Made by a program: the position numbers and the translations under genes
Shown here: positions 1 through 64,000 of the stretch, piece after piece
Numbering within the stretch: the stretch's first letter is position 1
Layout of the letters: the number at the start of each line of letters is the position of its first letter
NCBI GenBank assembly: GCA_032595685.2
Contig: CP159373.1
Coordinates: forward strand, 703,001 to 767,000
Direction: 5' to 3'
DNA: 64,000 nucleotides
Source of the DNA: Candidatus Electrothrix aestuarii
GTDB taxonomy: Bacteria; Desulfobacterota; Desulfobulbia; Desulfobulbales; Desulfobulbaceae
Notes under the pieces: model-generated
Told to the model about the DNA's origin: nothing
The model's database searches: none
What the model saw: only the letters and a program-made list of their open reading frames with translations

Positions 1-2
1 GT

Positions 3-872
3 CTCATAACCACGGCAGATGCCTCTGATAAAGAGCTGGAAAAAGCAGATTACATCCTCAAAGGTGTGATCAGTTACACTGCTTTCCCCAAGAAACCAGG
101 GCAAAAATATTATCAGATCCTGGCCTCTCTGGCTGATAGAAAAACAGGTGCTTTGACCGCCCGGGAATCCGTCTGGGTCTACTCGGTGCCGTACGGCAAG
201 CTGGAACTCCCTGTCATCACAGCAGACCCAACAGCCAAGCGTAAGGTCGTCGAGATTATGAAGAAAAAGAAGATTTCAGTCAAAGACATCAAAACCGATG
301 CCCGGATCGCTAAGGCAAAGGCCGCCTATCGAGACGGGAACTACGCAGAGGTTCGGGAAATTCTGGAAAAACTCATCAAATCTTCCGGCAAGGGTGTCCT
401 GGATGCCTACCGCATGCTGTATCTGGCCTCGCTGCAAATGAATGACCAGGACCGAGCAGCAAGCGCTTTCTTGCAAATGATCAACATCGGTTTCAGAAAC
501 ACCCATAGAATGCCGCTTCTCTTTCTCTTTGAATCCGACAGTACGGAGTTTGCCCTGCATCGTGACCAGGAATACGATATCTGGATCAAGCAGCTGATTA
601 CCTATATGAAAGAAAATCCCAAAAAATGTATGCACATCATAGGTCATACAAGCAAGCAGGGAGAATTCCAATACAACATGGAGCTCTCAGCAAACCGGGC
701 AGCCTATATCAAAAACAGATTGATTCAGGACGCAGAACTGCCTGAACTCGGCAACCGAATTACGGTTGAAGGAAAAGGAGAAACCGCGACCAAAGACGGC
801 AGTGAGCCGGATAGTGACCAAAATATGATTGATAGACGGGTGGAATTTGAGCTATTCAATTGCTCTATGTGA
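3..872 (+). CDS. CsgG/LpoB-like, TPR-like and OmpA C-terminal domain protein, 5' truncated by window edge
   Basis: The reading frame is open back to the first bases of the window, so the true start lies outside; an internal GTG at 66 is not the start. The first ~70 residues (YILKGVISYTAF, YYQILASLADRKTGALT) resemble the end of a CsgG/LpoB-type outer-membrane lipoprotein domain. Next comes a helical TPR-like stretch (AKAAYRDGNYAEVREILEKL). The C-terminal ~110 residues are an OmpA-like peptidoglycan-binding domain (HIIGHTSKQGEFQYNMELS, then a conserved DRRVEFELF end). This suggests an envelope protein tethering outer membrane to peptidoglycan. The domain order is read from sequence; the exact family is inferred. 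Confidence 0.7.
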   Translation, partial: LITTADASDKELEKADYILKGVISYTAFPKKPGQKYYQILASLADRKTGALTARESVWVYSVPYGKLELPVITADPTAKRKVVEIMKKKKISVKDIKTDARIAKAKAAYRDGNYAEVREILEKLIKSSGKGVLDAYRMLYLASLQMNDQDRAASAFLQMINIGFRNTHRMPLLFLFESDSTEFALHRDQEYDIWIKQLITYMKENPKKCMHIIGHTSKQGEFQYNMELSANRAAYIKNRLIQDAELPELGNRITVEGKGETATKDGSEPDSDQNMIDRRVEFELFNCSM

Positions 873-1047
873 GATTTTTACCCAGAAAAAAACATTTCCC
901 GCAATTCCGGGCTGAAACTAATATGCAAACAAGGTATAGTGTGGGGAATGATGAGCGAGTGCTTTCCGGCCCCAAAGCAGGGCTCGCTCGCAACATATAG
1001 GAAGGCCAGTACTACGGTGAATATCATGGTCATACGAGTGAAGAGTG

Positions 1048-1770
1048 ATGCAACAAACTTTTGATCTGAAAGGCTCATCCTTTACGATCCCTATGCTTTC
1101 CCTGCGTGGGAGCAATATCCAGCAGATATCTGCCCAGCTGACAGAGAAAGTTCGTCAAGCCCCCTCATTCTTCCACAACGCACCGGTTGTTCTTAACCTG
1201 GGCATACTTCCTGATCCTGAGCGGATTGACATCACCGAGTTGCTGGCGCTGGTGCGGGAGCAGGGTTTTCTTCCTGTCGGTATCAGCAACTGCACCGAAG
1301 AGCAACAAAAACAGGCCGGAATTCTCAAGCTGCCCGTGCTGACCACACGCGGAAGTGGAAAAGCGCAGGGGGAGAAAAACGAGGAAGAAGAGATACAGCC
1401 TGAAGCAGAAACAAAGCCTGACAGCGCTCAAACCGCTGCCCCCCCTGCTGCCACGGTCATCAGCGACCCGATACGTTCCGGGCAACGAATTGTCGTGAAA
1501 GAGGGTGATCTTATCGTCTTGTCCTCAGTCGGTTCTGGGGCAGAGGTGACCGCAGCCGGTAATATTCATGTCTACGGAGCCCTGCGCGGACGAGCCTTTG
1601 CAGGCAGCAGCGGTAACCCTGAATCCCGAATATTTTGCCAGCAGCTGCGAGCAGAACTTGTTGCTGTGGCCGGAATCTATCTGGTCAATGAAAAATTCCC
1701 TGATAGCCTGCGGGGGCAACCCGTCCATATCCGGCTTCAGGCAGAAAGAATACGTATCTCTCCATTATAA
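1048..1770 (+). CDS. minC: Septum site-determining protein MinC
   Basis: Inhibitor of FtsZ polymerisation that works with MinD at the membrane. About 240 residues, the usual MinC length. The N-terminal domain (FDLKGSSFTIPMLSLRG) is followed by an acidic, Glu/Ala-rich linker around residues 105-140. The C-terminal beta-helical MinD-binding domain has typical motifs: VRSGQ-like IRSGQRIV, then GDLIVLSSVGSGAEVTAAGNI and HVYGALRGRAFAG. An in-frame GTG lies one codon upstream (1045). minD and minE follow on the same strand, so this is a complete min locus. Confidence 0.93.
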   Translation: MQQTFDLKGSSFTIPMLSLRGSNIQQISAQLTEKVRQAPSFFHNAPVVLNLGILPDPERIDITELLALVREQGFLPVGISNCTEEQQKQAGILKLPVLTTRGSGKAQGEKNEEEEIQPEAETKPDSAQTAAPPAATVISDPIRSGQRIVVKEGDLIVLSSVGSGAEVTAAGNIHVYGALRGRAFAGSSGNPESRIFCQQLRAELVAVAGIYLVNEKFPDSLRGQPVHIRLQAERIRISPL

Positions 1771-1902
1771 GAATATCTATTCCGCCCCTTAGGGACGGAA
1801 AATAACACGTAAAAACAGCCAAAAGATGCTTGAGTAACCCTAAGAAGTCGCTCGATATTTTTAAATAAAAAAACGACCTGTCATTCAGGAGGACATATAA
1901 CG

Positions 1903-2715
1903 TTGACCAGAATAATAGTAGTTACCTCCGGCAAAGGAGGCGTCGGCAAAACCACAACCAGTGCGGCCTTTGCAACCGGCCTCGCATTACAGGGGTACAA
2001 GACTGCGGTTATTGACTTTGATGTTGGCCTGCGCAATCTGGACCTGATTATGGGTTGTGAGCGCAGAGTTGTTTACGATTTTGTCAACGTGATCAACAAG
2101 GAAGCCAGCCTAAACCAGGCGCTGATCCGAGACAAACGCATAGACAACCTCTACATTCTGCCAGCCTCCCAGACTCGGGATAAGGAAGCGCTGACAATGG
2201 AGGGGGTTGAGACGGTCATTAACGAGCTGACAAAAAGCTTTGATTACATCATCTGTGATTCGCCAGCTGGGATTGAGCACGGAGCCTATATGGCTATGTA
2301 CTTTGCCGATGAGGCTATCGTGGTCACAAATCCGGAGATTTCCTCTGTCCGCGATTCAGATAGAATACTTGGCCTGCTGGCCAGTAAGACCAAAAGAATT
2401 GTGGAGAACCGAACGCCAGTGAAAGAGCACCTACTCCTGACCCGCTATTCTCCTGAACGAGTAAAGAACGGTGAAATGCTCTATGTCGGAGATATCCAGG
2501 AAATCCTCTCTATCCCGCTCCTGGGGGTAATACCGGAATCACAATCTGTGCTTACCGCATCAAACCAGGGCATCCCAGTTATTATGAATAAAAACAGTCG
2601 GGCGGGTCTGGCCTATACCGATTGCATAGGGCGTTTTCTTGGTGAAGAGATTGAACTCCGTTTCATTGATGCAAAAAAAAGTGGCATCTTTGGTAAACTT
2701 TTCGGAGGGAGATAA
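1903..2715 (+). CDS. minD: Septum site-determining ATPase MinD
   Basis: Membrane-associated ParA/MinD-family ATPase that recruits MinC and is stimulated by MinE. The deviant Walker A motif GKGGVGKTT is at residues ~10-18, the switch regions DFDVGLRNLDL and ICDSPAGIE are present, and the C-terminus ends in a basic/hydrophobic amphipathic segment (SGIFGKLFGGR) as expected for membrane targeting. The start is TTG at 1903, chosen because MTRIIVVTSGKGG is the canonical N-terminus and a GGAGGA ribosome site lies 10-15 bases upstream. The stop codon directly abuts the minE ATG. Confidence 0.96.
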   Translation: MTRIIVVTSGKGGVGKTTTSAAFATGLALQGYKTAVIDFDVGLRNLDLIMGCERRVVYDFVNVINKEASLNQALIRDKRIDNLYILPASQTRDKEALTMEGVETVINELTKSFDYIICDSPAGIEHGAYMAMYFADEAIVVTNPEISSVRDSDRILGLLASKTKRIVENRTPVKEHLLLTRYSPERVKNGEMLYVGDIQEILSIPLLGVIPESQSVLTASNQGIPVIMNKNSRAGLAYTDCIGRFLGEEIELRFIDAKKSGIFGKLFGGR

Positions 2716-2982
2716 ATGGGATTATTTGATTATTTCCATGCGAATCGCAAATCCGCCGATGTGGCCAAGGAACGCCTGAGCATCCTTATTGCCCGTGACC
2801 ATTTCCACAGAAGCCAACCCTCCTTTTTACCGGCCCTACAAAATGAGCTTCTGGAGGTCATTAAGAAATACGTGGATATCAAGCAGGATGATGTCACTGT
2901 CACTTTGGACAGGGAAGAAGATTGCGAAATCCTGGAACTGAACATTGCCCTGCCGGAAAAAAGCCGTTACAAAGACCTGTAG
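2716..2982 (+). CDS. minE: Cell division topological specificity factor MinE
   Basis: An 88-residue protein that stimulates MinD ATPase and positions the division site. It begins MGLFDYF with the amphipathic membrane-targeting helix, followed by AKERLSILIARDH, the anti-MinCD segment, and a C-terminal topological specificity region. ATG immediately follows the minD stop; the ribosome site GGAGGGAG lies in the end of minD, which implies translational coupling. Confidence 0.95.
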   Translation: MGLFDYFHANRKSADVAKERLSILIARDHFHRSQPSFLPALQNELLEVIKKYVDIKQDDVTVTLDREEDCEILELNIALPEKSRYKDL

Positions 2983-3059
2983 CACTCCGCCGACTAAGGC
3001 ATGGCATATTAAACCATAAACCGTTCATAGAACATCAACCAGAAAGAAAGGAAATCTCC

Positions 3060-3503
3060 ATGAAAGCAATGCAAATCATCACAGTATTCTTGTCTCTTTT
3101 CATGCTCTCCTCTTGCATGATGGCCAACAAAGGACAAATGGGAGCGGCAGGTGGCGCAGCGGGTGGCGCACTACTCGGACAGGCGATCGGAAATGATACC
3201 GAGTCTACATTGCTCGGCGCTGCCATCGGAGGTATGCTCGGTTATATCGTTGGCAATGAAATGGATAAATATGACCGCCAGATGCTCAATAATGTCTATG
3301 AAGCCACGCCATCAGGACAAACCGAAACTTGGGTCAACCCTGATCACGGGAACCAGTATCAGGTTACTCCTCAACCGGCCTATACAGGACCGAATAATCA
3401 GCAATGCCGTAAAGCTGAGATCCTGGCTGTGATCGACGGAAGAACAGAAAGGACCTACTCCACAGCCTGTCGCGACAGAAACGGTCAGTGGCAACTTCGG
3501 TAA
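3060..3503 (+). CDS. Glycine-zipper lipoprotein (17-kDa surface-antigen-like)
   Basis: A 147-residue predicted outer-membrane lipoprotein. The signal peptide ends in a lipobox (LSSCMM) with Cys at residue ~19. A glycine zipper follows (GAAGGAAGGALLGQAIG, then LLGAAIGGMLGYIVGNEM), as in 17-kDa surface antigens, then a soluble domain with YEATPSGQTETWVNPDHGN and CRKAEI. ATG 3060 is preferred over longer in-frame options because it starts the signal peptide. Its C-terminal half is clearly paralogous to the next gene. Role beyond envelope association is unknown. Confidence 0.85.
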   Translation: MKAMQIITVFLSLFMLSSCMMANKGQMGAAGGAAGGALLGQAIGNDTESTLLGAAIGGMLGYIVGNEMDKYDRQMLNNVYEATPSGQTETWVNPDHGNQYQVTPQPAYTGPNNQQCRKAEILAVIDGRTERTYSTACRDRNGQWQLR

Positions 3504-3515
3504 GTAGGTATTTTT

Positions 3516-3547
3516 CTCACAGCCCCCTTTAAATAAGGGGCTGTGAG
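3516..3547 (+). terminator. Hairpin between the two paralogous lipoprotein genes
   Basis: A near-perfect stem of 11 bp (CTCACAGCCCC paired with GGGGCTGTGAG) lies just after the glycine-zipper lipoprotein. The following bases are only moderately T-rich, so it may be a terminator or an mRNA-stabilising hairpin. Confidence 0.5.
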
Positions 3548-3612
3548 ATTTCTCATTCATACGCGATATCCTCTACTGACAAAATACAATTCACTCCTTC
3601 ACATCGCCAACT

Positions 3613-4125
3613 GTGCAGAACGCTCCCACTCACTCCAAGCAGCAGAGACAACAGCAGAAGAGTACGCGCAAAAGAAGATATCTTGCCGTTCTCCTCGTCC
3701 TCCTTTTTCTTACCTCCTGCGCCCCAATTTCAGCAGGCAAGAAAAACAGGGTACGGGGAAAGAAAGTGAACAAAGCTGCAAAGGCTCTTCCTGTTGGTCA
3801 TGATCTTGAAGTGGGATTACGTAAGGATGCCAAGGGAAGCCCTTTAGCTCTCCTTGTGCAAAAGCAGATGGACCGCTACGACCGTGAGCAGGTCAACCAT
3901 GTCTTAGAGCGGGGACTTTCCGGTCAGACATTATCATGGACCAATCCAGACAGGGGAAATCAGTACCGTATAACTCCCCTGCCCGCCTATCAGACCATAG
4001 GTAAAAGTGTGTGCAGAAAAGCAAGCATAGAGGCTATGCTCAAGGGCACCAATCAACTCGGTGTCCTCAACACCAAAGCATGTCGGGCCAGGAATAACCA
4101 ATGGCGACTTAGTGAGGAAAAATAA
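3613..4125 (+). CDS. Lipoprotein paralogous to the upstream glycine-zipper lipoprotein
   Basis: 170 residues starting at GTG; the frame is closed by TGA at 3577 and no ATG or clear ribosome site is available, so the start is uncertain. A basic N-terminus and hydrophobic segment end in LTSC (Cys ~36), a lipobox. The glycine zipper of the upstream paralogue is missing. The C-terminal half matches it closely in pattern: MDRYDREQVNHVLERGLSG, WTNPDRGNQYRITPLPAY and CRKASIEA. The two are probably a tandem duplication in which one copy lost the zipper. Function unknown. Confidence 0.72.
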   Translation: MQNAPTHSKQQRQQQKSTRKRRYLAVLLVLLFLTSCAPISAGKKNRVRGKKVNKAAKALPVGHDLEVGLRKDAKGSPLALLVQKQMDRYDREQVNHVLERGLSGQTLSWTNPDRGNQYRITPLPAYQTIGKSVCRKASIEAMLKGTNQLGVLNTKACRARNNQWRLSEEK

Positions 4126-4127
4126 TC

Positions 4128-4529
4128 ATGCATTGCGGTAAATTTTCAGTCAGCACCACGGCCCATATGCAGTTTGTCGATATAACAGGCGAGGCGCAAG
4201 AAAGAGTAAAGGAATCTTCTGTTCGCGATGGCATCCTCTACCTGTTTAATCCGCATACCACTGCTGGCTTGACTATTAACGAGGGTTGTGACCCGGATGT
4301 GCAGCATGATCTGCTTGGGGTCTTCCGAACCATTATCCCAAGCTCCTATCCCTACCGCCATGCTGAGGGCAACTCTCCCTCGCACATGATGACGACCCTC
4401 ACCGGGAGTTCGCTAACTCTTATTATCACAGAGGACAAAATCCAACTGGGCACTTGGCAGCGGATTTTTTTCTGCGAATATGACGGGCCAAGAAGCCGTA
4501 AGATACATTGGAAAATTATAGCAGGATGA
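4128..4529 (+). CDS. YjbQ/UPF0047 family protein
   Basis: 133 residues, full length for the YjbQ family (linked in the literature to weak thiamine-phosphate synthase activity; true role uncertain). Diagnostic motifs are present: LYLFNPHTTAGLTINEGCDPDV, then HAEGNSPSHMMTTLTGSS and GTWQRIFFCEYDGPRSRK. It starts two bases after the upstream stop and overlaps the next small gene by ATGA, so the three are likely co-transcribed. Confidence 0.9.
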   Translation: MHCGKFSVSTTAHMQFVDITGEAQERVKESSVRDGILYLFNPHTTAGLTINEGCDPDVQHDLLGVFRTIIPSSYPYRHAEGNSPSHMMTTLTGSSLTLIITEDKIQLGTWQRIFFCEYDGPRSRKIHWKIIAG

Positions 4530-4777
4530 CAAACCAAGAAAACAAAATACCTTTTGAGCAGATCTGCTTTGGTCTCAATCGGGAGCTGGATGAACAGTCT
4601 CTTACCCTTTTTCTTCGTCTCTTCAATCAGGAGCAACTGCTGGAGACCTTAATCCCCCGCCTGGAAGAAGAAGAAATTACCGGGCTTGTCCAACAACTGA
4701 CCGCACTCCTTCATAAGTATTTGGCAGAAAAAGAATACCATGAACTTTTTCTGGGAGATGAAAATCATCACCATTGA
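4526..4777 (+). CDS. Small helical protein of unknown function
   Basis: 83 residues if the ATG overlapping the YjbQ stop (ATGA) is used; a TTG six codons upstream is also in frame. The sequence is acidic and predicted helical (LTLFLRLFNQEQLLETLIP, LVQQLTALLHKYLAEKEY) and ends in three histidines. No family recognised. Translational coupling to yjbQ suggests a shared pathway. Confidence 0.6.
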   Translation: MTNQENKIPFEQICFGLNRELDEQSLTLFLRLFNQEQLLETLIPRLEEEEITGLVQQLTALLHKYLAEKEYHELFLGDENHHH

Positions 4778-4805
4778 TCTCGTTTTTATGCGTTTCTGTG
4801 CCTGA

Positions 4806-4940
4806 GTTCAATATATTTTCAGGGACATAGTCTCTCTCTTTAACCGTGAAATTGCAGCTCACATGTACCAAGGCCTGAAAGACAACTTGCTCAACACCCT
4901 GCTACCGGGACAATGCTGCACCTGTGCTTCTGCGCAGTAA
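4806..4940 (+). pseudogene. Remnant of a paralogue of the downstream coiled-coil membrane protein
   Basis: An open stretch without a start codon that reads LFNREIAAHMYQGLKDNLL and a Cys-Cys pair before stopping at 4940. It aligns with residues ~83-110 of the intact protein encoded at 5088-6224 (LFDKAIAAQMYQNLKSTLL followed by a Cys-Cys pair). It is read as the relic of a tandem duplication. Confidence 0.55.
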
Positions 4941-5087
4941 AAATTATTCGGTAGTATCATGTGTTCTGGGATATTGACAAAACCGCACAAATTTGACAGT
5001 ATGAAAATTTATTTGCAAAAAATTTGCAATACGCCGTAACTCACGGAACTGCTGAAGCAAAAGCTCTACAAGAACAGAAGGAAGCCT

Positions 5088-6224
5088 ATGAAAAACAAGA
5101 CCTTGCTCAAACCACTCCTTTACTCAGTGCTCATACTCATCTTGCTCGGCACGATGGTTTATCAGATTGCTGGCAATCCTGAGGCCTCTGTATTCAGTAG
5201 CCTTGCGAGTGCCATCGGTATACTTTTTATGGGAATAGTCCGGACAATACAATGGCTTTTTGCCATGCTGATCGCCCTGGCTGTCTGTCTTGCCTTTCTT
5301 TTTGCACTCTTCTTAGGTGCTATTGCTCTTTTTGACAAGGCAATTGCGGCCCAAATGTATCAGAACCTGAAGAGCACCTTACTCGGTGCTACCGCTCCCT
5401 TTACAGGTGCCTGCTGCACACAATCTCAAGCTTGTGCGTCTCAAGCTCCTGAGGACTCTTCCCCGGAAGAAGAGCGATACGAAACAATCCAAACCGAAAT
5501 CAGCGGCATTCAGGAACAGCTGCAAGCAGACCAGCAAACGCTGACCCACACCCTCAATCAGCTCGTGAGCCGCGTTGAAACCCTGGAAGCAGGAAGCGCT
5601 GACATAGCCAGCCAGCAAGCATTGGAGAAAACCAGTCGTGAAGTGCAGGATGCTACGGCATCTTTGGCTGCCATGCAAGAGACGATTTCAGCCCTGCAAA
5701 GCTCTTTGGATCAAACTGCGAATCAGGTAAATGCAATCTCTCCAGATGCCATTCTCGGGGATCTTCCGCAACGGCTCCAGAGCCTGGAAGAACAACAGAG
5801 CACATTGGAAATACCCGAGCCCGTTGATATCGCTCCGCTCCAGAATGATATCCAGGCAATACAGGCAGAACTCAGCCAAGTGCAGGAGGCAGCGACCAAG
5901 GCCCTTCAGGCGGCAAGCGAGTGTGCGGCAACGCCCGCTATTCAGGAGGCTCCTGCCAATTCCTCCAAACCAGATCCCGCTCCTGTTACCCAAACAGCCC
6001 CTTCTGAGCAGGAAGATCATCGTCTCTTTAGCTATTTTGATGACCCAGCTGATCGGGAGAAACTGGTACAGGTGGTCTCATCTACCCTGAATAAAAATAT
6101 GAGCTATAAACAGGTCCTCAATCTTCTGGTCAAAGAGTTCGGTCCAGTCAAGGGGAAGATTATCAGTTCCCACCCTTCGCTGAGCAAAGATTTCATCCGC
6201 CAGTGCCGTAAGAACCACCACTAA
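5088..6224 (+). CDS. Membrane-anchored coiled-coil protein of unknown function
   Basis: 378 residues. Two hydrophobic segments near the N-terminus (about residues 8-28 and 40-88, the latter long enough for two passes) are followed by a Cys-rich turn (ACCTQSQAC). A long Gln/Glu/Ala-rich coiled coil runs from ~125 to 285, then a Pro-rich spacer. A compact C-terminal domain (residues ~315-378: LFSYFDDPADREKLVQVV, MSYKQVLNLLVKEFGP) may be a small helical interaction domain. The ribosome site AAGGAAG supports this ATG. No known family recognised; a scaffolding role is only a guess. Confidence 0.7.
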   Translation: MKNKTLLKPLLYSVLILILLGTMVYQIAGNPEASVFSSLASAIGILFMGIVRTIQWLFAMLIALAVCLAFLFALFLGAIALFDKAIAAQMYQNLKSTLLGATAPFTGACCTQSQACASQAPEDSSPEEERYETIQTEISGIQEQLQADQQTLTHTLNQLVSRVETLEAGSADIASQQALEKTSREVQDATASLAAMQETISALQSSLDQTANQVNAISPDAILGDLPQRLQSLEEQQSTLEIPEPVDIAPLQNDIQAIQAELSQVQEAATKALQAASECAATPAIQEAPANSSKPDPAPVTQTAPSEQEDHRLFSYFDDPADREKLVQVVSSTLNKNMSYKQVLNLLVKEFGPVKGKIISSHPSLSKDFIRQCRKNHH

Positions 6225-6252
6225 GAACGACGATTCCAGCCATGTACGTTCC

Positions 6253-6290
6253 CGGCTCCTCATCCCTCTCCGAGCAGAGGTGAGGAGCCG
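6253..6290 (+). terminator. Rho-independent terminator after the coiled-coil protein gene
   Basis: A 10-bp GC-rich stem (CGGCTCCTCA with TGAGGAGCCG) is followed by a T-rich run (TTGTATTTT). Confidence 0.7.
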
Positions 6291-6337
6291 TTGTATTTTC
6301 ATCGATTGTCATCAATTATCACTGACTTGCCTTTATC

Positions 6338-6853
6338 ATGACAACAAAAAATAAGCGTATCCTGATTGCGGCCCCGACCCTGCTCTTTCTTCTCTGGTTA
6401 GCCTGGTATTATTCCGATAAGCAGGTTATTAAGCGCCAGCTCAACGAGTTAACCTGGAATATCAACAAAGAAGCAAATGAACCTACCCTGGAAACAGGTT
6501 TGAAGATGCGCGAAGTCAAACAGATGTTGGCACCGGATGTCCGAGCTGTTATTCCAGAGCGTAAGCATAACGAGACCCTAGCCAGCGATATGGCTGTCCG
6601 CTACCTGATGTATTATCGTGACAAGTACGAAACCCTCACCATTCGTTTTGATGATATGCTTATTGAGTTACCTGAAAAGGGCAAGGCTACTGTTTCAGCA
6701 ACCGTCTTGGTACAAAGGAAAACACCGCAGGCGGATACACCTGATGAGCTCAACGAACAGGTAGAGTTTCTCCTGGTGAAGGATAAAGAGCAAAAGGGAG
6801 GAAGGGATTGGAGGCTGACGCAGGCAACAGTGCCTGCGAGTTTAGTGCAATAA
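6338..6853 (+). CDS. Single-pass membrane-anchored periplasmic protein, unknown
   Basis: 171 residues with one N-terminal hydrophobic anchor (residues ~8-24) and a soluble alpha+beta domain. The soluble part (MAVRYLMYYRDKYETLTIRF, LIELPEKGKATVSATVLV, GRDWRLTQATVP) has the pattern of a small cone-shaped NTF2-like fold, with a final strand of the type W-R-L/I. No family firmly recognised. It is convergent with the cvpA-like gene. Confidence 0.65.
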   Translation: MTTKNKRILIAAPTLLFLLWLAWYYSDKQVIKRQLNELTWNINKEANEPTLETGLKMREVKQMLAPDVRAVIPERKHNETLASDMAVRYLMYYRDKYETLTIRFDDMLIELPEKGKATVSATVLVQRKTPQADTPDELNEQVEFLLVKDKEQKGGRDWRLTQATVPASLVQ

Positions 6854-6918
6854 TTTTTTGCTTCCGATCTCGCGAAGGGAAGCAAAGAGGCGGGTAAGAC
6901 GAGTTAAGAGAGTCAGCC

Positions 6919-7581
6919 TTAATGAACAATCTCGGTACTGCTTGCCGGATCATCGCCAGCTTGTGAGGGACGGACCTGCTGCGGAGTGGGATTCAGAGGC
7001 ATTTCCTCCTGCTGAATCGGGGCCTGAACCTGCTGCGGATTCTCCGCCTTTTTCTCAACAGGTGCTGCCTTACGAGGTCTGAGATCCTTTCTGATCTCTG
7101 CATCCTGAATAACACTGCGTGCCATATCGCTGCCCTGCTCAAGATAGGGGGCTATCAAGGAATTACGGAAGAAATGATCTGCCGGAGGAAGGCTCGCAGC
7201 GAGAAACATAACCAGGATAACCACCAAGGCAAGTCCCTTCACCAAGGCAAGAGGCGCGCCCAGGAAAAGCCGATTTCCCCAACCAACCACCTTGACCTGA
7301 ATAACCTTGCCGAGCAATGTACCAATTAATTTCAGAAGCAGGGTCAAGACAATCAACAGAATCAGTAAGCTGCCCCCAAAAATTCCTTTGGGGTTTTCCG
7401 TGACCTGGGCAAGATGGGGCATCAATTTCCCGGCATAGAGGGCAGAAGCGGCATAGCTGCCGATCAGGGAAATGACAAAGGGCAACTGGCGAAAGAATCC
7501 CACCCAAAGCCCATACACGACAAAGAGGATCAGGACCGCAAGCAGGATATAGTCAAACAGGGGGATAGTGGCGAGGTTCAT
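6919..7581 (-). CDS. CvpA family membrane protein
   Basis: 220 residues from the ATG at 7581 (a longer in-frame start at 7623 has weaker support). Four predicted membrane segments lie in the first ~165 residues, with the CvpA pattern: FDYILLAVLILFVVYGLWVG near the N-terminus, and GWGNRLFLGAPLALVKGL. The last ~60 residues are a cytoplasmic Pro/Gln-rich tail. CvpA proteins were first linked to colicin V production and more recently to envelope homeostasis. It is divergent from the phosphopantetheinyl transferase gene. Confidence 0.85.
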   Translation of the reverse strand: MNLATIPLFDYILLAVLILFVVYGLWVGFFRQLPFVISLIGSYAASALYAGKLMPHLAQVTENPKGIFGGSLLILLIVLTLLLKLIGTLLGKVIQVKVVGWGNRLFLGAPLALVKGLALVVILVMFLAASLPPADHFFRNSLIAPYLEQGSDMARSVIQDAEIRKDLRPRKAAPVEKKAENPQQVQAPIQQEEMPLNPTPQQVRPSQAGDDPASSTEIVH

Positions 7582-7738
7582 AACAGGCAATCTCCGAAAT
7601 GAATTGAGCAAAAGAAACCTCATCGGAAAAGACCTTTTTCTGAACGGCTCCTCTTTCTTTTCTTGTAGACCGTTCTATTATACCGTTCTCTCATTATTTG
7701 ACAAGTACCACTCAGCCAAGCCGATTCCTACGACTCCT

Positions 7739-8491
7739 ATGGACATTCGCTCTTTTTTTACGATCCAACAGTATTATAGCGGCATTCCTGTCCACTACCA
7801 CCAGGATGAGCAACAATGGCTCAGCCTGGTTGATCTCCAGCTGGTCGAACAGGCTCTGCTCTCTGATGAAGCAAGGCTTTTGCAGCACATTCTTTCCCCT
7901 GCTGAATATACCTATTTCCAGCGTTTTAAATATATGAAGCGAAAAAAGGAATGGCTGGGTGGTAGAATTGCCGCCAAGGCAGCTTTCTTTGCCTCCACTC
8001 AAGAGACAGCTCAGGACCCACGCAGCATAAGCATCCTGCCCAATAAGCATGGTCGTCCTATTGCAGAAGGTGTTCCCAGCTCTTCTGGGAAGGACCTGCT
8101 GCTCTCCCTGTCTCATAGTGATACCTTTGCTGTTGCCCTGGTGCGCTCAGGAAAAACCTGCGGGGTAGATTTACAAGAGATCTCCACCAAGCTTGCTGGT
8201 CTGACCAGCCATTTTGCCACAGATACAGAATTACAGCGTCTCGCCGAGCAGGTGGATTACGATGAGGACACCCGCCTGACCATGCTCTGGACAGTCAAAG
8301 AGGCTCTGAAAAAGGCCCTGCTCCATGACCAATCAGCAATCTTTTCCGAGACAGAGCTTCAGGAGGCGGCCCGGCTGAACGACGAGGCCTGGCGCTTTCT
8401 CTGCACGGTTCAGGGACAACGGCAATCCGTGCTGGTCTATCCCCTGCCCCCCTATGTCCTGTCCATCACTGAGGAGAAAAAATATGCCTGA
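7739..8491 (+). CDS. 4'-phosphopantetheinyl transferase (Sfp-like)
   Basis: 250 residues. Transfers the phosphopantetheine arm of CoA to carrier proteins. Motifs: HGRPIAEG, then LSLSHSDTFAVALV, GVDLQEI (metal-binding Asp), and TMLWTVKEALKKAL, the signature WxxKEAxxK. ATG 7739 gives a normal Sfp length; the frame extends upstream but has no conserved sequence there. The stop overlaps the mutM start by 8 bases. No polyketide or NRPS genes are visible nearby, so its carrier target is unknown. Confidence 0.87.
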   Translation: MDIRSFFTIQQYYSGIPVHYHQDEQQWLSLVDLQLVEQALLSDEARLLQHILSPAEYTYFQRFKYMKRKKEWLGGRIAAKAAFFASTQETAQDPRSISILPNKHGRPIAEGVPSSSGKDLLLSLSHSDTFAVALVRSGKTCGVDLQEISTKLAGLTSHFATDTELQRLAEQVDYDEDTRLTMLWTVKEALKKALLHDQSAIFSETELQEAARLNDEAWRFLCTVQGQRQSVLVYPLPPYVLSITEEKKYA

Positions 8492-9329
8492 ACTCCCGGA
8501 AGTCGAAGTCACCTGTCGGGGCCTGCGTCCCCATCTCCTTGAACGGCGCATCCTTGCGGTTCGCAGCTCAGGAAAGCCATTACGCCAGCCTCTGCCTGAG
8601 GATCTGATCCGGCAATGCCTCTGCGATAATAGCATCTGTGCTGTTGAACGGCGGGCAAAATACATCCTGATTCGCTTTGCAGATGGAGCGGTGCTGGTGA
8701 TTCACCTGGGCATGACCGGCAAGCTGGGTATTTTCCCCAAAGGCAAGGAAGGAGCCAAGCATGACCACCTGACCTTATCCCTGGATAACGGAAGCGAGCT
8801 GCGTTTCAACGATGCTCGCCGCTTCGGCAGCGTGGTGGTTTGGCCTGCGGATGAGGCGAAGGAGCTGGAGCAGGCTTTTCTTGCCCGGCAAGGACTTGAG
8901 CCCTTGAGTACGGAATTCACCGGGGAGAACCTGTATGAGCTCGCCCGGCAATGCCGGTTACCGATCAAGAGCTTCCTCATGGACAGCCACCGCATCAGTG
9001 GGATCGGGAATATCTATGCCAATGAAACCCTGTTTGCTGCGGGCATCCATCCTCTCTGTCCGGCCAATAGCCTGAGTACCGAGCAATGGCAGGAGGTGGC
9101 GACCTGCGCGGTACGCATCCTCAGGCAGGCCATCAAGGCTGGAGGTTCAACTATCTCGGATTTTCTTGGGGCCAGCGGACAGCCAGGCTATTTTCAGTTA
9201 CAGCTGGCAGTGTATGGGAAAAAGGGGGAGGACTGTCCGCGTTGCGGGGAGGAGATCCAGAAAGAGGTTATAGGGGGAAGGGCGACGTTTTTTTGTTCAG
9301 AATGTCAGGAGCAGGCATTGATTCACTGA
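8484..9329 (+). CDS. mutM: Formamidopyrimidine-DNA glycosylase (Fpg/MutM)
   Basis: 281 residues. Bifunctional base-excision glycosylase/AP lyase for oxidised purines. The N-terminus MPELPEVEV carries the catalytic Pro1 and Glu2 (after Met removal), and the conserved Lys lies in GMTGKLG. The helix-two-turn-helix (SHRISGIGNIYANE) and C-terminal zinc finger (CPRC...CSEC) are complete. The start is set by the obligatory MPELPE; it overlaps the upstream gene. Confidence 0.97.
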   Translation: MPELPEVEVTCRGLRPHLLERRILAVRSSGKPLRQPLPEDLIRQCLCDNSICAVERRAKYILIRFADGAVLVIHLGMTGKLGIFPKGKEGAKHDHLTLSLDNGSELRFNDARRFGSVVVWPADEAKELEQAFLARQGLEPLSTEFTGENLYELARQCRLPIKSFLMDSHRISGIGNIYANETLFAAGIHPLCPANSLSTEQWQEVATCAVRILRQAIKAGGSTISDFLGASGQPGYFQLQLAVYGKKGEDCPRCGEEIQKEVIGGRATFFCSECQEQALIH

Positions 9330-9355
9330 TTCTGTTTACTTCAAAACACTCTGAT

Positions 9356-9381
9356 GTTCCGAAAAAACAAGCTTTCGGAAC
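9356..9381. terminator. Hairpin between convergent mutM and DUF4407 genes
   Basis: A 9-bp stem (GTTCCGAAA with TTTCGGAAC) sits between the two convergent genes. It lacks a long T-run, so terminator function is plausible but weak. Confidence 0.4.
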
Positions 9382-9392
9382 GAAACCAGTGC

Positions 9393-10856
9393 CTATTTGT
9401 GAACTCTTCTATTCGTTTCAATATCCTTTTCAATTTCTGCATTCTCTTTTTCAATAGCCCTGACTTTTTTTAACAAAATATTCCTTTGTTCTGCTTGATC
9501 TACCTCATCAAAGATGTTCTCCTTATCAGGTAATTCCGATCTTTTTCTATCCCTCTCCATTTTTTCTCTCATTCTCGTTGAATAGAAGCTATATGGTGAG
9601 AAAAACAACATAACCATTACAGGGGACAGCTCTAGCAATATGATAGTTATCTTGAGACCGTAAGAAAATTCCTTTGCAGCTGCCCCGTATTCAGGATCAT
9701 TGTATAATTTTTTTAAACCAATATATCTATCAAGAGGGCCATAGTTATTTTTTTGATAAAACCCCCCATTTTCCAATGTTTGCTTGTAATGAGCCAGATA
9801 AATTTCATTTGATTTCATCAGCTTATTCAATTCATTTCTTTCCTTTTCCAATTCGGAAGAAATTTCCTCAACAGTCCTTGTGTCATACTGTTTTTTTTCA
9901 GTTTTACTCGCCAGCTCCTTTGATCTTTTTTCGAGTTCTGATAAATATTTTTTATTCTTTTCTATCAGAGCAGTAATCCTTTGCATTTCATTTCTTTTAC
10001 TTTGCAAATATGGTATATTATTGCTATTTTGCGTCCTCAATGCAATTACTTCACGGTTGAATGCCTTCCATCTCGGTCCTTTTTTTGCCCCTCTGTCTTT
10101 GTCATTTGCTTCATGATCCATTTCAATTTCTTTTAATCGTATTTCCTCATTATTTGCATCAACTTTTGCTTGAATTATCGATATTTCCTCGGAAAGATCC
10201 ATTATTTTTTTTTGGTTTTCAGAGATATTATCTCTGTAATGAATAATATCATTGTCCAGGTCATTCTTTTCCTTTAAAGAGAGTGCTATATTCTTTTTGC
10301 TGTTTAAGGCGTTTCGTTTGCTGTTCAGCACCTCTTCCAGTTGAGCGATATTTTTTTTCTTTTCACTTTCTTTCCTTTCGATATCGCGCTCTTTTTCTTC
10401 TGTTTTTGCTAGATACTCATTGTTAAACTGTTTGCTTTCTGTATTTAAAATTTTATCTATAGCTCTATGCTGGATTCTTATTTCAGCAATTGTTGCAATT
10501 CCGTAAGCAATAATAATAGAATAGCATATTCTTGGCATAATTCTTAACGGTATAAGAATGACATTTGTAAAAAAATTTACAAACTTATTCTTTACATATA
10601 TTTTATATAATGACCACTCCGATCCAATAATAGCTTGGTCGATACTGAATAATATCAAAACGATTACCATCGATATAACTATAGAGTACCATAGCGGCAA
10701 AATTATTGAAGTTCCGTAGAGGAGCACACAAAATGAAAAAAGTGTACTTAATACTTGGCGTGTAAATGAAGCTGAAATTAAAAATAATTCGTATTTTCCA
10801 AATCTTTTTATCTCTTCAGTGTCAATTAATGCAATATAATAAAAAAAGTTCTTCAT
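9393..10856 (-). CDS. DUF4407-type membrane/coiled-coil protein
   Basis: 487 residues from ATG 10856. Membrane segments at ~25-70 and ~110-135, then a long charged coiled coil (~140-390, rich in Lys/Glu/Asn), then another membrane segment near ~410-435 and a cytoplasmic charged tail. This 'TM pair, coiled coil, TM' layout with FSIDQAIIGSEWSLY early on matches DUF4407, of unknown function. The gene is distinctly more AT-rich than its neighbours, which suggests horizontal acquisition. Confidence 0.75.
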   Translation of the reverse strand: MKNFFYYIALIDTEEIKRFGKYELFLISASFTRQVLSTLFSFCVLLYGTSIILPLWYSIVISMVIVLILFSIDQAIIGSEWSLYKIYVKNKFVNFFTNVILIPLRIMPRICYSIIIAYGIATIAEIRIQHRAIDKILNTESKQFNNEYLAKTEEKERDIERKESEKKKNIAQLEEVLNSKRNALNSKKNIALSLKEKNDLDNDIIHYRDNISENQKKIMDLSEEISIIQAKVDANNEEIRLKEIEMDHEANDKDRGAKKGPRWKAFNREVIALRTQNSNNIPYLQSKRNEMQRITALIEKNKKYLSELEKRSKELASKTEKKQYDTRTVEEISSELEKERNELNKLMKSNEIYLAHYKQTLENGGFYQKNNYGPLDRYIGLKKLYNDPEYGAAAKEFSYGLKITIILLELSPVMVMLFFSPYSFYSTRMREKMERDRKRSELPDKENIFDEVDQAEQRNILLKKVRAIEKENAEIEKDIETNRRVHK

Positions 10857-10925
10857 TGATATTGAATATAGAATGTATTGGTGCCCTTCAGGTATCCTCT
10901 CCAAATCTCAAGGTCGTTTTCGTTA

Positions 10926-11162
10926 ACGAAGATTCAATTGGTTACGGCACGAAAAAAGACCATTGAGGATGTTTTACCCTGTATTTCTGGGAAGGATGTA
11001 ATCGAAGAACTCTTCCAGGAGCTGGATACGTTGAATCTGTACTACGCCGGGCAGTTCAAGCTCACAAAAAAATCAAGAAACGGAACAAAGATCTCGCGAA
11101 ACTTAAAGCTGTTATTGAGATATTGGTGCAGAAAAACAAAACGGGCAGGCTCGCATTCTGAC
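10926..11162 (+). pseudogene. Possible degenerate coding remnant with frame change
   Basis: Protein-like sequence appears in two successive frames: first ARKKTIEDVLP and VIEELFQELDTLN, then after about 11030 in another frame VLRRAVQAHKKIKKRNKDL and LAKLKAVIEILVQKN before a TGA near 11160. No family recognised. It may be the decayed end of an inserted gene. Confidence 0.3.
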
Positions 11163-11187
11163 CTTCTCAAAAGGTGAAACCTGCCCG
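11142..11187. terminator. Long nested hairpin
   Basis: CGGGCAGG at 11142 pairs with CCTGCCCG ending at 11187, with an inner ACCTT/AAGGT stem in the loop. It lies between the degenerate remnant and the convergent small gene. A T-run is absent. Confidence 0.45.
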
Positions 11188-11216
11188 CCAATACTGCGGA
11201 TAAAAGAATCCTCACA

Positions 11217-11579
11217 TCAGTTTACTTCCCCCTGCGGTTCCGCCTTCTTTTTCTTTTTTCTCTCACTGGTCCGGGTGCCTCCGGCCATTTCATACTCGTT
11301 GCTGTCCTTGCCGTACTTGACACCCACTGCTGCCAGCATCCGGGAAGACGTGGTGCGCAGTCCTTTTTCCCCTGCCTTGAAGTCATTTCCCGCTGCATCG
11401 GCCTTAGCCAACTGGGCATTATAATCGTCCAGCTGCTTCTGGTTGGCCGCGATCTCGTCTGCATAGGCTGCAAGGGTGAGGCCATTGCCCAGGTCCAGGT
11501 TCGGATCAATGCCCTGCATATTGGCAAGCCGGGTTTGAGCCTCGGTGAGGACCTTTGATGTTTTCCGTTTAAATGCCAT
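11217..11579 (-). CDS. Small soluble protein of unknown function with Lys-rich tail
   Basis: 120 residues from ATG 11579, which has a strong AAGGAGG ribosome site. The body is helical (TEAQTRLANMQGIDPNLDLG, LAAYADEIAANQKQLDDYN); a conserved-looking GVKYGKDSNEYEMAGGTR segment and a basic SERKKKKK tail follow. I have the impression of a family recurring in environmental bacteria, but no function is known to me. The 21-bp repeat array lies just upstream. Confidence 0.7.
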   Translation of the reverse strand: MAFKRKTSKVLTEAQTRLANMQGIDPNLDLGNGLTLAAYADEIAANQKQLDDYNAQLAKADAAGNDFKAGEKGLRTTSSRMLAAVGVKYGKDSNEYEMAGGTRTSERKKKKKAEPQGEVN

Positions 11580-11652
11580 GAGATGTTCCTCCTTGAGAAT
11601 AGGTTTTCCCTTATAAAAAGGGAACTTGGGGACATGCGCAGGTAGCCTGCAC

Positions 11653-11925
11653 ATGTGTACATACTACTGACAAACAAGTGAATGGAACTTTACTACGTGT
11701 GAACAGAGGATACAGACGTTGAAATGCTGTGTTTCAACATATAAATGCTCTGTTCAGATGTATGAATACTACTGACAAACGTATAAACAGAGCGTACAAA
11801 CATCGAAATGCTCCATTGCGACGTGTGAACGCTCTTGTTAAACGTGTAAACGAAGCGTTCAGACGTTGAAATGCTCTGTACAGATGTACGAATGCTGCGT
11901 TTACATGTTGCAACGCTCCGCGCAG
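11653..11925. repeat. Tandem array of thirteen degenerate 21-bp units
   Basis: Thirteen consecutive 21-bp units start at 11653, 11674, 11695 and so on to 11905. Each begins A-C/T-G/A-T and contains a GAATGCTCTG-like core ending CAG/CAA/TAC. Because 21 bp is seven codons, one minus-strand frame is open throughout and reads heptads of the type S-I/V-x-T-S-x-x. There is no spacer structure, so it is not a CRISPR array. Whether it is translated is unknown. Confidence 0.85.
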
Positions 11926-12020
11926 ACATCTGTTTGCTTCGGGGTGGTGTATGGGTACAGAGAAAGAACGGGCAAACGGACAGCACTTCCCGGTTCCGAG
12001 GCACTGCAAAAGTAAGCAAC

Positions 12021-13394
12021 TTATTGGGAAGCAGCTCTGCCTTTTTCTCTCGCCGCCTTCTTAGCTTCACGCTCGCGTTTCGATTTATCCAACTCATCCA
12101 GCGCCTGCTGCACTTCCTTGGCCTTGCGATGCCCCATTTCCTGATACAGGCTCAGGCTCTTCTTCCACAACTCCTCCGCCTGATCAAGATTGCCGCGCAT
12201 CTTGTACAAACTTCCCAGATTATCATATCGTTCGGCCATGAATTCCTTTAATCCCAATGCCTCGCTTATCTCCAGACTCTTTCTGTACATCTCCTCAGCC
12301 CGGTCCAGCTCCCCGCGTTTCTGATAGACGCCCCCCAGATTGCCGTAATCCTCTGCTATACCTCCCCTGCTGCCCAAGGTTTGGTGAAGCTCCAAAGCTT
12401 TCCAGTGCGTGTCCTCTGCCTTGTCCAGCTCCCCACGTTTCTGATACATAACGCCCAGATTGGCGTACTGATTCGCGCTAAATTTCTTTAGACCCGCTGC
12501 CTCGCTTATATCCAGGCTCTTCCTGTACATATCTTCGGCTTTGTCCAACTCACCATATGCAACATACACAAGGCCCAGATTGCCGTATATTGCTGCCATA
12601 CCTTCCTTGCTGTCCAAGGCTTTGTAAACCTCCAGAGCCTTCCTGTACATCTCTTCCGCCCGGTCCAGCTCACCACGATTTTCATACAGAACACCCATAT
12701 TGGTGTATCCATTTGCTTTACCATCCTTACTGCCCAAGGCTTTGTAGAGCAACAGAGCTTTCCTGTACATCTCTTCCGCCTTGTCCAGCTCCCCGCGTCT
12801 ATAATGCGTAATGCCGAGATTCATGTATATTGCTGCCGGGGTTCCCTTGCTGCCCAGGGCCAGATAAAGTTCCAGAGCCTTCCAGTACATCTCCTCTGCC
12901 CTGTTCAGCTCCCCGCGTGTCCGATATACATTGCCCAGATTCAGGTATTGGTCCGCTGTTATATCCTTCAGGTCATCCGACGCCTCGCTGATTGCAAGAC
13001 TCTTTCTATGCCTCTCCTCGGCTTTGTCCAGGTCGCCGCGTGTCTGAGAGATCATAGCCAGTTTGCCGAGAGATCTTGCCTGCCACTCTTTATCCTCATA
13101 CGCTTCAGCCAAGGCCAGCACCTTACGGTCTGCCTCTTCCGCCTGATCAAGCTTTCCCATCCGGCGAAGTTGAGTCCCCAGCCTAATCCATCCTGACATG
13201 TTGTCCGGGTCATGCTCTACTATCTCTCGGGCTTCAGCCAAGACATCTCGGGTCTTAATTGTTTTGGCTGATTGCTTGGACACATCAACCGAGCCTGATC
13301 TGTTCTCACTCTTGCATCCTGTAAGGCCTAAGCCTGCCAGCAGCAGGATAAGGCCCAAGTACTTGGCTATCTTTACAAATCCGACATGATTCAT
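12021..13394 (-). CDS. Tetratricopeptide-repeat lipoprotein
   Basis: 457 residues. A signal peptide with lipobox LTGC (Cys ~27) is followed by about nine TPR-type repeats of 40 residues (MYRKALEVYKALDSKEG, YGNLGLVYVAYGELDKAE). The 40-residue period with 'ALGSKxG' inserts is the TPR_12/kinesin-light-chain-like form. The repeats are also alike at DNA level (120-bp period), indicating recent internal duplication. ATG 13394 has an AGGAG site. Likely a periplasm- or surface-facing protein-binding scaffold; partner unknown. Confidence 0.88.
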   Translation of the reverse strand: MNHVGFVKIAKYLGLILLLAGLGLTGCKSENRSGSVDVSKQSAKTIKTRDVLAEAREIVEHDPDNMSGWIRLGTQLRRMGKLDQAEEADRKVLALAEAYEDKEWQARSLGKLAMISQTRGDLDKAEERHRKSLAISEASDDLKDITADQYLNLGNVYRTRGELNRAEEMYWKALELYLALGSKGTPAAIYMNLGITHYRRGELDKAEEMYRKALLLYKALGSKDGKANGYTNMGVLYENRGELDRAEEMYRKALEVYKALDSKEGMAAIYGNLGLVYVAYGELDKAEDMYRKSLDISEAAGLKKFSANQYANLGVMYQKRGELDKAEDTHWKALELHQTLGSRGGIAEDYGNLGGVYQKRGELDRAEEMYRKSLEISEALGLKEFMAERYDNLGSLYKMRGNLDQAEELWKKSLSLYQEMGHRKAKEVQQALDELDKSKREREAKKAAREKGRAASQ

Positions 13395-13470
13395 AAAAGG
13401 CTCCTGGTGTCGCGATTAAATGCTCTGCGTGATAAGGGAACTGCTGAGAAACCCAGCCTAAAGGAGGGAC

Positions 13471-13479
13471 GGGGGGGGG
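13471..13479. repeat. G9 homopolymer upstream of the TPR lipoprotein gene
   Basis: Nine consecutive G (C on the coding strand) lie ~77-85 bases upstream of the TPR lipoprotein start, where a promoter could be. Tracts of this length can be slippage-prone. Confidence 0.5.
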
Positions 13480-13602
13480 ACAAAAGCAACCCTGGCTGGT
13501 TCGCAGCAATAATTGCCAAACGAAATATCGCGGCGTAAATATAAAATCCGATTAAAGAATCCATAGCTTCTCACCGGTGCAAAAAGTTGGAATGGATAGG
13601 GT

Positions 13603-13867
13603 GCATTCCCAAAAAGTAGGAAGTTTACCCGACGAGCACAATTTTAAAACTGATTATATATATCAATAGGTTACAATGGAGCCGCTAAAGCCTATAAAGA
13701 GAAATATAAAAACATTATGCTCAGGTAAACAGTGCAAATCATCCAAAACGGGGTGGTTTGATCATTATCCTAAATGACATTTTGATAAAGCCAAACATAA
13801 ATCATCGTAAAGTTAACTAGATAATATTGGATAGCATTCCTGCTTTTTGCCTACTTTTTGGGAATGC
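13603..13867. mobile_element. MITE-like 265-bp element with 18-bp perfect terminal inverted repeats
   Basis: GCATTCCCAAAAAGTAGG at 13603-13620 is repeated as its exact reverse complement at 13850-13867. The ~230 bp between them is AT-rich and has no credible ORF. This is the layout of a miniature inverted-repeat transposable element mobilised by a transposase elsewhere. It lies in the ~700-bp gene-free stretch 13395-14105, in which I see nothing else beyond the G9 tract. No clear target duplication was identified. Confidence 0.55.
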
Positions 13868-14105
13868 TCCCAATGGATATGGGTTTCAACAAGGGGGAAT
13901 TAAAGATAAATCAAAGAAGACTTTGAACTTACGAGGTATATCCATCTCTGTCAACAGAAAAGTACAGAGCCTGAAGAGTTAGACAACAACAGACAGGGGG
14001 TTATGCTCCACTTTTTCCCTTTTGCACTCCCCTCCTTCAAATGGTACAGTAGAAAAAAAGCAAACAACGGTCACCGAAAAAGAAAGAAGGATATGCGGGG
14101 CACAC

Positions 14106-14477
14106 ATGGAAACAAACAGCAAGGAACTGCAACAAATCCTCAATCACCTGAAAGCCGTGAACCTCTACAAGGTCATCCTGTTCGGCTCTGTTGCCAAAGG
14201 GCAACAGCACGAGCACAGCGACATCGACCTGCTGGTCGTGACCGACGATGAGTTCTTCCCGAAAAATTATCAGGAAAAAAGCGAACTGTATCTCAAGGTA
14301 TCCGAGACGCTTACAGAGGTTGCTGGCAGAATACCGATCGACCTGATTGTCTTTACTAAATCCATGTATCAGCGGTTTGTTCAACTCGGCTCGCTGTTCT
14401 CCAAGGAAATTCTCCAACACGGGATTATACTTTATGAAACTGATCACGCGGGAATGGCTGGACAGAGCCAAAGATGA
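14106..14477 (+). CDS. MNT-type nucleotidyltransferase (antitoxin of a HEPN/MNT pair)
   Basis: 123 residues from ATG 14106. Minimal nucleotidyltransferase fold with LFGSVAKGQQHEHSDIDLLV, i.e. the GSxxxG plus DxD catalytic motif, and a second Asp in IPIDLIVF. Overlaps the following HEPN gene by 44 bases. In characterised HEPN/MNT modules the MNT protein neutralises the HEPN toxin, in some cases by AMPylation. The role here is inferred from that family. Confidence 0.85.
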   Translation: METNSKELQQILNHLKAVNLYKVILFGSVAKGQQHEHSDIDLLVVTDDEFFPKNYQEKSELYLKVSETLTEVAGRIPIDLIVFTKSMYQRFVQLGSLFSKEILQHGIILYETDHAGMAGQSQR

Positions 14478-14823
14478 CCTTGCGGTCATTGAGGAAATCA
14501 TCGACAACCATGCCCTGACCAACATGGTTGCCTTTCATGCGCAACAGGCTGTGGAGAAAACCTTGAAGGCCGTCATTGAAGAATATGAGATAGCCTTTGT
14601 CAGGACACATAAGCTGGAGTTTCTGCTTGAAAAGACAAAGGCCCATCTCAACTTCCCTGTTGACATGCAGTCTATCAGGCGGCTCGACGAAGTCTACACG
14701 GAAGCGCGATATCCGTCAGAGTTAGGCCTGCTTCCCTATGGTAAACCCTCTGAAGATGATGCCCGAACGATGCAGGAATTCGCCCGAAACCTGCACGAGA
14801 ATGTAGAGTCTGTGTTGCAATAA
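14434..14823 (+). CDS. HEPN domain protein paired with MNT nucleotidyltransferase
   Basis: 129 residues. Four-helix HEPN-type protein: WLDRAKDDLAVIEEII, AFHAQQAVEKTLKAVIEE and RTHKLEFLLEKT. The typical toxin motif R-x4-6-H is not evident, which is common in the TM0613-like subgroup, so RNase activity cannot be assumed. The start inside the MNT gene (44-base overlap) shows tight coupling. Likely a small toxin-antitoxin or stress module. Confidence 0.83.
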   Translation: MKLITREWLDRAKDDLAVIEEIIDNHALTNMVAFHAQQAVEKTLKAVIEEYEIAFVRTHKLEFLLEKTKAHLNFPVDMQSIRRLDEVYTEARYPSELGLLPYGKPSEDDARTMQEFARNLHENVESVLQ

Positions 14824-14839
14824 GGAGACTTACCTCTCC

Positions 14840-15538
14840 TTACCCCTCATAAATCGCCAACTTCGTCCTGAAATCCAAGTCCTCAAAACTCTCCCCCTGC
14901 GTGATCGTCCGCCCGATCAACTCCCCAAACCGACGCGCCTCAGCCAACTGAACCCGGCTATGTCCATACTTTTTATAATGCGGCTGCATCCAGGACATCT
15001 TCTCCGGCAACTTACCAGCCAGCTTCAGAAAAACCCCGATGGTACACCAAGGCTCCTTGCTGGGATGACTGAAGATAATACCGTTGGGCACCGTAGCCCC
15101 GAGCCCCCGGAGCAGAGAGCGAATACCCCACCAATGCATCCGCCAGAAACCACGACAGGAGATCACCGGAATCGCCACCTGATCACGGAATATCCGCTCC
15201 CCGTCCCGGTCCAGCAAGGAGAGCACCGGCCCGCTGGGATTATAGGACCAAGTCGGCCCGGCCAGGATAATCAGGTCATATTGCTCAAAACATTTCTGCG
15301 ACAGAGGGTGAATCGGCACCCGCTGACGAAACAGGGTTACGATCATCTTATGCACCGTCTTGGGGATGGTGCCGATGGGAAAATGCTGATCCTCCACCGG
15401 GACAAGGCATTCCCGAAACACGGAAACAGGATATTCATCCAGCCCTTCAACTATTGAACGAACAAGCTTTTGCGTCTGGGCGCTGAAGGAATACTGAAGA
15501 ACAAGAATACGCTTGGAAGGTATCATATTGGCGGACAT
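14840..15538 (-). CDS. Flavodoxin-fold protein
   Basis: 232 residues. An N-terminal beta-strand and FMN phosphate-binding-like loop (ILVLQYSFSAQTQKLVRSI), then the strand and loop YDLIILAGPTWSYNPSGPV, typical of flavodoxin-like/NAD(P)H-dependent FMN proteins. The C-terminal third contains KYGHSRVQLAEARRFGELIG. It resembles the flavodoxin-like proteins sometimes annotated as dialkylresorcinol condensing enzyme partners, but that is not certain. Convergent with the MNT/HEPN pair. Confidence 0.7.
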   Translation of the reverse strand: MSANMIPSKRILVLQYSFSAQTQKLVRSIVEGLDEYPVSVFRECLVPVEDQHFPIGTIPKTVHKMIVTLFRQRVPIHPLSQKCFEQYDLIILAGPTWSYNPSGPVLSLLDRDGERIFRDQVAIPVISCRGFWRMHWWGIRSLLRGLGATVPNGIIFSHPSKEPWCTIGVFLKLAGKLPEKMSWMQPHYKKYGHSRVQLAEARRFGELIGRTITQGESFEDLDFRTKLAIYEG

Positions 15539-15644
15539 GAGATACTTTTGCAGGTAGAGGACAATAAAGACAAAGTATTCTAATCACTTTTTTTGATAAG
15601 CAAAAGCAAATTAAGAAATATACCATAGAATCTGAAATAAAAAA

Positions 15645-15673
15645 AGCCTCCTGATCTTTTTGAACAGGAGGCT
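15645..15673 (-). terminator. Rho-independent terminator after dsrJ
   Basis: A 9-bp stem (AGCCTCCTG with CAGGAGGCT) is followed on the minus strand by a long T-run. It lies ~40 bases past the dsrJ stop and so closes the dsrMKJ unit before any dsrO or dsrP. Confidence 0.88.
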
Positions 15674-15709
15674 AACATACAGCTGAAGGCTGTAAAAAGG
15701 AGCACTTTC

Positions 15710-16102
15710 TTACTGCTTGTTATGACACGTCCAACAATCCGGGGTGCTCACAGCTGCACTGACATGGCAGCTATCGCAAAATGCCTCTTTGGTGCCGTGG
15801 CACATCAGGCACTGCATCGTTTTCTGCTTTCCGTCTTTGTCCGGTGCGTATCCATCGGCCATCGCCTTTCCGTGAATGCTCTCCAACATCTGCATATGGG
15901 TACTGCGCATCTCCGGGGTTGTCAGCGCATGTTTCGCATCATTGGGAAAAGTGATGCTCTGAAACATGGCCTCTGGCAGCTCATTATTTGAAACCGTAGG
16001 CACGGCTTCAACATTACCAATGAGCTTATTATACCATATGGGGAAGGTGACCAGCAGAACAAAGATCACCAGTGCCGTTATGGTCTGTCCTTTATCATAC
16101 AT
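15710..16102 (-). CDS. dsrJ: Sulfite-reduction complex triheme cytochrome c DsrJ
   Basis: 130 residues with one N-terminal membrane anchor (residues ~8-26) and three heme-binding CXXCH motifs: CLMCH (98-102), CDSCH (109-113) and CWTCH (123-127). This matches DsrJ, the periplasmic triheme subunit of the DsrMKJOP complex that links the quinone pool to sulfite reduction. It is last in the order dsrM-dsrK-dsrJ. Confidence 0.92.
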   Translation of the reverse strand: MYDKGQTITALVIFVLLVTFPIWYNKLIGNVEAVPTVSNNELPEAMFQSITFPNDAKHALTTPEMRSTHMQMLESIHGKAMADGYAPDKDGKQKTMQCLMCHGTKEAFCDSCHVSAAVSTPDCWTCHNKQ

Positions 16103-16132
16103 ATTAAATCCTCCGCTCTCATGTCGGGCTGT

Positions 16133-17764
16133 TTACACCAGAGTCCGCAGACCCTCGTCAAGTTCCTGTCTGTTTTCGCCTTCGATAACCAACGCATTAC
16201 CGACTAACTCACTGAGGCCAGCCACCTGCACATCTGGTATCCAGTAATTCATCAGAGTGGTCAGGGTAGCCCGGTCAATGGCGCAGACACATGCCAAGGT
16301 ATTAATGGCATGCTTATCGTAGACATGCTTGACCGCATTGGCGCGAGGCAGACCGGAGCGCATACGCAGCTCCATGATCTCATCCGTATTCAGGGCAGTA
16401 CCGGAACCACAGCAAAAGGTCTTCTCCCGGATGGTGTTGCGCGGCATCTCATGCCACTCCTCCAGGACATGATTCAGGATGTAACGCGGCTCTTCCAGCA
16501 GGCCCATAGCACGAGAGGTGTTGCAGGAATCATGGAATGTCGCCTTGACATGGGCATTCCGGCTCTTATCAAACTTAATCTTGCCGTGTTTGATCAGGTC
16601 AGCGGTGAACTCACTGATATGCACCATCTTGGTGGATGCTGCATTATCAAAGACAGTGCCGGTGATCGGAGACTTGGGCACCTCAAGGAAGTCAGCAGGA
16701 CCGTTCATGGTATCCATATACTGATTGATAACGCGCCACATATGCCCGCACTCACCACCGAGGATCCATTTCACGCCCAGACGCTCAGCCTCGGCATACA
16801 TCTTACCGTTGAGCTTCTTCATCATCTCGTTGGAGGTAAAGAGACCGAAGTTACCACCTTCAGAGGCATAGGTGGACCAGGTATAATCCAGCCCGATGGC
16901 CTCGAATAGGAGCAGGTAGCCCATACCGGTGAAGAGGCCCGGTTCAGCAAAAACATCCGCAGACGGAGTGATGAACAGGACTTCAGCACCCTTCCGGTTA
17001 AAGGTCGGGTTGACCTTGACGCCGGTCAGGTTCTCAATATCCTCACAGAGGAAGTCTATGTTACCTTTAAATGCCTGAGGGGTCAGGCCCATATGGTTAC
17101 CGGTGCGGTTGGAGTTGGAAACAGGCTCCATTGCCCAGTTAATACCGCAACCAACCATGTGCAGCAGCTCACGCAACATCATGGTGATTTCTGCGGTGTC
17201 GATACCGTAGGGACAGAAAACAGAGCAACGGCGACACTCGGTACACTGATAGGCGTACATAAACCACTCTTTCAGCACACCAGCGGTCATCTTACGAGCA
17301 CCAGCCATCTTACCCAGGATTTTACCGGCCAGGGTAAATTCCCCGCGATACACAGAGCGCAACAACTCAGCTCGCAGAACCGGCATATTTTTGGGGTCAC
17401 CGGTACCCAGGAAAAAATGACATTTATCTGCGCAGGCACCACAGCGTACGCAGCAATCCATGAAAATCTTTAGCGAACGGAAGCGATCCAGACGATCAGC
17501 CAGCCCGTTGATAATAATTTCTTTCCAGTTTGCTGGCAGCTTCCAGTCTTCATCTTCAGGGTTCCAGACACGGGCATTAGGGAAACTGACACCCTGCTGG
17601 CTGTTCAGATATTCCAGTTTCTCTACTTTGGTAGGATAGGCATAGTTGCCCGGCCTGAATTTTACTGGTGTATCCATCCACCCCTTCTGCGGGGTAGAGC
17701 CGGTCATCATCGAAGGCTCTTCGGCCACATTCTTTGACAACTCATCTTTTTTTATAACGGCCAT
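16133..17764 (-). CDS. dsrK: Sulfite-reduction complex iron-sulfur protein DsrK
   Basis: 543 residues, typical DsrK length. HdrD-like cytoplasmic subunit with two [4Fe-4S] motifs (CVRCGACADKC and CTECRRCSVFCPYG). CCG-type motifs for a noncubane cluster follow (GGECGHMW, HDSCNTSRAMG, FCCGSGTALN). DsrK is thought to reduce the DsrC trisulfide using electrons from DsrM. The gene lies 30 bp upstream of dsrJ. Confidence 0.96.
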   Translation of the reverse strand: MAVIKKDELSKNVAEEPSMMTGSTPQKGWMDTPVKFRPGNYAYPTKVEKLEYLNSQQGVSFPNARVWNPEDEDWKLPANWKEIIINGLADRLDRFRSLKIFMDCCVRCGACADKCHFFLGTGDPKNMPVLRAELLRSVYRGEFTLAGKILGKMAGARKMTAGVLKEWFMYAYQCTECRRCSVFCPYGIDTAEITMMLRELLHMVGCGINWAMEPVSNSNRTGNHMGLTPQAFKGNIDFLCEDIENLTGVKVNPTFNRKGAEVLFITPSADVFAEPGLFTGMGYLLLFEAIGLDYTWSTYASEGGNFGLFTSNEMMKKLNGKMYAEAERLGVKWILGGECGHMWRVINQYMDTMNGPADFLEVPKSPITGTVFDNAASTKMVHISEFTADLIKHGKIKFDKSRNAHVKATFHDSCNTSRAMGLLEEPRYILNHVLEEWHEMPRNTIREKTFCCGSGTALNTDEIMELRMRSGLPRANAVKHVYDKHAINTLACVCAIDRATLTTLMNYWIPDVQVAGLSELVGNALVIEGENRQELDEGLRTLV

Positions 17765-17801
17765 TGTTCAATCCTTATATCTTATATAGTAGAGTTAGTC
17801 A

Positions 17802-18824
17802 TCAGTCCTCAGCCTTCTCAAGTTCCTTTTCAACCGGCAGGCCCTGTTCAACCATATCCTCACGGAATTCATCCTCATAGGAAGCATAAGAGTGCGGTTT
17901 GATATCAGGGTTCCAAGGATTAATATGGCGCTTCATTCTACTATTATTCGCCATATCCCGGGTCGGGCTCATGAACACCCCACCCATATGCATCAATTTG
18001 GAAAAGGGGAAGTAAGCCAGCAGACAGGAAACCAGAAAAAGATGCGTATAGAAGATTGGCGCGATATTCGTTGTGATTTCTGGATTGAAGGTGGCTAGCC
18101 CCACAGCCAGCTTTTTGATAGCGATGATATCCACTCCGCTGCGCAGGAAGTAGCGCATGGAGATACCGGAGATGGCAATACCGATCAACAGGAACAAAGG
18201 AAAGTAGTCATTAGCTAAAGAGATGTAGCGAACAGGACGAAGAAGGAAACGCCGGAGCAGGAGAGCTACCAGGCCGCAAAGAATCAGAACATCTGTAATA
18301 TAGACAGAAAGTTCCGGGGTAGGATTAAAAGTCAATCCATCCAGAGCACCCAATGCGTCGATCAAAAAGGGTACCGGCTCAACAAAGAGACGCAGATGAC
18401 GAAGCACGATGATCAGCATGCTGTAATGGAAGAGAATACCGAAAAACCAGAGCCACCGGGTTGATTTATAGGTCAGGACAGGACCGGGCTGAATGTTCGC
18501 CTTGGTATTCCGCCACAAGGAACGAAAAAAAACAATTTCCATGAACATCCGGCCAACAACCTCAGTTGTGTTTACCGGGGCCTCCAGTTTGTCTCGCTTA
18601 ATCCAGGACAGGGAATAACCCTGCCCGCAAGTTGTCGGGATTTTAAACGGAACAGGCGATTTGGCCCAATAAATGACCCGCCAGCAAAAGCCGCAGATAA
18701 ATAGAATCAGGGCTGCATAGGGCACGTCAATGCCAAACACGTTTTGCATACCAGGAATAGTGGACCCTACCCATGCAATTCGTGCCAAGACAATGACTGC
18801 AACCAAGGGGAAGAGGTACTTCAT
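17802..18824 (-). CDS. dsrM: Sulfite-reduction complex NarI-like cytochrome b subunit DsrM
   Basis: 340 residues with about six membrane segments. Conserved features of DsrM: WAKSPVPFKIPTTCGQGYSL near residue 55, and FHYSMLIIVLRHLRLF with heme-ligand histidines in membrane helices. Oxidises menaquinol and passes electrons to DsrK. First gene of the dsrMKJ operon (37-bp gap to dsrK). Confidence 0.94.
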   Translation of the reverse strand: MKYLFPLVAVIVLARIAWVGSTIPGMQNVFGIDVPYAALILFICGFCWRVIYWAKSPVPFKIPTTCGQGYSLSWIKRDKLEAPVNTTEVVGRMFMEIVFFRSLWRNTKANIQPGPVLTYKSTRWLWFFGILFHYSMLIIVLRHLRLFVEPVPFLIDALGALDGLTFNPTPELSVYITDVLILCGLVALLLRRFLLRPVRYISLANDYFPLFLLIGIAISGISMRYFLRSGVDIIAIKKLAVGLATFNPEITTNIAPIFYTHLFLVSCLLAYFPFSKLMHMGGVFMSPTRDMANNSRMKRHINPWNPDIKPHSYASYEDEFREDMVEQGLPVEKELEKAED

Positions 18825-18952
18825 TGATCGCTCCTTCTCTTCAAGTTAAAAAAAATAAAACCTTATATCTTTAAGTATCAAGATACGATACAACAGCGCA
18901 TCACAATCTCAACACTTCACCACTGTGCTGTAGCCCTCTTTATTTTCCCGCT

Positions 18953-19492
18953 TTATTTCCCTGATAAGGAGGCTATGTCCTGCAAATTTTCCCGGACAGC
19001 CGCAGAGGCGCAGGAAGAGTCCGTTAAAATATAACTACCGCTTTTCAACTCACGAATGCGGGCCTGATACAACCGGTCCCGGCAATTCATATAAATATCA
19101 AAGGCCATCAGAGCAATCCTGTCGACGTCACGGTCAAAAGGGGCAAGCTCGGTGACGAGAGAACGACATGTATTATCCGCAGAAAGAACCTGCCTCACTA
19201 CCCATTTCAGCTCAAGTAGCGGCGCAACTGCCTGCGCAGCAGTGAAATCCTGCACTGCGCGAATCCGAACAACCTGATCAAGGGGCTCAGCAAAGTCCTG
19301 TGGCTCATCCACTGAGACCATCAGATGAAAAACCTTGGTCAATCCAGCTCGAATATTCGCACCAACGGGATTATCAAACTGATCCTTGGTCTGCTTGAAG
19401 AAATCCGCTGACTGATAGGAGTCCAGCGTCCTTTCCACCCAGGTATCTATTATTTTTTTCTCTTTACTTTTCAGCGCTTCAAGCAGATTCAT
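18953..19492 (-). CDS. RsbRD N-terminal-domain-like protein upstream of dsrM
   Basis: 179 residues. Helical, globin-like RsbR-type domain: LLEALKSKEKKIIDTWVERT, PVGANIRAGLTKVFHLMV, and VQDFTAAQAVAPLLELKWVV. Genes of this type are commonly next to dsrMKJOP in sulfate reducers, possibly as sensors, but their role is unproven. The start is uncertain because no strong ribosome site is visible. Confidence 0.75.
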   Translation of the reverse strand: MNLLEALKSKEKKIIDTWVERTLDSYQSADFFKQTKDQFDNPVGANIRAGLTKVFHLMVSVDEPQDFAEPLDQVVRIRAVQDFTAAQAVAPLLELKWVVRQVLSADNTCRSLVTELAPFDRDVDRIALMAFDIYMNCRDRLYQARIRELKSGSYILTDSSCASAAVRENLQDIASLSGK

Positions 19493-19732
19493 AATATAAT
19501 CTCGGTACAATTGTACATAATATTGACACTGAACCCTCGTTCAGTGCAAATTGCTCTATCATGATTACGGGTTGATTTCAAGAAAAATTTCATACTTCAT
19601 GGGAAAAGGAGACTCACCAAGAAAGGTTGAGCCGCAGCCCTTTTCTTACAAAAAAGAAAGAAAAATATCAACTCGGAAATGAGCTGATGGACTTATGATC
19701 TACTCGGAAAGATAAGGGTGAGAAGAAGAGAA

Positions 19733-19763
19733 AAGGCCTCAGAGGGTCACCCCTTGAGGCCTT
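19733..19763 (-). terminator. Terminator after prc
   Basis: A 9-bp stem (AAGGCCTCA with TGAGGCCTT) is followed on the minus strand by TTTTCTCTT. It lies ~45 bases beyond the prc stop. Confidence 0.75.
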
Positions 19764-19807
19764 GCGAGTTGACTTTTCCTCTCCTGAACGAGAGGAAGAT
19801 AAGAAGG

Positions 19808-21940
19808 TTAGTTATTAGCCCCGGCAGTCAGCTCCACGTTTTTGGAGTTTTCCATCAGGAAAACAGCCAGGTCCACATAAAGATCATGAGAAAGCTTCTC
19901 GTCCAGGCTTTTCTCACCCTGTTTCTCCTGCTCATCGTCATCTTCCTCGTCAGCCAGTACTCCGGCATCCCGAGCCTCTTTTCTTGCCTGCTCAAGTTCT
20001 TTTCGTTCCTTGATAACGCCAGCCAGATACACAGGGACCTTGGTTTCTTCTTTCCGCTTCTTTGCCTTCAGGCTTTCCTCTTTTATCTTCTGGAATCGTT
20101 TGCTTCTTGCCACATACCTGCGACTCTGCTCCTTGACCCTTTCCAGATCAAAACGAGAGCCATGCCATAATGGATGGGCAACCTCTGCAACAGTGTCCCA
20201 AGGCAGGGAATTATCCATGTACTGTTCGCCTGTCTCCAGATAATCCAGCATGCTGGGTAGGACCACGTCCGGCACAACCCCCTTATATTGGGTTGAGCTG
20301 CCGTTTACCCGGTAAAATTTCTGGATAGTAACCTTTAAGGCCCCCAAATCATCATACTTTTTCAGATGCAGTAAGGGGAGATTACGATTCATATCCAGCA
20401 GGGCCTGCACTGTGCCCTTTCCGTGCGTGTGCGCCCCACCAACAACCAAGGCGCGACCGTAATCCTGCATGGCAGCGGCAAAAATCTCTGATGCAGATGC
20501 TGCAAATTGATTGATAAGAACGATCATGGGACCGTCATAGACAACGCCCCGATCTTTATCCTCAAGCACACGAATAACTCCCTGGGAGTTTTTCACCTGC
20601 ACCATAGGACCACCAGGCAAAAAGAGCCCGGAGACATTCACCGCATCACTCAAGGAGCCGCCACCGTTATTCCGCAAATCGAGAATAAGGCCGTGGATCC
20701 TTTCCTTTTTCAACTTATTCAGCTCTGCACGCGTATCATCAGTGACATTACGACCATCCTTGCCCAGTCGTCCCGCAGAAAAATCACGATAAAAGCTGGG
20801 AATTTTTACATAACCAATCTTCCCACCCTTATCATCTTTAATAACAGTGGATTTCACATAGGTTTCCTCCAGTCGTACCACGTCACGTACAATAGGAATA
20901 ACCAGGCGGGCACCATCAGGCCTGCTCACGGTCAGGCGAACCTCAGTCCCCTTGGGACCACGGATATAGGAGACAGCCTCCCGAATACTCATGGAGGAAA
21001 TATCCACCGGTTCTCCATCGCTCTCTGAGACTGACATAATAACATCTTCGGCCTGAAGCTGCCCCTGGGCCTCTGCGGCACTGCCAGGGATAACGCGAAC
21101 TACCTTGATATGCCCGTCATCCTCACGCAACAGGGCTCCGATACCTTCCAGAGAGCCGCTCATGTGGATATCAAAATCTTCCTTTGAAGTCGGCGCCATA
21201 TAATTGGTATGGGGGTCAAAGGAACGGGCAACCGCATCAAAGTACCTATTATAATGTTCCTGACGAGTGACCTTGAGGAGCCGCTCCAGATAGGCATCGG
21301 TTTTCTTCTGGACCTTCTTCATTGCCTCAGCCCAAAGCGTTTCATCCACCTGCTCGCCTTCAGCGTCTAACAGCACTTCGCCCTTTTTTTCCCGCTTTTT
21401 ATTTTCTTTCTCAACTGCTTCCAGGTATGAATCCAGGACTTCCAGCTTCAAAGAGCGCCGCCAACGATCTCTCAGCTCGGCTTCGTCTGCCGCAGCAGCC
21501 AGCTTTTCAGGATCAGTCTGAAGGTAGTCTTCCTTATTCGGAGAAAAACCCGCAGCCATGATCTCCTTAATTATGCCTGAGACCTTTTCAACTTGCTTAT
21601 TCAGGAGCTTCATGCCCATATCAGGCAGGGTGATATGACCATTGCTGATCTCGTCATCAATCCTATCGGTATATCGATCCAACTCCTTCACATCAGCAGC
21701 CAGGAGAAACTGTTTTTTAGGATCCAGTTGACTGAGATAGAGTTTATAGGCCTCTTTGGACATCTGCTCATCAAAAGGCTTATGATCAAAATGCTGAGCA
21801 GAAAGTTGACTCCGCAGCATTGCGGCAATAAGGCGGTTACGACCTCGGTCGAATTCCACCGGCATTACCTTGCCGTATGCTGACACCCCGGTCAGCAGAA
21901 AGGCCAGTAGTAAACTCGAAACCAAACGATGGATACGCAT
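19808..21940 (-). CDS. prc: Carboxy-terminal processing protease Prc (tail-specific protease, S41)
   Basis: 710 residues, the length of the long Prc/Tsp form. N-terminal signal peptide (to ~25), an N-terminal helical region, a PDZ domain (SLEGIGALLREDDGHIKVV, PGSAAEAQGQL), the S41 protease core with Ser in FAASASEIFAAAM and Lys in HGKGTVQALL, and a charged C-terminal DUF3340-like region. Degrades or processes periplasmic proteins from their C-termini. ATG 21940 is chosen because GGGAG precedes it. Confidence 0.94.
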   Translation of the reverse strand: MRIHRLVSSLLLAFLLTGVSAYGKVMPVEFDRGRNRLIAAMLRSQLSAQHFDHKPFDEQMSKEAYKLYLSQLDPKKQFLLAADVKELDRYTDRIDDEISNGHITLPDMGMKLLNKQVEKVSGIIKEIMAAGFSPNKEDYLQTDPEKLAAAADEAELRDRWRRSLKLEVLDSYLEAVEKENKKREKKGEVLLDAEGEQVDETLWAEAMKKVQKKTDAYLERLLKVTRQEHYNRYFDAVARSFDPHTNYMAPTSKEDFDIHMSGSLEGIGALLREDDGHIKVVRVIPGSAAEAQGQLQAEDVIMSVSESDGEPVDISSMSIREAVSYIRGPKGTEVRLTVSRPDGARLVIPIVRDVVRLEETYVKSTVIKDDKGGKIGYVKIPSFYRDFSAGRLGKDGRNVTDDTRAELNKLKKERIHGLILDLRNNGGGSLSDAVNVSGLFLPGGPMVQVKNSQGVIRVLEDKDRGVVYDGPMIVLINQFAASASEIFAAAMQDYGRALVVGGAHTHGKGTVQALLDMNRNLPLLHLKKYDDLGALKVTIQKFYRVNGSSTQYKGVVPDVVLPSMLDYLETGEQYMDNSLPWDTVAEVAHPLWHGSRFDLERVKEQSRRYVARSKRFQKIKEESLKAKKRKEETKVPVYLAGVIKERKELEQARKEARDAGVLADEEDDDEQEKQGEKSLDEKLSHDLYVDLAVFLMENSKNVELTAGANN

Positions 21941-22205
21941 AACCAACTCCCAATAAAAATAAAGGCAGAATGCTCAATAAAAATAATTATTTTCGAACAG
22001 TTCCGTCTAATATAACAATAAGAAAGCCCTGTTCACGAGATGAAACAGATCAAAGAGCTCTTTGCGGTAAGATATTACTCTTTCTCCGTTCTTACCAAAA
22101 AAAGTTAACTCCTGTGGTATAGCATACCACACCGTAATTTTTTTGCCAACCGACGGAAAAAAAAGAGCTAGAGGGATAAAGAAAGAGGATAGAGAAAGAG
22201 GACAA

Positions 22206-22841
22206 TCAATAGGGACTGACCACTTTCGCGGCATTATTCACCGTGTTCATAATCTCATACATATCGGTGATTCTGCCGACCCTGAGAGAGGCGGTGAGTT
22301 CATAAAAGTTCAAACAGGTGCCACAGGCAAGGATCTCTACTCCTTGCTCCTGAAGCTGCTCCAGGGCTTTTAAGGCACCTGTTTCCTCAGCCACCAAGCG
22401 CACACCTTCATTATAGAGTAAGATTTTCTCAGGAAGGGGGCTGATTTTATGGATGGTCTGCACATAGGTCTGGAGCAGTGCCCAACCAAGGTCAGCATTT
22501 CCATGCCCCATTGAGGCTGAGGAAAGAACATAGATCAAACCGCCACTTTTGGCCGAAGCACAGCTGTAGTTCTCAGCTGAGGCCTGATTTCTGCGACACA
22601 CGCGACCTGCCTTGACAGACAAGGTCCAGCAATCATTTTCAGGCTCAGAGCTAGTCACGGTGCAATTTCTGTCCTGCAAAAAGCGGGTGACATTATTCTT
22701 CGCAGCCTCATTATCCACCACAACCTCAAGGAGACGATTTCCCGCCTCCAAGGCTTCTTTGGTTGCAAGGACAGGCTGGGGACAACTCAGGCCCCGACAA
22801 TCCACCCGAAGCACTTTCTTATTCCAAAACATAAAACACAT
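22206..22841 (-). CDS. yedF: Sulfurtransferase-like selenium metabolism protein YedF
   Basis: 211 residues with two domains: an N-terminal TusA-like domain (VDCRGLSCPQPVLATKEAL, catalytic Cys in the CPxP motif) and a C-terminal DsrE-like domain containing GVEILACGTCLNFYEL. This fusion is the YedF family, often found near selenium-utilisation genes, though none are seen here. Located 11 bp after the MBL-fold hydrolase gene, so co-transcribed. Confidence 0.88.
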   Translation of the reverse strand: MCFMFWNKKVLRVDCRGLSCPQPVLATKEALEAGNRLLEVVVDNEAAKNNVTRFLQDRNCTVTSSEPENDCWTLSVKAGRVCRRNQASAENYSCASAKSGGLIYVLSSASMGHGNADLGWALLQTYVQTIHKISPLPEKILLYNEGVRLVAEETGALKALEQLQEQGVEILACGTCLNFYELTASLRVGRITDMYEIMNTVNNAAKVVSPY

Positions 22842-22852
22842 AAACTACCCCA

Positions 22853-23749
22853 CTATTTTTTCTTGAGATATTTCATCTGAATATTCATAGGAATCAGCCC
22901 AGCTCCCTCAGGTCGTTTAGGTAAAGCAGGCAGTATTTCCTGAGCAATTTCCTGAGGATCATCAGACGTAGCAGCAAGTTCCTTGGCCTTTGTATCAAAA
23001 AGCTGAAGATAGGCCTCCATATCATCCAAGTCGCCCTTATCAGAAACAGGGCCGTGACCGGGAATAATCTTTTCCACATCCATAGCCTTGATAGCCTCCA
23101 GACGGGCAGACCATTCTGCAATATCACCTTCACCAAGAAAGGGATGATATTGGGTAAACAAGACATCGCCGCTGAACAGAACCTTCTGCTTCGGCAGGTA
23201 GACCAGAGTATCGCCACCCGTATGGGCATGGGGAGCATGGGTCAGCTCAAGGAGCTGCCCTCCCAGGTCAATGGTCATTTTTTCCTGATAGGTAACTACA
23301 GGATAGGCTATTTCCGTCCCCTGCATATCCTCAGCTGTTAAGCCATAGTTCCCAACATGTTGTAATGTTTCCTCAGCATGCTTCTGCATGAGATCCTTGG
23401 CTTCTTCCTGAGCAATGATCAGGGCGCCCTGCTTGGCAAATTCGGCATTGCCAAACACATGATCAAGATGATAGTGGGTATTGATCACATATCGAATTGG
23501 CTTATCAGAGATTTTACGAATATCCTGAAGAAAACGCTTTGCCTCATGAGCGGAAATCAAGGTATCAACCACAGCAATGCCCTGCTCCCCAATGATAACA
23601 CCAGCGTTGGAGCCAAAGCTATTCTGGGGCGTACTGTTCTTTGTATCTACATAGGCGTAGACATTTTCAGCAATCTGGGTCAGTTTTTCTGCTGCTGAAG
23701 CCGGACTGATACAAGCGAAAAATGCAATACATAATGCCAATACTTTCAT
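22853..23749 (-). CDS. Secreted metallo-beta-lactamase-fold hydrolase (SoxH-like)
   Basis: 298 residues with a signal peptide (to ~19). Complete zinc-binding set: NTHYHLDHVFGN (HxHxDH), a later His in APHAHTGGD, Asp in LFSGDVLF and PGHGPV near the end. Belongs to the quinoprotein-relay/SoxH-type branch of MBL-fold proteins, whose substrates are poorly defined. Its neighbour yedF hints at sulfur or selenium chemistry. Confidence 0.83.
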   Translation of the reverse strand: MKVLALCIAFFACISPASAAEKLTQIAENVYAYVDTKNSTPQNSFGSNAGVIIGEQGIAVVDTLISAHEAKRFLQDIRKISDKPIRYVINTHYHLDHVFGNAEFAKQGALIIAQEEAKDLMQKHAEETLQHVGNYGLTAEDMQGTEIAYPVVTYQEKMTIDLGGQLLELTHAPHAHTGGDTLVYLPKQKVLFSGDVLFTQYHPFLGEGDIAEWSARLEAIKAMDVEKIIPGHGPVSDKGDLDDMEAYLQLFDTKAKELAATSDDPQEIAQEILPALPKRPEGAGLIPMNIQMKYLKKK

Positions 23750-23806
23750 GGTGCAGCGTCTCCTCAGTATTTTTTATCTCGTTCAAATAAAACGACAGGT
23801 TACGGT

Positions 23807-25228
23807 TTAACTCAACTCCTGGGCAAAGAGCTTATTTGCCATCTGCGGATTGGCCTTGCCCTTAGTCTTCTGCATCAGCTGACCGACAAAGAAGCCCATA
23901 ACCTTGGTCTTTCCATCCCGGAATTGCTGGGCCTGCTCAGGATTGGCGTCAATGATTTCGCGAACAATGGCGACCAGCTCCCCCTCGTCGCTCATCTGCA
24001 CCAGGCCTTTGTCTTTCACGATCTTTTCTGGATCATCGCCGGACTCCAACATTTCCGCAAACACGGTCTTGGCAATCTTGCCAGAGATAGTGTTTTTCTC
24101 CACCATCTGGAGCAGGGCTGCCAATTGCGGAGCAGATACCGGGCAGTCATTGATCTGCTCAGGACTGTATTCCCTGAGCAACTCGGTGGTGATAAAATTA
24201 CTCACCTTTTTCGGATTATTATATTCCGTGCAGACCTGTTCAAAGAAATCAGCCAGATCACGGGATGAGGTCAGAGTTGCAGCCACATCTTCGGGTAGCC
24301 CCATATCATCCATGAAACGTTGCTTCCGTTCTCCGGCCAGCTCCGGCAACTCGCCCTGTACTCGTTCGATCCAGTCTTCGTCAATCTGCACCGGCACCAG
24401 ATCCGGGTCCGGGAAGTAGCGATAATCGTGCGCCTCTTCCTTACCCCGCATAGCCTCGGTTCGGTTTGCATCAGGATTCCAGAGCAAAGTGGCCTGGGTA
24501 ACAGAACCTCCGTCCAGGAGAACGTCCCGCTGCCTGCGCTCCTCATATTCCAGGGCCAGCTGCACATTGCGGAACGAGTTCATATTCTTCAGCTCCGTGC
24601 GCGTACCAAACTCCTCCTGCCCCTTGGGACGCAGAGAAATATTGGCATCGCAGCGAAAACTGCCCTCCTGCATATTGCCGTCGCAGATATCCAGATAACG
24701 GACAATACCATGCAGCTTTTTCAAATAGGCCACCGCCTCTTCCGGCGAACGCAGGTCGGGCTCACTGACGATCTCCAGCAGCGGAGTGCCGGTCCGATTG
24801 AGATCCACATAGCTGTTGGGCTCCAGGTCATCATGGACCAGCTTCCCCGCATCCTCCTCCATGTGGGCACGGGTAATGCCGATGGTCTTTTTCTGCCCAT
24901 CAACTTCTATCTCCAACTGACCGTGCTCGGCAATGGGCAACTCAAACTGGGAGATCTGGTAGCCCTTAGGCAGATCAGGATAGAAGTAATTCTTGCGGGC
25001 AAAACGGTTTTCCTTATTAATGGTGGAATCCGTGGCCAGGGCCAGCTTGATGCCGTTCTCCACCACCTGCTTATTCAGCACCGGCAACGAGCCGGGCATT
25101 CCCAGGCAGACAGGACAGGTATGGGTGTTGGGCGGCGCACCAAACTCGGTGGAACAGCCGCAGAATATCTTACTCTTGGTCTTCATCTGGGCATGGACTT
25201 CCAGCCCAATCACGGTTTCAAATTCCAT
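23807..25228 (-). CDS. gatB: Asp-tRNA(Asn)/Glu-tRNA(Gln) amidotransferase subunit B
   Basis: 473 residues, full length. [19 protein letters not shown] with zinc-ligand cysteines (FCGCS...CPVC), the kinase-like core [19 protein letters not shown] and the C-terminal YqeY-like tail domain. Part of the GatCAB enzyme that makes Gln-tRNA or Asn-tRNA by transamidation; gatA and gatC are not in the window. Confidence 0.97.
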
Positions 25229-25250
25229 AATGTTATTCAGTTAAATAGTT

Positions 25251-25727
25251 TTACAGTTCAAGATGTGTTGGAAACTGCGGAACAAGGCCGGAACGCTCAA
25301 GAGCTCCATCAGCAGAGAAAAATTGCATTGTCCCGTCCTTAGAGCAGAGCCAGACTTCTTCCGCACCATGAGCCAGATACAACATTCTCTTGCGAAGCAT
25401 TTCATCCGCTGTGTTGGTTGGAGACAGCACCTCCACGCAGATTTCCGGGGCAACCGGACTTTCTGCCTCGTGCTTGATCTGCCGCCACAATGTGTCGGAA
25501 CACCAGACCACATCAGCGACCTTGGTGCCCTGTGCTGTAGCAATGGCGACTTCAGGTAAGGCTTTGCCGATGTCTGTCAGGCGGAGCAGCCACCGGATAA
25601 TTTCGCCTTGCCAGGCGGAGTGATATAAGCACACCGGAGTCATAATAATCTGCCCCTGCTCATTGAGTTCAATTTTGTATGGCAGATTATGCAAATGCGG
25701 ATCTGCGCAGACTTCCTGCCAGTTCAT
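25251..25727 (-). CDS. Uma2 family protein (DUF820, putative PD-(D/E)XK nuclease)
   Basis: 158 residues. Uma2 pattern: the AWQGEIIRWLLRL helix, VADVVWCSD (Asp before the core), and the core E-x-hydrophobic-S motif in PEICVEVLSPTN. Uma2 proteins are abundant in cyanobacteria and have a restriction-endonuclease-like fold but no established role. It ends the co-directional island that also contains xisI and xisH. Confidence 0.88.
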   Translation of the reverse strand: MNWQEVCADPHLHNLPYKIELNEQGQIIMTPVCLYHSAWQGEIIRWLLRLTDIGKALPEVAIATAQGTKVADVVWCSDTLWRQIKHEAESPVAPEICVEVLSPTNTADEMLRKRMLYLAHGAEEVWLCSKDGTMQFFSADGALERSGLVPQFPTHLEL

Positions 25728-25765
25728 GCCAAGCCTCTCCCTCTCTGTCAGATGAATGGTTGCGT

Positions 25766-26101
25766 CTAATTCACCGCAAACCCGCTATGTTGACGATATT
25801 TCTCCGGCTGAAATCCAAGCACGATCTGATCAGCGGAAATGCCTTGCTCCACAAGTTGTTGAGCGATCTCCGCATCAGTGCTGTCGTGTTGCAGCCAGAC
25901 TTTTTCATTCTTCAAATCAATATGAATCAGACAGCCATGAACACGTTTTTTCCCCTGCCATCCAAAGGCAACCAGTTGGTAACGACCCTGAATGTCGTCA
26001 AAAATGGTTTCCATTTCAATCTCGCCGCCTGTTGGACGATGCCGGGCGTATTCAGAGAGAATTGATTTTATCACATCTCTGTATTCTTTTTTTACAGCCA
26101 T
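25766..26101 (-). CDS. xisI: XisI family protein
   Basis: 111 residues. Characteristic XisI sequence: EMETIFDDIQGRYQLVAFGW, then HIDLKNEKVWLQHDSTDAEIA and DQIVLGFQPEKYRQHSGFAV. First described as a controlling factor for excision of the fdxN element in Anabaena, though most homologues have no link to such elements. Overlaps xisH by 10 bases. Confidence 0.93.
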   Translation of the reverse strand: MAVKKEYRDVIKSILSEYARHRPTGGEIEMETIFDDIQGRYQLVAFGWQGKKRVHGCLIHIDLKNEKVWLQHDSTDAEIAQQLVEQGISADQIVLGFQPEKYRQHSGFAVN

Positions 26102-26505
26102 TGCGTGATCACCTCCTGCTCTTCATCAAAAACAAGCAACCGGAGCTGATGTGCTTTACAGGCTGCCTGTCCAAAGACAGTTGTGAAAAAACTTTGATAG
26201 ATATATTCGGACACGGCTAAATAAAGCAGGCGTTCCGGTTCCTCTTCGGCCAGGACCAGACGGTAATTAAGAAATTGTCCAACAGCCGCATGAAATTCCG
26301 TTAATGATGACGGCCCGATGAAACTTTTAATTTCAACAGCAATACGTTGCCCGTCCTTATCCGCACCCAGCAGAACCTCGGCTCCCAGATCAACGAAAAA
26401 ATCAAAACCGCCATATTTGAGATGCAACGGGTCATGGGTAACGGTCCAACCGTCTTTGTTCAGGGCCTGCTTCACAGCATCATGGCATATATCTTTTGCT
26501 GGCAT
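26092..26505 (-). CDS. xisH: XisH family protein (nuclease-like fold)
   Basis: 137 residues. Typical XisH: MPAKDICHDAVKQALNKDGW at the start, then DLGAEVLLGADKDGQRIAVE leading to the EIKSF motif of PD-(D/E)XK enzymes. It precedes xisI with overlapping ends, the usual arrangement. The pair is suspected to be a toxin-antitoxin or DNA-processing module; function here is inferred. Confidence 0.93.
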   Translation of the reverse strand: MPAKDICHDAVKQALNKDGWTVTHDPLHLKYGGFDFFVDLGAEVLLGADKDGQRIAVEIKSFIGPSSLTEFHAAVGQFLNYRLVLAEEEPERLLYLAVSEYIYQSFFTTVFGQAACKAHQLRLLVFDEEQEVITQWL

Positions 26506-26526
26506 AGGTGGCCCCCCGCCGTCCTC

Positions 26527-27906
26527 TCATTCTTTGTTGCCGCGCCGCTGGACGTTTGCTGCGCATCCCTCTTCGATGCACCATGCTCCTTTGATGTTGC
26601 CCCAAAGATCATTGTCTTCAATAATGCCACCTCCGCCGTCCCCTATATGAACACCCGCCCAGCCATTCTTAGAGATACGGTTACGACGCAGGATTGGGTT
26701 ACCGCCTTCAACGATCTCTACACCAGCATGTGCATTAGCAAATATCTCGTTGTCCTCCAGTATTCCTTGGCCGTTCCCATAGACAAAGATACCGGCTTGC
26801 TTCCCATTATGAATGCGGTTGCGCCGAAGACGCGGATTCGCGCTGCCTTGGATTGCTACGCACGAAAGGCTTTTGCTTTCAATATCGCACTGCTCCAGTT
26901 GAAGCTCGCCTTGTATTATATTGACTCCGTGAAACACACCTCTGCCAGTTGGACGCAAAGTCAGGTTGGTAACTTTTCCCTTATCGGCTTTAAATAGAAT
27001 AGCATCTTCATTCCGTGACTGAATCACAATGTTCTCCCGTTTACCGTCCCCCACTATCTCCACTGTTTTATCAATTATAATGTTTTCTCGATACAAACCA
27101 GACCGAACAAGGATACGAGTTCCTGGATTAACATGTTGAATAGCCCTAGTAATCGTCTTATAGTGACTTCGGTTGTGTTTATCTACAATAACAGTTGGAG
27201 GTTCTGTCTTTGCTGCTGGCGAGGGCTTTGGCTTACTCTTCGGCTGTGATGGAGAATAATAGTTGTTGATCTGAGTTCCGATAGAGTTAGCACCCTGCGC
27301 AATGCTCTGCTTGCCGCTGCCAGTATTGGTAAAGGTATTGCTGCTGGCAGGCGTGGAGTCGTCCTTCTCAGGCTGTAAGCGGGATGCTTCCGCCTCACTT
27401 CGCTCCAAAGCCGCCATAATCTGCCGCGCCATTTTCTCAAGGGCTTTGTTCAGTTTTCGTGTATTAAATGAATGATGGCGTAACTCGCGCCAATCCTCAC
27501 GCTGCCGAGCCGCGATAATCTCTGCCAAAGGATCCTGTTTCAGCCTCTCTTTATCATTCAGCACAGGGCAATTGAGATAATAGACGGGCAAGATAAGATC
27601 ACCCCGGCCCAGTTCCTCTTCCCGCTTCAGGAAACGCTCAAGTTCCTCCCGACATGGGACACTGTTGAAGAAGGAGGGCGTGATGATCGGAATGAGAAAG
27701 AGGGTTGCATCAAGAGCATCGTTGATACGCTCCTGCCACTGCTGGCCCCACTTGATATCCTTCTTGTCTTGAAATATCTCGAAAGGCTTGCCGCTATGCG
27801 CCTTCACTGCACGACTCAGATGTTCACGGAACTGGGTTATCTTCCCGTTCGCATACCTGTCGTCATCATTCACATAGCTCATAAAGGCAAGTGCTGTCCG
27901 GCTCAC
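26527..27906 (-). CDS. TIR domain fused to a right-handed parallel beta-helix
   Basis: 459 residues from GTG 27906, which has a strong GGAGGGG site. Residues ~1-165 are a TIR domain (LAFMSYVNDDDRYANG, FQDKKDIKWGQQW, TPSFFNSVPCREELERF) with the expected catalytic-type Glu near residue 88. Residues ~180-240 are a low-complexity linker with SIGTQINNYYS and Lys/Pro runs. Residues ~241-459 are a NosD-like right-handed beta-helix (KTITRAIQHVNPGTRILVRS, then repeated NRIHNGKQAGIFVYG-type coils). TIR domains with this Glu often cleave NAD+. The beta-helix could be the sensor half. Immediately upstream (21 bp) is the rdgC-linked gene and downstream xisH. Confidence 0.87.
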   Translation of the reverse strand: MSRTALAFMSYVNDDDRYANGKITQFREHLSRAVKAHSGKPFEIFQDKKDIKWGQQWQERINDALDATLFLIPIITPSFFNSVPCREELERFLKREEELGRGDLILPVYYLNCPVLNDKERLKQDPLAEIIAARQREDWRELRHHSFNTRKLNKALEKMARQIMAALERSEAEASRLQPEKDDSTPASSNTFTNTGSGKQSIAQGANSIGTQINNYYSPSQPKSKPKPSPAAKTEPPTVIVDKHNRSHYKTITRAIQHVNPGTRILVRSGLYRENIIIDKTVEIVGDGKRENIVIQSRNEDAILFKADKGKVTNLTLRPTGRGVFHGVNIIQGELQLEQCDIESKSLSCVAIQGSANPRLRRNRIHNGKQAGIFVYGNGQGILEDNEIFANAHAGVEIVEGGNPILRRNRISKNGWAGVHIGDGGGGIIEDNDLWGNIKGAWCIEEGCAANVQRRGNKE

Positions 27907-27927
27907 TCAATCCCCTCCCCTGCAAGC

Positions 27928-28482
27928 CTACATCCCTGCCAGTTCCGCGCCGCTATGCACCCATGCACGAAGTTTCACCAGCTCATCAGACCAGCCGCTC
28001 GACGCCCTAATATTGATAAACAGACGGAAGAGTTCATTGACCAGCTCAATACCCTCTTCAAACAGGGAGATTCGCTCCAGCACCTGCCCTTCAAAACTCT
28101 CATGATCATCGCCGTCCCCGTCACTGGCCCCGGCCGTCTTGGGCAGGCGGACACTGCGAAAGTCCATCGTGGCGGCGGTCAGGGTGATACTGAACTCATA
28201 ATCACCACTGGCTATTTTCACCCGGGCCTGTTCTGGTTTTTTACCCAGGGCCAAACCGGCCCGGGCCTCTTTCAGCTCGGTTTGCAGGCCCCGGCAGATC
28301 AACTTCTCACTCTCCGGCCCCTCACCATACTCCAGCAGCATATGCTTTTCAAAGGTGACCAGGATATCACCCCGCTGAGGAAGATCAATACTTCCACCCC
28401 GCTCTTCGCTTTTAAACCAGAGCCAAGCCAGAAACTCCTGACCGAGAAAACGTTTTTCTTCTATAAGATCGACTAAGTCCAT
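27928..28482 (-). CDS. Uncharacterised protein in the rdgC operon
   Basis: 184 residues, acidic, mixed alpha/beta (LGQEFLAWLWFKSEERGGSI, KIASGDYEFSITLTAATMDF, LERISLFEEGIELVNELFRL). It sits between rdgC and the TIR-beta-helix gene with short gaps (48 and 21 bp). I have the impression that similar proteins accompany rdgC in other Desulfobacterota, but cannot verify it. Function unknown. Confidence 0.7.
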   Translation of the reverse strand: MDLVDLIEEKRFLGQEFLAWLWFKSEERGGSIDLPQRGDILVTFEKHMLLEYGEGPESEKLICRGLQTELKEARAGLALGKKPEQARVKIASGDYEFSITLTAATMDFRSVRLPKTAGASDGDGDDHESFEGQVLERISLFEEGIELVNELFRLFINIRASSGWSDELVKLRAWVHSGAELAGM

Positions 28483-28530
28483 AAAATCTCCAGAGGGGTC
28501 TCATTGGAGCCTCTCCTTGTCTTGTGCTCT

Positions 28531-29136
28531 TTAAATGAGTAATGCCGGTTGCAGATTGGCAAGTTTCTCCGCTGTTTCCTGATCCACCTGATGAAGGGCA
28601 GTTGTCCAAGGTATCTGCATAAGTAAGGTAAGATCAAAGGTCTCCTTAAACAAATCTTCCAGCAGGGCAATAGCTTTACGACTATTAGAAAAGAAGAGCA
28701 AGGTATTGCTGGAAAGGTTCCAGCAGAGTTCATACACTGCCGGGATGGGCGGAGATTTGCGCACCAGCTCCGCCCGGATTCGCTCCTTAATCTCCAGACG
28801 AACACTCCGGCTCAACCGACGTATCCCTTGGTCCTGCCTGATACGGGATTCTTCTTTGGCAATGAATTTTTTTAGGACAGCCGGGACAACCTTACGCTCA
28901 TCAATACGCAGAGACAGAACTACATAATCACCAGCAGCGTAGGAGCTGTAAGCGAAGCCACTATCAAACATATCTGCCACAGAGACCCAACCAATAGAAT
29001 ACTCATCAATGGTATCGTCAATATCCTGAAAGGAGTGTTCCGCCACCCGCTGGGCAACAAAATCCCAAAAATTCTCCGGCACCTCACCTTCCACCGCAAA
29101 ACGGGTGAACGAGGCAGTTCCTGATAGTAGTCCCAT
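28531..29136 (-). CDS. RdgC-like recombination-associated protein
   Basis: 201 residues, a short form of RdgC. Matches the family pattern: SFTRFAVEGEVPENFWDFVA at the N-terminus, ID-x4-E-S-x-GWV, YVVLSLRIDERKVVPAVLKK and a C-terminal FSNSRKAIALLEDLFKETFD. RdgC proteins are ring-forming DNA-binding proteins that modulate RecA. AGGATA precedes the ATG. The gene heads the operon that includes the TIR-beta-helix gene. Confidence 0.8.
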   Translation of the reverse strand: MGLLSGTASFTRFAVEGEVPENFWDFVAQRVAEHSFQDIDDTIDEYSIGWVSVADMFDSGFAYSSYAAGDYVVLSLRIDERKVVPAVLKKFIAKEESRIRQDQGIRRLSRSVRLEIKERIRAELVRKSPPIPAVYELCWNLSSNTLLFFSNSRKAIALLEDLFKETFDLTLLMQIPWTTALHQVDQETAEKLANLQPALLI

Positions 29137-29380
29137 ATATTATCCTGGTAAAAGAAAAAATCCCCTGTTTGGGCTGACTCCTGAATTGAGCGGCCTTGAT
29201 GCCATACATTTCTCTGCCTCAGCTCAAACATCATCAATGTAACATATTCGAGCTGAAGCTGGTCCAGTAAGGACCCAAACCGCACCGAAATCTTATAACA
29301 AAGATAGTACGAAGCAACAAGTACTATAGAGGTGGAGCCCACCCGGAAAAAGAAAAAAAGAGCACCCCGTGTTTTTTTGA

Positions 29381-29410
29381 TTGACACAGACCAGAAAAAG
29401 ATGGTATAAA
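29381..29410 (+). promoter_or_regulatory. Sigma-70-type promoter of the tRNA pair
   Basis: TTGACA at 29381-29386 and TATAAA at 29405-29410 are separated by 18 bp, and the tRNA-Lys begins 24 bases after the -10 box. Confidence 0.8.
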
Positions 29411-29433
29411 GACCTGGCCCTGAGCGTCACCAA

Positions 29434-29509
29434 GGGTCGTTAACTCAGCTGGTAGAGTATCTGCCTTTTAAGCAGAGAGTCGCGCGTTCGAGCCGCGCAC
29501 GACCCACCA
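29434..29509 (+). tRNA. tRNA-Lys (anticodon UUU)
   Basis: 76-base cloverleaf. Acceptor GGGTCGT pairs with ACGACCC, followed by A and an encoded CCA. The anticodon loop CTTTTAA carries UUU, and the T-loop GTTCGAG is intact. Confidence 0.97.
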
Positions 29510-29516
29510 TATATAT

Positions 29517-29594
29517 GTCCCCATCGTCTAGTCTGGTCCAGGACACCGGCCTTTCACGCCGGCAACACCGGTTCAAATCCGGTTGGGGACGCCA
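29517..29594 (+). tRNA. tRNA-Glu (anticodon UUC)
   Basis: 78-base cloverleaf. Acceptor GTCCCCA pairs with TGGGGAC, then G and encoded CCA. The anticodon stem CCGGC/GCCGG flanks CTTTCAC with UUC; the T-loop GTTCAAATC is intact. Seven bases after tRNA-Lys, so one transcript. Confidence 0.97.
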
Positions 29595-29602
29595 TTTATA
29601 TC

Positions 29603-29637
29603 AAGGACTTAGCATTCATTTGCTAAGTCCTTTTTTT
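29603..29637 (+). terminator. Terminator of the tRNA operon
   Basis: A 12-bp perfect stem (AAGGACTTAGCA with TGCTAAGTCCTT) is followed by seven T residues and ATT. Confidence 0.93.
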
Positions 29638-29930
29638 ATTTGTTGGGCCGCTTGTTGGGCCTTTTATCCAGCCTGCTTTCCCCCTTAGTACAGCAAGCTC
29701 ATATCCAAGCATAGATACCATATCTTCCAAAAGGCCTTATCCAACTAGCGCACACTCTCCCCAGAGCCCCACAGACTCAAATTCCTTTCGCCAAAAAATA
29801 TTATCCACACAAAGGAACTTTTTTACTGCCAGCAAAAAAAATAGGGGCACAATCAAACAGATATATGTAAACTATCCAACAAGGAAGAACTCTCAACATG
29901 CTTTGGAATTCCAAAAAGGAGAAAACCAGA

Positions 29931-30335
29931 ATGAACAACTTATTACTGACCGCGAAGAAGACAACACACAAACTCTCTCTTGCATCGTTTGCGCTTTTAT
30001 CATTATTCCTAGTAATGAACAGCACAAATACCCAGGCTGCGGACCTCACAGCAGACGAACAAAAATGCCTGGAAACAGCACTTGAAAATATAAATCAGTC
30101 AGAAACCAGCAAGAGCTTGTTAAAGGCGTGGAATGAAAGTGGAGCAAGCTGCCAGGAAAGAGATTCAAAAATCTTTACTGAATATCTTTCCCATACTATG
30201 AAGAATATAAAAATAAACCCATGCCTAGCCTCTCGCATGGTGAATGATTCTGATTTCAAAAATTTACCTACAATTCAAATGCAAATGCTGGATACTATCC
30301 AAAAAAAGCTGGAGTCAGCGACCTGTCCCCAGTAA
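29931..30335 (+). CDS. Small secreted protein of unknown function
   Basis: 134 residues from ATG 29931, preceded by AAGGAG; an ATG eleven codons upstream is also in frame but lacks such a site. A signal peptide (SFALLSLFLVMN, cleavage after TQA) leads to a mature ~100-residue helical domain with four cysteines (EQKCLE, ASCQER, NPCLAS and the final TCPQ), likely two disulfides. No family recognised. A terminator follows at 30432. Confidence 0.75.
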   Translation: MNNLLLTAKKTTHKLSLASFALLSLFLVMNSTNTQAADLTADEQKCLETALENINQSETSKSLLKAWNESGASCQERDSKIFTEYLSHTMKNIKINPCLASRMVNDSDFKNLPTIQMQMLDTIQKKLESATCPQ

Positions 30336-30431
30336 AAAAATATAATATCGAGCAGAAGGTTGCCTTTTAGAGGAGAATTTCTCCCACTCTATGCAAAAAT
30401 GAGTAAAGTGCGACCGCTCACTCTCCACAAA

Positions 30432-30466
30432 AAGGACTCAGCGTTTCCCGCTCAGTCCTTTTTTGG
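30432..30466 (+). terminator. Terminator after the small secreted protein gene
   Basis: Stem AAGGACT (30432-30438) pairs with AGTCCTT (30454-30460), followed by TTTT. Extra CAGCG/CGCTC pairing is partial. Confidence 0.75.
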
Positions 30467-30540
30467 TGATTACACAACCGATGGGATACCAACCCCACAC
30501 CTTGATACCAAGAAGACTCCTCAAAAAGCAGGAAATAAAA

Positions 30541-30573
30541 AACCGGGCAACGTGTAAAAGCACGCACCCGGTA
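30541..30573 (-). terminator. Terminator on the minus strand
   Basis: ACCGGG..GTG and CAC..CCCGGT form a stem; on the minus strand it is followed by a TTTTTTATTT run. It would end transcription from the small minus-strand gene at 30647-30826. A second 9-bp hairpin (AATCCTGCT/AGCAGGATT) lies at 30589-30618 in between. Confidence 0.7.
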
Positions 30574-30646
30574 ACAAACCCTAAAAAAATCCTGCTATAA
30601 AAATAATCAAGCAGGATTCGTATATCTTTCTGACCTGATTATAAAA

Positions 30647-30826
30647 TCATACCCCTTCTGAACACTTCAACGTGCTCAATTCCATTTTCAGCGCATCGAT
30701 ATAAAAAGAGTTTGCCTCTGATAAAATCGGGTGCGTTTCCTTGTAATTATCTCGTGCATTCTCCGCATAACAAATTTTAGATTTCAGCTCACGGATACGT
30801 TTATTTATCGTTTTCTCATTATCCAT
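30647..30826 (-). CDS. Small charged protein of unknown function
   Basis: 59 residues from ATG 30826 with a GGAG site. Highly charged, helical (TINKRIRELKSKICYAENAR), without a signal peptide or membrane segment. No family recognised; supported by ribosome site and downstream terminator only. Confidence 0.5.
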   Translation of the reverse strand: MDNEKTINKRIRELKSKICYAENARDNYKETHPILSEANSFYIDALKMELSTLKCSEGV

Positions 30827-31094
30827 AACAACTCCACCCATCAATAACTTGATAAATAAAATACATTCCAGCACTTTGCTTGCACCATCCTGCTTTCTAG
30901 CAGGGTTACTCCAAGATAACTCCGCAAAGGAAAAACAGGGTCTTTTTGGAGCACCCTTAAAATATAAAAAATTATACCACAAAGGTCAATATAAAATTTT
31001 TTGAACCAATAGGAAAAATAAACATCCCATGCATAGGAATGTTCAGTGTGATACAGGCGAGGAGATATGCAACAAGATAAGAGGAAAATAAAAA

Positions 31095-31127
31095 AAGCCG
31101 GGCACACACAAAGTGTGTACCCGGCTT
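31095..31127 (-). terminator. Strong terminator on the minus strand
   Basis: A 14-bp stem (AAGCCGGGcACACAC with GTGTGTaCCCGGCTT) is followed on the minus strand by a T7-ATTTT run. It lies downstream of the 47-residue peptide gene. Confidence 0.88.
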
Positions 31128-31241
31128 AGTGAAGATAATCAAGAACCCTTACAAATAAGGGTAAGTAAAAAATAACCAATAAGCAAGTTTTTATTTCAAA
31201 GAAAGTGGCAATATCTTCCCAAGGACCTATTTTCCCTTTTA

Positions 31242-31385
31242 TTAAAAACTATTATGACGCCCTCTAACAGAAGTCTTAAAAGCGATCCCAGAATTATCTG
31301 CAGAATGCTCTATTGCGGAGTGCAAAAAAACAACTGCTGAACTCAGTAAAACCAACACAACAAAATGGCCTATAATTTTTTTCAC
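31242..31385 (-). CDS. 47-residue membrane or secreted peptide
   Basis: GTG 31385 is preceded by a near-consensus AAGGAGG ribosome site 5-7 bases away, which is the reason for calling it. The product has a basic start, a hydrophobic stretch (GHFVVLVLLSSAVVFLHSA) and a polar C-terminal tail. This could be a signal peptide with a short mature product or a single-pass microprotein. A strong terminator lies 115 bases downstream. Confidence 0.6.
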   Translation of the reverse strand: MKKIIGHFVVLVLLSSAVVFLHSAIEHSADNSGIAFKTSVRGRHNSF

Positions 31386-31792
31386 GTGTTTCCTCCTTCC
31401 ATGACAATTTGAACCCACGGTATAAAAAATGATATCGACAACGTCAACAAAAAAATACAGGCCTCTTGTAAATTCTAATTTTTTAAATAAACGTAACTTC
31501 CAAAAGCTACACACCACAAGCATATAAAAACAAGACAAACCATATAATATCAAAATATTAGGCCAAAAATGTTATACACATTCTCAACCCCTCATAGATC
31601 CACCCACTGAGCTAAAAATAAGAACTCATAGTTCTCATTTCTCTTTATCAGACCTGACAATTCTTAATTTGATCCTCGCCTCATAAACGATGACTATTAG
31701 CAGTATATTTCCTCTGAAATTTATAAACCCAAATAAGGTCCTGCAAAAAAACAAGTGTCAAGTCCTGAAATATGTTGACACCAAAATAGTAA

Positions 31793-32563
31793 CTACTTCA
31801 CATCAATTTTCTCAAAATAAATCTCTGCAGGCTTTCCATAGTTGAGTGCCAGGTGAGGCCGTTCATAATTGTATAGCCATACAGCTTCCCGGACAGCTTT
31901 CTGAGCATGTTCCTTATCAATGAAAAGGTCGTCAAGGCCATATTCGCCTTTTAAGATTCCATTCACTCGTTCAGCTAAGGCGTTTTCGTAACAGTTGCCC
32001 ACTTCTCCCATGCTGGAACGTATCTCCATCTTTTGCAATCGCTCCCGGTACAGCCAGGCGGTGTATTGCACCCCATGATCCGAATGATGGATCAGGCCAC
32101 GCAAATCAGCACCGTCAGCCTGTGCTATCGCCTGTTTCAGCGCCCGGTCACACCCTTCGACCGCAAGCGACGACGAGAGATCGAAGCCGACAATAAAGCG
32201 AGAAAAAACATCGGTCAGTAAAGCCAGATAAACAAATCCCGTCTCGGTCGTGATATAGGTGATGTCACCAACCCAGGCCTGATGGACGTGGGTAATGGTT
32301 AAATCAATCAACAGATTGGGGCATCGCCACAGGCCAGCATGTGTGGTTTTGCGATGGCTGAGTCTGGTTGGGACCAGCAGGTTATGTGCTGATAACAGCT
32401 TGAAAAATGCGTCTCTGCCCCTGGAAATTCCCAAGGCGGCCATCGAATCCTGTAGTTCGTAATGCAGTTTTCGTCCGCCCATACGTGGGTGACGCTGGCG
32501 GATGGCCCTGACCAGTTCCACGATGAGTTGGTTTTCGGCTGCCTGGAGCATCTGTCGCTGCAA
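31793..32563 (-). CDS. IS3-family transposase OrfB (DDE integrase)
   Basis: 256 residues from the first ATG. The in-frame sequence continues upstream to the A8 tract at the orfA end, so the active product is probably the OrfAB fusion made by -1 frameshifting. HTH_21-like segment RQRHPRMGGRKLHYELQD, then the DDE triad: Asp in VGDITYITT, Asp in HHSDHGVQY and Glu in NALAERVNGILKGEY. Confidence 0.94.
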   Translation of the reverse strand: MQRQMLQAAENQLIVELVRAIRQRHPRMGGRKLHYELQDSMAALGISRGRDAFFKLLSAHNLLVPTRLSHRKTTHAGLWRCPNLLIDLTITHVHQAWVGDITYITTETGFVYLALLTDVFSRFIVGFDLSSSLAVEGCDRALKQAIAQADGADLRGLIHHSDHGVQYTAWLYRERLQKMEIRSSMGEVGNCYENALAERVNGILKGEYGLDDLFIDKEHAQKAVREAVWLYNYERPHLALNYGKPAEIYFEKIDVK

Positions 32564-32646
32564 TGCCTGGTAATATGCCTGCCGACTGATACCGTACCAG
32601 TTACAGGCCGCCTGCCTGCTGATCTGCCTTACAGCTGCTGCCCTGG

Positions 32647-33024
32647 TTATAATTTCCTCCCGAAATTTTTTTTAATATCAGTGCCCAATGATTGATCGGC
32701 TACTTCTATCGTGGTTTCCAGCATCCGGTTTTCAAGGACGCTTTGTGCCAATGCCGATTCCAGCTCCTTGATCCGGCTTTTCATTGCTTTAAATTCAAGC
32801 TGATCTTCAACCGTTTGGATATGCACAACCTCGGCGCGGTAACCGGAACGGCCAAACTTCTTAATCCATCGCTCTACGGTGCCGTGAGCGCCAATGCCAT
32901 ATTTCTGACGCAAGCTGTATATGCTGACGCCCTCTTCGTACTCTCTGACAACCTGTTGTTTAAGTGCCTGGCTGTAACGTTTGACAGGTTCTTTTTTCAT
33001 ATTATTCCCCTCCTGAATGGTCAT
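32647..33024 (-). CDS. IS3-family transposase OrfA
   Basis: 125 residues. Helix-turn-helix DNA-binding region (SQALKQQVVREYEEGVSIYS, YGIGAHGTVERWIKKFGRSG) and a C-terminal leucine-zipper-like helix. It stops just after an A8 run that can serve as a slippery site to fuse to OrfB. Confidence 0.92.
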   Translation of the reverse strand: MTIQEGNNMKKEPVKRYSQALKQQVVREYEEGVSIYSLRQKYGIGAHGTVERWIKKFGRSGYRAEVVHIQTVEDQLEFKAMKSRIKELESALAQSVLENRMLETTIEVADQSLGTDIKKNFGRKL

Positions 33025-33204
33025 TAATGTGTCAACTATATTCAGGACGGGTCAAAGAACTGCAAATTCTCATTCCCTACTTACCAACACCTTACGCTTC
33101 CATAAAAAAAACATAATAACAGCTCATTACCTTTAAGAATCAGCGAGGCACAAAACTTGCTTTATTCATTTGGTCCAGATCAATTTATTCACGGAGGAGA
33201 CGCT

Positions 33205-33465
33205 ATGAAAGCAGAGAAATGTCCGGCCTGTGGTGGAAAAATACAAATCTATTATGACCACGAACCCGGCGATGAAGTGTACTGTGAAAATTGTGAAAAA
33301 GGATTTCAGCTATTGGGGCTTGATCCTCTTCGACTGGAGCCCTTTGAGCAATACGATGATGAGTATTTAGATGATGGTTATTTTGACGATGACTATTTTG
33401 ATAATGACTATATTGATAACGACTATGTTGATGAAGGATATTTTGAAGATGAGCAGTATGCGTAG
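33205..33465 (+). CDS. LysW-like zinc-ribbon protein with an Asp/Tyr-rich repetitive tail
   Basis: 86 residues from ATG 33205 (GGAGGAG site). Residues ~5-35 form a zinc ribbon with CPACGG and YCENCEKGFQ, like LysW/YjdI-type carrier proteins. Residues ~50-86 are an extremely acidic tail built on D-D-x-Y-F/L/I/V repeats (DDGYFDDDYFDNDY). True LysW ends in EDWGE; this one does not, so an amino-group-carrier role is not supported. Confidence 0.78.
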   Translation: MKAEKCPACGGKIQIYYDHEPGDEVYCENCEKGFQLLGLDPLRLEPFEQYDDEYLDDGYFDDDYFDNDYIDNDYVDEGYFEDEQYA

Positions 33466-33494
33466 CAATAAGAGCTGAGCTCTCCCTTAAAAAA

Positions 33495-33526
33495 AAGGAC
33501 GTAACGGGATTCCGCCAAGTCCTTTT
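33495..33526. terminator. Bidirectional terminator
   Basis: Short stem AAGGAC/GTCCTT with T-runs on both strands, between the zinc-ribbon gene and the convergent ribbon-helix-helix-like gene. Confidence 0.65.
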
Positions 33527-33587
33527 CACCTACAATGTCTCCTTCCTATGCTCAAACACGAGAAGAAAACATCTTGCTCCAACGAAA

Positions 33588-33785
33588 TTAATCGTCAAAA
33601 ATTCCGCTGGGATCACCAAGAGCTCTTTTCATACACTCTTCCAGCAGTTCTCTCTTTGTTAATTTGAGATCAATACAGGCCTTTCTGATTAACTCTACGT
33701 ATTCAGGTTGCAAACGAACTTGCACCGATATCAAACTTTCATTTTTATCCTCTTCCTGCTGACGAAGGATTGGATCATTCTCCAT
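33588..33785 (-). CDS. Small ribbon-helix-helix-like protein
   Basis: 65 residues with a GGAG site. ISVQVRLQPEYVELIRKACI then LKLTKRELLEECMKRAL fits the strand-helix-helix pattern of CopG/Arc-type DNA-binding proteins. No partner toxin gene is adjacent, so it may be a solitary regulator. Confidence 0.65.
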   Translation of the reverse strand: MENDPILRQQEEDKNESLISVQVRLQPEYVELIRKACIDLKLTKRELLEECMKRALGDPSGIFDD

Positions 33786-34113
33786 TATATTCTCCTTTAG
33801 ATATAATTAATTCATAATAAGGATACTCTGAGCCCATATCTAGCGCAAGAGCAAATCCAGACACCACAAGATGCATCCTTCCTCTTCATAATCTGCTATG
33901 GGTTGACTTTTAAACTTTTCTCGTGGGCATTGAAATCTTGCATAAAGACGGGTATCGTACCTATATCGTACCAATCTTTCGCTATACCCCATACCCTATA
34001 CCACATCGAGCTCCGCGATAAAATGCAGGCGCAAAACTGCACAGGCTATGGGACTCAACAGGAGGTCTCCATTCCATCCCGTTTCCGAGACTCACTATAA
34101 CGCACTCATTCCA

Positions 34114-34806
34114 ATGACTGACTTTCTTCGTATAACAGGCATCAACAAGACTTTTCAGCCCAGCAAAGAAGTATGCGTCCAGGCCCTGCATGATATTCAT
34201 CTCAATGTTGAGCAAGGTGACCTTGCGGTTCTGTCCGGCCCCTCAGGCAGCGGCAAAACCACTCTCCTCAATATAATTGGCGGACTTGATAGCCCGAGCA
34301 GCGGCGAGGTGACCCTGGACGGACAACAAATCACCGGGCTATCTCAATCCGAGCTTTCACTGGTCCGACGGGATCAGATAGGCTTTGTCTTTCAGGCCTA
34401 CAACCTGATTCCGGTTCTAACAGCGCGAGAGAACATTGAGTACGTCATGAAGCTACAGGGGAAAAAACAGGAGGAATGCGACCAACGCACCATTGAGGTT
34501 GCTCAAAAACTGGGCATCGACACCCTGCTGAACAAGCTGCCATCCCAGATGAGCGGAGGATAACAGCAACGAGTTGCCGTAGCCAGGGCTGTGGCTGCAA
34601 CCCCAAAATTAATCCTGGCTGACGAGCCTACTGCCAACCTGGACTCTACCACTGCGGCCTCTCTCATGAACATGATGCAGCGGCTCAACGAAGACGAGGG
34701 AGTCACCATTATCTTCTCTTCCCATGACCCGCTCGTGATTGATAAGGCCCGGCACTCGGTAATTCTTCATGACGGCAAGGTGATCGCGAATGAGCGGACT
34801 TCCTGA
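34114..34806 (+). pseudogene. LolD/MacB-type ABC transporter ATPase broken by an in-frame TAA
   Basis: Walker A (LSGPSGSGKTTLLN), Q-loop (FVFQAYNLIPVLTARENI), Walker B (LILADEPTANLDS) and H-loop (FSSHDP) are all present in one frame from ATG 34114. However, TAA at 34561-34563 replaces a Gln or Glu codon in the signature motif: MSGG-stop-QQRVAVARAV, where functional relatives read SGG-Q/E-QQR. A single base change explains it. No FtsX-like permease gene is next to it, consistent with decay. Confidence 0.85.
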
Positions 34807-35779
34807 ACTCCTGCTGGCTGGCCTGCTGGGTATTAGCCCAGAGTTTGCTTTCGAGAACACCAATATTGCGGGCTACGATAACATCTATCAGAGTGGAGAC
34901 TATAATCGCATTCGTGCCGAGCTTTCGCTGAGCCATGAGCAGTACAGCAATTTTGCGGCGACTGTGATTGTGGACAACCAAACCATCTACACAAGCTCAC
35001 CAAGCCTCCTCAACAATGAACTTTTACTCTATCGGGCCTACGGCCAATATCAGGGAGAACGCCATTTCTGGTCCATTGGTAGGCAGCGCATACCCTTGGG
35101 AGTTGGACGGATCTGGAATCCCATAGACATCTTCAACCCCGTCAATATCCTTGCTGTAGAAACAGACGAACGGACCGGCACTGACTCAATCCGTTACGAG
35201 TATGCCATCAGTGAGCTCTCCAACCTTGATATCACTGTTGCGGATGGCAAGGCTGCTGCCCGCCTGAAAGGCTATCTGGAATATGCAGATATCGGCCTGA
35301 TCGCCTTAAAAGATAATAATAATGATCGCAACATATACTGGGGAGAAAATACTTCCCTTGATATCATTGGCTGGGAATTGGAAGGTCGCTTGCCAGGAAC
35401 CGGAGTGGAACTGCGCAGTGAGGGAGGAAGAGTACATAATCAAGATACCGGTGAGGTTTTTACCGAGTTTATCTTTGGTGCGGAATACGGTTTCCCAAAC
35501 TCTCTTACCCTGCTTGGTGAATATCATTTTTCTGATCAAGATAGAAATGATCAATTAGCCCTTCAAGTCGGGGCACAGCCCGGTCTCCTCTGGAGCTTCC
35601 AGGTTGTGCTGCTAACTGACCTGAATGATGGCTCACTCCTTATCGCGCCTTCCGTGACCTATAGTCTCAGTGATGAGATGACCCTCAGCTTAGGTGGTTT
35701 TATCTCCACAGGCGATGCAACAGAAGCCTTTTCAGAAGATGGTAACAGGTGCTACCTCCGCTGGTTTGTTCATTTTTAA
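34790..35779 (+). CDS. Porin-like outer-membrane beta-barrel protein
   Basis: 329 residues. Alternating beta-strands with aromatic edges, conserved HFWSIGRQRIPLGVGRIWNP and IDIFNPVNILAVETDERTGT blocks typical of Desulfobacterota barrel proteins, and a terminal aromatic residue (LRWFVHF) used for BAM recognition. The N-terminal hydrophobic stretch (ELLLAGLLGISPEF) is a poor signal peptide without basic residues. The ATG lies inside the end of the broken ATPase gene, so the true N-terminus may have been altered by a past deletion. Confidence 0.72.
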   Translation: MSGLPELLLAGLLGISPEFAFENTNIAGYDNIYQSGDYNRIRAELSLSHEQYSNFAATVIVDNQTIYTSSPSLLNNELLLYRAYGQYQGERHFWSIGRQRIPLGVGRIWNPIDIFNPVNILAVETDERTGTDSIRYEYAISELSNLDITVADGKAAARLKGYLEYADIGLIALKDNNNDRNIYWGENTSLDIIGWELEGRLPGTGVELRSEGGRVHNQDTGEVFTEFIFGAEYGFPNSLTLLGEYHFSDQDRNDQLALQVGAQPGLLWSFQVVLLTDLNDGSLLIAPSVTYSLSDEMTLSLGGFISTGDATEAFSEDGNRCYLRWFVHF

Positions 35780-35809
35780 CTTTCCTTTTCCCCTTTCCCT
35801 CATACGTTC

Positions 35810-36331
35810 ATGAAAAAATATCTCAAAAATAACCTCCTGGCAGGATACAGGGGCTCCCCGCTCAATAACGCAAAGATTTCTTTGACACTACTGGCTCTCT
35901 TTCCCCTTATTGCTCTGCCTGTCGGAACCTTCGGCAATCTCTTCTCCTTTCAGCTCCTGGATGCACAAACAGCCTGCATCGCCATCTTCGCCCTGTTCCT
36001 CTTTCCGGCCCTGCTGGAAGAATCCTTTTTTCGTGGTCTGCTGGTCCCCATCAAGACCAGAGAGAATGGGAAAAAAGCTATATTTTTGTTCACTCTGCTC
36101 AGCGCATCTCTGTTTACCCTCTGGCATCCGCTCAACGCCCTGACAATCAATCCTGGCGCACAGGCATTATTCTGCGATCCATATTTTCTGTGCATCGTCT
36201 TTTGCTTGGGTATCGCTTGCAGCCTCTCCTATATTTTCTCCCGCTCTCTTTGGGTGCCAATCATCATCCACTGGTTAACCGTGGTGGTTTGGGTTATCTT
36301 TCTCGGCGGTCGAAATCTCCTCTTACAATAA
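35810..36331 (+). CDS. CPBP-family intramembrane metalloprotease-like protein
   Basis: 173 residues with 4-5 membrane helices. The three conserved motifs of the CPBP (Abi/Rce1) family are present: EExxxR at residues 70-75 (LLEESFFRG), a His in TLWHPLNAL, and a second His near the end (IIIHWLTVV). Many family members are of unknown role; some act in bacteriocin immunity or prenyl-protein processing. Confidence 0.85.
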   Translation: MKKYLKNNLLAGYRGSPLNNAKISLTLLALFPLIALPVGTFGNLFSFQLLDAQTACIAIFALFLFPALLEESFFRGLLVPIKTRENGKKAIFLFTLLSASLFTLWHPLNALTINPGAQALFCDPYFLCIVFCLGIACSLSYIFSRSLWVPIIIHWLTVVVWVIFLGGRNLLLQ

Positions 36332-36335
36332 AAAA

Positions 36336-36376
36336 AGCCGATCCCATCCTGGTAATGCTGCCAAGATGGATCGGCT
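36336..36376 (-). terminator. Terminator after ihfB
   Basis: A 9-bp stem (AGCCGATCC with GGATCGGCT) is followed on the minus strand by a T7 run. It lies ~50 bases past the ihfB stop. Confidence 0.85.
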
Positions 36377-36424
36377 AAAGTAAAGCAAACGCGATCACAG
36401 GATATTGCAAGGGCGCTCTTTTTC

Positions 36425-36706
36425 CTACTCCTCAATAAGAACTTCCTTGAGAGATTTACTCATCGTGAAGTGCAGGGTCTTTCTTGCCGGGATATCCATC
36501 ATCTTTCCGGTCTTTGGATTCTTTGTCGTACGAGGTTTACGCGTTCTCACGGAAAAACTCCCAAATCCACGAATTTCAACCCGTCGCCCTTCCGTCAGGG
36601 CCTGTGTTATATTTTCCAGTATAATATCGACAGCCTGCGCTACATCCTGTTTATAGTAGCCGCCTAACTGCTCAGTAACCTCACTTACCAATTCACGCTT
36701 GAGCAT
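36425..36706 (-). CDS. ihfB: Integration host factor subunit beta (HU/IHF family)
   Basis: 93 residues. HU/IHF fold with the DNA-bending arm: VEIRGFGSFSVRTRKPRTTK, NPKTGKMMDIPARKTLHF. The arm sequence alone does not decide between HU, IHF-alpha and IHF-beta; the location directly downstream of rpsA, as in many Proteobacteria, favours ihfB. Confidence 0.85.
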   Translation of the reverse strand: MLKRELVSEVTEQLGGYYKQDVAQAVDIILENITQALTEGRRVEIRGFGSFSVRTRKPRTTKNPKTGKMMDIPARKTLHFTMSKSLKEVLIEE

Positions 36707-36795
36707 GTTGAGTCCCTTTTAAATAAATCTGTAATTGTTCATGATTCGTTGTGTCACCGCTCTACGAACGGTGCTTCCTGTTCAGTACCAACAGG

Positions 36796-36844
36796 AAAGG
36801 GTACGACTTCCTGCACAAGACAAAGACAAGAAGTCATACCCTTT
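36796..36844 (-). terminator. Long hairpin between rpsA and ihfB
   Basis: A 14-15-bp imperfect stem (AAAGGGTACGACTTC with GAAGTCATACCCTTT). No long T-run follows on the minus strand, so it may attenuate or protect the mRNA end rather than fully terminate. Confidence 0.55.
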
Positions 36845-36870
36845 AGGTTAAGCCGCTCACGAATAACGTG

Positions 36871-38646
36871 TTATTTATCCGAAGATTCCTCCTCGTTATC
36901 CTCGGCACTAGCGGCAGCCTTCAGCAGATCACCAAAGGTGGCCGGGCCTGAGCTGGCTTTGGTTGCAGCCTGCTGCTTCTGGGGAGTTTCCTCAGCAGCA
37001 GCGCTGTCTCCGCTCGCCTCTGCCTCATCCCCTTCCAAGGCCTTCAGAGAGAGACCGATCTTACGATCAGCAGCAGAAACATTGATAACAGTGGTTTTCA
37101 GCATATCCCCTACATTGAACATGCCAACCGGGGTTTTGATCTTCTCACGGCTGATTTCGGAAACATGTACCAAACCTTCAATACCTTCTTCAAGCTGGAC
37201 AAAGACGCCGAAATCAGTGATGTTGGTGATCTTTCCTTCAACCAGGCTTCCGATGGGGTAATTGCTTACCGCTGCCTGCCAAGGATCCGGCTCCAGCTGC
37301 TTCACACCGAGTGAGAAGCGCTCGTTCTCCTTATCGATCTTCAGTACAACAGCCTGAATAGCTTCCCCTTTTGCGTACTTCTCAGAAGGATGCTTAATGC
37401 GCTCGGTCCAGGAGAGGTCGGAAACGTGGATCAGACCATCAATACCCTCTTCGATACCGATGAACACACCAAAATCGGTGATGTTTTTGATCTTACCCTC
37501 AATAACCGCACCGATGGGATAGCTTTCCTCAACCAAATCCCAAGGATTAGGCTGCAGCTGCTTCATACCCAGGGAGATACGCTTAGTCTCAGCTTCCACC
37601 TTCAGGACCTGAACGTCGATCTCAGAACCAACGCTGACGATCTTGGATGGATGACGCGGCTTCTTGGACCAGCTCATCTCAGAGATGTGAACAAGCCCTT
37701 CCACGCCTTCTTCCAGCTCAACAAAGGCACCGTAATCAGTGATAGAAACAACCTTTCCGCTGACTTTGGCACCAACCGGGTAGGTCTCCGGTACCATTTC
37801 CCAAGGATCAGACTTGAGCTGTTTCACGCCGAGAGAAACGCGGTCAGAATCCTGGTCATATTTGAGGACCTTGACCTCGATTTCCTCACCCACGGTGTAC
37901 AGCTTGGAGGGATGGGAAACCCGGCCCCAAGATAGATCGGTGATGTGACAGAGACCGTCCATGCCACCCAGATCGATGAACAGACCGTAATCAGTGATAT
38001 TGGTAATAGCACCGCAAATGGTCTGACCTTCTTCCAGGGTAGCACGCATCTGTTCGCGCAGCTGTGAACGCTGCTCTTCCAGAATCGCACGACGGGAGAT
38101 AACCACGTTATTGCGTTTACGGTTGAACTTAAGGATCTTAAATTCAAAAGTTTCACCGATAAGACCATCAAGGTCTTTCACCGGACGCAGGTCTATCTGA
38201 GAATACGGCAGGAAGGCCGGAACACCGATATCAACAGACATACCACCCTTCACTCTGTTGTCGATGCGTCCTTCAATGGTACCATCTTCTTCTTGAATTG
38301 TGGCAATCTGTTCCCAGACTTTAATGGCAATGGCCTTTTCACGAGAGAGCAGCAGTCCACCCTCTTCTTTTCTCTTTTCAATGAAGACTTCAAACTGATC
38401 CCCGATTTGAATCACACGATCAGGATCTTCCCTACGGAACTCTCCAATAGCGATATAGCTTTCTGCCTTATCGCCAACATCAATGAGGACAGCATCACTG
38501 TTCAGATCAACGACTGTTCCGATTGCTACTTCCTGAACATTAATAACAGTATTATTGTCTTCTTGTTCGAAGAGTTCAGCAAAGCTGATATCTTCCATGC
38601 CACTTTCTTCTGCCGCAGTTGCGGGCTGAATTCCACTGTCAGTCAT
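36871..38646 (-). CDS. rpsA: 30S ribosomal protein S1
   Basis: 591 residues with six S1 (OB-fold) repeats; the last four are near-identical in pattern (GKITNITDFGVFVQLEEGIE, GLIHVSDLSWTERIKHPSEK). The N-terminal ~30 residues are acidic and the last ~50 are Ala/Glu-rich and disordered. Binds mRNA leaders and helps start translation. ihfB follows on the same strand. Confidence 0.96.
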   Translation of the reverse strand: MTDSGIQPATAAEESGMEDISFAELFEQEDNNTVINVQEVAIGTVVDLNSDAVLIDVGDKAESYIAIGEFRREDPDRVIQIGDQFEVFIEKRKEEGGLLLSREKAIAIKVWEQIATIQEEDGTIEGRIDNRVKGGMSVDIGVPAFLPYSQIDLRPVKDLDGLIGETFEFKILKFNRKRNNVVISRRAILEEQRSQLREQMRATLEEGQTICGAITNITDYGLFIDLGGMDGLCHITDLSWGRVSHPSKLYTVGEEIEVKVLKYDQDSDRVSLGVKQLKSDPWEMVPETYPVGAKVSGKVVSITDYGAFVELEEGVEGLVHISEMSWSKKPRHPSKIVSVGSEIDVQVLKVEAETKRISLGMKQLQPNPWDLVEESYPIGAVIEGKIKNITDFGVFIGIEEGIDGLIHVSDLSWTERIKHPSEKYAKGEAIQAVVLKIDKENERFSLGVKQLEPDPWQAAVSNYPIGSLVEGKITNITDFGVFVQLEEGIEGLVHVSEISREKIKTPVGMFNVGDMLKTTVINVSAADRKIGLSLKALEGDEAEASGDSAAAEETPQKQQAATKASSGPATFGDLLKAAASAEDNEEESSDK

Positions 38647-38855
38647 GGGTGTTTTTTTCCCCTGTTCACCGGTCCATACCGGCCATCAGTATTACGTAAT
38701 TGTTTAATTTTTCTCGCACCCCCCATGGGCGAAGATATAAAAACAAAACTTTTACCAAAGATATTCCTGAAAAACAACTGTTTCATACTGAAAGACTGAC
38801 TTTTTTTTCAACCCGAGCTAAAAACAGCTCCATCCCCTCGAAAATGCACACCTTC

Positions 38856-39623
38856 TTATTTTCCGTAAGAACTTAACTCCTCAAGAAAAGGGCCAAAAAG
38901 TTGCTCGTAATACGGTATAGATTTATGCAAAATCAACTGAAAATTCTTCACATCCTTATCTGCTACCACTAAATTAGCACTATTTGCCAAGGCCTCAATA
39001 TCATAAAGGGTGGTAAAATCCGGCCCAATCAGGATATAAAAAATCATCCTCCGTTTAGACATAGGCATATCGCGCATAAAATTATGGAAGATTGAGTCGT
39101 GCAGTGCCCCACCTTCGAAACTGACGTGATACACAATGCTGGCAAAACTCACCGAGCCAACCTGATCTATGGCTTCCTGCGCGGAGGTCAGCGTCATCAC
39201 CTGATAACCAAGGGCCTCCATAGCCGCTGCCAGCTGATGCCGAAAACCATCATCCTCGTGTAAGACCAAGGCCATAGGAACATCCCGGACATGATCATCC
39301 ATAATACCGCCCTGATTTTCTTCTAGGAAATCCAGTGGTGGTGGTGGTGGAGGCTTAACAACCTGCTCCCCACTCTCAGCGGGTTTGGGTGCAGCTTGAG
39401 GAGTTGCTTTCTGTTCCGCTTTTGCAGGAGCCTTCTTCGGGGCTACGCCAGCAGATCCTTCCACCTGACCAGAAGCATCAAGCTGCATAGGCTGCTTACA
39501 ATGGGGGCATTTCAAGGGCAGACGTTTGCCCGGTTTCAATGCCTTAAGGGCCTGTTCAATCTTGGCCATCTGGGCCGCATTAAATTTTAGCGCACCCTGA
39601 CAATGGGGACAGTTACTGATCAT
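38856..39623 (-). CDS. Zinc-ribbon protein with a degenerate receiver-like domain
   Basis: 255 residues. The N-terminus has two CxxC pairs (NCPHCQGAL, KCPHCKQPM), a zinc-ribbon layout. An Ala/Pro/Lys-rich linker with a Pro7 run occupies ~55-100. The C-terminal half (~115-255) resembles a response-regulator receiver (ALVLHEDDGFRHQLAAAMEA, GYQVMTLTSAQEAIDQVG), but the strand-3 position reads SIVYHVSFEG without the phospho-Asp. Probably a phosphorylation-independent pseudo-receiver. Next to the PilT/PilU gene. Confidence 0.68.
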   Translation of the reverse strand: MISNCPHCQGALKFNAAQMAKIEQALKALKPGKRLPLKCPHCKQPMQLDASGQVEGSAGVAPKKAPAKAEQKATPQAAPKPAESGEQVVKPPPPPPLDFLEENQGGIMDDHVRDVPMALVLHEDDGFRHQLAAAMEALGYQVMTLTSAQEAIDQVGSVSFASIVYHVSFEGGALHDSIFHNFMRDMPMSKRRMIFYILIGPDFTTLYDIEALANSANLVVADKDVKNFQLILHKSIPYYEQLFGPFLEELSSYGK

Positions 39624-39710
39624 TCTCTTCTCCTTGGTTCTGCAATATCATCATGCAGTATCAAACCTTATCGCACCGGAAATATCTTACGCGGAATGCC
39701 TTATACCTCA

Positions 39711-40880
39711 TCAATCCTCTTCTTCACCCTGCTCCATAGCCAAGCCTGAAATACTGGAGGTATTTTCACCACGGGCCGCCCTGATATTATCCATGCCCCG
39801 CTTCACCACACTGCGGTTGGTACAATAGGTCAAAGCCACCTTCTCATCTATCAGCTCTCGGGTAAAGAGATCTAAGATATCCTGATCAAAGGTCTTCATA
39901 CTCAGAGTCGAACCTTCCTGAATCACGTTATAAAAGGTCTTTTCTGCGGCAACGTCCTCACCGTTCAGGAGGATATCTGTGACCCGCAGGCTGCTGCGGA
40001 GAATTTCCTGGGATGCCACCCGGCCCCCGCCGAGCTTAGGAAGAAGACGCTGGCTGACCACCCAGCGAATGGTATCAGCCAAACGAACCCGGATCTGCTC
40101 CTGCTCATCATGCTCAAACATACCGATAATACGGTTCAGGGTTTGTCCTGCGTCAATGGTATGCAGGGTAGAAAAAACCACATGACCGGTTTCAGCAGCG
40201 GTGAGGGCGATTTCCAGGGTTTCCCGGTCACGGATCTCACCCACCAGAATAACCTTGGGTGCCTGCCGCAGGGCCGCTCGCAGACCACTGGCAAAGCTGT
40301 CAAAGTCATCACCCTGTTCCCGCTGATTAAAAGTGGCTTTTTTATGAGGATGAACATACTCAATCGGATCTTCCAGGGTCACGATATGAATCGATCGACT
40401 CTTATTAATCTGGTTCAAAATAGCGGCCAGCGAAGTGGTCTTACCGGTACCGGTACCTCCGGTAAAAAGGATCAGACCATTCCGTTCTTCCGCCATATCA
40501 TAAAAGCACGGGGGAAAACCAAAGTCCTCGATAGAGGGAATCTTGGTCTCCAATTTTCGCAGAACAGAAGAGTAGTACCCTTTTTGGGAAAAGATATTCA
40601 CCCTGAAACGCGCTCCTTCACCCAACACATAGGAAAGGTCGCAGGAGCCTGTCCGAACCAAATCGCCCAGGAGTCGTTGATTGCCATTAATCAGGTTGAG
40701 GGCAAAAACTTCGGTCTGGAACGGGGTAAGCTTTTCCACTGGCGGCTCTACCTCCACCGGGGTCAATGCACCATCAATCTCCACCTGAAGACTCTTCCCC
40801 ACTGTAATGTTCAGGTCGGACACTCCCTTTTTCGTGCCTAACATGGCGGCGACCCAGTAGGCGGTTTCCGGCTGTTTCAT
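39711..40880 (-). CDS. Type IV pilus retraction ATPase, PilT/PilU family
   Basis: 389 residues. Walker A FTGGTGTGKTTSLAA, the Asp box (VTLEDPIEYVH), Walker B VILVGEIRDRET and the His box VVFSTLHTIDAGQTLNRI. The C-terminus (MKTFDQDILDLFTRELIDEK) is more PilU-like than PilT-like, and the canonical PilT AIRNLIRE segment is absent. Powers pilus retraction for twitching motility; other pilus genes are outside the window. Confidence 0.9.
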   Translation of the reverse strand: MKQPETAYWVAAMLGTKKGVSDLNITVGKSLQVEIDGALTPVEVEPPVEKLTPFQTEVFALNLINGNQRLLGDLVRTGSCDLSYVLGEGARFRVNIFSQKGYYSSVLRKLETKIPSIEDFGFPPCFYDMAEERNGLILFTGGTGTGKTTSLAAILNQINKSRSIHIVTLEDPIEYVHPHKKATFNQREQGDDFDSFASGLRAALRQAPKVILVGEIRDRETLEIALTAAETGHVVFSTLHTIDAGQTLNRIIGMFEHDEQEQIRVRLADTIRWVVSQRLLPKLGGGRVASQEILRSSLRVTDILLNGEDVAAEKTFYNVIQEGSTLSMKTFDQDILDLFTRELIDEKVALTYCTNRSVVKRGMDNIRAARGENTSSISGLAMEQGEEED

Positions 40881-41148
40881 AGATAACCTCGCAGTCTCAG
40901 ATTAACCTGCCCGGAAGGGACAGGTGTGGAAACGGTGTTTCGGAATTAACAAGAACGATCATTATTGAATAGTATCGCTGGATATGCGTGTAGAATAAGT
41001 ATGAAACTGATTCAGGTAAACTGCAAGTTTTTTTTCGGAACAGGAAGAAGGGTTGCAGAGAAATTTTTCTGGAGATATTGCCCTCGGCCCATCCTCTTCA
41101 GGATCCATAGTAGGTAAAAATAAAAAGAAAAATAGGACAAACCAACCC

Positions 41149-41827
41149 TTAACCCTTCTGAGCAAGTCGTTCCAGCCGAGTAAGCCAGTCATTAAAATGC
41201 CGACACTTCTGCCGCAGCATGAGCAGGCCGATCTTCTCAGCAACGGCAACACCGTGTGACCTTGTCATACTCGGGAATTTCGCTAAGAATGCGCATTGAA
41301 GGTGCCGTTGCGGGTCCATCATTGATGAGTTCTGGATTCTGACTTGCCACCATAGTAATCAGATTGCCGATTGGGACGTCATGCTCCAGATATTCCCAAT
41401 CCAACTGTTTCGGATCTGCAAAAAGCAAGGCCTCGAATTCGTGCAACTGAATGTATGGAATAAAACGGCTATCGCCGACGCTCTCAGCCATTTTTTGCTC
41501 CAGGATTCCAACCCGTTCATAAGGATCGCTGTTTCTCATGGCCTCGGCATAGCCAGGAAAATCATCCGGCAATGCGTAGAGATCAAACATGGTTGTAAAG
41601 CGGCACTCCACGTGATCATCCTCCTTCAACCACACCCGGATATCCTTCTCCGCCTTCTCATAACTCAGCAAGCCGCCGCGATATTCCCTTGCCTTTCTTT
41701 TATCCCTGCTCGTCAAGACACAACGTGCATCAACGAAAACACCGAAGCCAGCCAGATGAGGCGCGAGCACTTTCCCGGCAAAAGCCTGCTCGGTCTGGCC
41801 CTCGGCAGTGACATGCAAACGAATCAC
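41149..41827 (-). pseudogene. DUF4276 family protein gene with a C-terminal frameshift
   Basis: Starts at GTG 41827, overlapping the AAA ATPase stop (GTGA), after a GGAGGG site. The frame reads HVTAEGQTEQAFAGKVLAPH and YIQLHEFEALLFADPKQLDW, typical of DUF4276, up to EIPEYDKVT, then runs into a short wrong tail ending at 41237. Shifting frame at about 41254 restores GVAVAEKIGLLMLRQKCRHF and NDWLTRLERLAQKG to a stop at 41149. One extra base (or two lost) explains it. Either a real mutation or an assembly error. Confidence 0.8.
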
Positions 41828-42942
41828 GGCTGCCCTCCCAGCACGTTTTTCTCCCATAGCTCAGAAAGGCTGTAACGCTCCAGCCAGTCCTGCAACTGTT
41901 CAGCGTCAAGCTTCCTGAAAACAGAACAGCGTTCCTTTTCATCCCGCTCAACAACCACCACATCTTCTACGGAAAATTCATCAACGAGACGAGTAGACTG
42001 TGTTGCCAGCAGCACTTGGGTTTTCTGTGATGCCGCTCGAACGATCCCGGCCAACTCCCCAATAGCAGCCGGATGGAGTCCAAGCTCCGGTTCATCCAAC
42101 ACTATGAAGGTCGGTAAAAGTTCAGGAGGCTGGAGCAACAGAGTTGCCAGGGCCATAAAACGGAGGGAACCGTCTGATATCTGATCGGGACCGAACAAAT
42201 AATCACTGCCTGATGCATCTTGCCAGTTCAGGCGAACATAATCTTTATTGCCAGGAATCGGTTCCAAGTCGAAGTCATGAAATTGCGGCATAACGCGCTG
42301 TACGTGCCGGACGATTCGATCATAATATCTTTGATACGCTTTGTTTTGCTTGAGCATATTCAGAAAGGCAGCCAGATTTCCTGCATCGCTGCGGAGATAT
42401 TTGGCATCATCAATATAGCCGCGATCTTTCATCTTGGCGGTGTCCGATGTGTCGTGAAACTGATAACTCCGTACCCCCGACAAAAGGCGATACAAGACTG
42501 CACTGGTTTTCCTTTGGTCGCTTGCCAACCCTGATTCACTTCCACCTGCGTCAAGAAAATACTCCTGTGGCTGTGGTGAAGGAGGGCTAATTTTATGATA
42601 AATAATCTTTTCGCCGCTGACGAATAAACGATCCGGCAAGCCGTGCGCGAGTCTCACCTCATAGGTATCATGGGCGGACTCGGATGCAAAGGCAAGCTCA
42701 AAGGAAATGGATTCGGTGTGTTTGGGGCCGTAAAAAAGCAGGTGGCTGACCCCGTATTTACCCACGTATTGCTGCAAGGCCCTGCTTGTCATGAAATTGA
42801 GCATCTTGAAGAATGAAACCAGATTGCTTTTGCCGGAACCATTGGCTCCGAGCAAGACTGTCAGGTTACCGAAGGGAATGCGTTGACCGACCCGCCCGTC
42901 AATAGACTTGTATCCCTTTATATGCACTTCTTTCAGTTTCAT
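41824..42942 (-). CDS. AAA/ABC-type ATPase (AAA_21, RecF/OLD-like) paired with DUF4276
   Basis: 372 residues from ATG 42942. Walker A LLGANGSGKSNLVSFF near residue 30, an insert with helical regions, the signature-like DQISDGSLRFMALATLLL, Walker B TFIVLDEPELGLHP and the D-loop/switch LLATQSTRLVDEF. Such SMC-like ATPases with a following DUF4276 gene are a common accessory pair, suspected of defence or DNA-repair roles. Function here is inferred from family only. Confidence 0.87.
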   Translation of the reverse strand: MKLKEVHIKGYKSIDGRVGQRIPFGNLTVLLGANGSGKSNLVSFFKMLNFMTSRALQQYVGKYGVSHLLFYGPKHTESISFELAFASESAHDTYEVRLAHGLPDRLFVSGEKIIYHKISPPSPQPQEYFLDAGGSESGLASDQRKTSAVLYRLLSGVRSYQFHDTSDTAKMKDRGYIDDAKYLRSDAGNLAAFLNMLKQNKAYQRYYDRIVRHVQRVMPQFHDFDLEPIPGNKDYVRLNWQDASGSDYLFGPDQISDGSLRFMALATLLLQPPELLPTFIVLDEPELGLHPAAIGELAGIVRAASQKTQVLLATQSTRLVDEFSVEDVVVVERDEKERCSVFRKLDAEQLQDWLERYSLSELWEKNVLGGQP

Positions 42943-43149
42943 GACGCTCTCCGGCAAAACAGCCTTTCTTTCCCGCTGATATTTTATTAAGATTGCGCCT
43001 TATTATGGTGTAGCTTCATGGTGATGTCAATATGTTTGGCACCCCGTGCCTCTGGGATGTATTCCTTGTCCTGAAGGAACAGCCGGGTAGGGAGGTAACA
43101 TCAATCGAAGATTGTATCAGCTTGGAAATAATATTTATTGAGGATTATT

Positions 43150-43872
43150 ATGGCACAAGGCAAACTCCAGCTCGGTGATTCTGTCATTGTAAAACCGAAT
43201 GTTGAAGAACTTGATTTAAATATCAACATTGGCGGATGGCAGGGACGGGTCGCTGAAATCGAAGAAGAAGACGGCCTGATTGGTATAGATTGGGATAGTC
43301 TGACGCTCAAGCAGATACCTGACAAGACGATTGTCTACTGTGAAGTAGAAGGGTTGGACTGGGCCAGAGTGTATCTTGAACCAGCAGATGTTGAACAAAC
43401 AACAGCCAGAGATAGTGAGGATGATGTCGTAAAAACAATTGAACAGATTGAAAGTAAGCATGATTTTACTTGGACAGATGAAGCTCCTGAAGAATCAGAG
43501 GAAATAGACAGGAGAATACAGGCCGTCTTAGACAACGCTGAAGATGAGAGTGAAGAGGCGGCCTTTGAGGTATGGCAGGAGTATCTTGAGGATGAGTTGG
43601 AATTTCCCTTTGAGGCAGAGGTCTTTGAGTGTCAAGAGGAGGGGCCGTTACAAGAAGGAGATCAGGTAACGGTAGTGGGTATTTATGAAGATGATGATGA
43701 AGAATATGATGTTTTTGATGATGATATTGAGGATATCTTTGGAATACTTGTGTTGTTGCGACATGGACGTGAAGAGTATGAGTTTCCCTTATGTGATTTG
43801 GAGGTTCTGGATAAATCCTCAGACAACTATCAGCCTGTGAAAGATTATGCGATTTGGTTTGCAAATCGTTGA
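43150..43872 (+). CDS. Acidic protein with C-terminal CcbP-like calcium-binding domain
   Basis: 240 residues from ATG 43150 (GAGGA site). The N-terminal ~70 residues look like a small SH3-like barrel (LQLGDSVIVKPNVEELDLNI, GRVAEIEEEDGLIGIDWDS). The C-terminal ~110 match the CcbP calcium-binding pattern: YLEDELEFPFEAEVFECQEE, GDQVTVVGIYEDDDEEYDVF and LRHGREEYEFPLCDLEVLD. CcbP in Anabaena buffers Ca2+ during heterocyst formation. Very acidic overall. Confidence 0.75.
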   Translation: MAQGKLQLGDSVIVKPNVEELDLNINIGGWQGRVAEIEEEDGLIGIDWDSLTLKQIPDKTIVYCEVEGLDWARVYLEPADVEQTTARDSEDDVVKTIEQIESKHDFTWTDEAPEESEEIDRRIQAVLDNAEDESEEAAFEVWQEYLEDELEFPFEAEVFECQEEGPLQEGDQVTVVGIYEDDDEEYDVFDDDIEDIFGILVLLRHGREEYEFPLCDLEVLDKSSDNYQPVKDYAIWFANR

Positions 43873-43938
43873 GGTGTTGCGGTTCGTTCCACTGTTAACG
43901 TTGCGCCCCTTTGGGATATTCATTTTAGCCTGAAGAGC

Positions 43939-44190
43939 AATCCCCCTGTGACGCATGATAATCCCCAAGGGGAGGAAGATAATCCCCTTGTGACGAACGA
44001 TGATTACCAAGAGGCGCAAGGCAATCCCCTTGTGACGCACGATAATCCCCAAGGGGCGAAAGGTAATCCCCTCGTGACGAACGATGATCCCCAAGGGGCA
44101 CAAGGCAATCTCCCTGTGACGGATGACGATCCCCAAGGGACGTAAGGCAATCTCCCTGTGACGGATGACGATCCCCAAGGGACGTAATCC
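43939..44190. repeat. Six tandem 42-bp units, each with an internal palindrome
   Basis: Six 42-bp units start at 43939, 43981, 44023, 44065, 44107 and 44149. Most contain CCCCTTG or CCCCTCG near the left and CCAAGGGG near the right, so each could fold into a short hairpin. 42 bp is 14 codons, and both strands are open across several units. No ribosome site supports translation. The ~400-bp stretch 43873-44274 holds nothing else I recognise. Confidence 0.9.
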
Positions 44191-44274
44191 TTCCCCCAGT
44201 GGGACAGCCGTGAATAGCCTCGCTGAACTTGAGAGAAGCACCACCTGCTAAAAATATGACCGGAGCAATATCAC

Positions 44275-45249
44275 ATGTCCTATTCATTCCGTATTCGCTT
44301 TGCACAATCTCCTCGTTACTCTATTGAAACGCAGGAAAACAAACTCATCTTGCCGGTACCTGATAAACAAATTTCAGTTGCACTCTGCTCAAAGCCTGAA
44401 GACATATCAATTCGCGAAGCAAGTAAGCTGGTTATAAAAGGAACAGGGTACAATTCTTTTTCAGCAGCGGAGATTGATGGACAACGCATTAAAAACGCTT
44501 TGATCGTGGCATTTGCCAGATGGCGTATCGGTGTCGATTTTTGGCAAACTATGACCGCCAAAACAATACTTACAGAAGAAGGGCTAAAACAACTAGAACA
44601 AGAGACGGGAAAAAGAGTACTTCACGACGTTGAAGGCTTAATGGTTTTCGAGTCTAATCCAAAACCAACTCTTGCGTATTTGGAGGCTGAAGACATATCG
44701 AAGTGGTGCATCTCCCATCCTCCAGAAGATATTCTCCAAGATTTTTCCAAAGCATTAGAATCGGCTCCATCTCTCTCAGAACGCGAAACACTGGCATTTC
44801 GACTTTATAATTCCTCATTATTTCAATTATTTTTTGACGCTCGTTTCCTTTTGCTGATCATGGCAATCGAGACACTGAGTGAATACGCTCCTCGGTCCGA
44901 GAAGGCAATCGCACATGTCGATATGCTCATTGAATCAACTAAAAGTTGCCGTAATCTCAGAAAAGAAGACTCGAATTCAATGATCGGTGCATTACGCTGG
45001 CTTAAGCAGGAATCAATCAGACAAGCTGGTAAACGTCTCGTCACGGAAAGGTTAGGAGACCGTATGTACGCAGACATGAATGCAGTGAAATACTTTAGCC
45101 AATGCTACGACCTACGAAGCAAACTCGTACACGGAGGAACACCTAATCGTAAAAAAATAGAAAAGTTGGTTCCTCAATTGCCCTTATTCGTCTCTGATCT
45201 TCTTACAACCCCTATTCTCGGCCCATCAGATACGGACAAAACGAATTAA
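44275..45249 (+). CDS. HEPN-like (ApeA-type) protein of unknown function
   Basis: 324 residues with a GGAG site. The N-terminal ~150 residues are unrecognised alpha/beta sequence. The C-terminal ~150 are helical (LFFDARFLLLIMAIETLSEY, NSMIGALRWLKQESI) and end in YDLRSKLVHGGTPNRKKIE. RSKLVH fits the R-x4-H motif of HEPN ribonucleases, in the position seen in ApeA-type HEPN domains. A solitary defence or stress protein is possible. Located just after the 42-bp repeats. Confidence 0.62.
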   Translation: MSYSFRIRFAQSPRYSIETQENKLILPVPDKQISVALCSKPEDISIREASKLVIKGTGYNSFSAAEIDGQRIKNALIVAFARWRIGVDFWQTMTAKTILTEEGLKQLEQETGKRVLHDVEGLMVFESNPKPTLAYLEAEDISKWCISHPPEDILQDFSKALESAPSLSERETLAFRLYNSSLFQLFFDARFLLLIMAIETLSEYAPRSEKAIAHVDMLIESTKSCRNLRKEDSNSMIGALRWLKQESIRQAGKRLVTERLGDRMYADMNAVKYFSQCYDLRSKLVHGGTPNRKKIEKLVPQLPLFVSDLLTTPILGPSDTDKTN

Positions 45250-45346
45250 TAAATTTAGTTACAAGGAGTAAACTTTCAATTCTTTCATTTGGTTCTATGA
45301 AAACTAAAAAGATATATTCACCAAAATTATAGCTAGGAGAAGCAAC

Positions 45347-47179
45347 ATGGCAATCGCCCTTCGCAGCAATGAAACAACCCAAGGTAGAAGAATGGCTGGC
45401 GCCCGCGCCCTGTGGCGGGCCAACGGCATGACCGAAGAACAGATCGGCAAACCTATTATCGCGGTGGTCAACTCCTTCACCCAGATGGTGCCAGGCCACG
45501 TCCATCTGCACGAGATCGGCCAGCAGGTGAAAAAACAGATAGAAGCCCAGGGCTGTTTTGCTGCTGAGTTCAACACCATCGCCATTGACGACGGCATCGC
45601 GATGGGTCATGACGGGATGCTCTACTCCCTGCCCTCCCGTGAGCTGATCGCCGACTCGGTGGAGTACATGTGCAACGCCCATAAGGTGGATGCCATGATC
45701 TGCATCAGCAACTGCGATAAGATCACACCGGGGATGCTCATGGCTGCCATGCGCCTGAATATTCCGGCCATCTTTGTTTCCGGCGGGCCGATGGAAGCGG
45801 GTCGGGTTAAAGGACAGGAACGCGGTTACGACCTGATCGATGCAATGGTCATGGCAGGCGACCAGGCGGTCTCTGATGAGGAAATCGCTGAAGTGGAACG
45901 GGCCGCCTGTCCCACCTGCGGTTCCTGTTCCGGCATGTTCACAGCCAACTCCATGAACTGCCTGACCGAGGCATTGGGCCTGTCCCTGCCCGGCAACGGC
46001 ACCGTAGTGGCGACCCACACGAACCGCCTAGGCCTGTTCGAGCAGGCAGCCGCCCGCATCGTGGCTATGTGCGAGGCTTGGTATGAGAACGAAGACAGCT
46101 CAGTCTTGCCCCGCTCCATTGCCACCAAGTCCGCCTTTAACAACGCAATGGCCCTGGACATCGCTATGGGCGGGTCCACCAACACCGTGCTCCATATCCT
46201 GGCTGTAGCCTACGAGGCCGGGGTGAATTTTACCATGCAGGACATTGATACCCTGTCCCGCAAGGTGCCCAACCTCTGCAAGGTGGCCCCTTCTGCTGCC
46301 TATCATGTAGAGGATGTCAACCGGGCAGGCGGTATCTTGGGAATTCTCGGCGAACTGGATAGGGCTGGTTTACTGGAAACATCAGTGAGCAGGGCTGACG
46401 GCCTGACCTTGGCGCAGGCCCTGGCGCAGTTTGATATTGCCGGAGACAGCGCAAGCCAAGCAGCCCGTACCCTCTACGCCAGTGCGCCGGGCAATAAAGG
46501 CCGCAATCTGGTCATGGGATCACAGGACACCCTGTATGATGCGCTGGATACGGATCGGGAAACGGGCTGCATCCGGGATATGGCTCATGCCTATTCCAAG
46601 GACGGTGGATTAGCAGTCCTGTACGGTAATATTGCCGAGAACGGCTGTATCGTCAAAACCGCAGGGGTTGACCCATCCATCCTCCATTTTCAGGGTAAGG
46701 CCAAGGTCTTTCATTCGCAGGAGGCAGCCTGCGAGGGCATTCTGGGCGGAGAGATTACAGCAGGTGATGTGGTCTTTATCCTCTATGAGGGTCCCAAAGG
46801 TGGGCCGGGGATGCAGGAGATGCTCTATCCCACCTCTTACCTGAAGTCCATGCACCTGGGTGCGGAATGCGCTCTGGTCACAGACGGACGCTTTTCCGGC
46901 GGCACTGCCGGGCTGTCCATCGGCCATGCCTCCCCGGAAGCAGCCGATGGCGGTGCTATCGGTCTGGTCCGAAATGGAGACCCCATTGATATTAACATCC
47001 CGGAACGGAGTATTTCTCTCCAGATCAGCGCAGAGGAACTTGCCCAACGTCGTCAGGAAGAAGAGGCCCGTGGCGATAAAGCCTTTACTCCCAACCGGGA
47101 GAGAACGGTTCCCAAATCCTTGCAGGTCTATGCCCATTTTGCGGCCTCGGCAGACAAGGGGGCGGTGCGGATGCTGTAG
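45347..47179 (+). CDS. ilvD: Dihydroxy-acid dehydratase
   Basis: 610 residues, full length for the long IlvD form. Iron-sulfur ligands in [12 protein letters not shown] and [16 protein letters not shown], then conserved [12 protein letters not shown], and [20 protein letters not shown] near the C-terminus. Converts dihydroxy-isovalerate and dihydroxy-methylvalerate to keto acids in valine and isoleucine synthesis. AGGAG precedes the ATG. A long minus-strand frame overlapping its start is a shadow. Confidence 0.97.
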
Positions 47180-47187
47180 ATTGCATT

Positions 47188-47273
47188 AGGGGCAGGCCCC
47201 TGTGCCTGTCCTGTTGGAACTGCCCGGCCCGGATAGTAAAAAGGGCGGACACTGGGATCCGCCCCTACCTACA
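47188..47273. repeat. Dispersed palindromic (REP-like) repeat pair
   Basis: AGGGGCAGGCCCCTGTGCCT followed by a TGTCC segment and then GGGCGGA...TCCGCCCCTACC form two GC-rich palindromic units between ilvD and the convergent kinase gene. Similar 'AGGGGCAGGC...GCCTGCCCCT' elements are scattered in many bacterial genomes; a related one is at 53166-53232. Confidence 0.6.
47243..47264 (-). terminator. Terminator of the hybrid histidine kinase gene
   Basis: A 7-bp GC stem (GGGCGGA with TCCGCCC) is followed on the minus strand by TTTTTA. It is part of the REP-like unit. Confidence 0.65.
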
Positions 47274-47277
47274 TCAA

Positions 47278-50200
47278 TCACCCAAAAAAACGATCCAGTT
47301 CCGCAAAGATTGCATCCAGTTCCTTGACGACCTTGCGGAACTGCTCCTTTCTCTGCTCCTCACTTGCCCGTTCCTGAACCTGCCCCTCTTCACGGCAAAG
47401 CATCTCTAACTGTAACGCCTCTTCCTGAAGCCGAGTTGCACCCACTGTTCCAGCAATACCTTTCAGGGTATGAGCTAAGCGAGTCGGTGCAGCAGGATCT
47501 TCTCCAGCCTGTGCATCCTGGAACTGTTGGGCAAAACTCCCCTGATCCTTCCGAAAGAGCTGCAAAACCTGACGATAGATCTCAGGATCATTCATGGTAT
47601 TCTTCATGCCCTTACCCGCCTCAATACCTGTAAGACCAAAGAGACTGACAGGCTCCTTGATAGGGGCTTTCTTTACTTCCGGTTCCTGCACGGCCTGTTT
47701 CTTCTTCGCTGCTGGCATTAAACTCTCAGGATGCATCAGGCGTGCCATCATGGCAAACATCTCTTCCTCACGAAAGGGCTTGCCGATATGCCCGTCCATA
47801 CCTGCCGCCTTGCTTTTTTCCCGATCACCAGCCATCACATTGGCTGTCAAGGCAATAACAGGTAGCTCACTGAACTTGGGATCCTTGCGTATCTCTGCAC
47901 AGGCAGTGTACCCATCCATCACCGGCATCTGAATATCCATGAGGACACAGTCGAACTCCTGCTGTCCGAGGATAGCCAACGCCTCTTCACCGTTATCGGC
48001 AAGAGTCACATCTATACCCTGACGACTGAGCATAAGCTGAGCGACCTCCTGATTGATCTGATTATCCTCCACCAGCAGGACTCTCGTCCCTTGAAGAAGC
48101 CTGATGATCTCGGCCAAATCAGCTTGTTTTTCAATCTCAGCATAGGGACTGCCGATCTGCTGGGGCAGAATAAAATGAAAGCAGGATCCCTGCTCATAGG
48201 CACTCTCTGCCCAAATCTTCCCGCCCATCATTTCAACCAGCCGTTTACAGATAGATAAGCCCAAGCCAGTCCCCCCGTATTTACGGGTAATCGAATTATC
48301 TGCCTGACTGAAGAGCTGAAAGAGCCCCTTTTGCTGCTCCAGGGTCATGCCAATACCGGTATCTGTCACGCTGAAATGAAGAACCACCTGCTCTTCTGTC
48401 CTATCCAGGAGCTCAACAGAGATAGAGACACTCCCCTTGTCCGTGAACTTAATCGCATTATTGACCAAATTGACCAGAATCTGCCCCAGACGCAAGGGAT
48501 CCCCCTGTAAAATATCCGGGACATTATCGGCTACATCAATATGCAAAAGCAGCCCCTTTTCCTCCGACTTCAACCCAATAAGATTATAAAGATTATCAAA
48601 CACAGCATGCAAATGGTAATGAATAATCTCCAAGCCCATCTTGCCTGCTTCAATCTTGGAAAAATCGAGGATATCATTTAAAATCCCGAGTAATTGCTCA
48701 GCAGAATGATGTGCCTTAGCAATATAATTCCGTTGCTCTGTGCTCAGTTCCGTTTCCAGAGCAAGCTTGGACATCCCGATAATAGCGTTCATCGGGGTGC
48801 GGAGCTCATGGCTCATATTGGCAAGAAACTTTGATTTAGCCTGACTGGCAGCCTCTGCATGCTGCTGCGCTCCAATAAGCTCCTGCTCGATTTCTTTCCT
48901 GGCCGTTATATCCAGCACAGAACCTATGGACTGCAAAGGCTTCCCGGTATCATCGTACTCGGTCTCCCCCCGCTCAAGTACATACTTGATCCGCCCATCC
49001 TCCATCAGCAGCCTATGCTCAGAGCAAAAAGGCTCCCTGCTGAGCACTGCATCTGTATAGGTAGCACTGACCATCTGCCGATCATCAGGATGCACTCGCT
49101 CAAGAAATGTATGCCAGGAAGGCTTAACCGTCTCATCAAATTCCAAGATAGCATACATTTCCGGGGACCATTCCTGCGCATTATCAGGCAGCGTCTGTCG
49201 CCAACTGCCCAGCCCGGCAATCTGCTGCGTCTGGGCCAAAAACTGCTCACTCTTCTTCAACTTTTTCTCAGCCAAACGCTCTGCTGTAATTTCACGACCG
49301 ATAATCACCAAGGCCTTACGTTGCCCATCCGGAAAGAACAAGGGCATCTTTCGCACTTCAAAGACCTGCTCCTGCCCATCGGCTCCCAGAACCTCCTCGT
49401 AATCAATAAACATCTCCTTGACCTGCCAGGCCTCCTGATCACTGGTAATACAGGAGAGATGGGATCTTCTCCAGCCAAGACGCTCTTCAGCAAGCTCCAG
49501 ATCGTTCTTTCCTTGCCAGGGATAGTCTTCAATCTGGAACAATTCTCTCGCCGTCCGATTCGTCAGCTGCCAACGCCCTTCCCCATCCTTGAGAAAGGCG
49601 GCGTCGGGCAAGGTTTCCATAAAGGTAATCAGGTTTTCATAATTTGCCTGCCTCTGGGTCTCAGCCTCTTTTCTTTGGGTGATATCTATATGCACCCCCA
49701 TAAAACGCTCCACCTCTCCCTGGAGGCCCCGACGGACAACTCGCCCTACATCACGAATCCACGTCCATTGCCCACCAAAGCTACGCACCCGATATTCTGT
49801 ACAATAGCAATTATCGTCACCATCAAAAAAAAGTTCCCGAATCGCTATAACCTCCTGAAGATCAGCAGGATGAACCCAGTCCATCCACTGTTTCATGGTA
49901 AAGGGTACATCTCCTTGTGGAGGATAGCCCAGCATGGTGAAAAAGATATCATTGGTGTATACAGCATCACCATCCAGAGGGCGCCAATCCCATATCCCCA
50001 GATCTGCCACCTCCAGAGCAAGGGCCAATTGCTGGCGGCTCTCCTCCAACACAGCGCCGGATTCCACCAACTGCAGCTCTGTCTTACGCAAGACATGATA
50101 ATAAAAAACCAGCAGCAGAACTGCCAAACCCAATAAGATCAAAAGGAAACAATTATTCATCCTCCGGGCAAGCAGCAGTTCTTTGAGCTCATCATGAACA

Positions 50201-51111
50201 AAGACCAGATGTCCCACCTGCCTGCCGGAAATATCAAGCAAAGGTCGGTCATAAATCATGTAGAACATATTCTCTGGAAAGATAAACCGATGCAAAAAAT
50301 TCTGAAACCTGTGGTCTTCGCCCTGCTCCCTGCCGAGATAGGCAAAACGCTCCGGCAAGGTATTGATCATGATTACCCGGTCAGAAAATGCAGACCAATC
50401 CGCTGACCGATTCAACATCGCCATACCCAAGGCCCAGCCTTTCCGTTCAACAAGCTGTTTTTTCACGGTCAGCAAGTAGCCATCAACCGTATCAGATTGC
50501 CGAAAAGCGGACACGACTGAGGCCAACTCTCTCCCCAGCTCCAGATACCCGATCAACTTGCCCCCAGCATACCAGGGTATAACGGCCCGTAAGGTCAGAG
50601 TCCCCAAGGGGCCAAGCTCCAGACCGGAGGCAACGTCTCCTGTTTTACTGGCCTCCTGTATGGTTGAACGTTCAATTCGATCCCCATAACGTTGTGGCTG
50701 ATGCACCCTGAGAAAATTCACCCTGTTTGGCAGGTGATAATAAAAATGGGTAATATGGTATTCCTGACTCAGTTTTCTTTCCAGATTATGGCTGGTTTCC
50801 AGAAGCAAATCCCGATCTCTGGCAAGAAAATACTGTTGCAGAGCCGGATTCTCCCGTAACACCATTAATAATGCGCGCAGGTTATTTTCCGCTTCATTGA
50901 TCCGATTCGAGTATACATCTTCAACGGTCTGTTTCCACTCCTGAAACCGCACCTCATCCTGCTGCCGATACATCCAAAAAACCGAGATAAGATAGACCAA
51001 GCCCAGCAGTACCATTCCAGCCAGAATATAACAAAATATCCCTTTCTTAATCGCATAGACACCTTGAGGGAGCCTTCCCGTCAGAGTATTATGTATTTCT
51101 TTTGTCCTCAT
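47278..51111 (-). CDS. Hybrid sensor histidine kinase with PAS domains, receiver and HPt
   Basis: 1277 residues. A membrane helix at ~27-47, a ~270-residue periplasmic sensor region, a second helix at ~318-338, then three PAS/PAC units (each ending in a D-I-T/R-x4 motif such as VHIDITQRKEAE). HisKA follows with FLANMSHELRTPMNAIIGMS, and HATPase with NLVNNAIKFTDKG and GGTGLGLSICKRLVEMMGG. A receiver carries Asp in DCVLMDIQMPVMDG. A C-terminal HPt carries His in RLAHTLKGIAGTVGA. Three-step phosphorelay; no output regulator is adjacent. Confidence 0.95.
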   Translation of the reverse strand: MRTKEIHNTLTGRLPQGVYAIKKGIFCYILAGMVLLGLVYLISVFWMYRQQDEVRFQEWKQTVEDVYSNRINEAENNLRALLMVLRENPALQQYFLARDRDLLLETSHNLERKLSQEYHITHFYYHLPNRVNFLRVHQPQRYGDRIERSTIQEASKTGDVASGLELGPLGTLTLRAVIPWYAGGKLIGYLELGRELASVVSAFRQSDTVDGYLLTVKKQLVERKGWALGMAMLNRSADWSAFSDRVIMINTLPERFAYLGREQGEDHRFQNFLHRFIFPENMFYMIYDRPLLDISGRQVGHLVFVHDELKELLLARRMNNCFLLILLGLAVLLLVFYYHVLRKTELQLVESGAVLEESRQQLALALEVADLGIWDWRPLDGDAVYTNDIFFTMLGYPPQGDVPFTMKQWMDWVHPADLQEVIAIRELFFDGDDNCYCTEYRVRSFGGQWTWIRDVGRVVRRGLQGEVERFMGVHIDITQRKEAETQRQANYENLITFMETLPDAAFLKDGEGRWQLTNRTARELFQIEDYPWQGKNDLELAEERLGWRRSHLSCITSDQEAWQVKEMFIDYEEVLGADGQEQVFEVRKMPLFFPDGQRKALVIIGREITAERLAEKKLKKSEQFLAQTQQIAGLGSWRQTLPDNAQEWSPEMYAILEFDETVKPSWHTFLERVHPDDRQMVSATYTDAVLSREPFCSEHRLLMEDGRIKYVLERGETEYDDTGKPLQSIGSVLDITARKEIEQELIGAQQHAEAASQAKSKFLANMSHELRTPMNAIIGMSKLALETELSTEQRNYIAKAHHSAEQLLGILNDILDFSKIEAGKMGLEIIHYHLHAVFDNLYNLIGLKSEEKGLLLHIDVADNVPDILQGDPLRLGQILVNLVNNAIKFTDKGSVSISVELLDRTEEQVVLHFSVTDTGIGMTLEQQKGLFQLFSQADNSITRKYGGTGLGLSICKRLVEMMGGKIWAESAYEQGSCFHFILPQQIGSPYAEIEKQADLAEIIRLLQGTRVLLVEDNQINQEVAQLMLSRQGIDVTLADNGEEALAILGQQEFDCVLMDIQMPVMDGYTACAEIRKDPKFSELPVIALTANVMAGDREKSKAAGMDGHIGKPFREEEMFAMMARLMHPESLMPAAKKKQAVQEPEVKKAPIKEPVSLFGLTGIEAGKGMKNTMNDPEIYRQVLQLFRKDQGSFAQQFQDAQAGEDPAAPTRLAHTLKGIAGTVGATRLQEEALQLEMLCREEGQVQERASEEQRKEQFRKVVKELDAIFAELDRFFG

Positions 51112-51416
51112 ACGTCTCTCTCATCTCCCGGCAACGTGTAACGCATATATCGTACGGCTTCAATCCAGGGCATCTCCTTTCCAAGCCTTTCACGGCAGGT
51201 ATCCGCATGGTCTTTTCCTAACTACAAGCAGCGGACCCAGCAGACTCCTCACGGGGTAGGAAGGAGAATATATCCAAATGTATTGCCGTTTTTTTTCTCA
51301 TCGTGTAATGAGTACAGCAGAGTTTAATGCATAATATATCATTCTACACCTCGAAAGCTGAAAAGCAAAGTTGTCGACCAATATTTTCACTACCATAACG
51401 GCAGAGAGGCCTTCCA

Positions 51417-53144
51417 ATGAATATCAAGAAAATCATAGCCCTTACCCTCCTTTTTACCCTGACTGCATGTTCAGACAGGTCCCAAAAAGACGCTGAGGTA
51501 AAAAACTCAAACCAAAACACGGTTGCTCACACGGTCGCGAGTTCTCAAAAAGGCAACTCTGTGCAAAAAACGCGAGGAACAGGCTCCGCAACCACTCCTC
51601 TGCCTTCAGCTCCTCCCCAAGAATACTTGGATGCGGAGGATGCAGGCCTCATGATGGAAGAGATTCCAGCGAAAGCATTGCTGCTGACAAACGCACCTGC
51701 TCCTGAACCACAGCCCCAGTGGAACACGGAATCCTATAATGCCCTCAAAGAAAATGGTTTCACCAGCACAGCTCACGATCCTCTATCCACCTTTTCCATA
51801 GATGTAGATACGGCTTCCTACAGCAATGTACGCCGCTTCATCAATGAAGGCCGCCTCCCACCTGTCGGCGCTGTACGTATTGAGGAGATGATCAATTATT
51901 TCTCCTATACTTATCCCCAGCCAAACGACGAGCATCCTTTTTCCGTGACCACGGAACTTGGTCCCAGCCCCTGGAATGACAGCCGCAAGCTGGTTCGCAT
52001 CGGCCTAAAAGCAAAGGATATTGACAAGAAAGACCTGCCTCCGTCCAACCTTGTCTTTCTGATTGATGTGTCCGGTTCTATGTCCGATGCCAATAAACTG
52101 CCCCTCCTGCAGAAGGCCATGAAGATGCTGGTCAAACAGCTGGGAGAAAGGGATAAGATTTCCCTGGTGGTCTATGCGGGCAATGACCATGTGGTCCTGC
52201 CCCCGACCTCCTGTTCAGAACAACAGAAGATCATCAGCGCCATCGATTCACTGGGTGCAGGTGGCTCCACCCATGCCTCCAGCGGCATCACAACGGCCTA
52301 CGAACTAGCTGAACAGGCCTTGCTGTCCAAAGGGAATAACCGTATCGTCCTGGCTTCGGACGGAGATTTTAACGTAGGCATTACCAGTCGCGATGAGTTA
52401 CAAAAACTGGTTGAGGAAAAGAGGAAATCAGGCGTCTACCTGACTGTGCTCGGCTTTGGTATGGGAAATTATCACGATGATACGATGGAGATTCTTGCCG
52501 ACAAGGGCAACGGCAATTATGCCTATATAGACAATCTGCTGGAGGCGAAAAAAGTCATGGTCAAAGAGATGAGCGGTACCCTCTTTGCCTTGGCAAGCGA
52601 TGTCAAAATCCAGGTGGAATTTAACCCGGCAAAGATTGCTGCCTACCGGCTTATCGGTTATGAAAACCGAGCCCTGGCAGATGAAGACTTTAATGATGAC
52701 AAAAAAGATGCCGGTGAAATCGGGGTGGGACACACAGTCACGGCCCTTTATGAACTCATCCCGGTGGGTGCTGCCGGCCACCCCTCAGTGGACCCGCTCA
52801 AATATCAAAAGTATCAGAAGCCCGAACAAAGTGCAGAGGCCTCGTATGCCGACGAGCTCATGACCGTCAAACTCCGCTATAAGCCGCTTCAGTCCGCAAA
52901 ATCTGTCCTGCTCAGCACAGTGGTCAAGGAGAAGAATCCGACCTTAGAGGAAACCAGCAACGATTTCCGTTTTGCCGCTGCTGTTGCCGGTTTCGGGATG
53001 TTACTCGGCGAGTCCGAACATGGCGAGGGCGTCACCTGGCCGCAGGTTCTCAGCCTTGCCAAAGGCGCAAAAGGCCAGGATGAAGAAGGCTACCGAGCTG
53101 AGTTTATACGGCTTGTCGAAACGGCAGAACTCTTGAAAAAATAA
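51417..53144 (+). CDS. YfbK-like von Willebrand factor A domain lipoprotein
   Basis: 575 residues. Lipobox LTACS (Cys ~19), a ~90-residue disordered Ser/Thr/Pro linker, a VWA_N segment (FSIDVDTASYSNVRRFINEG, RIEEMINYFSYTYPQP), a VWA domain with the MIDAS motif VFLIDVSGSMSDANKL, and a C-terminal YfbK domain (LRYKPLQSAKSVLLSTVV, DFRFAAAVAGFGMLLGES). Envelope protein of unclear biological role, widespread in Bacteroidetes and Proteobacteria. Confidence 0.93.
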   Translation: MNIKKIIALTLLFTLTACSDRSQKDAEVKNSNQNTVAHTVASSQKGNSVQKTRGTGSATTPLPSAPPQEYLDAEDAGLMMEEIPAKALLLTNAPAPEPQPQWNTESYNALKENGFTSTAHDPLSTFSIDVDTASYSNVRRFINEGRLPPVGAVRIEEMINYFSYTYPQPNDEHPFSVTTELGPSPWNDSRKLVRIGLKAKDIDKKDLPPSNLVFLIDVSGSMSDANKLPLLQKAMKMLVKQLGERDKISLVVYAGNDHVVLPPTSCSEQQKIISAIDSLGAGGSTHASSGITTAYELAEQALLSKGNNRIVLASDGDFNVGITSRDELQKLVEEKRKSGVYLTVLGFGMGNYHDDTMEILADKGNGNYAYIDNLLEAKKVMVKEMSGTLFALASDVKIQVEFNPAKIAAYRLIGYENRALADEDFNDDKKDAGEIGVGHTVTALYELIPVGAAGHPSVDPLKYQKYQKPEQSAEASYADELMTVKLRYKPLQSAKSVLLSTVVKEKNPTLEETSNDFRFAAAVAGFGMLLGESEHGEGVTWPQVLSLAKGAKGQDEEGYRAEFIRLVETAELLKK

Positions 53145-53165
53145 TTACGTTCCCGGCCTCTTAGA

Positions 53166-53232
53166 GCGCCCCCCCTGTGCTTGCCCTGGCTGCCTTCAGA
53201 TACAGGGCAGGTACAGGACCTGCCCCTGCAAC
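53166..53232. repeat. Dispersed palindromic (REP-like) repeat
   Basis: Contains GCCCCCCCTGTGCTTGCCCT-type sequence and a perfect GGGCAGGT/ACCTGCCC hairpin (53205-53225). It resembles the unit after ilvD at 47188. Confidence 0.5.
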
Positions 53233-53268
53233 ATATACTGACAACAAAACAACAGCACGACATTCACC

Positions 53269-53853
53269 ATGATGAGATTTCTCCCTGGGATTTTTCTTCT
53301 CCAGGCCGTGACAGGAGGGCTTGCCTATCTTCTCATAACAGGAGGCAGCTCCATCGAGAACAACCTTCTCTTTGCCCTGGTCGCTCTGGACATTGCCTTT
53401 ATCCTGCTGATGGCCCTCTGGTTTTCCTCCCTGGCCCGGCAGAATAATTTTGCGGCAATGGAATCGCTCAAGGAGGCCCATGCCAAGGAACGGGAAAAAC
53501 TTCGGGTCAATGCGGAGCGGCAAAAAAACAGGCTCGTGAATAAGAAACATAAGGAGATACTGCGGGAGACAAAGCGGGCCTATGCAATGACGAATATCAA
53601 GGCAGGAACCGTTGTCACTGGCCTTGTTGTCCTGGGAGGGGTTTTGCTCTACACCCAGTTTATCACCTTCGGCTCCATGCTCCTCACTGCGGGTGGAGGA
53701 GGTTTGCTGGGCTACTTAGCCCGGGCAAAGCAGGAAAACCTCTTCCGGCGCGGCCCATCGTCTCTATCGGAAATCTCACCAAAAGCCACTGAGAAACAGG
53801 AACAAAAAAAATTGACCAAAACAAGCCCCCAGTCAGCCAAAGAACTCGGGTAA
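53269..53853 (+). CDS. Membrane protein of unknown function
   Basis: 194 residues. Two N-terminal membrane helices (~4-24, ~32-54), a highly charged Lys/Arg/Glu helix (~60-105, AHAKEREKLRVNAERQKNRL), a hydrophobic pair (~112-148, containing GGVLLYTQF and TAGGGGLLGYLARAK), and a Lys/Ser-rich tail. No family recognised and no clear ribosome site. Confidence 0.6.
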   Translation: MMRFLPGIFLLQAVTGGLAYLLITGGSSIENNLLFALVALDIAFILLMALWFSSLARQNNFAAMESLKEAHAKEREKLRVNAERQKNRLVNKKHKEILRETKRAYAMTNIKAGTVVTGLVVLGGVLLYTQFITFGSMLLTAGGGGLLGYLARAKQENLFRRGPSSLSEISPKATEKQEQKKLTKTSPQSAKELG

Positions 53854-54262
53854 AATTTTTTATACTTCCCTCTGCTTATCAAAAATCCTCTCCAAATCCC
53901 CCTGAATTTTGGCACAAGGTCTTCTCTGAAAGATCTTTCTTCCGCCATAAAACAGTATCATTTTATAAAAATTTGTTCTATTTTATTCTAAGGGAGGAAA
54001 AAAGCGTCCTTGTTTGGCAAAGATTTCAGCCTGTCGTCTCTGCGACACCTCTATTTTTACGCAGTTTCGCAAACAACAGCGCCACCTGACATCAAGCACA
54101 AAACGCCCCTCCCTACCACAAAAGAGTCCAACACGTTTATATGAAAGCAGCAGGAGATTCCTTTGAAGATTCCTTTGAATCGACTGCGTTGACTTTTATA
54201 TTTTTATTGTCTCATCCCCAAGGGGTGAAGATGGGTATTATGCTGCAAAAGAGGAGGATTGA

Positions 54263-54697
54263 ATGAACTGGCTGACAAAAGCTGTACGTATCACCGTGCT
54301 CGTTGCTGTTCTGGTCTTGGGTGGAACCACACAAGGACGGACTCAATCACTTAATATCGTGGTTATTGATAGTCTTTGGGGGGCAGCTGTTGGTGGCGTT
54401 GCTGGCCTGTCCATCGGCCTGTTAAGCGACGATGATAATGATCTATTCTCCGACTATGTTGCAAAAGGAGCAGGAGTCGGTGCTGTAGGTGGCTTACTCT
54501 ATGGCCTTTTTTCTTCTCCTTCTCCCTATTACGGACAGATGTACCTCAATAATGGGCAACCCAAGGGACTGCTCCATTTCGACGCTGATGAAAATCTTCT
54601 GGCCATAAACCTAGGCAAGGTCATCCCCCGGAGACAATTTGACAAGGATCTGGAAGAAAGCAAATGGCGTCTTGACCTCTTTACGACGACTTTTTAA
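54263..54697 (+). CDS. Secreted glycine-zipper protein of unknown function
   Basis: 144 residues. Signal peptide (VLVAVLVLGGTTQG), a glycine-zipper hairpin (LWGAAVGGVAGLSIGLLSDD and GAGVGAVGGLLYGLF), then a C-terminal soluble part. AGGAGG precedes the ATG. Possibly outer-membrane associated. The 400-bp gene-free stretch upstream (53854-54262) shows no further recognisable feature. Confidence 0.72.
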   Translation: MNWLTKAVRITVLVAVLVLGGTTQGRTQSLNIVVIDSLWGAAVGGVAGLSIGLLSDDDNDLFSDYVAKGAGVGAVGGLLYGLFSSPSPYYGQMYLNNGQPKGLLHFDADENLLAINLGKVIPRRQFDKDLEESKWRLDLFTTTF

Positions 54698-54750
54698 TCT
54701 TCTTTTGCATTCTTGAGTTCTTTTTCCCAATCTGTCCAACTTGTTTTCCA

Positions 54751-57567
54751 ATGATTTCAAACAAACAAAAACTTCTCGCAAGCACGACATCTTACTGTTT
54801 CACTACACTTTTTGTACTTCTACTAGCCTCTGTTGCGGCAGCAAAAATTATTTACGTACCCAATGATTATCCCTCCCTAAGCGCGGCAATTCAGGCCGCA
54901 CAGGAAAAGGATACCATCAGGGTTGCCCAAGGAAAATACCTGGAAAGGGTCTCCCTGCGACCGGGTATTATCCTGGAAGGCAGCTGGGACAGCAACTTCA
55001 CCAAACGCGACCTCGCAGCCTCCCCTTCCATATTAGGCGGAAGCTCTATGGGTGGTTTCTCTGTCTTGGGTGCGAATAACACAGTCATAGACGGCTTTGT
55101 TATCACCGGTGGCAAGGCCCCGCTTATCGCCCCGGATGCCCCGATAGGTCCAGGTATCTTTGCCAGCGGCATTACCATTACCATAAAGAACAACCTTATC
55201 ATGGCGAATAACGCCGCAGGCATATTTCTCCATACCTGCAATGCCAAGGTAATCAGCAATATCATTATAGACAACGGCCAGGCTGGCATTTTCCTGGAGA
55301 AAAACACCTCAGCGCTCATCCAGGGCAATAAAATCTCCCAGAATCTTGCTGCGGGCATCAGGGTCGGCGATAACGTGCTCTCTGCAATCAATGTATCTAA
55401 TAATGTCCTGGATAATAATAAACGGGCAGGCATCAATGCAGCCTGGGCAACTGGCATCATCCGTAATAACATAGTCTACGAAAACGGCCATGCCGGTATA
55501 CGCGCTGCGGTCAGCCCTATGCTCATTGCTAATAATACGGTGACCAAGAACGTACTTGCCGGTATTTCCATTGGCGAGCCCCCTCTGGACGGAACTTCGG
55601 GCGGCAACAAAGAAGAGACAAAGACCCCGGAAATAAAGAATAATATCATCACCCATAACGGCGAGGCAGGTATTTACTCCAACGGCTCCGGGTATTCCCA
55701 TAACCTCCTCTTTGCCAATAACAAGGTCAATGGCTTCCACCCGGATTTCCTCTGGTATACCCGCCTCCAATTCGGGGGCTACGAGGATATCGTCAGCCTG
55801 GAAAAGAGTAAACATATCCTGGCGGATCCCCTCTTTGTCGATCCGGCCCAGCACGACTACCATCTGCGACCCGGCTCACCGGCCATAGACAGTGGCGACC
55901 CGGATGTCACCTTTAACGACAAGAACTTCGGTCCCTCCCTGGGGGCAGACATAAATGATATGGGTGCCTATGGCGGACCTTTTACCATTGCAGAGGCACG
56001 GCCTGTTAATCTTGCCCCGGTAGCGGATATTGAGCTGCCCAAGAATCCTCTCTATGCAGGCGATAAAATCACCCTGAACGGAGAAGTCAGCACAGACCCC
56101 AATGGTGACGAATTATCCTACACCTGGTATATGCTGGATAAACCAGTGGGAAGCAAGGCAAACCTCTCGGCAAACAGCAAGTCCAAGACCAAGCTGGCCT
56201 GCGACAAAGGCGGCACCTATAGAATTCGCCTGGATGTTACTGATCGCTGGGGATTTAAAAGCAGCCCCAAGACCATTACCCTGCGAGTTGATCCCAACAA
56301 GCCGCCCACAGCAAAAATAAGCAAACAGATGGAACCGGTAAACGTCGGTGATACCGTCAAACTCTCTACCTATGATAAGAAGAAACAGAACGGCGACGAG
56401 CTGAAATTCTTTTGGAGCTTCAGCAAAAAGCCTCCAGCGAGCAAGGCAAGCATCGTTGACGCCTCTGCCGCAAAGCCGACCTTTGTCATGGATACCCCTG
56501 GTTGCTATACCGTGCAGTTGCGGGTGTATAACGGCAAGAAATACAGCGAAGCAGCAACATCTCATATCTGCTCCCGACAGAGCCGCTTTGCTGGACAACG
56601 AATCGTCCCGGACGAATATCCAACCATACAGAGTGCCCTGGATACGGCGGAGCCCAACGACCAGATCATCGTGAAGGCCGGGACCTACAAAGAAAAGATC
56701 ATCGTTGATAAAGCTGTTGACCTTATCGGAGAGGGCTGGCCAGTGATTGACGGTGGTGGCGAAGATAATAACGACGCAACAGTCTTTATCTGTTATCTGG
56801 ACAATACCAGCACCGGCAAGATGGAAGGCTTTGTTGTCACGGGCGGAGGCTCAGGGATCTTCGGGCATGGCCTGCAAATCCTCAACTCCAGCCCGGAGAT
56901 CTTTAATAACCGAATTCGCGGCAATAAACATGTGGGCATCGGTATTCACGGTCATAAGCGCTTTACAGAAAAGACCAGGATCCACAATAACTTTATCTAT
57001 GACAATGCCATCGGGGTGAGTCATGGCCTCGGCACCTATGGTCAGGTCTACGATAACACCATCTATAATAATAAAGTCACCGGCATCGGGGTGCGCGGTC
57101 TCTCCAAACCGACCCTCAGGGGAAATAAGATCTACGATAATTACGTCGGCATAGGGGTTCGGGAAGAGGCCTACCCGCAGATTGAGAACAACGAGATCCG
57201 AAACAACATTGTTGGCATAGCCATTAATCCTGGAGCTGCAAATGCGGTCTATGCTGAAGAGGAGAACAGGATTAAGATCAGAAATAATTCCGTCTACAGC
57301 AACGAACAATGCGGTATTTTTATCTCCTCGCTCCATAGGAACGGGATTGTCACCCAGGGCAATGTCATCAGAGATAACAACACCTCGGCCACACCGCGTA
57401 ACAGAAGCGGCGGTGCGGTTGTGGGCTATCCGCACGAGAGCCTCTCGGATATCTTCTTGCATAATAACGACATACGGGGGAATAACGGCAAGGACATCCA
57501 GCAATTCAAGGCTATCGCGAGCTCTTATGGTGAGATCGGTGATTCCAAGAATCGCAGGCCGTTTTAG
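54751..57567 (+). CDS. Large secreted right-handed beta-helix protein with central PKD-like domains
   Basis: 938 residues. Signal peptide to ~32. First NosD-like beta-helix (~35-420) beginning IIYVPNDYPSLSAAIQAAQE, with coils such as NNAAGIFLHTCNAKVISN. Two PKD/cadherin-like beta-sandwich domains (~425-515 and ~518-600: STDPNGDELSYTWYMLDKPV, KFFWSFSKKPPASKASI). A second beta-helix (~605-935) restarts with VPDEYPTIQSALDTAEPNDQ. Probably cell-surface or extracellular, possibly carbohydrate-binding. The coil-start pattern is shared with the TIR fusion protein at 26527. Confidence 0.88.
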   Translation: MISNKQKLLASTTSYCFTTLFVLLLASVAAAKIIYVPNDYPSLSAAIQAAQEKDTIRVAQGKYLERVSLRPGIILEGSWDSNFTKRDLAASPSILGGSSMGGFSVLGANNTVIDGFVITGGKAPLIAPDAPIGPGIFASGITITIKNNLIMANNAAGIFLHTCNAKVISNIIIDNGQAGIFLEKNTSALIQGNKISQNLAAGIRVGDNVLSAINVSNNVLDNNKRAGINAAWATGIIRNNIVYENGHAGIRAAVSPMLIANNTVTKNVLAGISIGEPPLDGTSGGNKEETKTPEIKNNIITHNGEAGIYSNGSGYSHNLLFANNKVNGFHPDFLWYTRLQFGGYEDIVSLEKSKHILADPLFVDPAQHDYHLRPGSPAIDSGDPDVTFNDKNFGPSLGADINDMGAYGGPFTIAEARPVNLAPVADIELPKNPLYAGDKITLNGEVSTDPNGDELSYTWYMLDKPVGSKANLSANSKSKTKLACDKGGTYRIRLDVTDRWGFKSSPKTITLRVDPNKPPTAKISKQMEPVNVGDTVKLSTYDKKKQNGDELKFFWSFSKKPPASKASIVDASAAKPTFVMDTPGCYTVQLRVYNGKKYSEAATSHICSRQSRFAGQRIVPDEYPTIQSALDTAEPNDQIIVKAGTYKEKIIVDKAVDLIGEGWPVIDGGGEDNNDATVFICYLDNTSTGKMEGFVVTGGGSGIFGHGLQILNSSPEIFNNRIRGNKHVGIGIHGHKRFTEKTRIHNNFIYDNAIGVSHGLGTYGQVYDNTIYNNKVTGIGVRGLSKPTLRGNKIYDNYVGIGVREEAYPQIENNEIRNNIVGIAINPGAANAVYAEEENRIKIRNNSVYSNEQCGIFISSLHRNGIVTQGNVIRDNNTSATPRNRSGGAVVGYPHESLSDIFLHNNDIRGNNGKDIQQFKAIASSYGEIGDSKNRRPF

Positions 57568-57602
57568 GAGAATACATTCCTTTCCAGTCTGACCAATAAA
57601 CA

Positions 57603-57624
57603 ACCCCGCTCCTTGAGACGGGGT
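57603..57624 (+). terminator. Weak terminator hairpin after the beta-helix gene
   Basis: ACCCCG/CGGGGT 6-bp stem with a 10-base loop ~35 bases after the stop; only a poor T-run follows. Confidence 0.4.
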
Positions 57625-57688
57625 ATTGATAAAAATTGTTCTGCTGTTACGCCGCAAGTAGCGGGAGTATCGAACCCGAAGATTCGCA

Positions 57689-58042
57689 ATGAAAATATCT
57701 CAAACAGGTATTATCATTTCTGTCTTACCAAGTCTTTTTGCCCTTGCATTGATTGGTTCACTGGCAGTCCACATCCATCTGATTGGCTGGCAACTCTCGG
57801 ACATCCCCCTCGGTTATTGGCCCCCTTCATTAGATGCGCACTTCTCTATCTGGTCAGCTTACTTTTTCCCTCTATTGTTCTTAAGCATCAGCATGGTTCC
57901 CATTGCTACCATTGTTTGCTTAATTGTACCACGCTTACGGCATATTACATTGTATTTAGCATTGCATACCCTGATGCTTGTCGCCACAATTTACCTGAGC
58001 GATTTTCTACCCGATTCCTTCACAAAATGGTTGTGGGACTGA
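57689..58042 (+). CDS. Small three-helix membrane protein, unknown
   Basis: 117 residues with three predicted membrane helices (~8-30, ~52-82, ~86-104: LPSLFALALIGSLAVHI, FFPLLFLSISMVPIATIVCL, ITLYLALHTLMLVATIYL). No family recognised and no strong ribosome site. Confidence 0.5.
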   Translation: MKISQTGIIISVLPSLFALALIGSLAVHIHLIGWQLSDIPLGYWPPSLDAHFSIWSAYFFPLLFLSISMVPIATIVCLIVPRLRHITLYLALHTLMLVATIYLSDFLPDSFTKWLWD

Positions 58043-58112
58043 TTACTCTCTAATAGACAATAGAGGAACAGACCACCGTGCGGGGACCGCACCCTACCCA
58101 ACTTGGCAGGTA

Positions 58113-58343
58113 TTATGCCCCGATCGGTGAAAAATCACAGACCTCCAGCATATATCGTCCATAGGAAAGCAGGCTTGCCACGAACAGATCGTAGGAGCCG
58201 CTATCCATGAAGTTCACCGTCACATCCGCATTATCTCCGATAACAAAGAGCTTAGGCTGCTCCGCCATGACCACGTTGGTGGAGCCCAGGTGTTTGGCAT
58301 ACTCAGCCGTGCGCAGCTGAAACCTGTCAGCAGCCTTGCGCAC
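58113..58343 (-). pseudogene. Possible gene fragment, unrecognised
   Basis: An open 76-codon minus-strand stretch with protein-like composition (TAEYAKHLGSTNVVMAEQPK, FVIGDNADVTVNFMDSGSYD). No ribosome site and no family recognised. Together with the next fragment it suggests decayed genes in 58.1-58.55 kb. Confidence 0.3.
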
Positions 58344-58371
58344 CTTGCAAGGCGACTACCATCAACCTTTG

Positions 58372-58547
58372 CGGTGCCAGGCCGCACCCTGCACGGCTAA
58401 AGCGCCCCGTCGAGAGCAACCCCAGCTTTCCCTGAGAATCTCCGCTCCATCGCTAAAAACCAAACAATCCTCCTCTCCCGCCCAACGCACAGTTAATCCA
58501 TCCTTTTGATAAGCAATCTCAGAAAATTCGCTCTTTCTAAAGGTTAG
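58372..58547 (-). pseudogene. Possible gene fragment, unrecognised
   Basis: Open minus-strand stretch without a start codon (FSEIAYQKDGLTVRWAGEED, CLVFSDGAEILRESW) that ends in TGA at 58372. Coding-like composition but no identified family. Confidence 0.25.
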
Positions 58548-58597
58548 TCAAGGTCACGACACACCATCAATCAAAAAAAACAAAAAAACTTTTCTGC

Positions 58598-58633
58598 TTA
58601 ATCTTCCGTTAACCTTTACTTTGCTATTGTAGA
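58598..58633 (+). promoter_or_regulatory. Direct-repeat box and promoter of RYEYRG gene 1
   Basis: TTAATC (58598) and TTAACC (58609) are spaced 11 bp start to start; a -10-like TATTGT follows ten bases later. The same layout recurs at 59121, 60895 and 61743. This resembles OmpR/PhoB-family binding sites that overlap the -35 region. Confidence 0.6.
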
Positions 58634-58686
58634 GATATAAGCAAGAGCAACTTACTTCTACCAACATCACAAACGGAGGTTTACTC

Positions 58687-59013
58687 ATGAAAAAGACAAC
58701 AGCAGCCCTGACCCTCATTAGTTCGTTTCTCGTCCTGGGACTCTTTGCAACGGCACACGGCAGTGGTGGCGAACGCGGCAGCCGCTATGAATATCGTGGC
58801 GAGCGCGGAAGCAGTTATGAATACCGTGGTGGTGAGCGGGGTAGCCGCTACGAGTATCGCGGAACCGGGCGTTACTCCAATGATGACCGCTATGAATATC
58901 GCGGAAACGGACGTTACTCTGATGATGATCGATATGAATATCGCGGAAACAGACGCTCCGATGGCGATGATCGATATGAATACAGAGGCTACGGCTATGG
59001 TTATGGCTCCTGA
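58687..59013 (+). CDS. Secreted RYEYRG-repeat protein, copy 1
   Basis: 108 residues with a near-consensus GGAGG site. Signal peptide (MKKTTAALTLISSFLVLGLF, cleavage after AHG), then a mature part made almost only of Arg, Tyr, Glu, Gly, Ser and Asp. Seven variants of SRYEYRGE/DRYEYRGN repeat at 11- to 14-residue spacing and the tail ends YGYGYGS. Low-complexity and repetitive, so probably extended or self-associating outside the membrane. No described family recognised. First of three tandem paralogues. Confidence 0.88.
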   Translation: MKKTTAALTLISSFLVLGLFATAHGSGGERGSRYEYRGERGSSYEYRGGERGSRYEYRGTGRYSNDDRYEYRGNGRYSDDDRYEYRGNRRSDGDDRYEYRGYGYGYGS

Positions 59014-59120
59014 GAGGATGAGCAAACTTACCGACGCATGACAACAAGACGATGTCTGAGCCCATGATGCAGTGTCGGTAGTTTTCCAGGATAGCATAAA
59101 AAAAAGAAAAATTTTACCCG

Positions 59121-59156
59121 TTCATCTTCTCTTAACCTTTGCTTTGTTATCGTAGA
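59121..59156 (+). promoter_or_regulatory. Direct-repeat box and promoter of RYEYRG gene 2
   Basis: TTCATC (59121) and TTAACC (59132), 11-bp phase, with a -10-like TATCGT ten bases downstream. The whole upstream region is a divergent copy of that of gene 1. Confidence 0.6.
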
Positions 59157-59210
59157 GTTATAGATAAAAGCAGATTACTACACCCCTTATCACACAACGG
59201 AGGTTTACTC

Positions 59211-59531
59211 ATGAAAAAGACAACAGCAGCCCTGACCCTCATTAGTTCGTTTCTCGTCCTGGGACTCTTCGCAACTGCCCACGGCAGTGGTGGCGAGCGC
59301 GGCAGTCGTTATGAATATCGTGGCGAGCGCGGAAGCAGTTATGAATACCGTGGTGGTGAGCGTGGTAGCCGCTACGAGTATCGCGGAACCGGGCGTTACT
59401 CCGATGATGACCGCTATGAATATCGCGGAAACGGACGTTACTCCGATGATGATCGATATGAATATCGCGGAAACAGACGCTCCGATGGCGATGATCGATA
59501 TGAATACAGAGGCTACGGCTATGGCTCTTGA
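59211..59531 (+). CDS. Secreted RYEYRG-repeat protein, copy 2
   Basis: 106 residues, nearly identical to copy 1 over the signal peptide and repeats at both DNA and protein level; it differs by loss of one YG pair at the tail and a few substitutions such as Asn to Asp in GRYSDDDRYEYRG. ATG 59211 follows the same GGAGGTTTACTC leader. The pair is a recent tandem duplication of ~520 bp including its promoter. Confidence 0.88.
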   Translation: MKKTTAALTLISSFLVLGLFATAHGSGGERGSRYEYRGERGSSYEYRGGERGSRYEYRGTGRYSDDDRYEYRGNGRYSDDDRYEYRGNRRSDGDDRYEYRGYGYGS

Positions 59532-59643
59532 TGCCATGATGCAACGTGCTGACGCATAGAAGCTGCCTGAAAAAATGAGGCTGTGCCCCTCTAAATAGAA
59601 GAGCAACGTACTTTACCCATTATTACAACAGGAGATTTTCCCC

Positions 59644-59934
59644 ATGAAAATGAAAACAGCAACTCTCTCACTGATCGGTTCATTCTTCGTTCTGGCATTA
59701 TTTGCAACGGCTTACGGCAGTGGTGGTGAGCGCGGCAGCCGCGGCAGCCGTTATGAAGGCGAGCGAGGAAGTCGATACGAATACCGTGGTGGTGAGCGTG
59801 GCAGCAGATATGAGCGCGGCAGCCGTTATGAAGGTGAGCGTGGCAGTCGTTATGAAGGCGAGCGCGGCAGTCGTTATGAATATCGCAGAGACGGGCGTTA
59901 CTCCAATGATGATCGATATGAGTATCGCCGCTGA
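59644..59934 (+). CDS. Secreted RYEYRG-repeat protein, copy 3 (divergent)
   Basis: 96 residues. The signal peptide is similar but diverged (SLIGSFFVLALFATAYG). The repeat is more compact: GSRYEGERGSRYEYRGGERG with several RGSRYEGE units, ending DRYEYRR. A ribosome site (AGGAG) lies ten bases upstream. No direct-repeat box is evident just before it, so it may rely on read-through from copy 2. Confidence 0.85.
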   Translation: MKMKTATLSLIGSFFVLALFATAYGSGGERGSRGSRYEGERGSRYEYRGGERGSRYERGSRYEGERGSRYEGERGSRYEYRRDGRYSNDDRYEYRR

Positions 59935-60129
59935 TCCTTATCCGCTTTCTTGAGCGGTTAAATATCAGAGAATTAGTACCTGCGAGCCTCTGGCCCTGGA
60001 CAGGAGCTGTTTTGTTGAACTCTCTCCCTTTCGAGACCCTCGCAACTCTCGGGAGGGAGACAGCTCACTTTCATATTATGTTGTCTCGGTCTGGATATCC
60101 GAGATGAAAGTTAGGTTATGGAGGCCTCT

Positions 60130-60852
60130 ATGTTTCAGCAAAAAATTCAACCACGTCAAACAGCACTCTTTTTTCTGGCATGCGCCATTCTCTTGACCGT
60201 GCTGCACAGTATAGCTCAGGCTCTTATGATTTCTACTGGAAATCATTACGTGATGTGCATAGCAAGATATCTTGATCTGGATATAGAGAAGAATATACCG
60301 TCCTTCTATTCCGGCTTTATCCTCTTTTTCTCCTCCTTTCTCTTCTTTTGCATTTCCTTACTCGATACCAAGCAGGGAAAGACGCGCTATTACTGGCTCG
60401 GTCTTGCCGCTGTTTTTTGCTTTCTCTCTCTGGATGAAACCTTTGTTCTGCATGAGAGACTCGGTGATTACACAGAAAAACATATCACATCATCAGGTAT
60501 TCTTGAGGTAAGCGGATTACTCTATTTTCCCTGGATTATCCCCTACAGCATCCTGATGGCTATCCTGGGGCTGCTCTATTTCCGCTTTATTCTTCGCCTG
60601 CCCCGCAAGACAACTGTTCTTATGATCCTTTCCGCGATTATCTTTCTTACCGGGGCTGCTGGGTTGGATATGCTCGGAGGCAAAGAGGCAGAGCTAAACG
60701 GCTATTACAGCAACACCTATGTCGTGCTGTATACTATTGAAGAATTCCTGGAAATGAGCGGCGTTATCCTGCTTATCTACACCCTGCTTGATTATATTGA
60801 GCAGCGCTTCGGAAGAGGCCTCTGTTTCTCACTTGATTTACAGGAAACGTGA
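60130..60852 (+). CDS. Polytopic membrane protein with buried acidic and His residues, unknown
   Basis: 240 residues from ATG 60130, which has GGAGG five bases before it (a second ATG lies four codons upstream). About six membrane helices. Acidic/His motifs sit in or near helices: FLSLDETFVLHERLGDY, GAAGLDMLGGKEAELNGYYS and YTIEEFLEMSGVILLIYTLL. The DExxxxHE plus EExxE arrangement could bind metal. I recognise no named family. Candidate sRNA 1 lies ~80 bp downstream. Confidence 0.65.
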   Translation: MFQQKIQPRQTALFFLACAILLTVLHSIAQALMISTGNHYVMCIARYLDLDIEKNIPSFYSGFILFFSSFLFFCISLLDTKQGKTRYYWLGLAAVFCFLSLDETFVLHERLGDYTEKHITSSGILEVSGLLYFPWIIPYSILMAILGLLYFRFILRLPRKTTVLMILSAIIFLTGAAGLDMLGGKEAELNGYYSNTYVVLYTIEEFLEMSGVILLIYTLLDYIEQRFGRGLCFSLDLQET

Positions 60853-60894
60853 GAGGAATGAGGCTGGCATTTAATTTTATTTTTTTATGCCGCG

Positions 60895-60926
60895 TTCATC
60901 TTCTGTTAATCTTCTCCTGGTATAAT
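60895..60926 (+). promoter_or_regulatory. Direct-repeat box and promoter of candidate sRNA 1
   Basis: TTCATC (60895) and TTAATC (60906), 11-bp phase, followed nine bases later by a perfect -10 TATAAT (60921-60926). Same box as upstream of the RYEYRG genes. Confidence 0.65.
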
Positions 60927-60932
60927 CAGGAA

Positions 60933-61012
60933 ATCTTAACATCGTGTTAAGACCGTCCGACCGAATACCTCGGCAGGTTTATCCTCCTTCTTTTTCCTGC
61001 CGGGGTATTTTT
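60933..61012 (+). ncRNA. Candidate small RNA 1
   Basis: About 80 bases from the predicted start (~7 bases after TATAAT) to a rho-independent terminator. It begins with a perfect inverted repeat CTTAACATCGTGTTAAG (60935-60951). It ends in a strong hairpin (AATACCTCGGCAGG with CCTGCCGGGGTATT, 60964-61009) and TTTTT. No ORF inside. It could alternatively be just the terminator region of the upstream membrane-protein gene. Confidence 0.55.
60964..61012 (+). terminator. Rho-independent terminator of candidate sRNA 1
   Basis: 14-bp stem with one mismatch, then TTTTT. Confidence 0.9.
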
Positions 61013-61168
61013 ATGGTTTCTGATAGATATACTCTTTGACGATCCGCTCCCCTTTTCTGCCCCCACCCAACCTTGCTTTTTCCGTTTTCAATGTTCACCG
61101 CCATACAGTATGATACGAGGGAAAGAGCATAGAACGTCTCCACGTATTAACTCTCTTATGCAACAGGT

Positions 61169-61639
61169 ATGGCGATGATTTATCCCCAGAGAATGACCGC
61201 AACTGTAGAGGAAGATTTTGTCTTATTCCTTATCGGAATGCGGATAAATAAACTGTGGAAGGTCCATAAATGGCTGCCTGTGGCTCGTTCTATGCTCAAT
61301 ATGATTGATGAACTGTATGAACATCCTGAGCTTGGTTTTCTCAGTCATGAGCAGTGGATTGGCAGAACGACCGTCATGATGCAATACTGGAAATCGTTCG
61401 AACACCTGGAAAACTTTGCAAAGAATAGAACATCAGTCCATCTCCCTGTATGGACGCGCTTCAACAAACAGATAGGCACAAGCGGAGATGTTGGTATTTG
61501 GCACGAAACATACCTGTCCGGTAAAGGGCGTTACGAATGCGTATATAACAATATGCCTCAATTCGGGCTGGCAAAGGTTGGGAATCATATTGAAGCACGA
61601 GGAAAGTACCTGTCAGCTCGCTCCAGAATGAATGCATAG
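61169..61639 (+). CDS. DUF4188 family protein
   Basis: 156 residues. Typical DUF4188 sequence: DFVLFLIGMRINKLWKVHKW near the N-terminus, QYWKSFEHLENFAKN, and GIWHETYLSGKGRYECVYNN with a candidate catalytic His. The fold is a ferredoxin-like alpha/beta-barrel monooxygenase type; relatives include monooxygenase-like and aldoxime dehydratase-related proteins. Substrate unknown. Confidence 0.85.
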   Translation: MAMIYPQRMTATVEEDFVLFLIGMRINKLWKVHKWLPVARSMLNMIDELYEHPELGFLSHEQWIGRTTVMMQYWKSFEHLENFAKNRTSVHLPVWTRFNKQIGTSGDVGIWHETYLSGKGRYECVYNNMPQFGLAKVGNHIEARGKYLSARSRMNA

Positions 61640-61736
61640 CAGGCTTCCGCTCCACGCCGGGGATACGATGGGGGCAGGCGTCAAGCATTACGAATATTGC
61701 CCCGATTCCTGTTCCTGATTTTCAAATCAACAATAT

Positions 61737-61775
61737 TTGACTTTCATTTCAATTTAACTTAACATTAAACCTAGG
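61737..61775 (+). promoter_or_regulatory. Direct-repeat box and promoter of candidate sRNA 2
   Basis: Three half-sites at strict 11-bp phase: TTCATT (61743), TTAACT (61754) and TTAAAC (61765). A TTGACT -35 (61737) and TAACAT -10 (61760) with a 17-bp spacer overlap them. Confidence 0.5.
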
Positions 61776-61855
61776 AAGAAAAGTTAACTTCTTGCAGCAT
61801 TCCTTTCTGATTACCGGGTCGGTGCTCAGCAGCACTTGACCCGGTTTTTCTTTAT
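61773..61855 (+). ncRNA. Candidate small RNA 2
   Basis: About 80 bases between the box-bearing promoter and a strong terminator. Contains a near-palindrome AAGAAAAGTTAACTTCTT (61777-61794). The terminator stem ACCGGGTC...GACCCGGT with an inner TGCT/AGCA pair is followed by TTTTTCTTT. No ORF. It lies in the gap between the DUF4188 gene and convergent cbiA, so it could also be their shared terminator. Confidence 0.45.
61816..61855 (+). terminator. Rho-independent terminator of candidate sRNA 2
   Basis: 8-bp outer stem ACCGGGTC/GACCCGGT plus 4-bp inner stem, then TTTTTCTTT. Confidence 0.9.
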
Positions 61856-61903
61856 CCTGATCAAATGCATCGTTTTGATCGTTGCTTCGCTCTGCATGCC
61901 CTT

Positions 61904-63340
61904 CTAAAACGCTCGGTTGAGACCTGCCGCCCGCAACAGCCCTGCTACCCACTCCGGGGTGCCCGGTGCAATGACGTGGGTGTATAAGGCCAGGACATTC
62001 TTCTTTACCAAGCCATCACATTTCTCCTGAAAGCCGGTACCCCGCTCCATCCGCAAGGCCAGCTCTTCCGGCGCACCATCCCAGCTTTCCACCACCGAGT
62101 AACGAAACTCGTGCCCCTTCACCTGCGTACCCACAGGGTAGAACGCATTTTCCTGCTCAACAATAAAGGTGGAATAGCCGTGGGCCTGGGGTTTCGTTGA
62201 CATGCTGAAGGTCACCGGAAAGACCCCGGCAAGGGGAAATTCCTCTCCCTCAAGAATAATGGAGCGACCAAGGAAGATCAGCCCACCGCATTCCGCATAG
62301 ATGGGAAGCCCCTGTTCTGCGGCCTGCCGTACTGAATCCCGGAAGGAGACATTATCCGCCAGCTGCCGGGCACTGGTTTCAGGGAACCCCCCTCCGATAT
62401 ACAAGGCATCCAAATCATCAGGCAAGGCTTCAGCGCTCAGGGCATTGATCATGACCAGCTCTGCCCCGCCCTCTTGCAAGGCATCCAGGTTTTCCTGGTA
62501 GTAAAACTGAAAGGCTGCATCGCGCAGGACGCCGACCCGCACCCTCTTCGCTCCTGGAGCAGGCCCTGTCGATACAGGAGCCGGTGAGCTGAAACGCCGT
62601 TGTTCCATCAAACCTGTAATTCGCTCCAGATCAAAATGTTCTTCTGCAAGAGCAGTCAGGCGGTCCACAGCCGCATCACTTGCGGCGGCCCCGTACTCCT
62701 GATGCGGAGTCACCCCGAGATGACGCATGGGGAAGATATCCGTCTGCATGCGCGGGATAATTCCCACCACTGGAATACCGGTGTCTTTTTCCACTGCTTC
62801 GGTAATAATCCGCTCATGGCGAGGAGTGGCAATCTGATTAAGGATCACCCCGGCAATGCGCACCCGCCTATCCAGCTCCCGGCAGCCCAGGACCATCGCA
62901 GCAACCGTGCGGGTGGTCTTACTACAATTCATCACCAGCAGGACCGGCAGATCCAGGAGCACAGCCAGCTCAGCGGTAGAGAAACCGCCATCAGCGGTCA
63001 CCCCGTCATATAGACCTCTATTGCCCTCAATCAAGGCAAAATCAGCAGCAGCTGCGTGCTGCTGAAAGGAATCCGTCAGAGCAGCATCCGTCATGAGATA
63101 GGGGTCCAGATTATAGCAGGGACGTCCGGCAGCAGTACTCATCCAGCCTGCATCGATATAATCTGGTCCCTTTTTAAAGGGCACCACAGCATATCCACGG
63201 CGTTGCAGGGCAGCGGTCAGGGCCACTGAGGCCACGGATTTCCCGGAGCCGCCGCTCAACCCGGCAATAACGAGGCATCCTGTACTGTCCTCATCTTTTT
63301 GGCCTGTTCCGCTCACCTCGTGTTCATCTAACGCTGTCAT
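61904..63340 (-). CDS. cbiA: Cobyrinate a,c-diamide synthase
   Basis: 478 residues. An N-terminal P-loop amidoligase-like domain (VIAGLSGGSGKSVASVALTA, then FKKGPDYIDAGWMSTAAGRP) and a C-terminal class-I glutamine amidotransferase domain with nucleophile Cys in PIYAECGGLIFLG and LYIGGGFPETSA. Amidates the a and c side chains in cobalamin synthesis. The ATG overlaps the upstream gene's stop (ATGA). No other cobalamin genes are visible. Confidence 0.95.
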   Translation of the reverse strand: MTALDEHEVSGTGQKDEDSTGCLVIAGLSGGSGKSVASVALTAALQRRGYAVVPFKKGPDYIDAGWMSTAAGRPCYNLDPYLMTDAALTDSFQQHAAAADFALIEGNRGLYDGVTADGGFSTAELAVLLDLPVLLVMNCSKTTRTVAAMVLGCRELDRRVRIAGVILNQIATPRHERIITEAVEKDTGIPVVGIIPRMQTDIFPMRHLGVTPHQEYGAAASDAAVDRLTALAEEHFDLERITGLMEQRRFSSPAPVSTGPAPGAKRVRVGVLRDAAFQFYYQENLDALQEGGAELVMINALSAEALPDDLDALYIGGGFPETSARQLADNVSFRDSVRQAAEQGLPIYAECGGLIFLGRSIILEGEEFPLAGVFPVTFSMSTKPQAHGYSTFIVEQENAFYPVGTQVKGHEFRYSVVESWDGAPEELALRMERGTGFQEKCDGLVKKNVLALYTHVIAPGTPEWVAGLLRAAGLNRAF

Positions 63341-64000
63341 GAAGAAAATCTCAGAGTAAAATCCACATTCTGTAAATAGAAGGCCTCATGCTGGAGGCTG
63401 GCAAGCTGGAGGGGATGGCGGTCCAACTCGCCTTCTGCAAAACAAAGAGAAAGACCATCTTCCTGGGCAACAACCTCCTCAAGGATGGCGGTCTCATCCT
63501 TGCGGGAACGGTGCAGAAGGGCAGCAAGACGCAGAAGGACAGCAAGGCGGAGGATGGTTTTCCGCTTTGCCCTAGGTATCTTTCGTAAAAGTCTTTTGGA
63601 TATCTTTTTCCGATGACAACGCACCAGCGTGCTCATCCAATCCTGCTCCGAATAAGAAAAACCTGGCAGATCTGCATGGTCCAGGAGATAGGCCCCGTGT
63701 TTCTGATAGCCACTCAGGGAAACAGCCAAGCCAATCTCATGAAGGCTGCCAGCCCAGTAGAGAAGCTCCGCATCATCAGATTGTAAGCCCCAAGTCTGTT
63801 CACAGGCACTGAACAGGCGATGAGCCGTCCGATTCACCCGTTTCGCGTGCTTGGTGCTGATCTGAAAACGTTGCTGCACCGTTTCAACTGTTTTTAGACG
63901 ACTATCCTCGCAACGAATCCGCCCCAGACGCTCATAGAGTAATCCCTCTCGTAAGGCTCCATCAGAGACCCGCATCTTCTCTATACGCAGAGCCTCAAAG
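63337..64000 (-). CDS. Ppx/GppA-like phosphatase, C-terminal part (5' end outside the window)
   Basis: The frame is open to the window end (LRIEKMRVSDGALREGLLYE), so only ~220 C-terminal residues are seen. This matches the end of the Ppx/GppA ATPase core and its HD-like helical C-terminal domain: AHRLFSACEQTWGLQSDDAE, LYWAGSLHEIGLAVSLSGYQ and KHGAYLLDHADLPGFS. Exopolyphosphatase or pppGpp phosphohydrolase activity is the family role. Translationally coupled to cbiA. Confidence 0.85.
   Translation of the reverse strand, partial: FEALRIEKMRVSDGALREGLLYERLGRIRCEDSRLKTVETVQQRFQISTKHAKRVNRTAHRLFSACEQTWGLQSDDAELLYWAGSLHEIGLAVSLSGYQKHGAYLLDHADLPGFSYSEQDWMSTLVRCHRKKISKRLLRKIPRAKRKTILRLAVLLRLAALLHRSRKDETAILEEVVAQEDGLSLCFAEGELDRHPLQLASLQHEAFYLQNVDFTLRFSS

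Follow-up and report, generated by a model that had tools for sequence, protein, structure and literature searches.

A family of small Arg/Tyr/Glu repeat proteins (RYE), confined to the genus of the host bacterium, is encoded by genes that in most arrays follow a box of direct repeats, and the same box occurs before the gene of an OmpR-type regulator and before other envelope genes. The explanation that we tentatively propose, with confidence somewhat short of even, is that these genus-specific, exported and disordered Tyr/Arg/acidic repeat proteins would be the output of an autoregulated heavy-metal-type OmpR system, and would act as stickers in the cell envelope. The family, its distribution, the selection on its genes, the box, the presence of this box before the regulator and other envelope genes, and the linkage of the genes are read from the sequences; from them we infer the binding by the regulator, the signal, the export, the sticker action and the role of a neighboring membrane protein. 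Little is known about which proteins make up the envelope of cable bacteria; in this genus-wide, lineage-restricted family, for which a DNA box is defined and a regulator and a partner can be named as candidates, the purpose of the proteins becomes testable. The preliminary description of this DNA included neither the promoter box and the two-component regulon nor the membrane-protein partner. It had considered a cable bacterium as a possible host; given that the host genus includes Ca. Electrothrix, the host is indeed one.

The window, that is, the whole 64-kb stretch analyzed, corresponds to positions 703001-767000 of a single-contig genome of 5,110,699 bases. The host genome is designated G000, and G000-G007 are the eight genomes of the host genus. 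The features of the window that concern the RYE genes are the following:

58597..58616, + strand: promoter box before copy 1, two 11-bp direct repeats CTTAATCTTCC GTTAACCTT (G000:C1:761597-761616, 1 mismatch to the pattern)
58687..59013, + strand: RYE repeat protein copy 1, subfamily A, ORF of 108 aa
59121..59139, + strand: promoter box TTCATCTTCTCTTAACCTT before copy 2 (G000:C1:762121-762139, exact to the relaxed pattern)
59211..59531, + strand: RYE repeat protein copy 2, subfamily A, 106 aa from the ATG at 59211
59644..59934, + strand: RYE repeat protein copy 3, ORF of 96 aa, without a promoter box of its own
60130..60852, + strand: partner membrane protein of ~240 aa with seven long predicted helices, adjoining subfamily A in 8/8 genomes of the genus
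60894..60913, + strand: promoter box GTTCATCTTCTGTTAATCTT before the gene at 61169 (G000:C1:763894-763913)
61169..61639, + strand: Monooxy_af470-like protein (PF13826, 147.5 bits), a possible member of the regulon

In the ORF list copy 2 begins at an upstream TTG, which gives 130 aa; the ATG at 59211 was preferred. Copy 3 has no box of its own, and therefore it is probably transcribed from a promoter located further upstream. Other features of the window include a gene for a 938-aa beta-helix/PKD protein just upstream of the triplet (54751-57567, + strand), present in G000 and G007, and an ORF at 63337-63975 (- strand) that matches only domain III of the Ppx/GppA phosphatases (PF21447); its counterpart in G007 is longer (478 aa), and the ORF of the window may be split or begin further upstream. 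A scan of the 64-kb window for RNA families recovered two tRNAs and nothing else.

The positions of the triplet had been given exactly, and the signal-peptide-like start and the R/Y/E/G/S/D repeat are confirmed: there are three consecutive ORFs, all on the + strand. With the signal-peptide cleavage site set by eye, the presumed mature parts of copies 1, 2 and 3 have 83, 81 and 71 residues, of which R, Y, E, G, S, D and N represent 99-100%. The unit RYEYR is found 5, 5 and 3 times, respectively, versus a maximum of 2, 1 and 2 when each mature part was shuffled 5000 times, and the 13 units of the triplet are written with 9 different codings, so a recently arisen DNA repeat would not by itself account for them. 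Copies 1 and 2 differ at 9 of the first 104 codons, 8 of these differences being silent, and the comparison of the triplet with that of the nearest genome, G007, revealed 12 codon differences, 11 of them silent (P ~1e-6 to 9e-6 for this silent excess under neutral change). As read from the codons, the three RYE genes are under purifying selection; the composition, the excess of repeats over the shuffled sequences, the diversity of codons and the excess of silent changes together indicate that they are real, conserved protein genes. The near-identity of copies 1 and 2 reported previously is borne out in the coding region (97%, 311/321) and was overstated for the ~100 bp upstream (76%, 75/99). 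In the same way, the idea that the family is actively duplicating agrees with the variation of the copy number and repeat layout across the genus, in which the composition is kept, but not with the presence of the same triplet in G007, which implies that the triplet predates the split from this genome.

The distribution of the family was determined using a 19-row profile. The preliminary description had called for an HMM search with the repeat across Desulfobulbales; carried out as a profile search, it confined the family to the host genus, with hits at E <= 0.001 in 8 of the 257 genomes of the order, which are all eight of the genus, and none in the other 249. A profile search of 73 family genomes returned an identical set at this threshold, along with a weak DUF5666 protein of G016 at 0.0014. 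Reading of the loci gave a total of 23 intact genes, plus one fragment located where a contig ends, with one to four intact copies per genome (four in G002 and G006; three in G000, G003, G004 and G007; two in G001; and one, plus the fragment, in G005). Two subfamilies are distinguished: A, with the leader MKKTTAALTLIGSFLVLGLFATAHGSG, and B, with the leader MKKTAIALIGCFFAAAFFGTAHSSEHEYRYDNDRYEYRG, found in G001, G004, G005 and G006. In G004, G005 and G006, the neighbors of subfamily B are panB and the mraZ/dcw region (gene names read from the sequences), and the three members of this subfamily that were computed have 4-6 His and a net charge of -10 to -13. Some RYE proteins of G002 and G003 carry Pro/Ala/Thr-rich tails (PAPAPVPAP type), which indicates that the family gains and loses C-terminal extensions.

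Single-sequence searches also yielded matches outside the genus in G032, G071 and G079 (E 0.001-0.006) and in G017 and G043 (0.004-0.006). On reading, those of G032, G071, G079 and G043 were unrelated or low-complexity proteins, and those of G016 and G017 were DUF5666 proteins. When 84,980 species were scanned with two signal-peptide patterns, an approach that would miss relatives with other leaders, four loci were detected, three of Electrothrix type (Candidatus Electrothrix aarhusensis MCF, Ca. Electrothrix gigas AU1_5 and the Desulfobulbaceae MAG S24.Bin023) and one unrelated, a Burkholderiales protein that has the signal peptide alone in common with RYE. A phage or plasmid origin was rejected, as no tblastn match at 1e-3 appeared in two collections, with viral contigs lying outside the search. 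The statement that no described family has this repeat was upheld: copies 1 and 3 have no match at E <= 1 in Pfam and NCBIfam, nor does copy 1 among the PDB sequences, and the string RYEYRG was not found in any paper in our literature search. Papers on the function of DUF5666, on two-component systems of cable bacteria and on similar low-complexity proteins gave nothing on RYE proteins, and these are not mentioned in the available portions of the EMBO Reports comparison of cable genera (PMC11976967), the E. gigas paper (PMC10580974) and the sulphur-gene paper (PMC13047784).

At the N-terminus, a Lys-rich start, a hydrophobic stretch and an ATA-HG-SG region were recognized by eye, and on this putative Sec-type signal peptide the RYE proteins appear to be exported. 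The AlphaFold model (mean pLDDT 48.2) has one helix, at residues 3-24, and no other structure, so that the proteins look disordered in this low-confidence model. The leader is more conserved than the core, as would be expected if the RYE proteins were RiPP- or microcin-like precursor peptides with a conserved leader and a variable repeat core; nonetheless, this leader resembles a Sec signal peptide, no maturation enzyme was recognized among the 7 neighbor proteins scanned, and the conserved neighbor, a membrane protein, matches no Pfam family over the cut-off, hence we consider a precursor role very improbable. In another alternative, RYE proteins would serve the envelope or slime as structural or adhesive material of an elastomer-like kind, possibly Tyr-joined and perhaps placed near the conductive fibers. 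The low-complexity Tyr/Gly/Arg composition, the variable layout with kept composition and the restriction of the family to Electrothrix are in line with this alternative, but proteins so short (~70-85 residues in their mature form in the window), encoded by one to four genes and under a stress-type regulation, fit a bulk material less well, and we regard it as quite unlikely.

The evidence that connects the RYE genes with a regulator comes from their upstream DNA, which has in common GTTAATCTTCC-GTTAATCTT, followed by TTTGTTATCNTAGAATNATAAACAAGAG and a leader that is conserved as far as the start codon. The 20-base box pattern, allowing <=2 mismatches, was found at 25 sites in the eight genomes of the genus, versus 1 for the reversed pattern. 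Fourteen of these sites precede RYE genes (3 of them overlapping in one array), and a further 4 stand before decayed RYE remnants accompanied by a DUF4405 gene. Two precede the Monooxy_af470-like gene and 2 a conserved hairpin without an ORF; the three others lie before the genes of an SH3-like protein and of a VRVPVP-repeat protein and before a short ORF near dnaG. Counted by array, 11 of the 14 RYE arrays have a box site; of the other three, that of G003:C4 reaches the contig end after a partial box, G001-B has only a degenerate form of the box and G005-A is unreadable. In a G003 array, four repeats are in tandem. When the spacer of the GTTMAY-N5-GTTMAY motif was varied, 20 pairs were counted at a spacer of 5 and 0-4 at each of 15 other spacers (0 to 15); this count was made in long, partly overlapping loci picked around such sites, and thus it informs on spacing and not on frequency. 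When the pattern was relaxed to TTMAYCTT-N3-TTMAYCTT and one mismatch was allowed, there were 57 sites in six genomes, versus 7 for the reversed pattern. Several of these one-mismatch sites have no sensible downstream gene and are probably due to chance. Exact relaxed sites were located at 14 places in G000, G003 and G006: five before RYE genes, two before decayed RYE plus DUF4405, three before DUF5666 genes (the start codon of the G003 gene being our choice), and one each before the regulator and the Monooxy_af470-like, SH3-like and VRVPVP protein genes.

Several of these sites have features of their own. At G004:C96:13690-13709 (-) and G006:C1:342276-342295 (-), the box is followed by a conserved long-stem hairpin (GAAGGCAATTAA...TTAATTGCCTTC) and a U run with no ORF (folding z of -6.7 and -3.2, respectively), a candidate small RNA of the RYE regulon. 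The VRVPVP site (G003:C2:1022716, -) precedes a secreted-looking AVRVPVP-repeat protein that is also of low complexity. The decayed RYE remnants before the DUF4405 gene retain an intact-looking promoter in four genomes (in the host, G000:C1:476096), and in G003 genes for LTXXQ and EF-hand proteins are found near this locus. At G003:C1:2601578 (-), what follows the box and the entire leader is a short, unrelated ORF located upstream of dnaG, which gives the impression that the promoter cassette was copied by itself.

Pho boxes are 11-bp direct repeats, and the spacing of the repeats in the RYE box is the same. The RYE genes could therefore be thought to belong to the phosphate (PhoB) regulon; however, the RYE-type box precedes the gene of another regulator, and we deem this assignment highly unlikely. 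The upstream regions of phoU/phoB in G000, G003 and G006 were also inspected by eye, and have GTTAG-type repeats, not GTTAATCTT.

The regulator gene that carries the box has an orthologue in 7 of the 8 genus genomes, with an identity of 85-92% to the G004 query (in the host, the orthologue lies at G000:C1:4661060-4661731); it was not found in G005, a genome that is 69% complete. Using a 22-column matrix trained on 12 RYE promoters, a box was detected upstream of the regulator in all seven of these genomes, and in each of them none of 300 shuffles scored as well. The scores were 18-19 bits in five genomes, and lower in G001 (14.7, best shuffle 12.7) and G002 (11.5, best shuffle 10.3). In agreement with what characterizes the output genes of OmpR-type regulators, the RYE genes thus have upstream a tandem direct-repeat box that is common to the regulator gene. 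In G004 the regulator-kinase pair, in which the kinase frame is broken, is located ~5 kb from the RYE genes. Outside the genus, orthologues 74-75% identical are present in G013, G016, G026 and G034, with a distant match (48%) in G033.

The kind of signal may be approached through the families to which these proteins are closest. For the G003 orthologues, the best NCBIfam match of the regulator among the 105 families listed was TIGR01387 (cztR/silR/copR), at 250.8 bits and below the curated cut-off of 279.2, and that of the kinase among the 89 listed was TIGR01386 (cztS/silS/copS), at 213.3 bits and below the cut-off of 292.55. The genes behind other boxes include transport genes: in the host, an exact box is followed in one run by a DUF5666 gene (linker NERHERNERYEYERGERYRGES), a NodT-type outer-membrane protein and an RND adaptor, and in G016 a separate box precedes an operon for an outer-membrane protein, an adaptor and a CusA/CzcA pump (TIGR00914, 1096.5 bits, cut-off 701.45). 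The apparent link of the box to a metal-efflux operon of CusA/CzcA type comes from one genome, G016. In the available portion of a 2024 genome survey of nickel in cable bacteria (PMC11247825), no RND-type extracellular exporter of nickel is reported for these bacteria, and neither two-component nor histidine kinase occurs as a term; on the former point, the G016 pump should not be read as a nickel system.

These relationships bear on an alternative in which the RYE proteins would buffer cations in the periplasm, retaining metal ions during efflux by means of their Asp/Glu/Tyr clusters and, in subfamily B, of His. A box common to the CusA/CzcA operon and the DUF5666-efflux genes, a regulator closest to those for heavy metals, and the 4-6 His and net charge of -10 to -13 of the three subfamily B members argue for it. 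In contrast, the mature parts of the three window copies contain no Cys, Met or His, and their net charges are +1, 0 and +5; subfamily A of the window would be poor for soft metals, strong binding of which is unlikely in the absence of these residues, and we judge this alternative unlikely.

The other constant companion of the RYE genes is the partner membrane protein, which in G005 adjoins the RYE fragment. It has no Pfam family over the cut-off and no NCBIfam match. Its model has seven long helices (mean pLDDT 79.6) and no significant match among PDB structures (best Foldseek E 0.17), a result that does not denote a new fold. A rhodopsin-like protein was considered and rejected: the VIA-align comparison with xanthorhodopsin (Z 9.0, rmsd 4.7, 194 aligned) falls within what helical bundles give by chance, and the Lys that binds retinal in the last helix of rhodopsins has no counterpart, as no Lys is conserved at positions 195-227 of a 14-row alignment. 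The partner is therefore assigned to no family. The residues D102-E103, H108-E109, E204-E205 and E208 are invariant, which suggests a functional site. A second copy of the partner without RYE exists in G000, G004 and G007 between the same flanks (an NTPase-like gene and a cbiA-like gene), and in G006 and G002 RYE sits between two partner copies, one of which is disrupted in G006. From these arrangements we infer that RYE and the partner moved together at least twice.

In a neighboring genus (g10), the regulator is beside DUF5666 genes in 3 genomes, and boxes precede Tyr-rich small secreted proteins. On one contig of G016, an OmpR-type regulator-kinase pair is found together with a cytochrome b561, a Tyr-rich small secreted protein and DUF5666 genes whose linkers are rich in R, Y and E; boxes stand before the first of the DUF5666 genes and before a Tyr-rich array. 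The Tyr-rich exported-type proteins of G016, G026 and G034 have ~110 aa, end in YEYRR, YEYHH or YEYSR and have boxes in front. They share with RYE the signal-like start, the Tyr-rich low complexity, the YEYRR-like ends and the box, but they are rich in Asn/Tyr/Gly, whereas RYE is rich in Arg/Glu. A profile comparison gave a probability of 95% over the first 39-41 positions only, mostly signal peptide, and single BLASTP comparisons gave E 0.001 with one protein and 0.53 with another. Homology is thus suggested and not proven, and the g10 proteins may be relatives of RYE or parallel inventions.

In the sticker explanation that we tentatively favor, an envelope signal, probably metal or redox stress, would activate the kinase, and the regulator would bind the 11-bp direct repeats just upstream of the promoter to turn on the transcription of RYE and, through the same box, that of its own gene. 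The RYE protein would then be made, exported by Sec and cleaved, and its repeated Arg and Tyr residues would behave as weak multivalent stickers, with Gly/Ser and acidic clusters as the spacers between them. These stickers would coat anionic envelope polymers or form a gel with them, and/or retain cations on the outer side of the inner membrane. The neighboring membrane protein would serve the same job. Self-assembly, polyanion binding and metal/aromatic stacking, as put forward in the preliminary description, are at most candidate activities.

Among the known structures of these bacteria, the conductive fibers are described, in the portion of the source available, as having an insulating layer of protein and a nickel cofactor coordinated by sulphur (PMC10959288). 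RYE was rejected as the nickel-sulphur protein of the fiber: the mature parts of the three window copies have 0 Cys and 0 Met, and without sulphur ligands they cannot alone be a sulphur-coordinated nickel protein; a place in the fiber sheath is possible. The DUF5666 proteins (PF18914) are, as RYE appears to be, exported, are preceded by the same box and have an N-terminal R/Y/E-rich linker (in the host, RYEYERGERYRG), but RYE lacks the DUF5666 domain, the model of which was unmatched by copies 1 and 3 at E <= 1. A single BLASTP comparison of copy 1 with the host-type DUF5666 protein was marginal (E 0.005), so that homology to the linkers is suggestive and not proven. Spy and CpxP are small periplasmic stress proteins controlled by envelope two-component systems; RYE resembles them in being small, apparently exported and, as proposed here, under an OmpR-type switch, but Spy/CpxP are folded helical proteins with LTXXQ motifs, whereas RYE matched no Pfam family. 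In eukaryotic low-complexity proteins of FUS type and in resilin-like elastomers, Tyr and Arg stickers are spaced by Gly, Ser and acidic residues. RYE is similar to them in composition alone; it is bacterial and of exported type, and no shared ancestry is claimed. It is conceivable, but improbable in our view, that RYE is a secreted analogue of the eukaryotic Arg/Tyr sticker proteins, in which case the metal-type two-component system would release short RYE polymers to the periplasm, there to condense on the envelope polymers that surround the conductive fibers, protecting or insulating these; the Tyr/Asn-rich versions that fill the same slot of the regulon in neighboring genera would then make this a fast-evolving class of condensate proteins outside the bacterial cytoplasm. 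If the sticker explanation is true, condensate-type low-complexity proteins would extend to the bacterial periplasm, under the control of a stress sensor.
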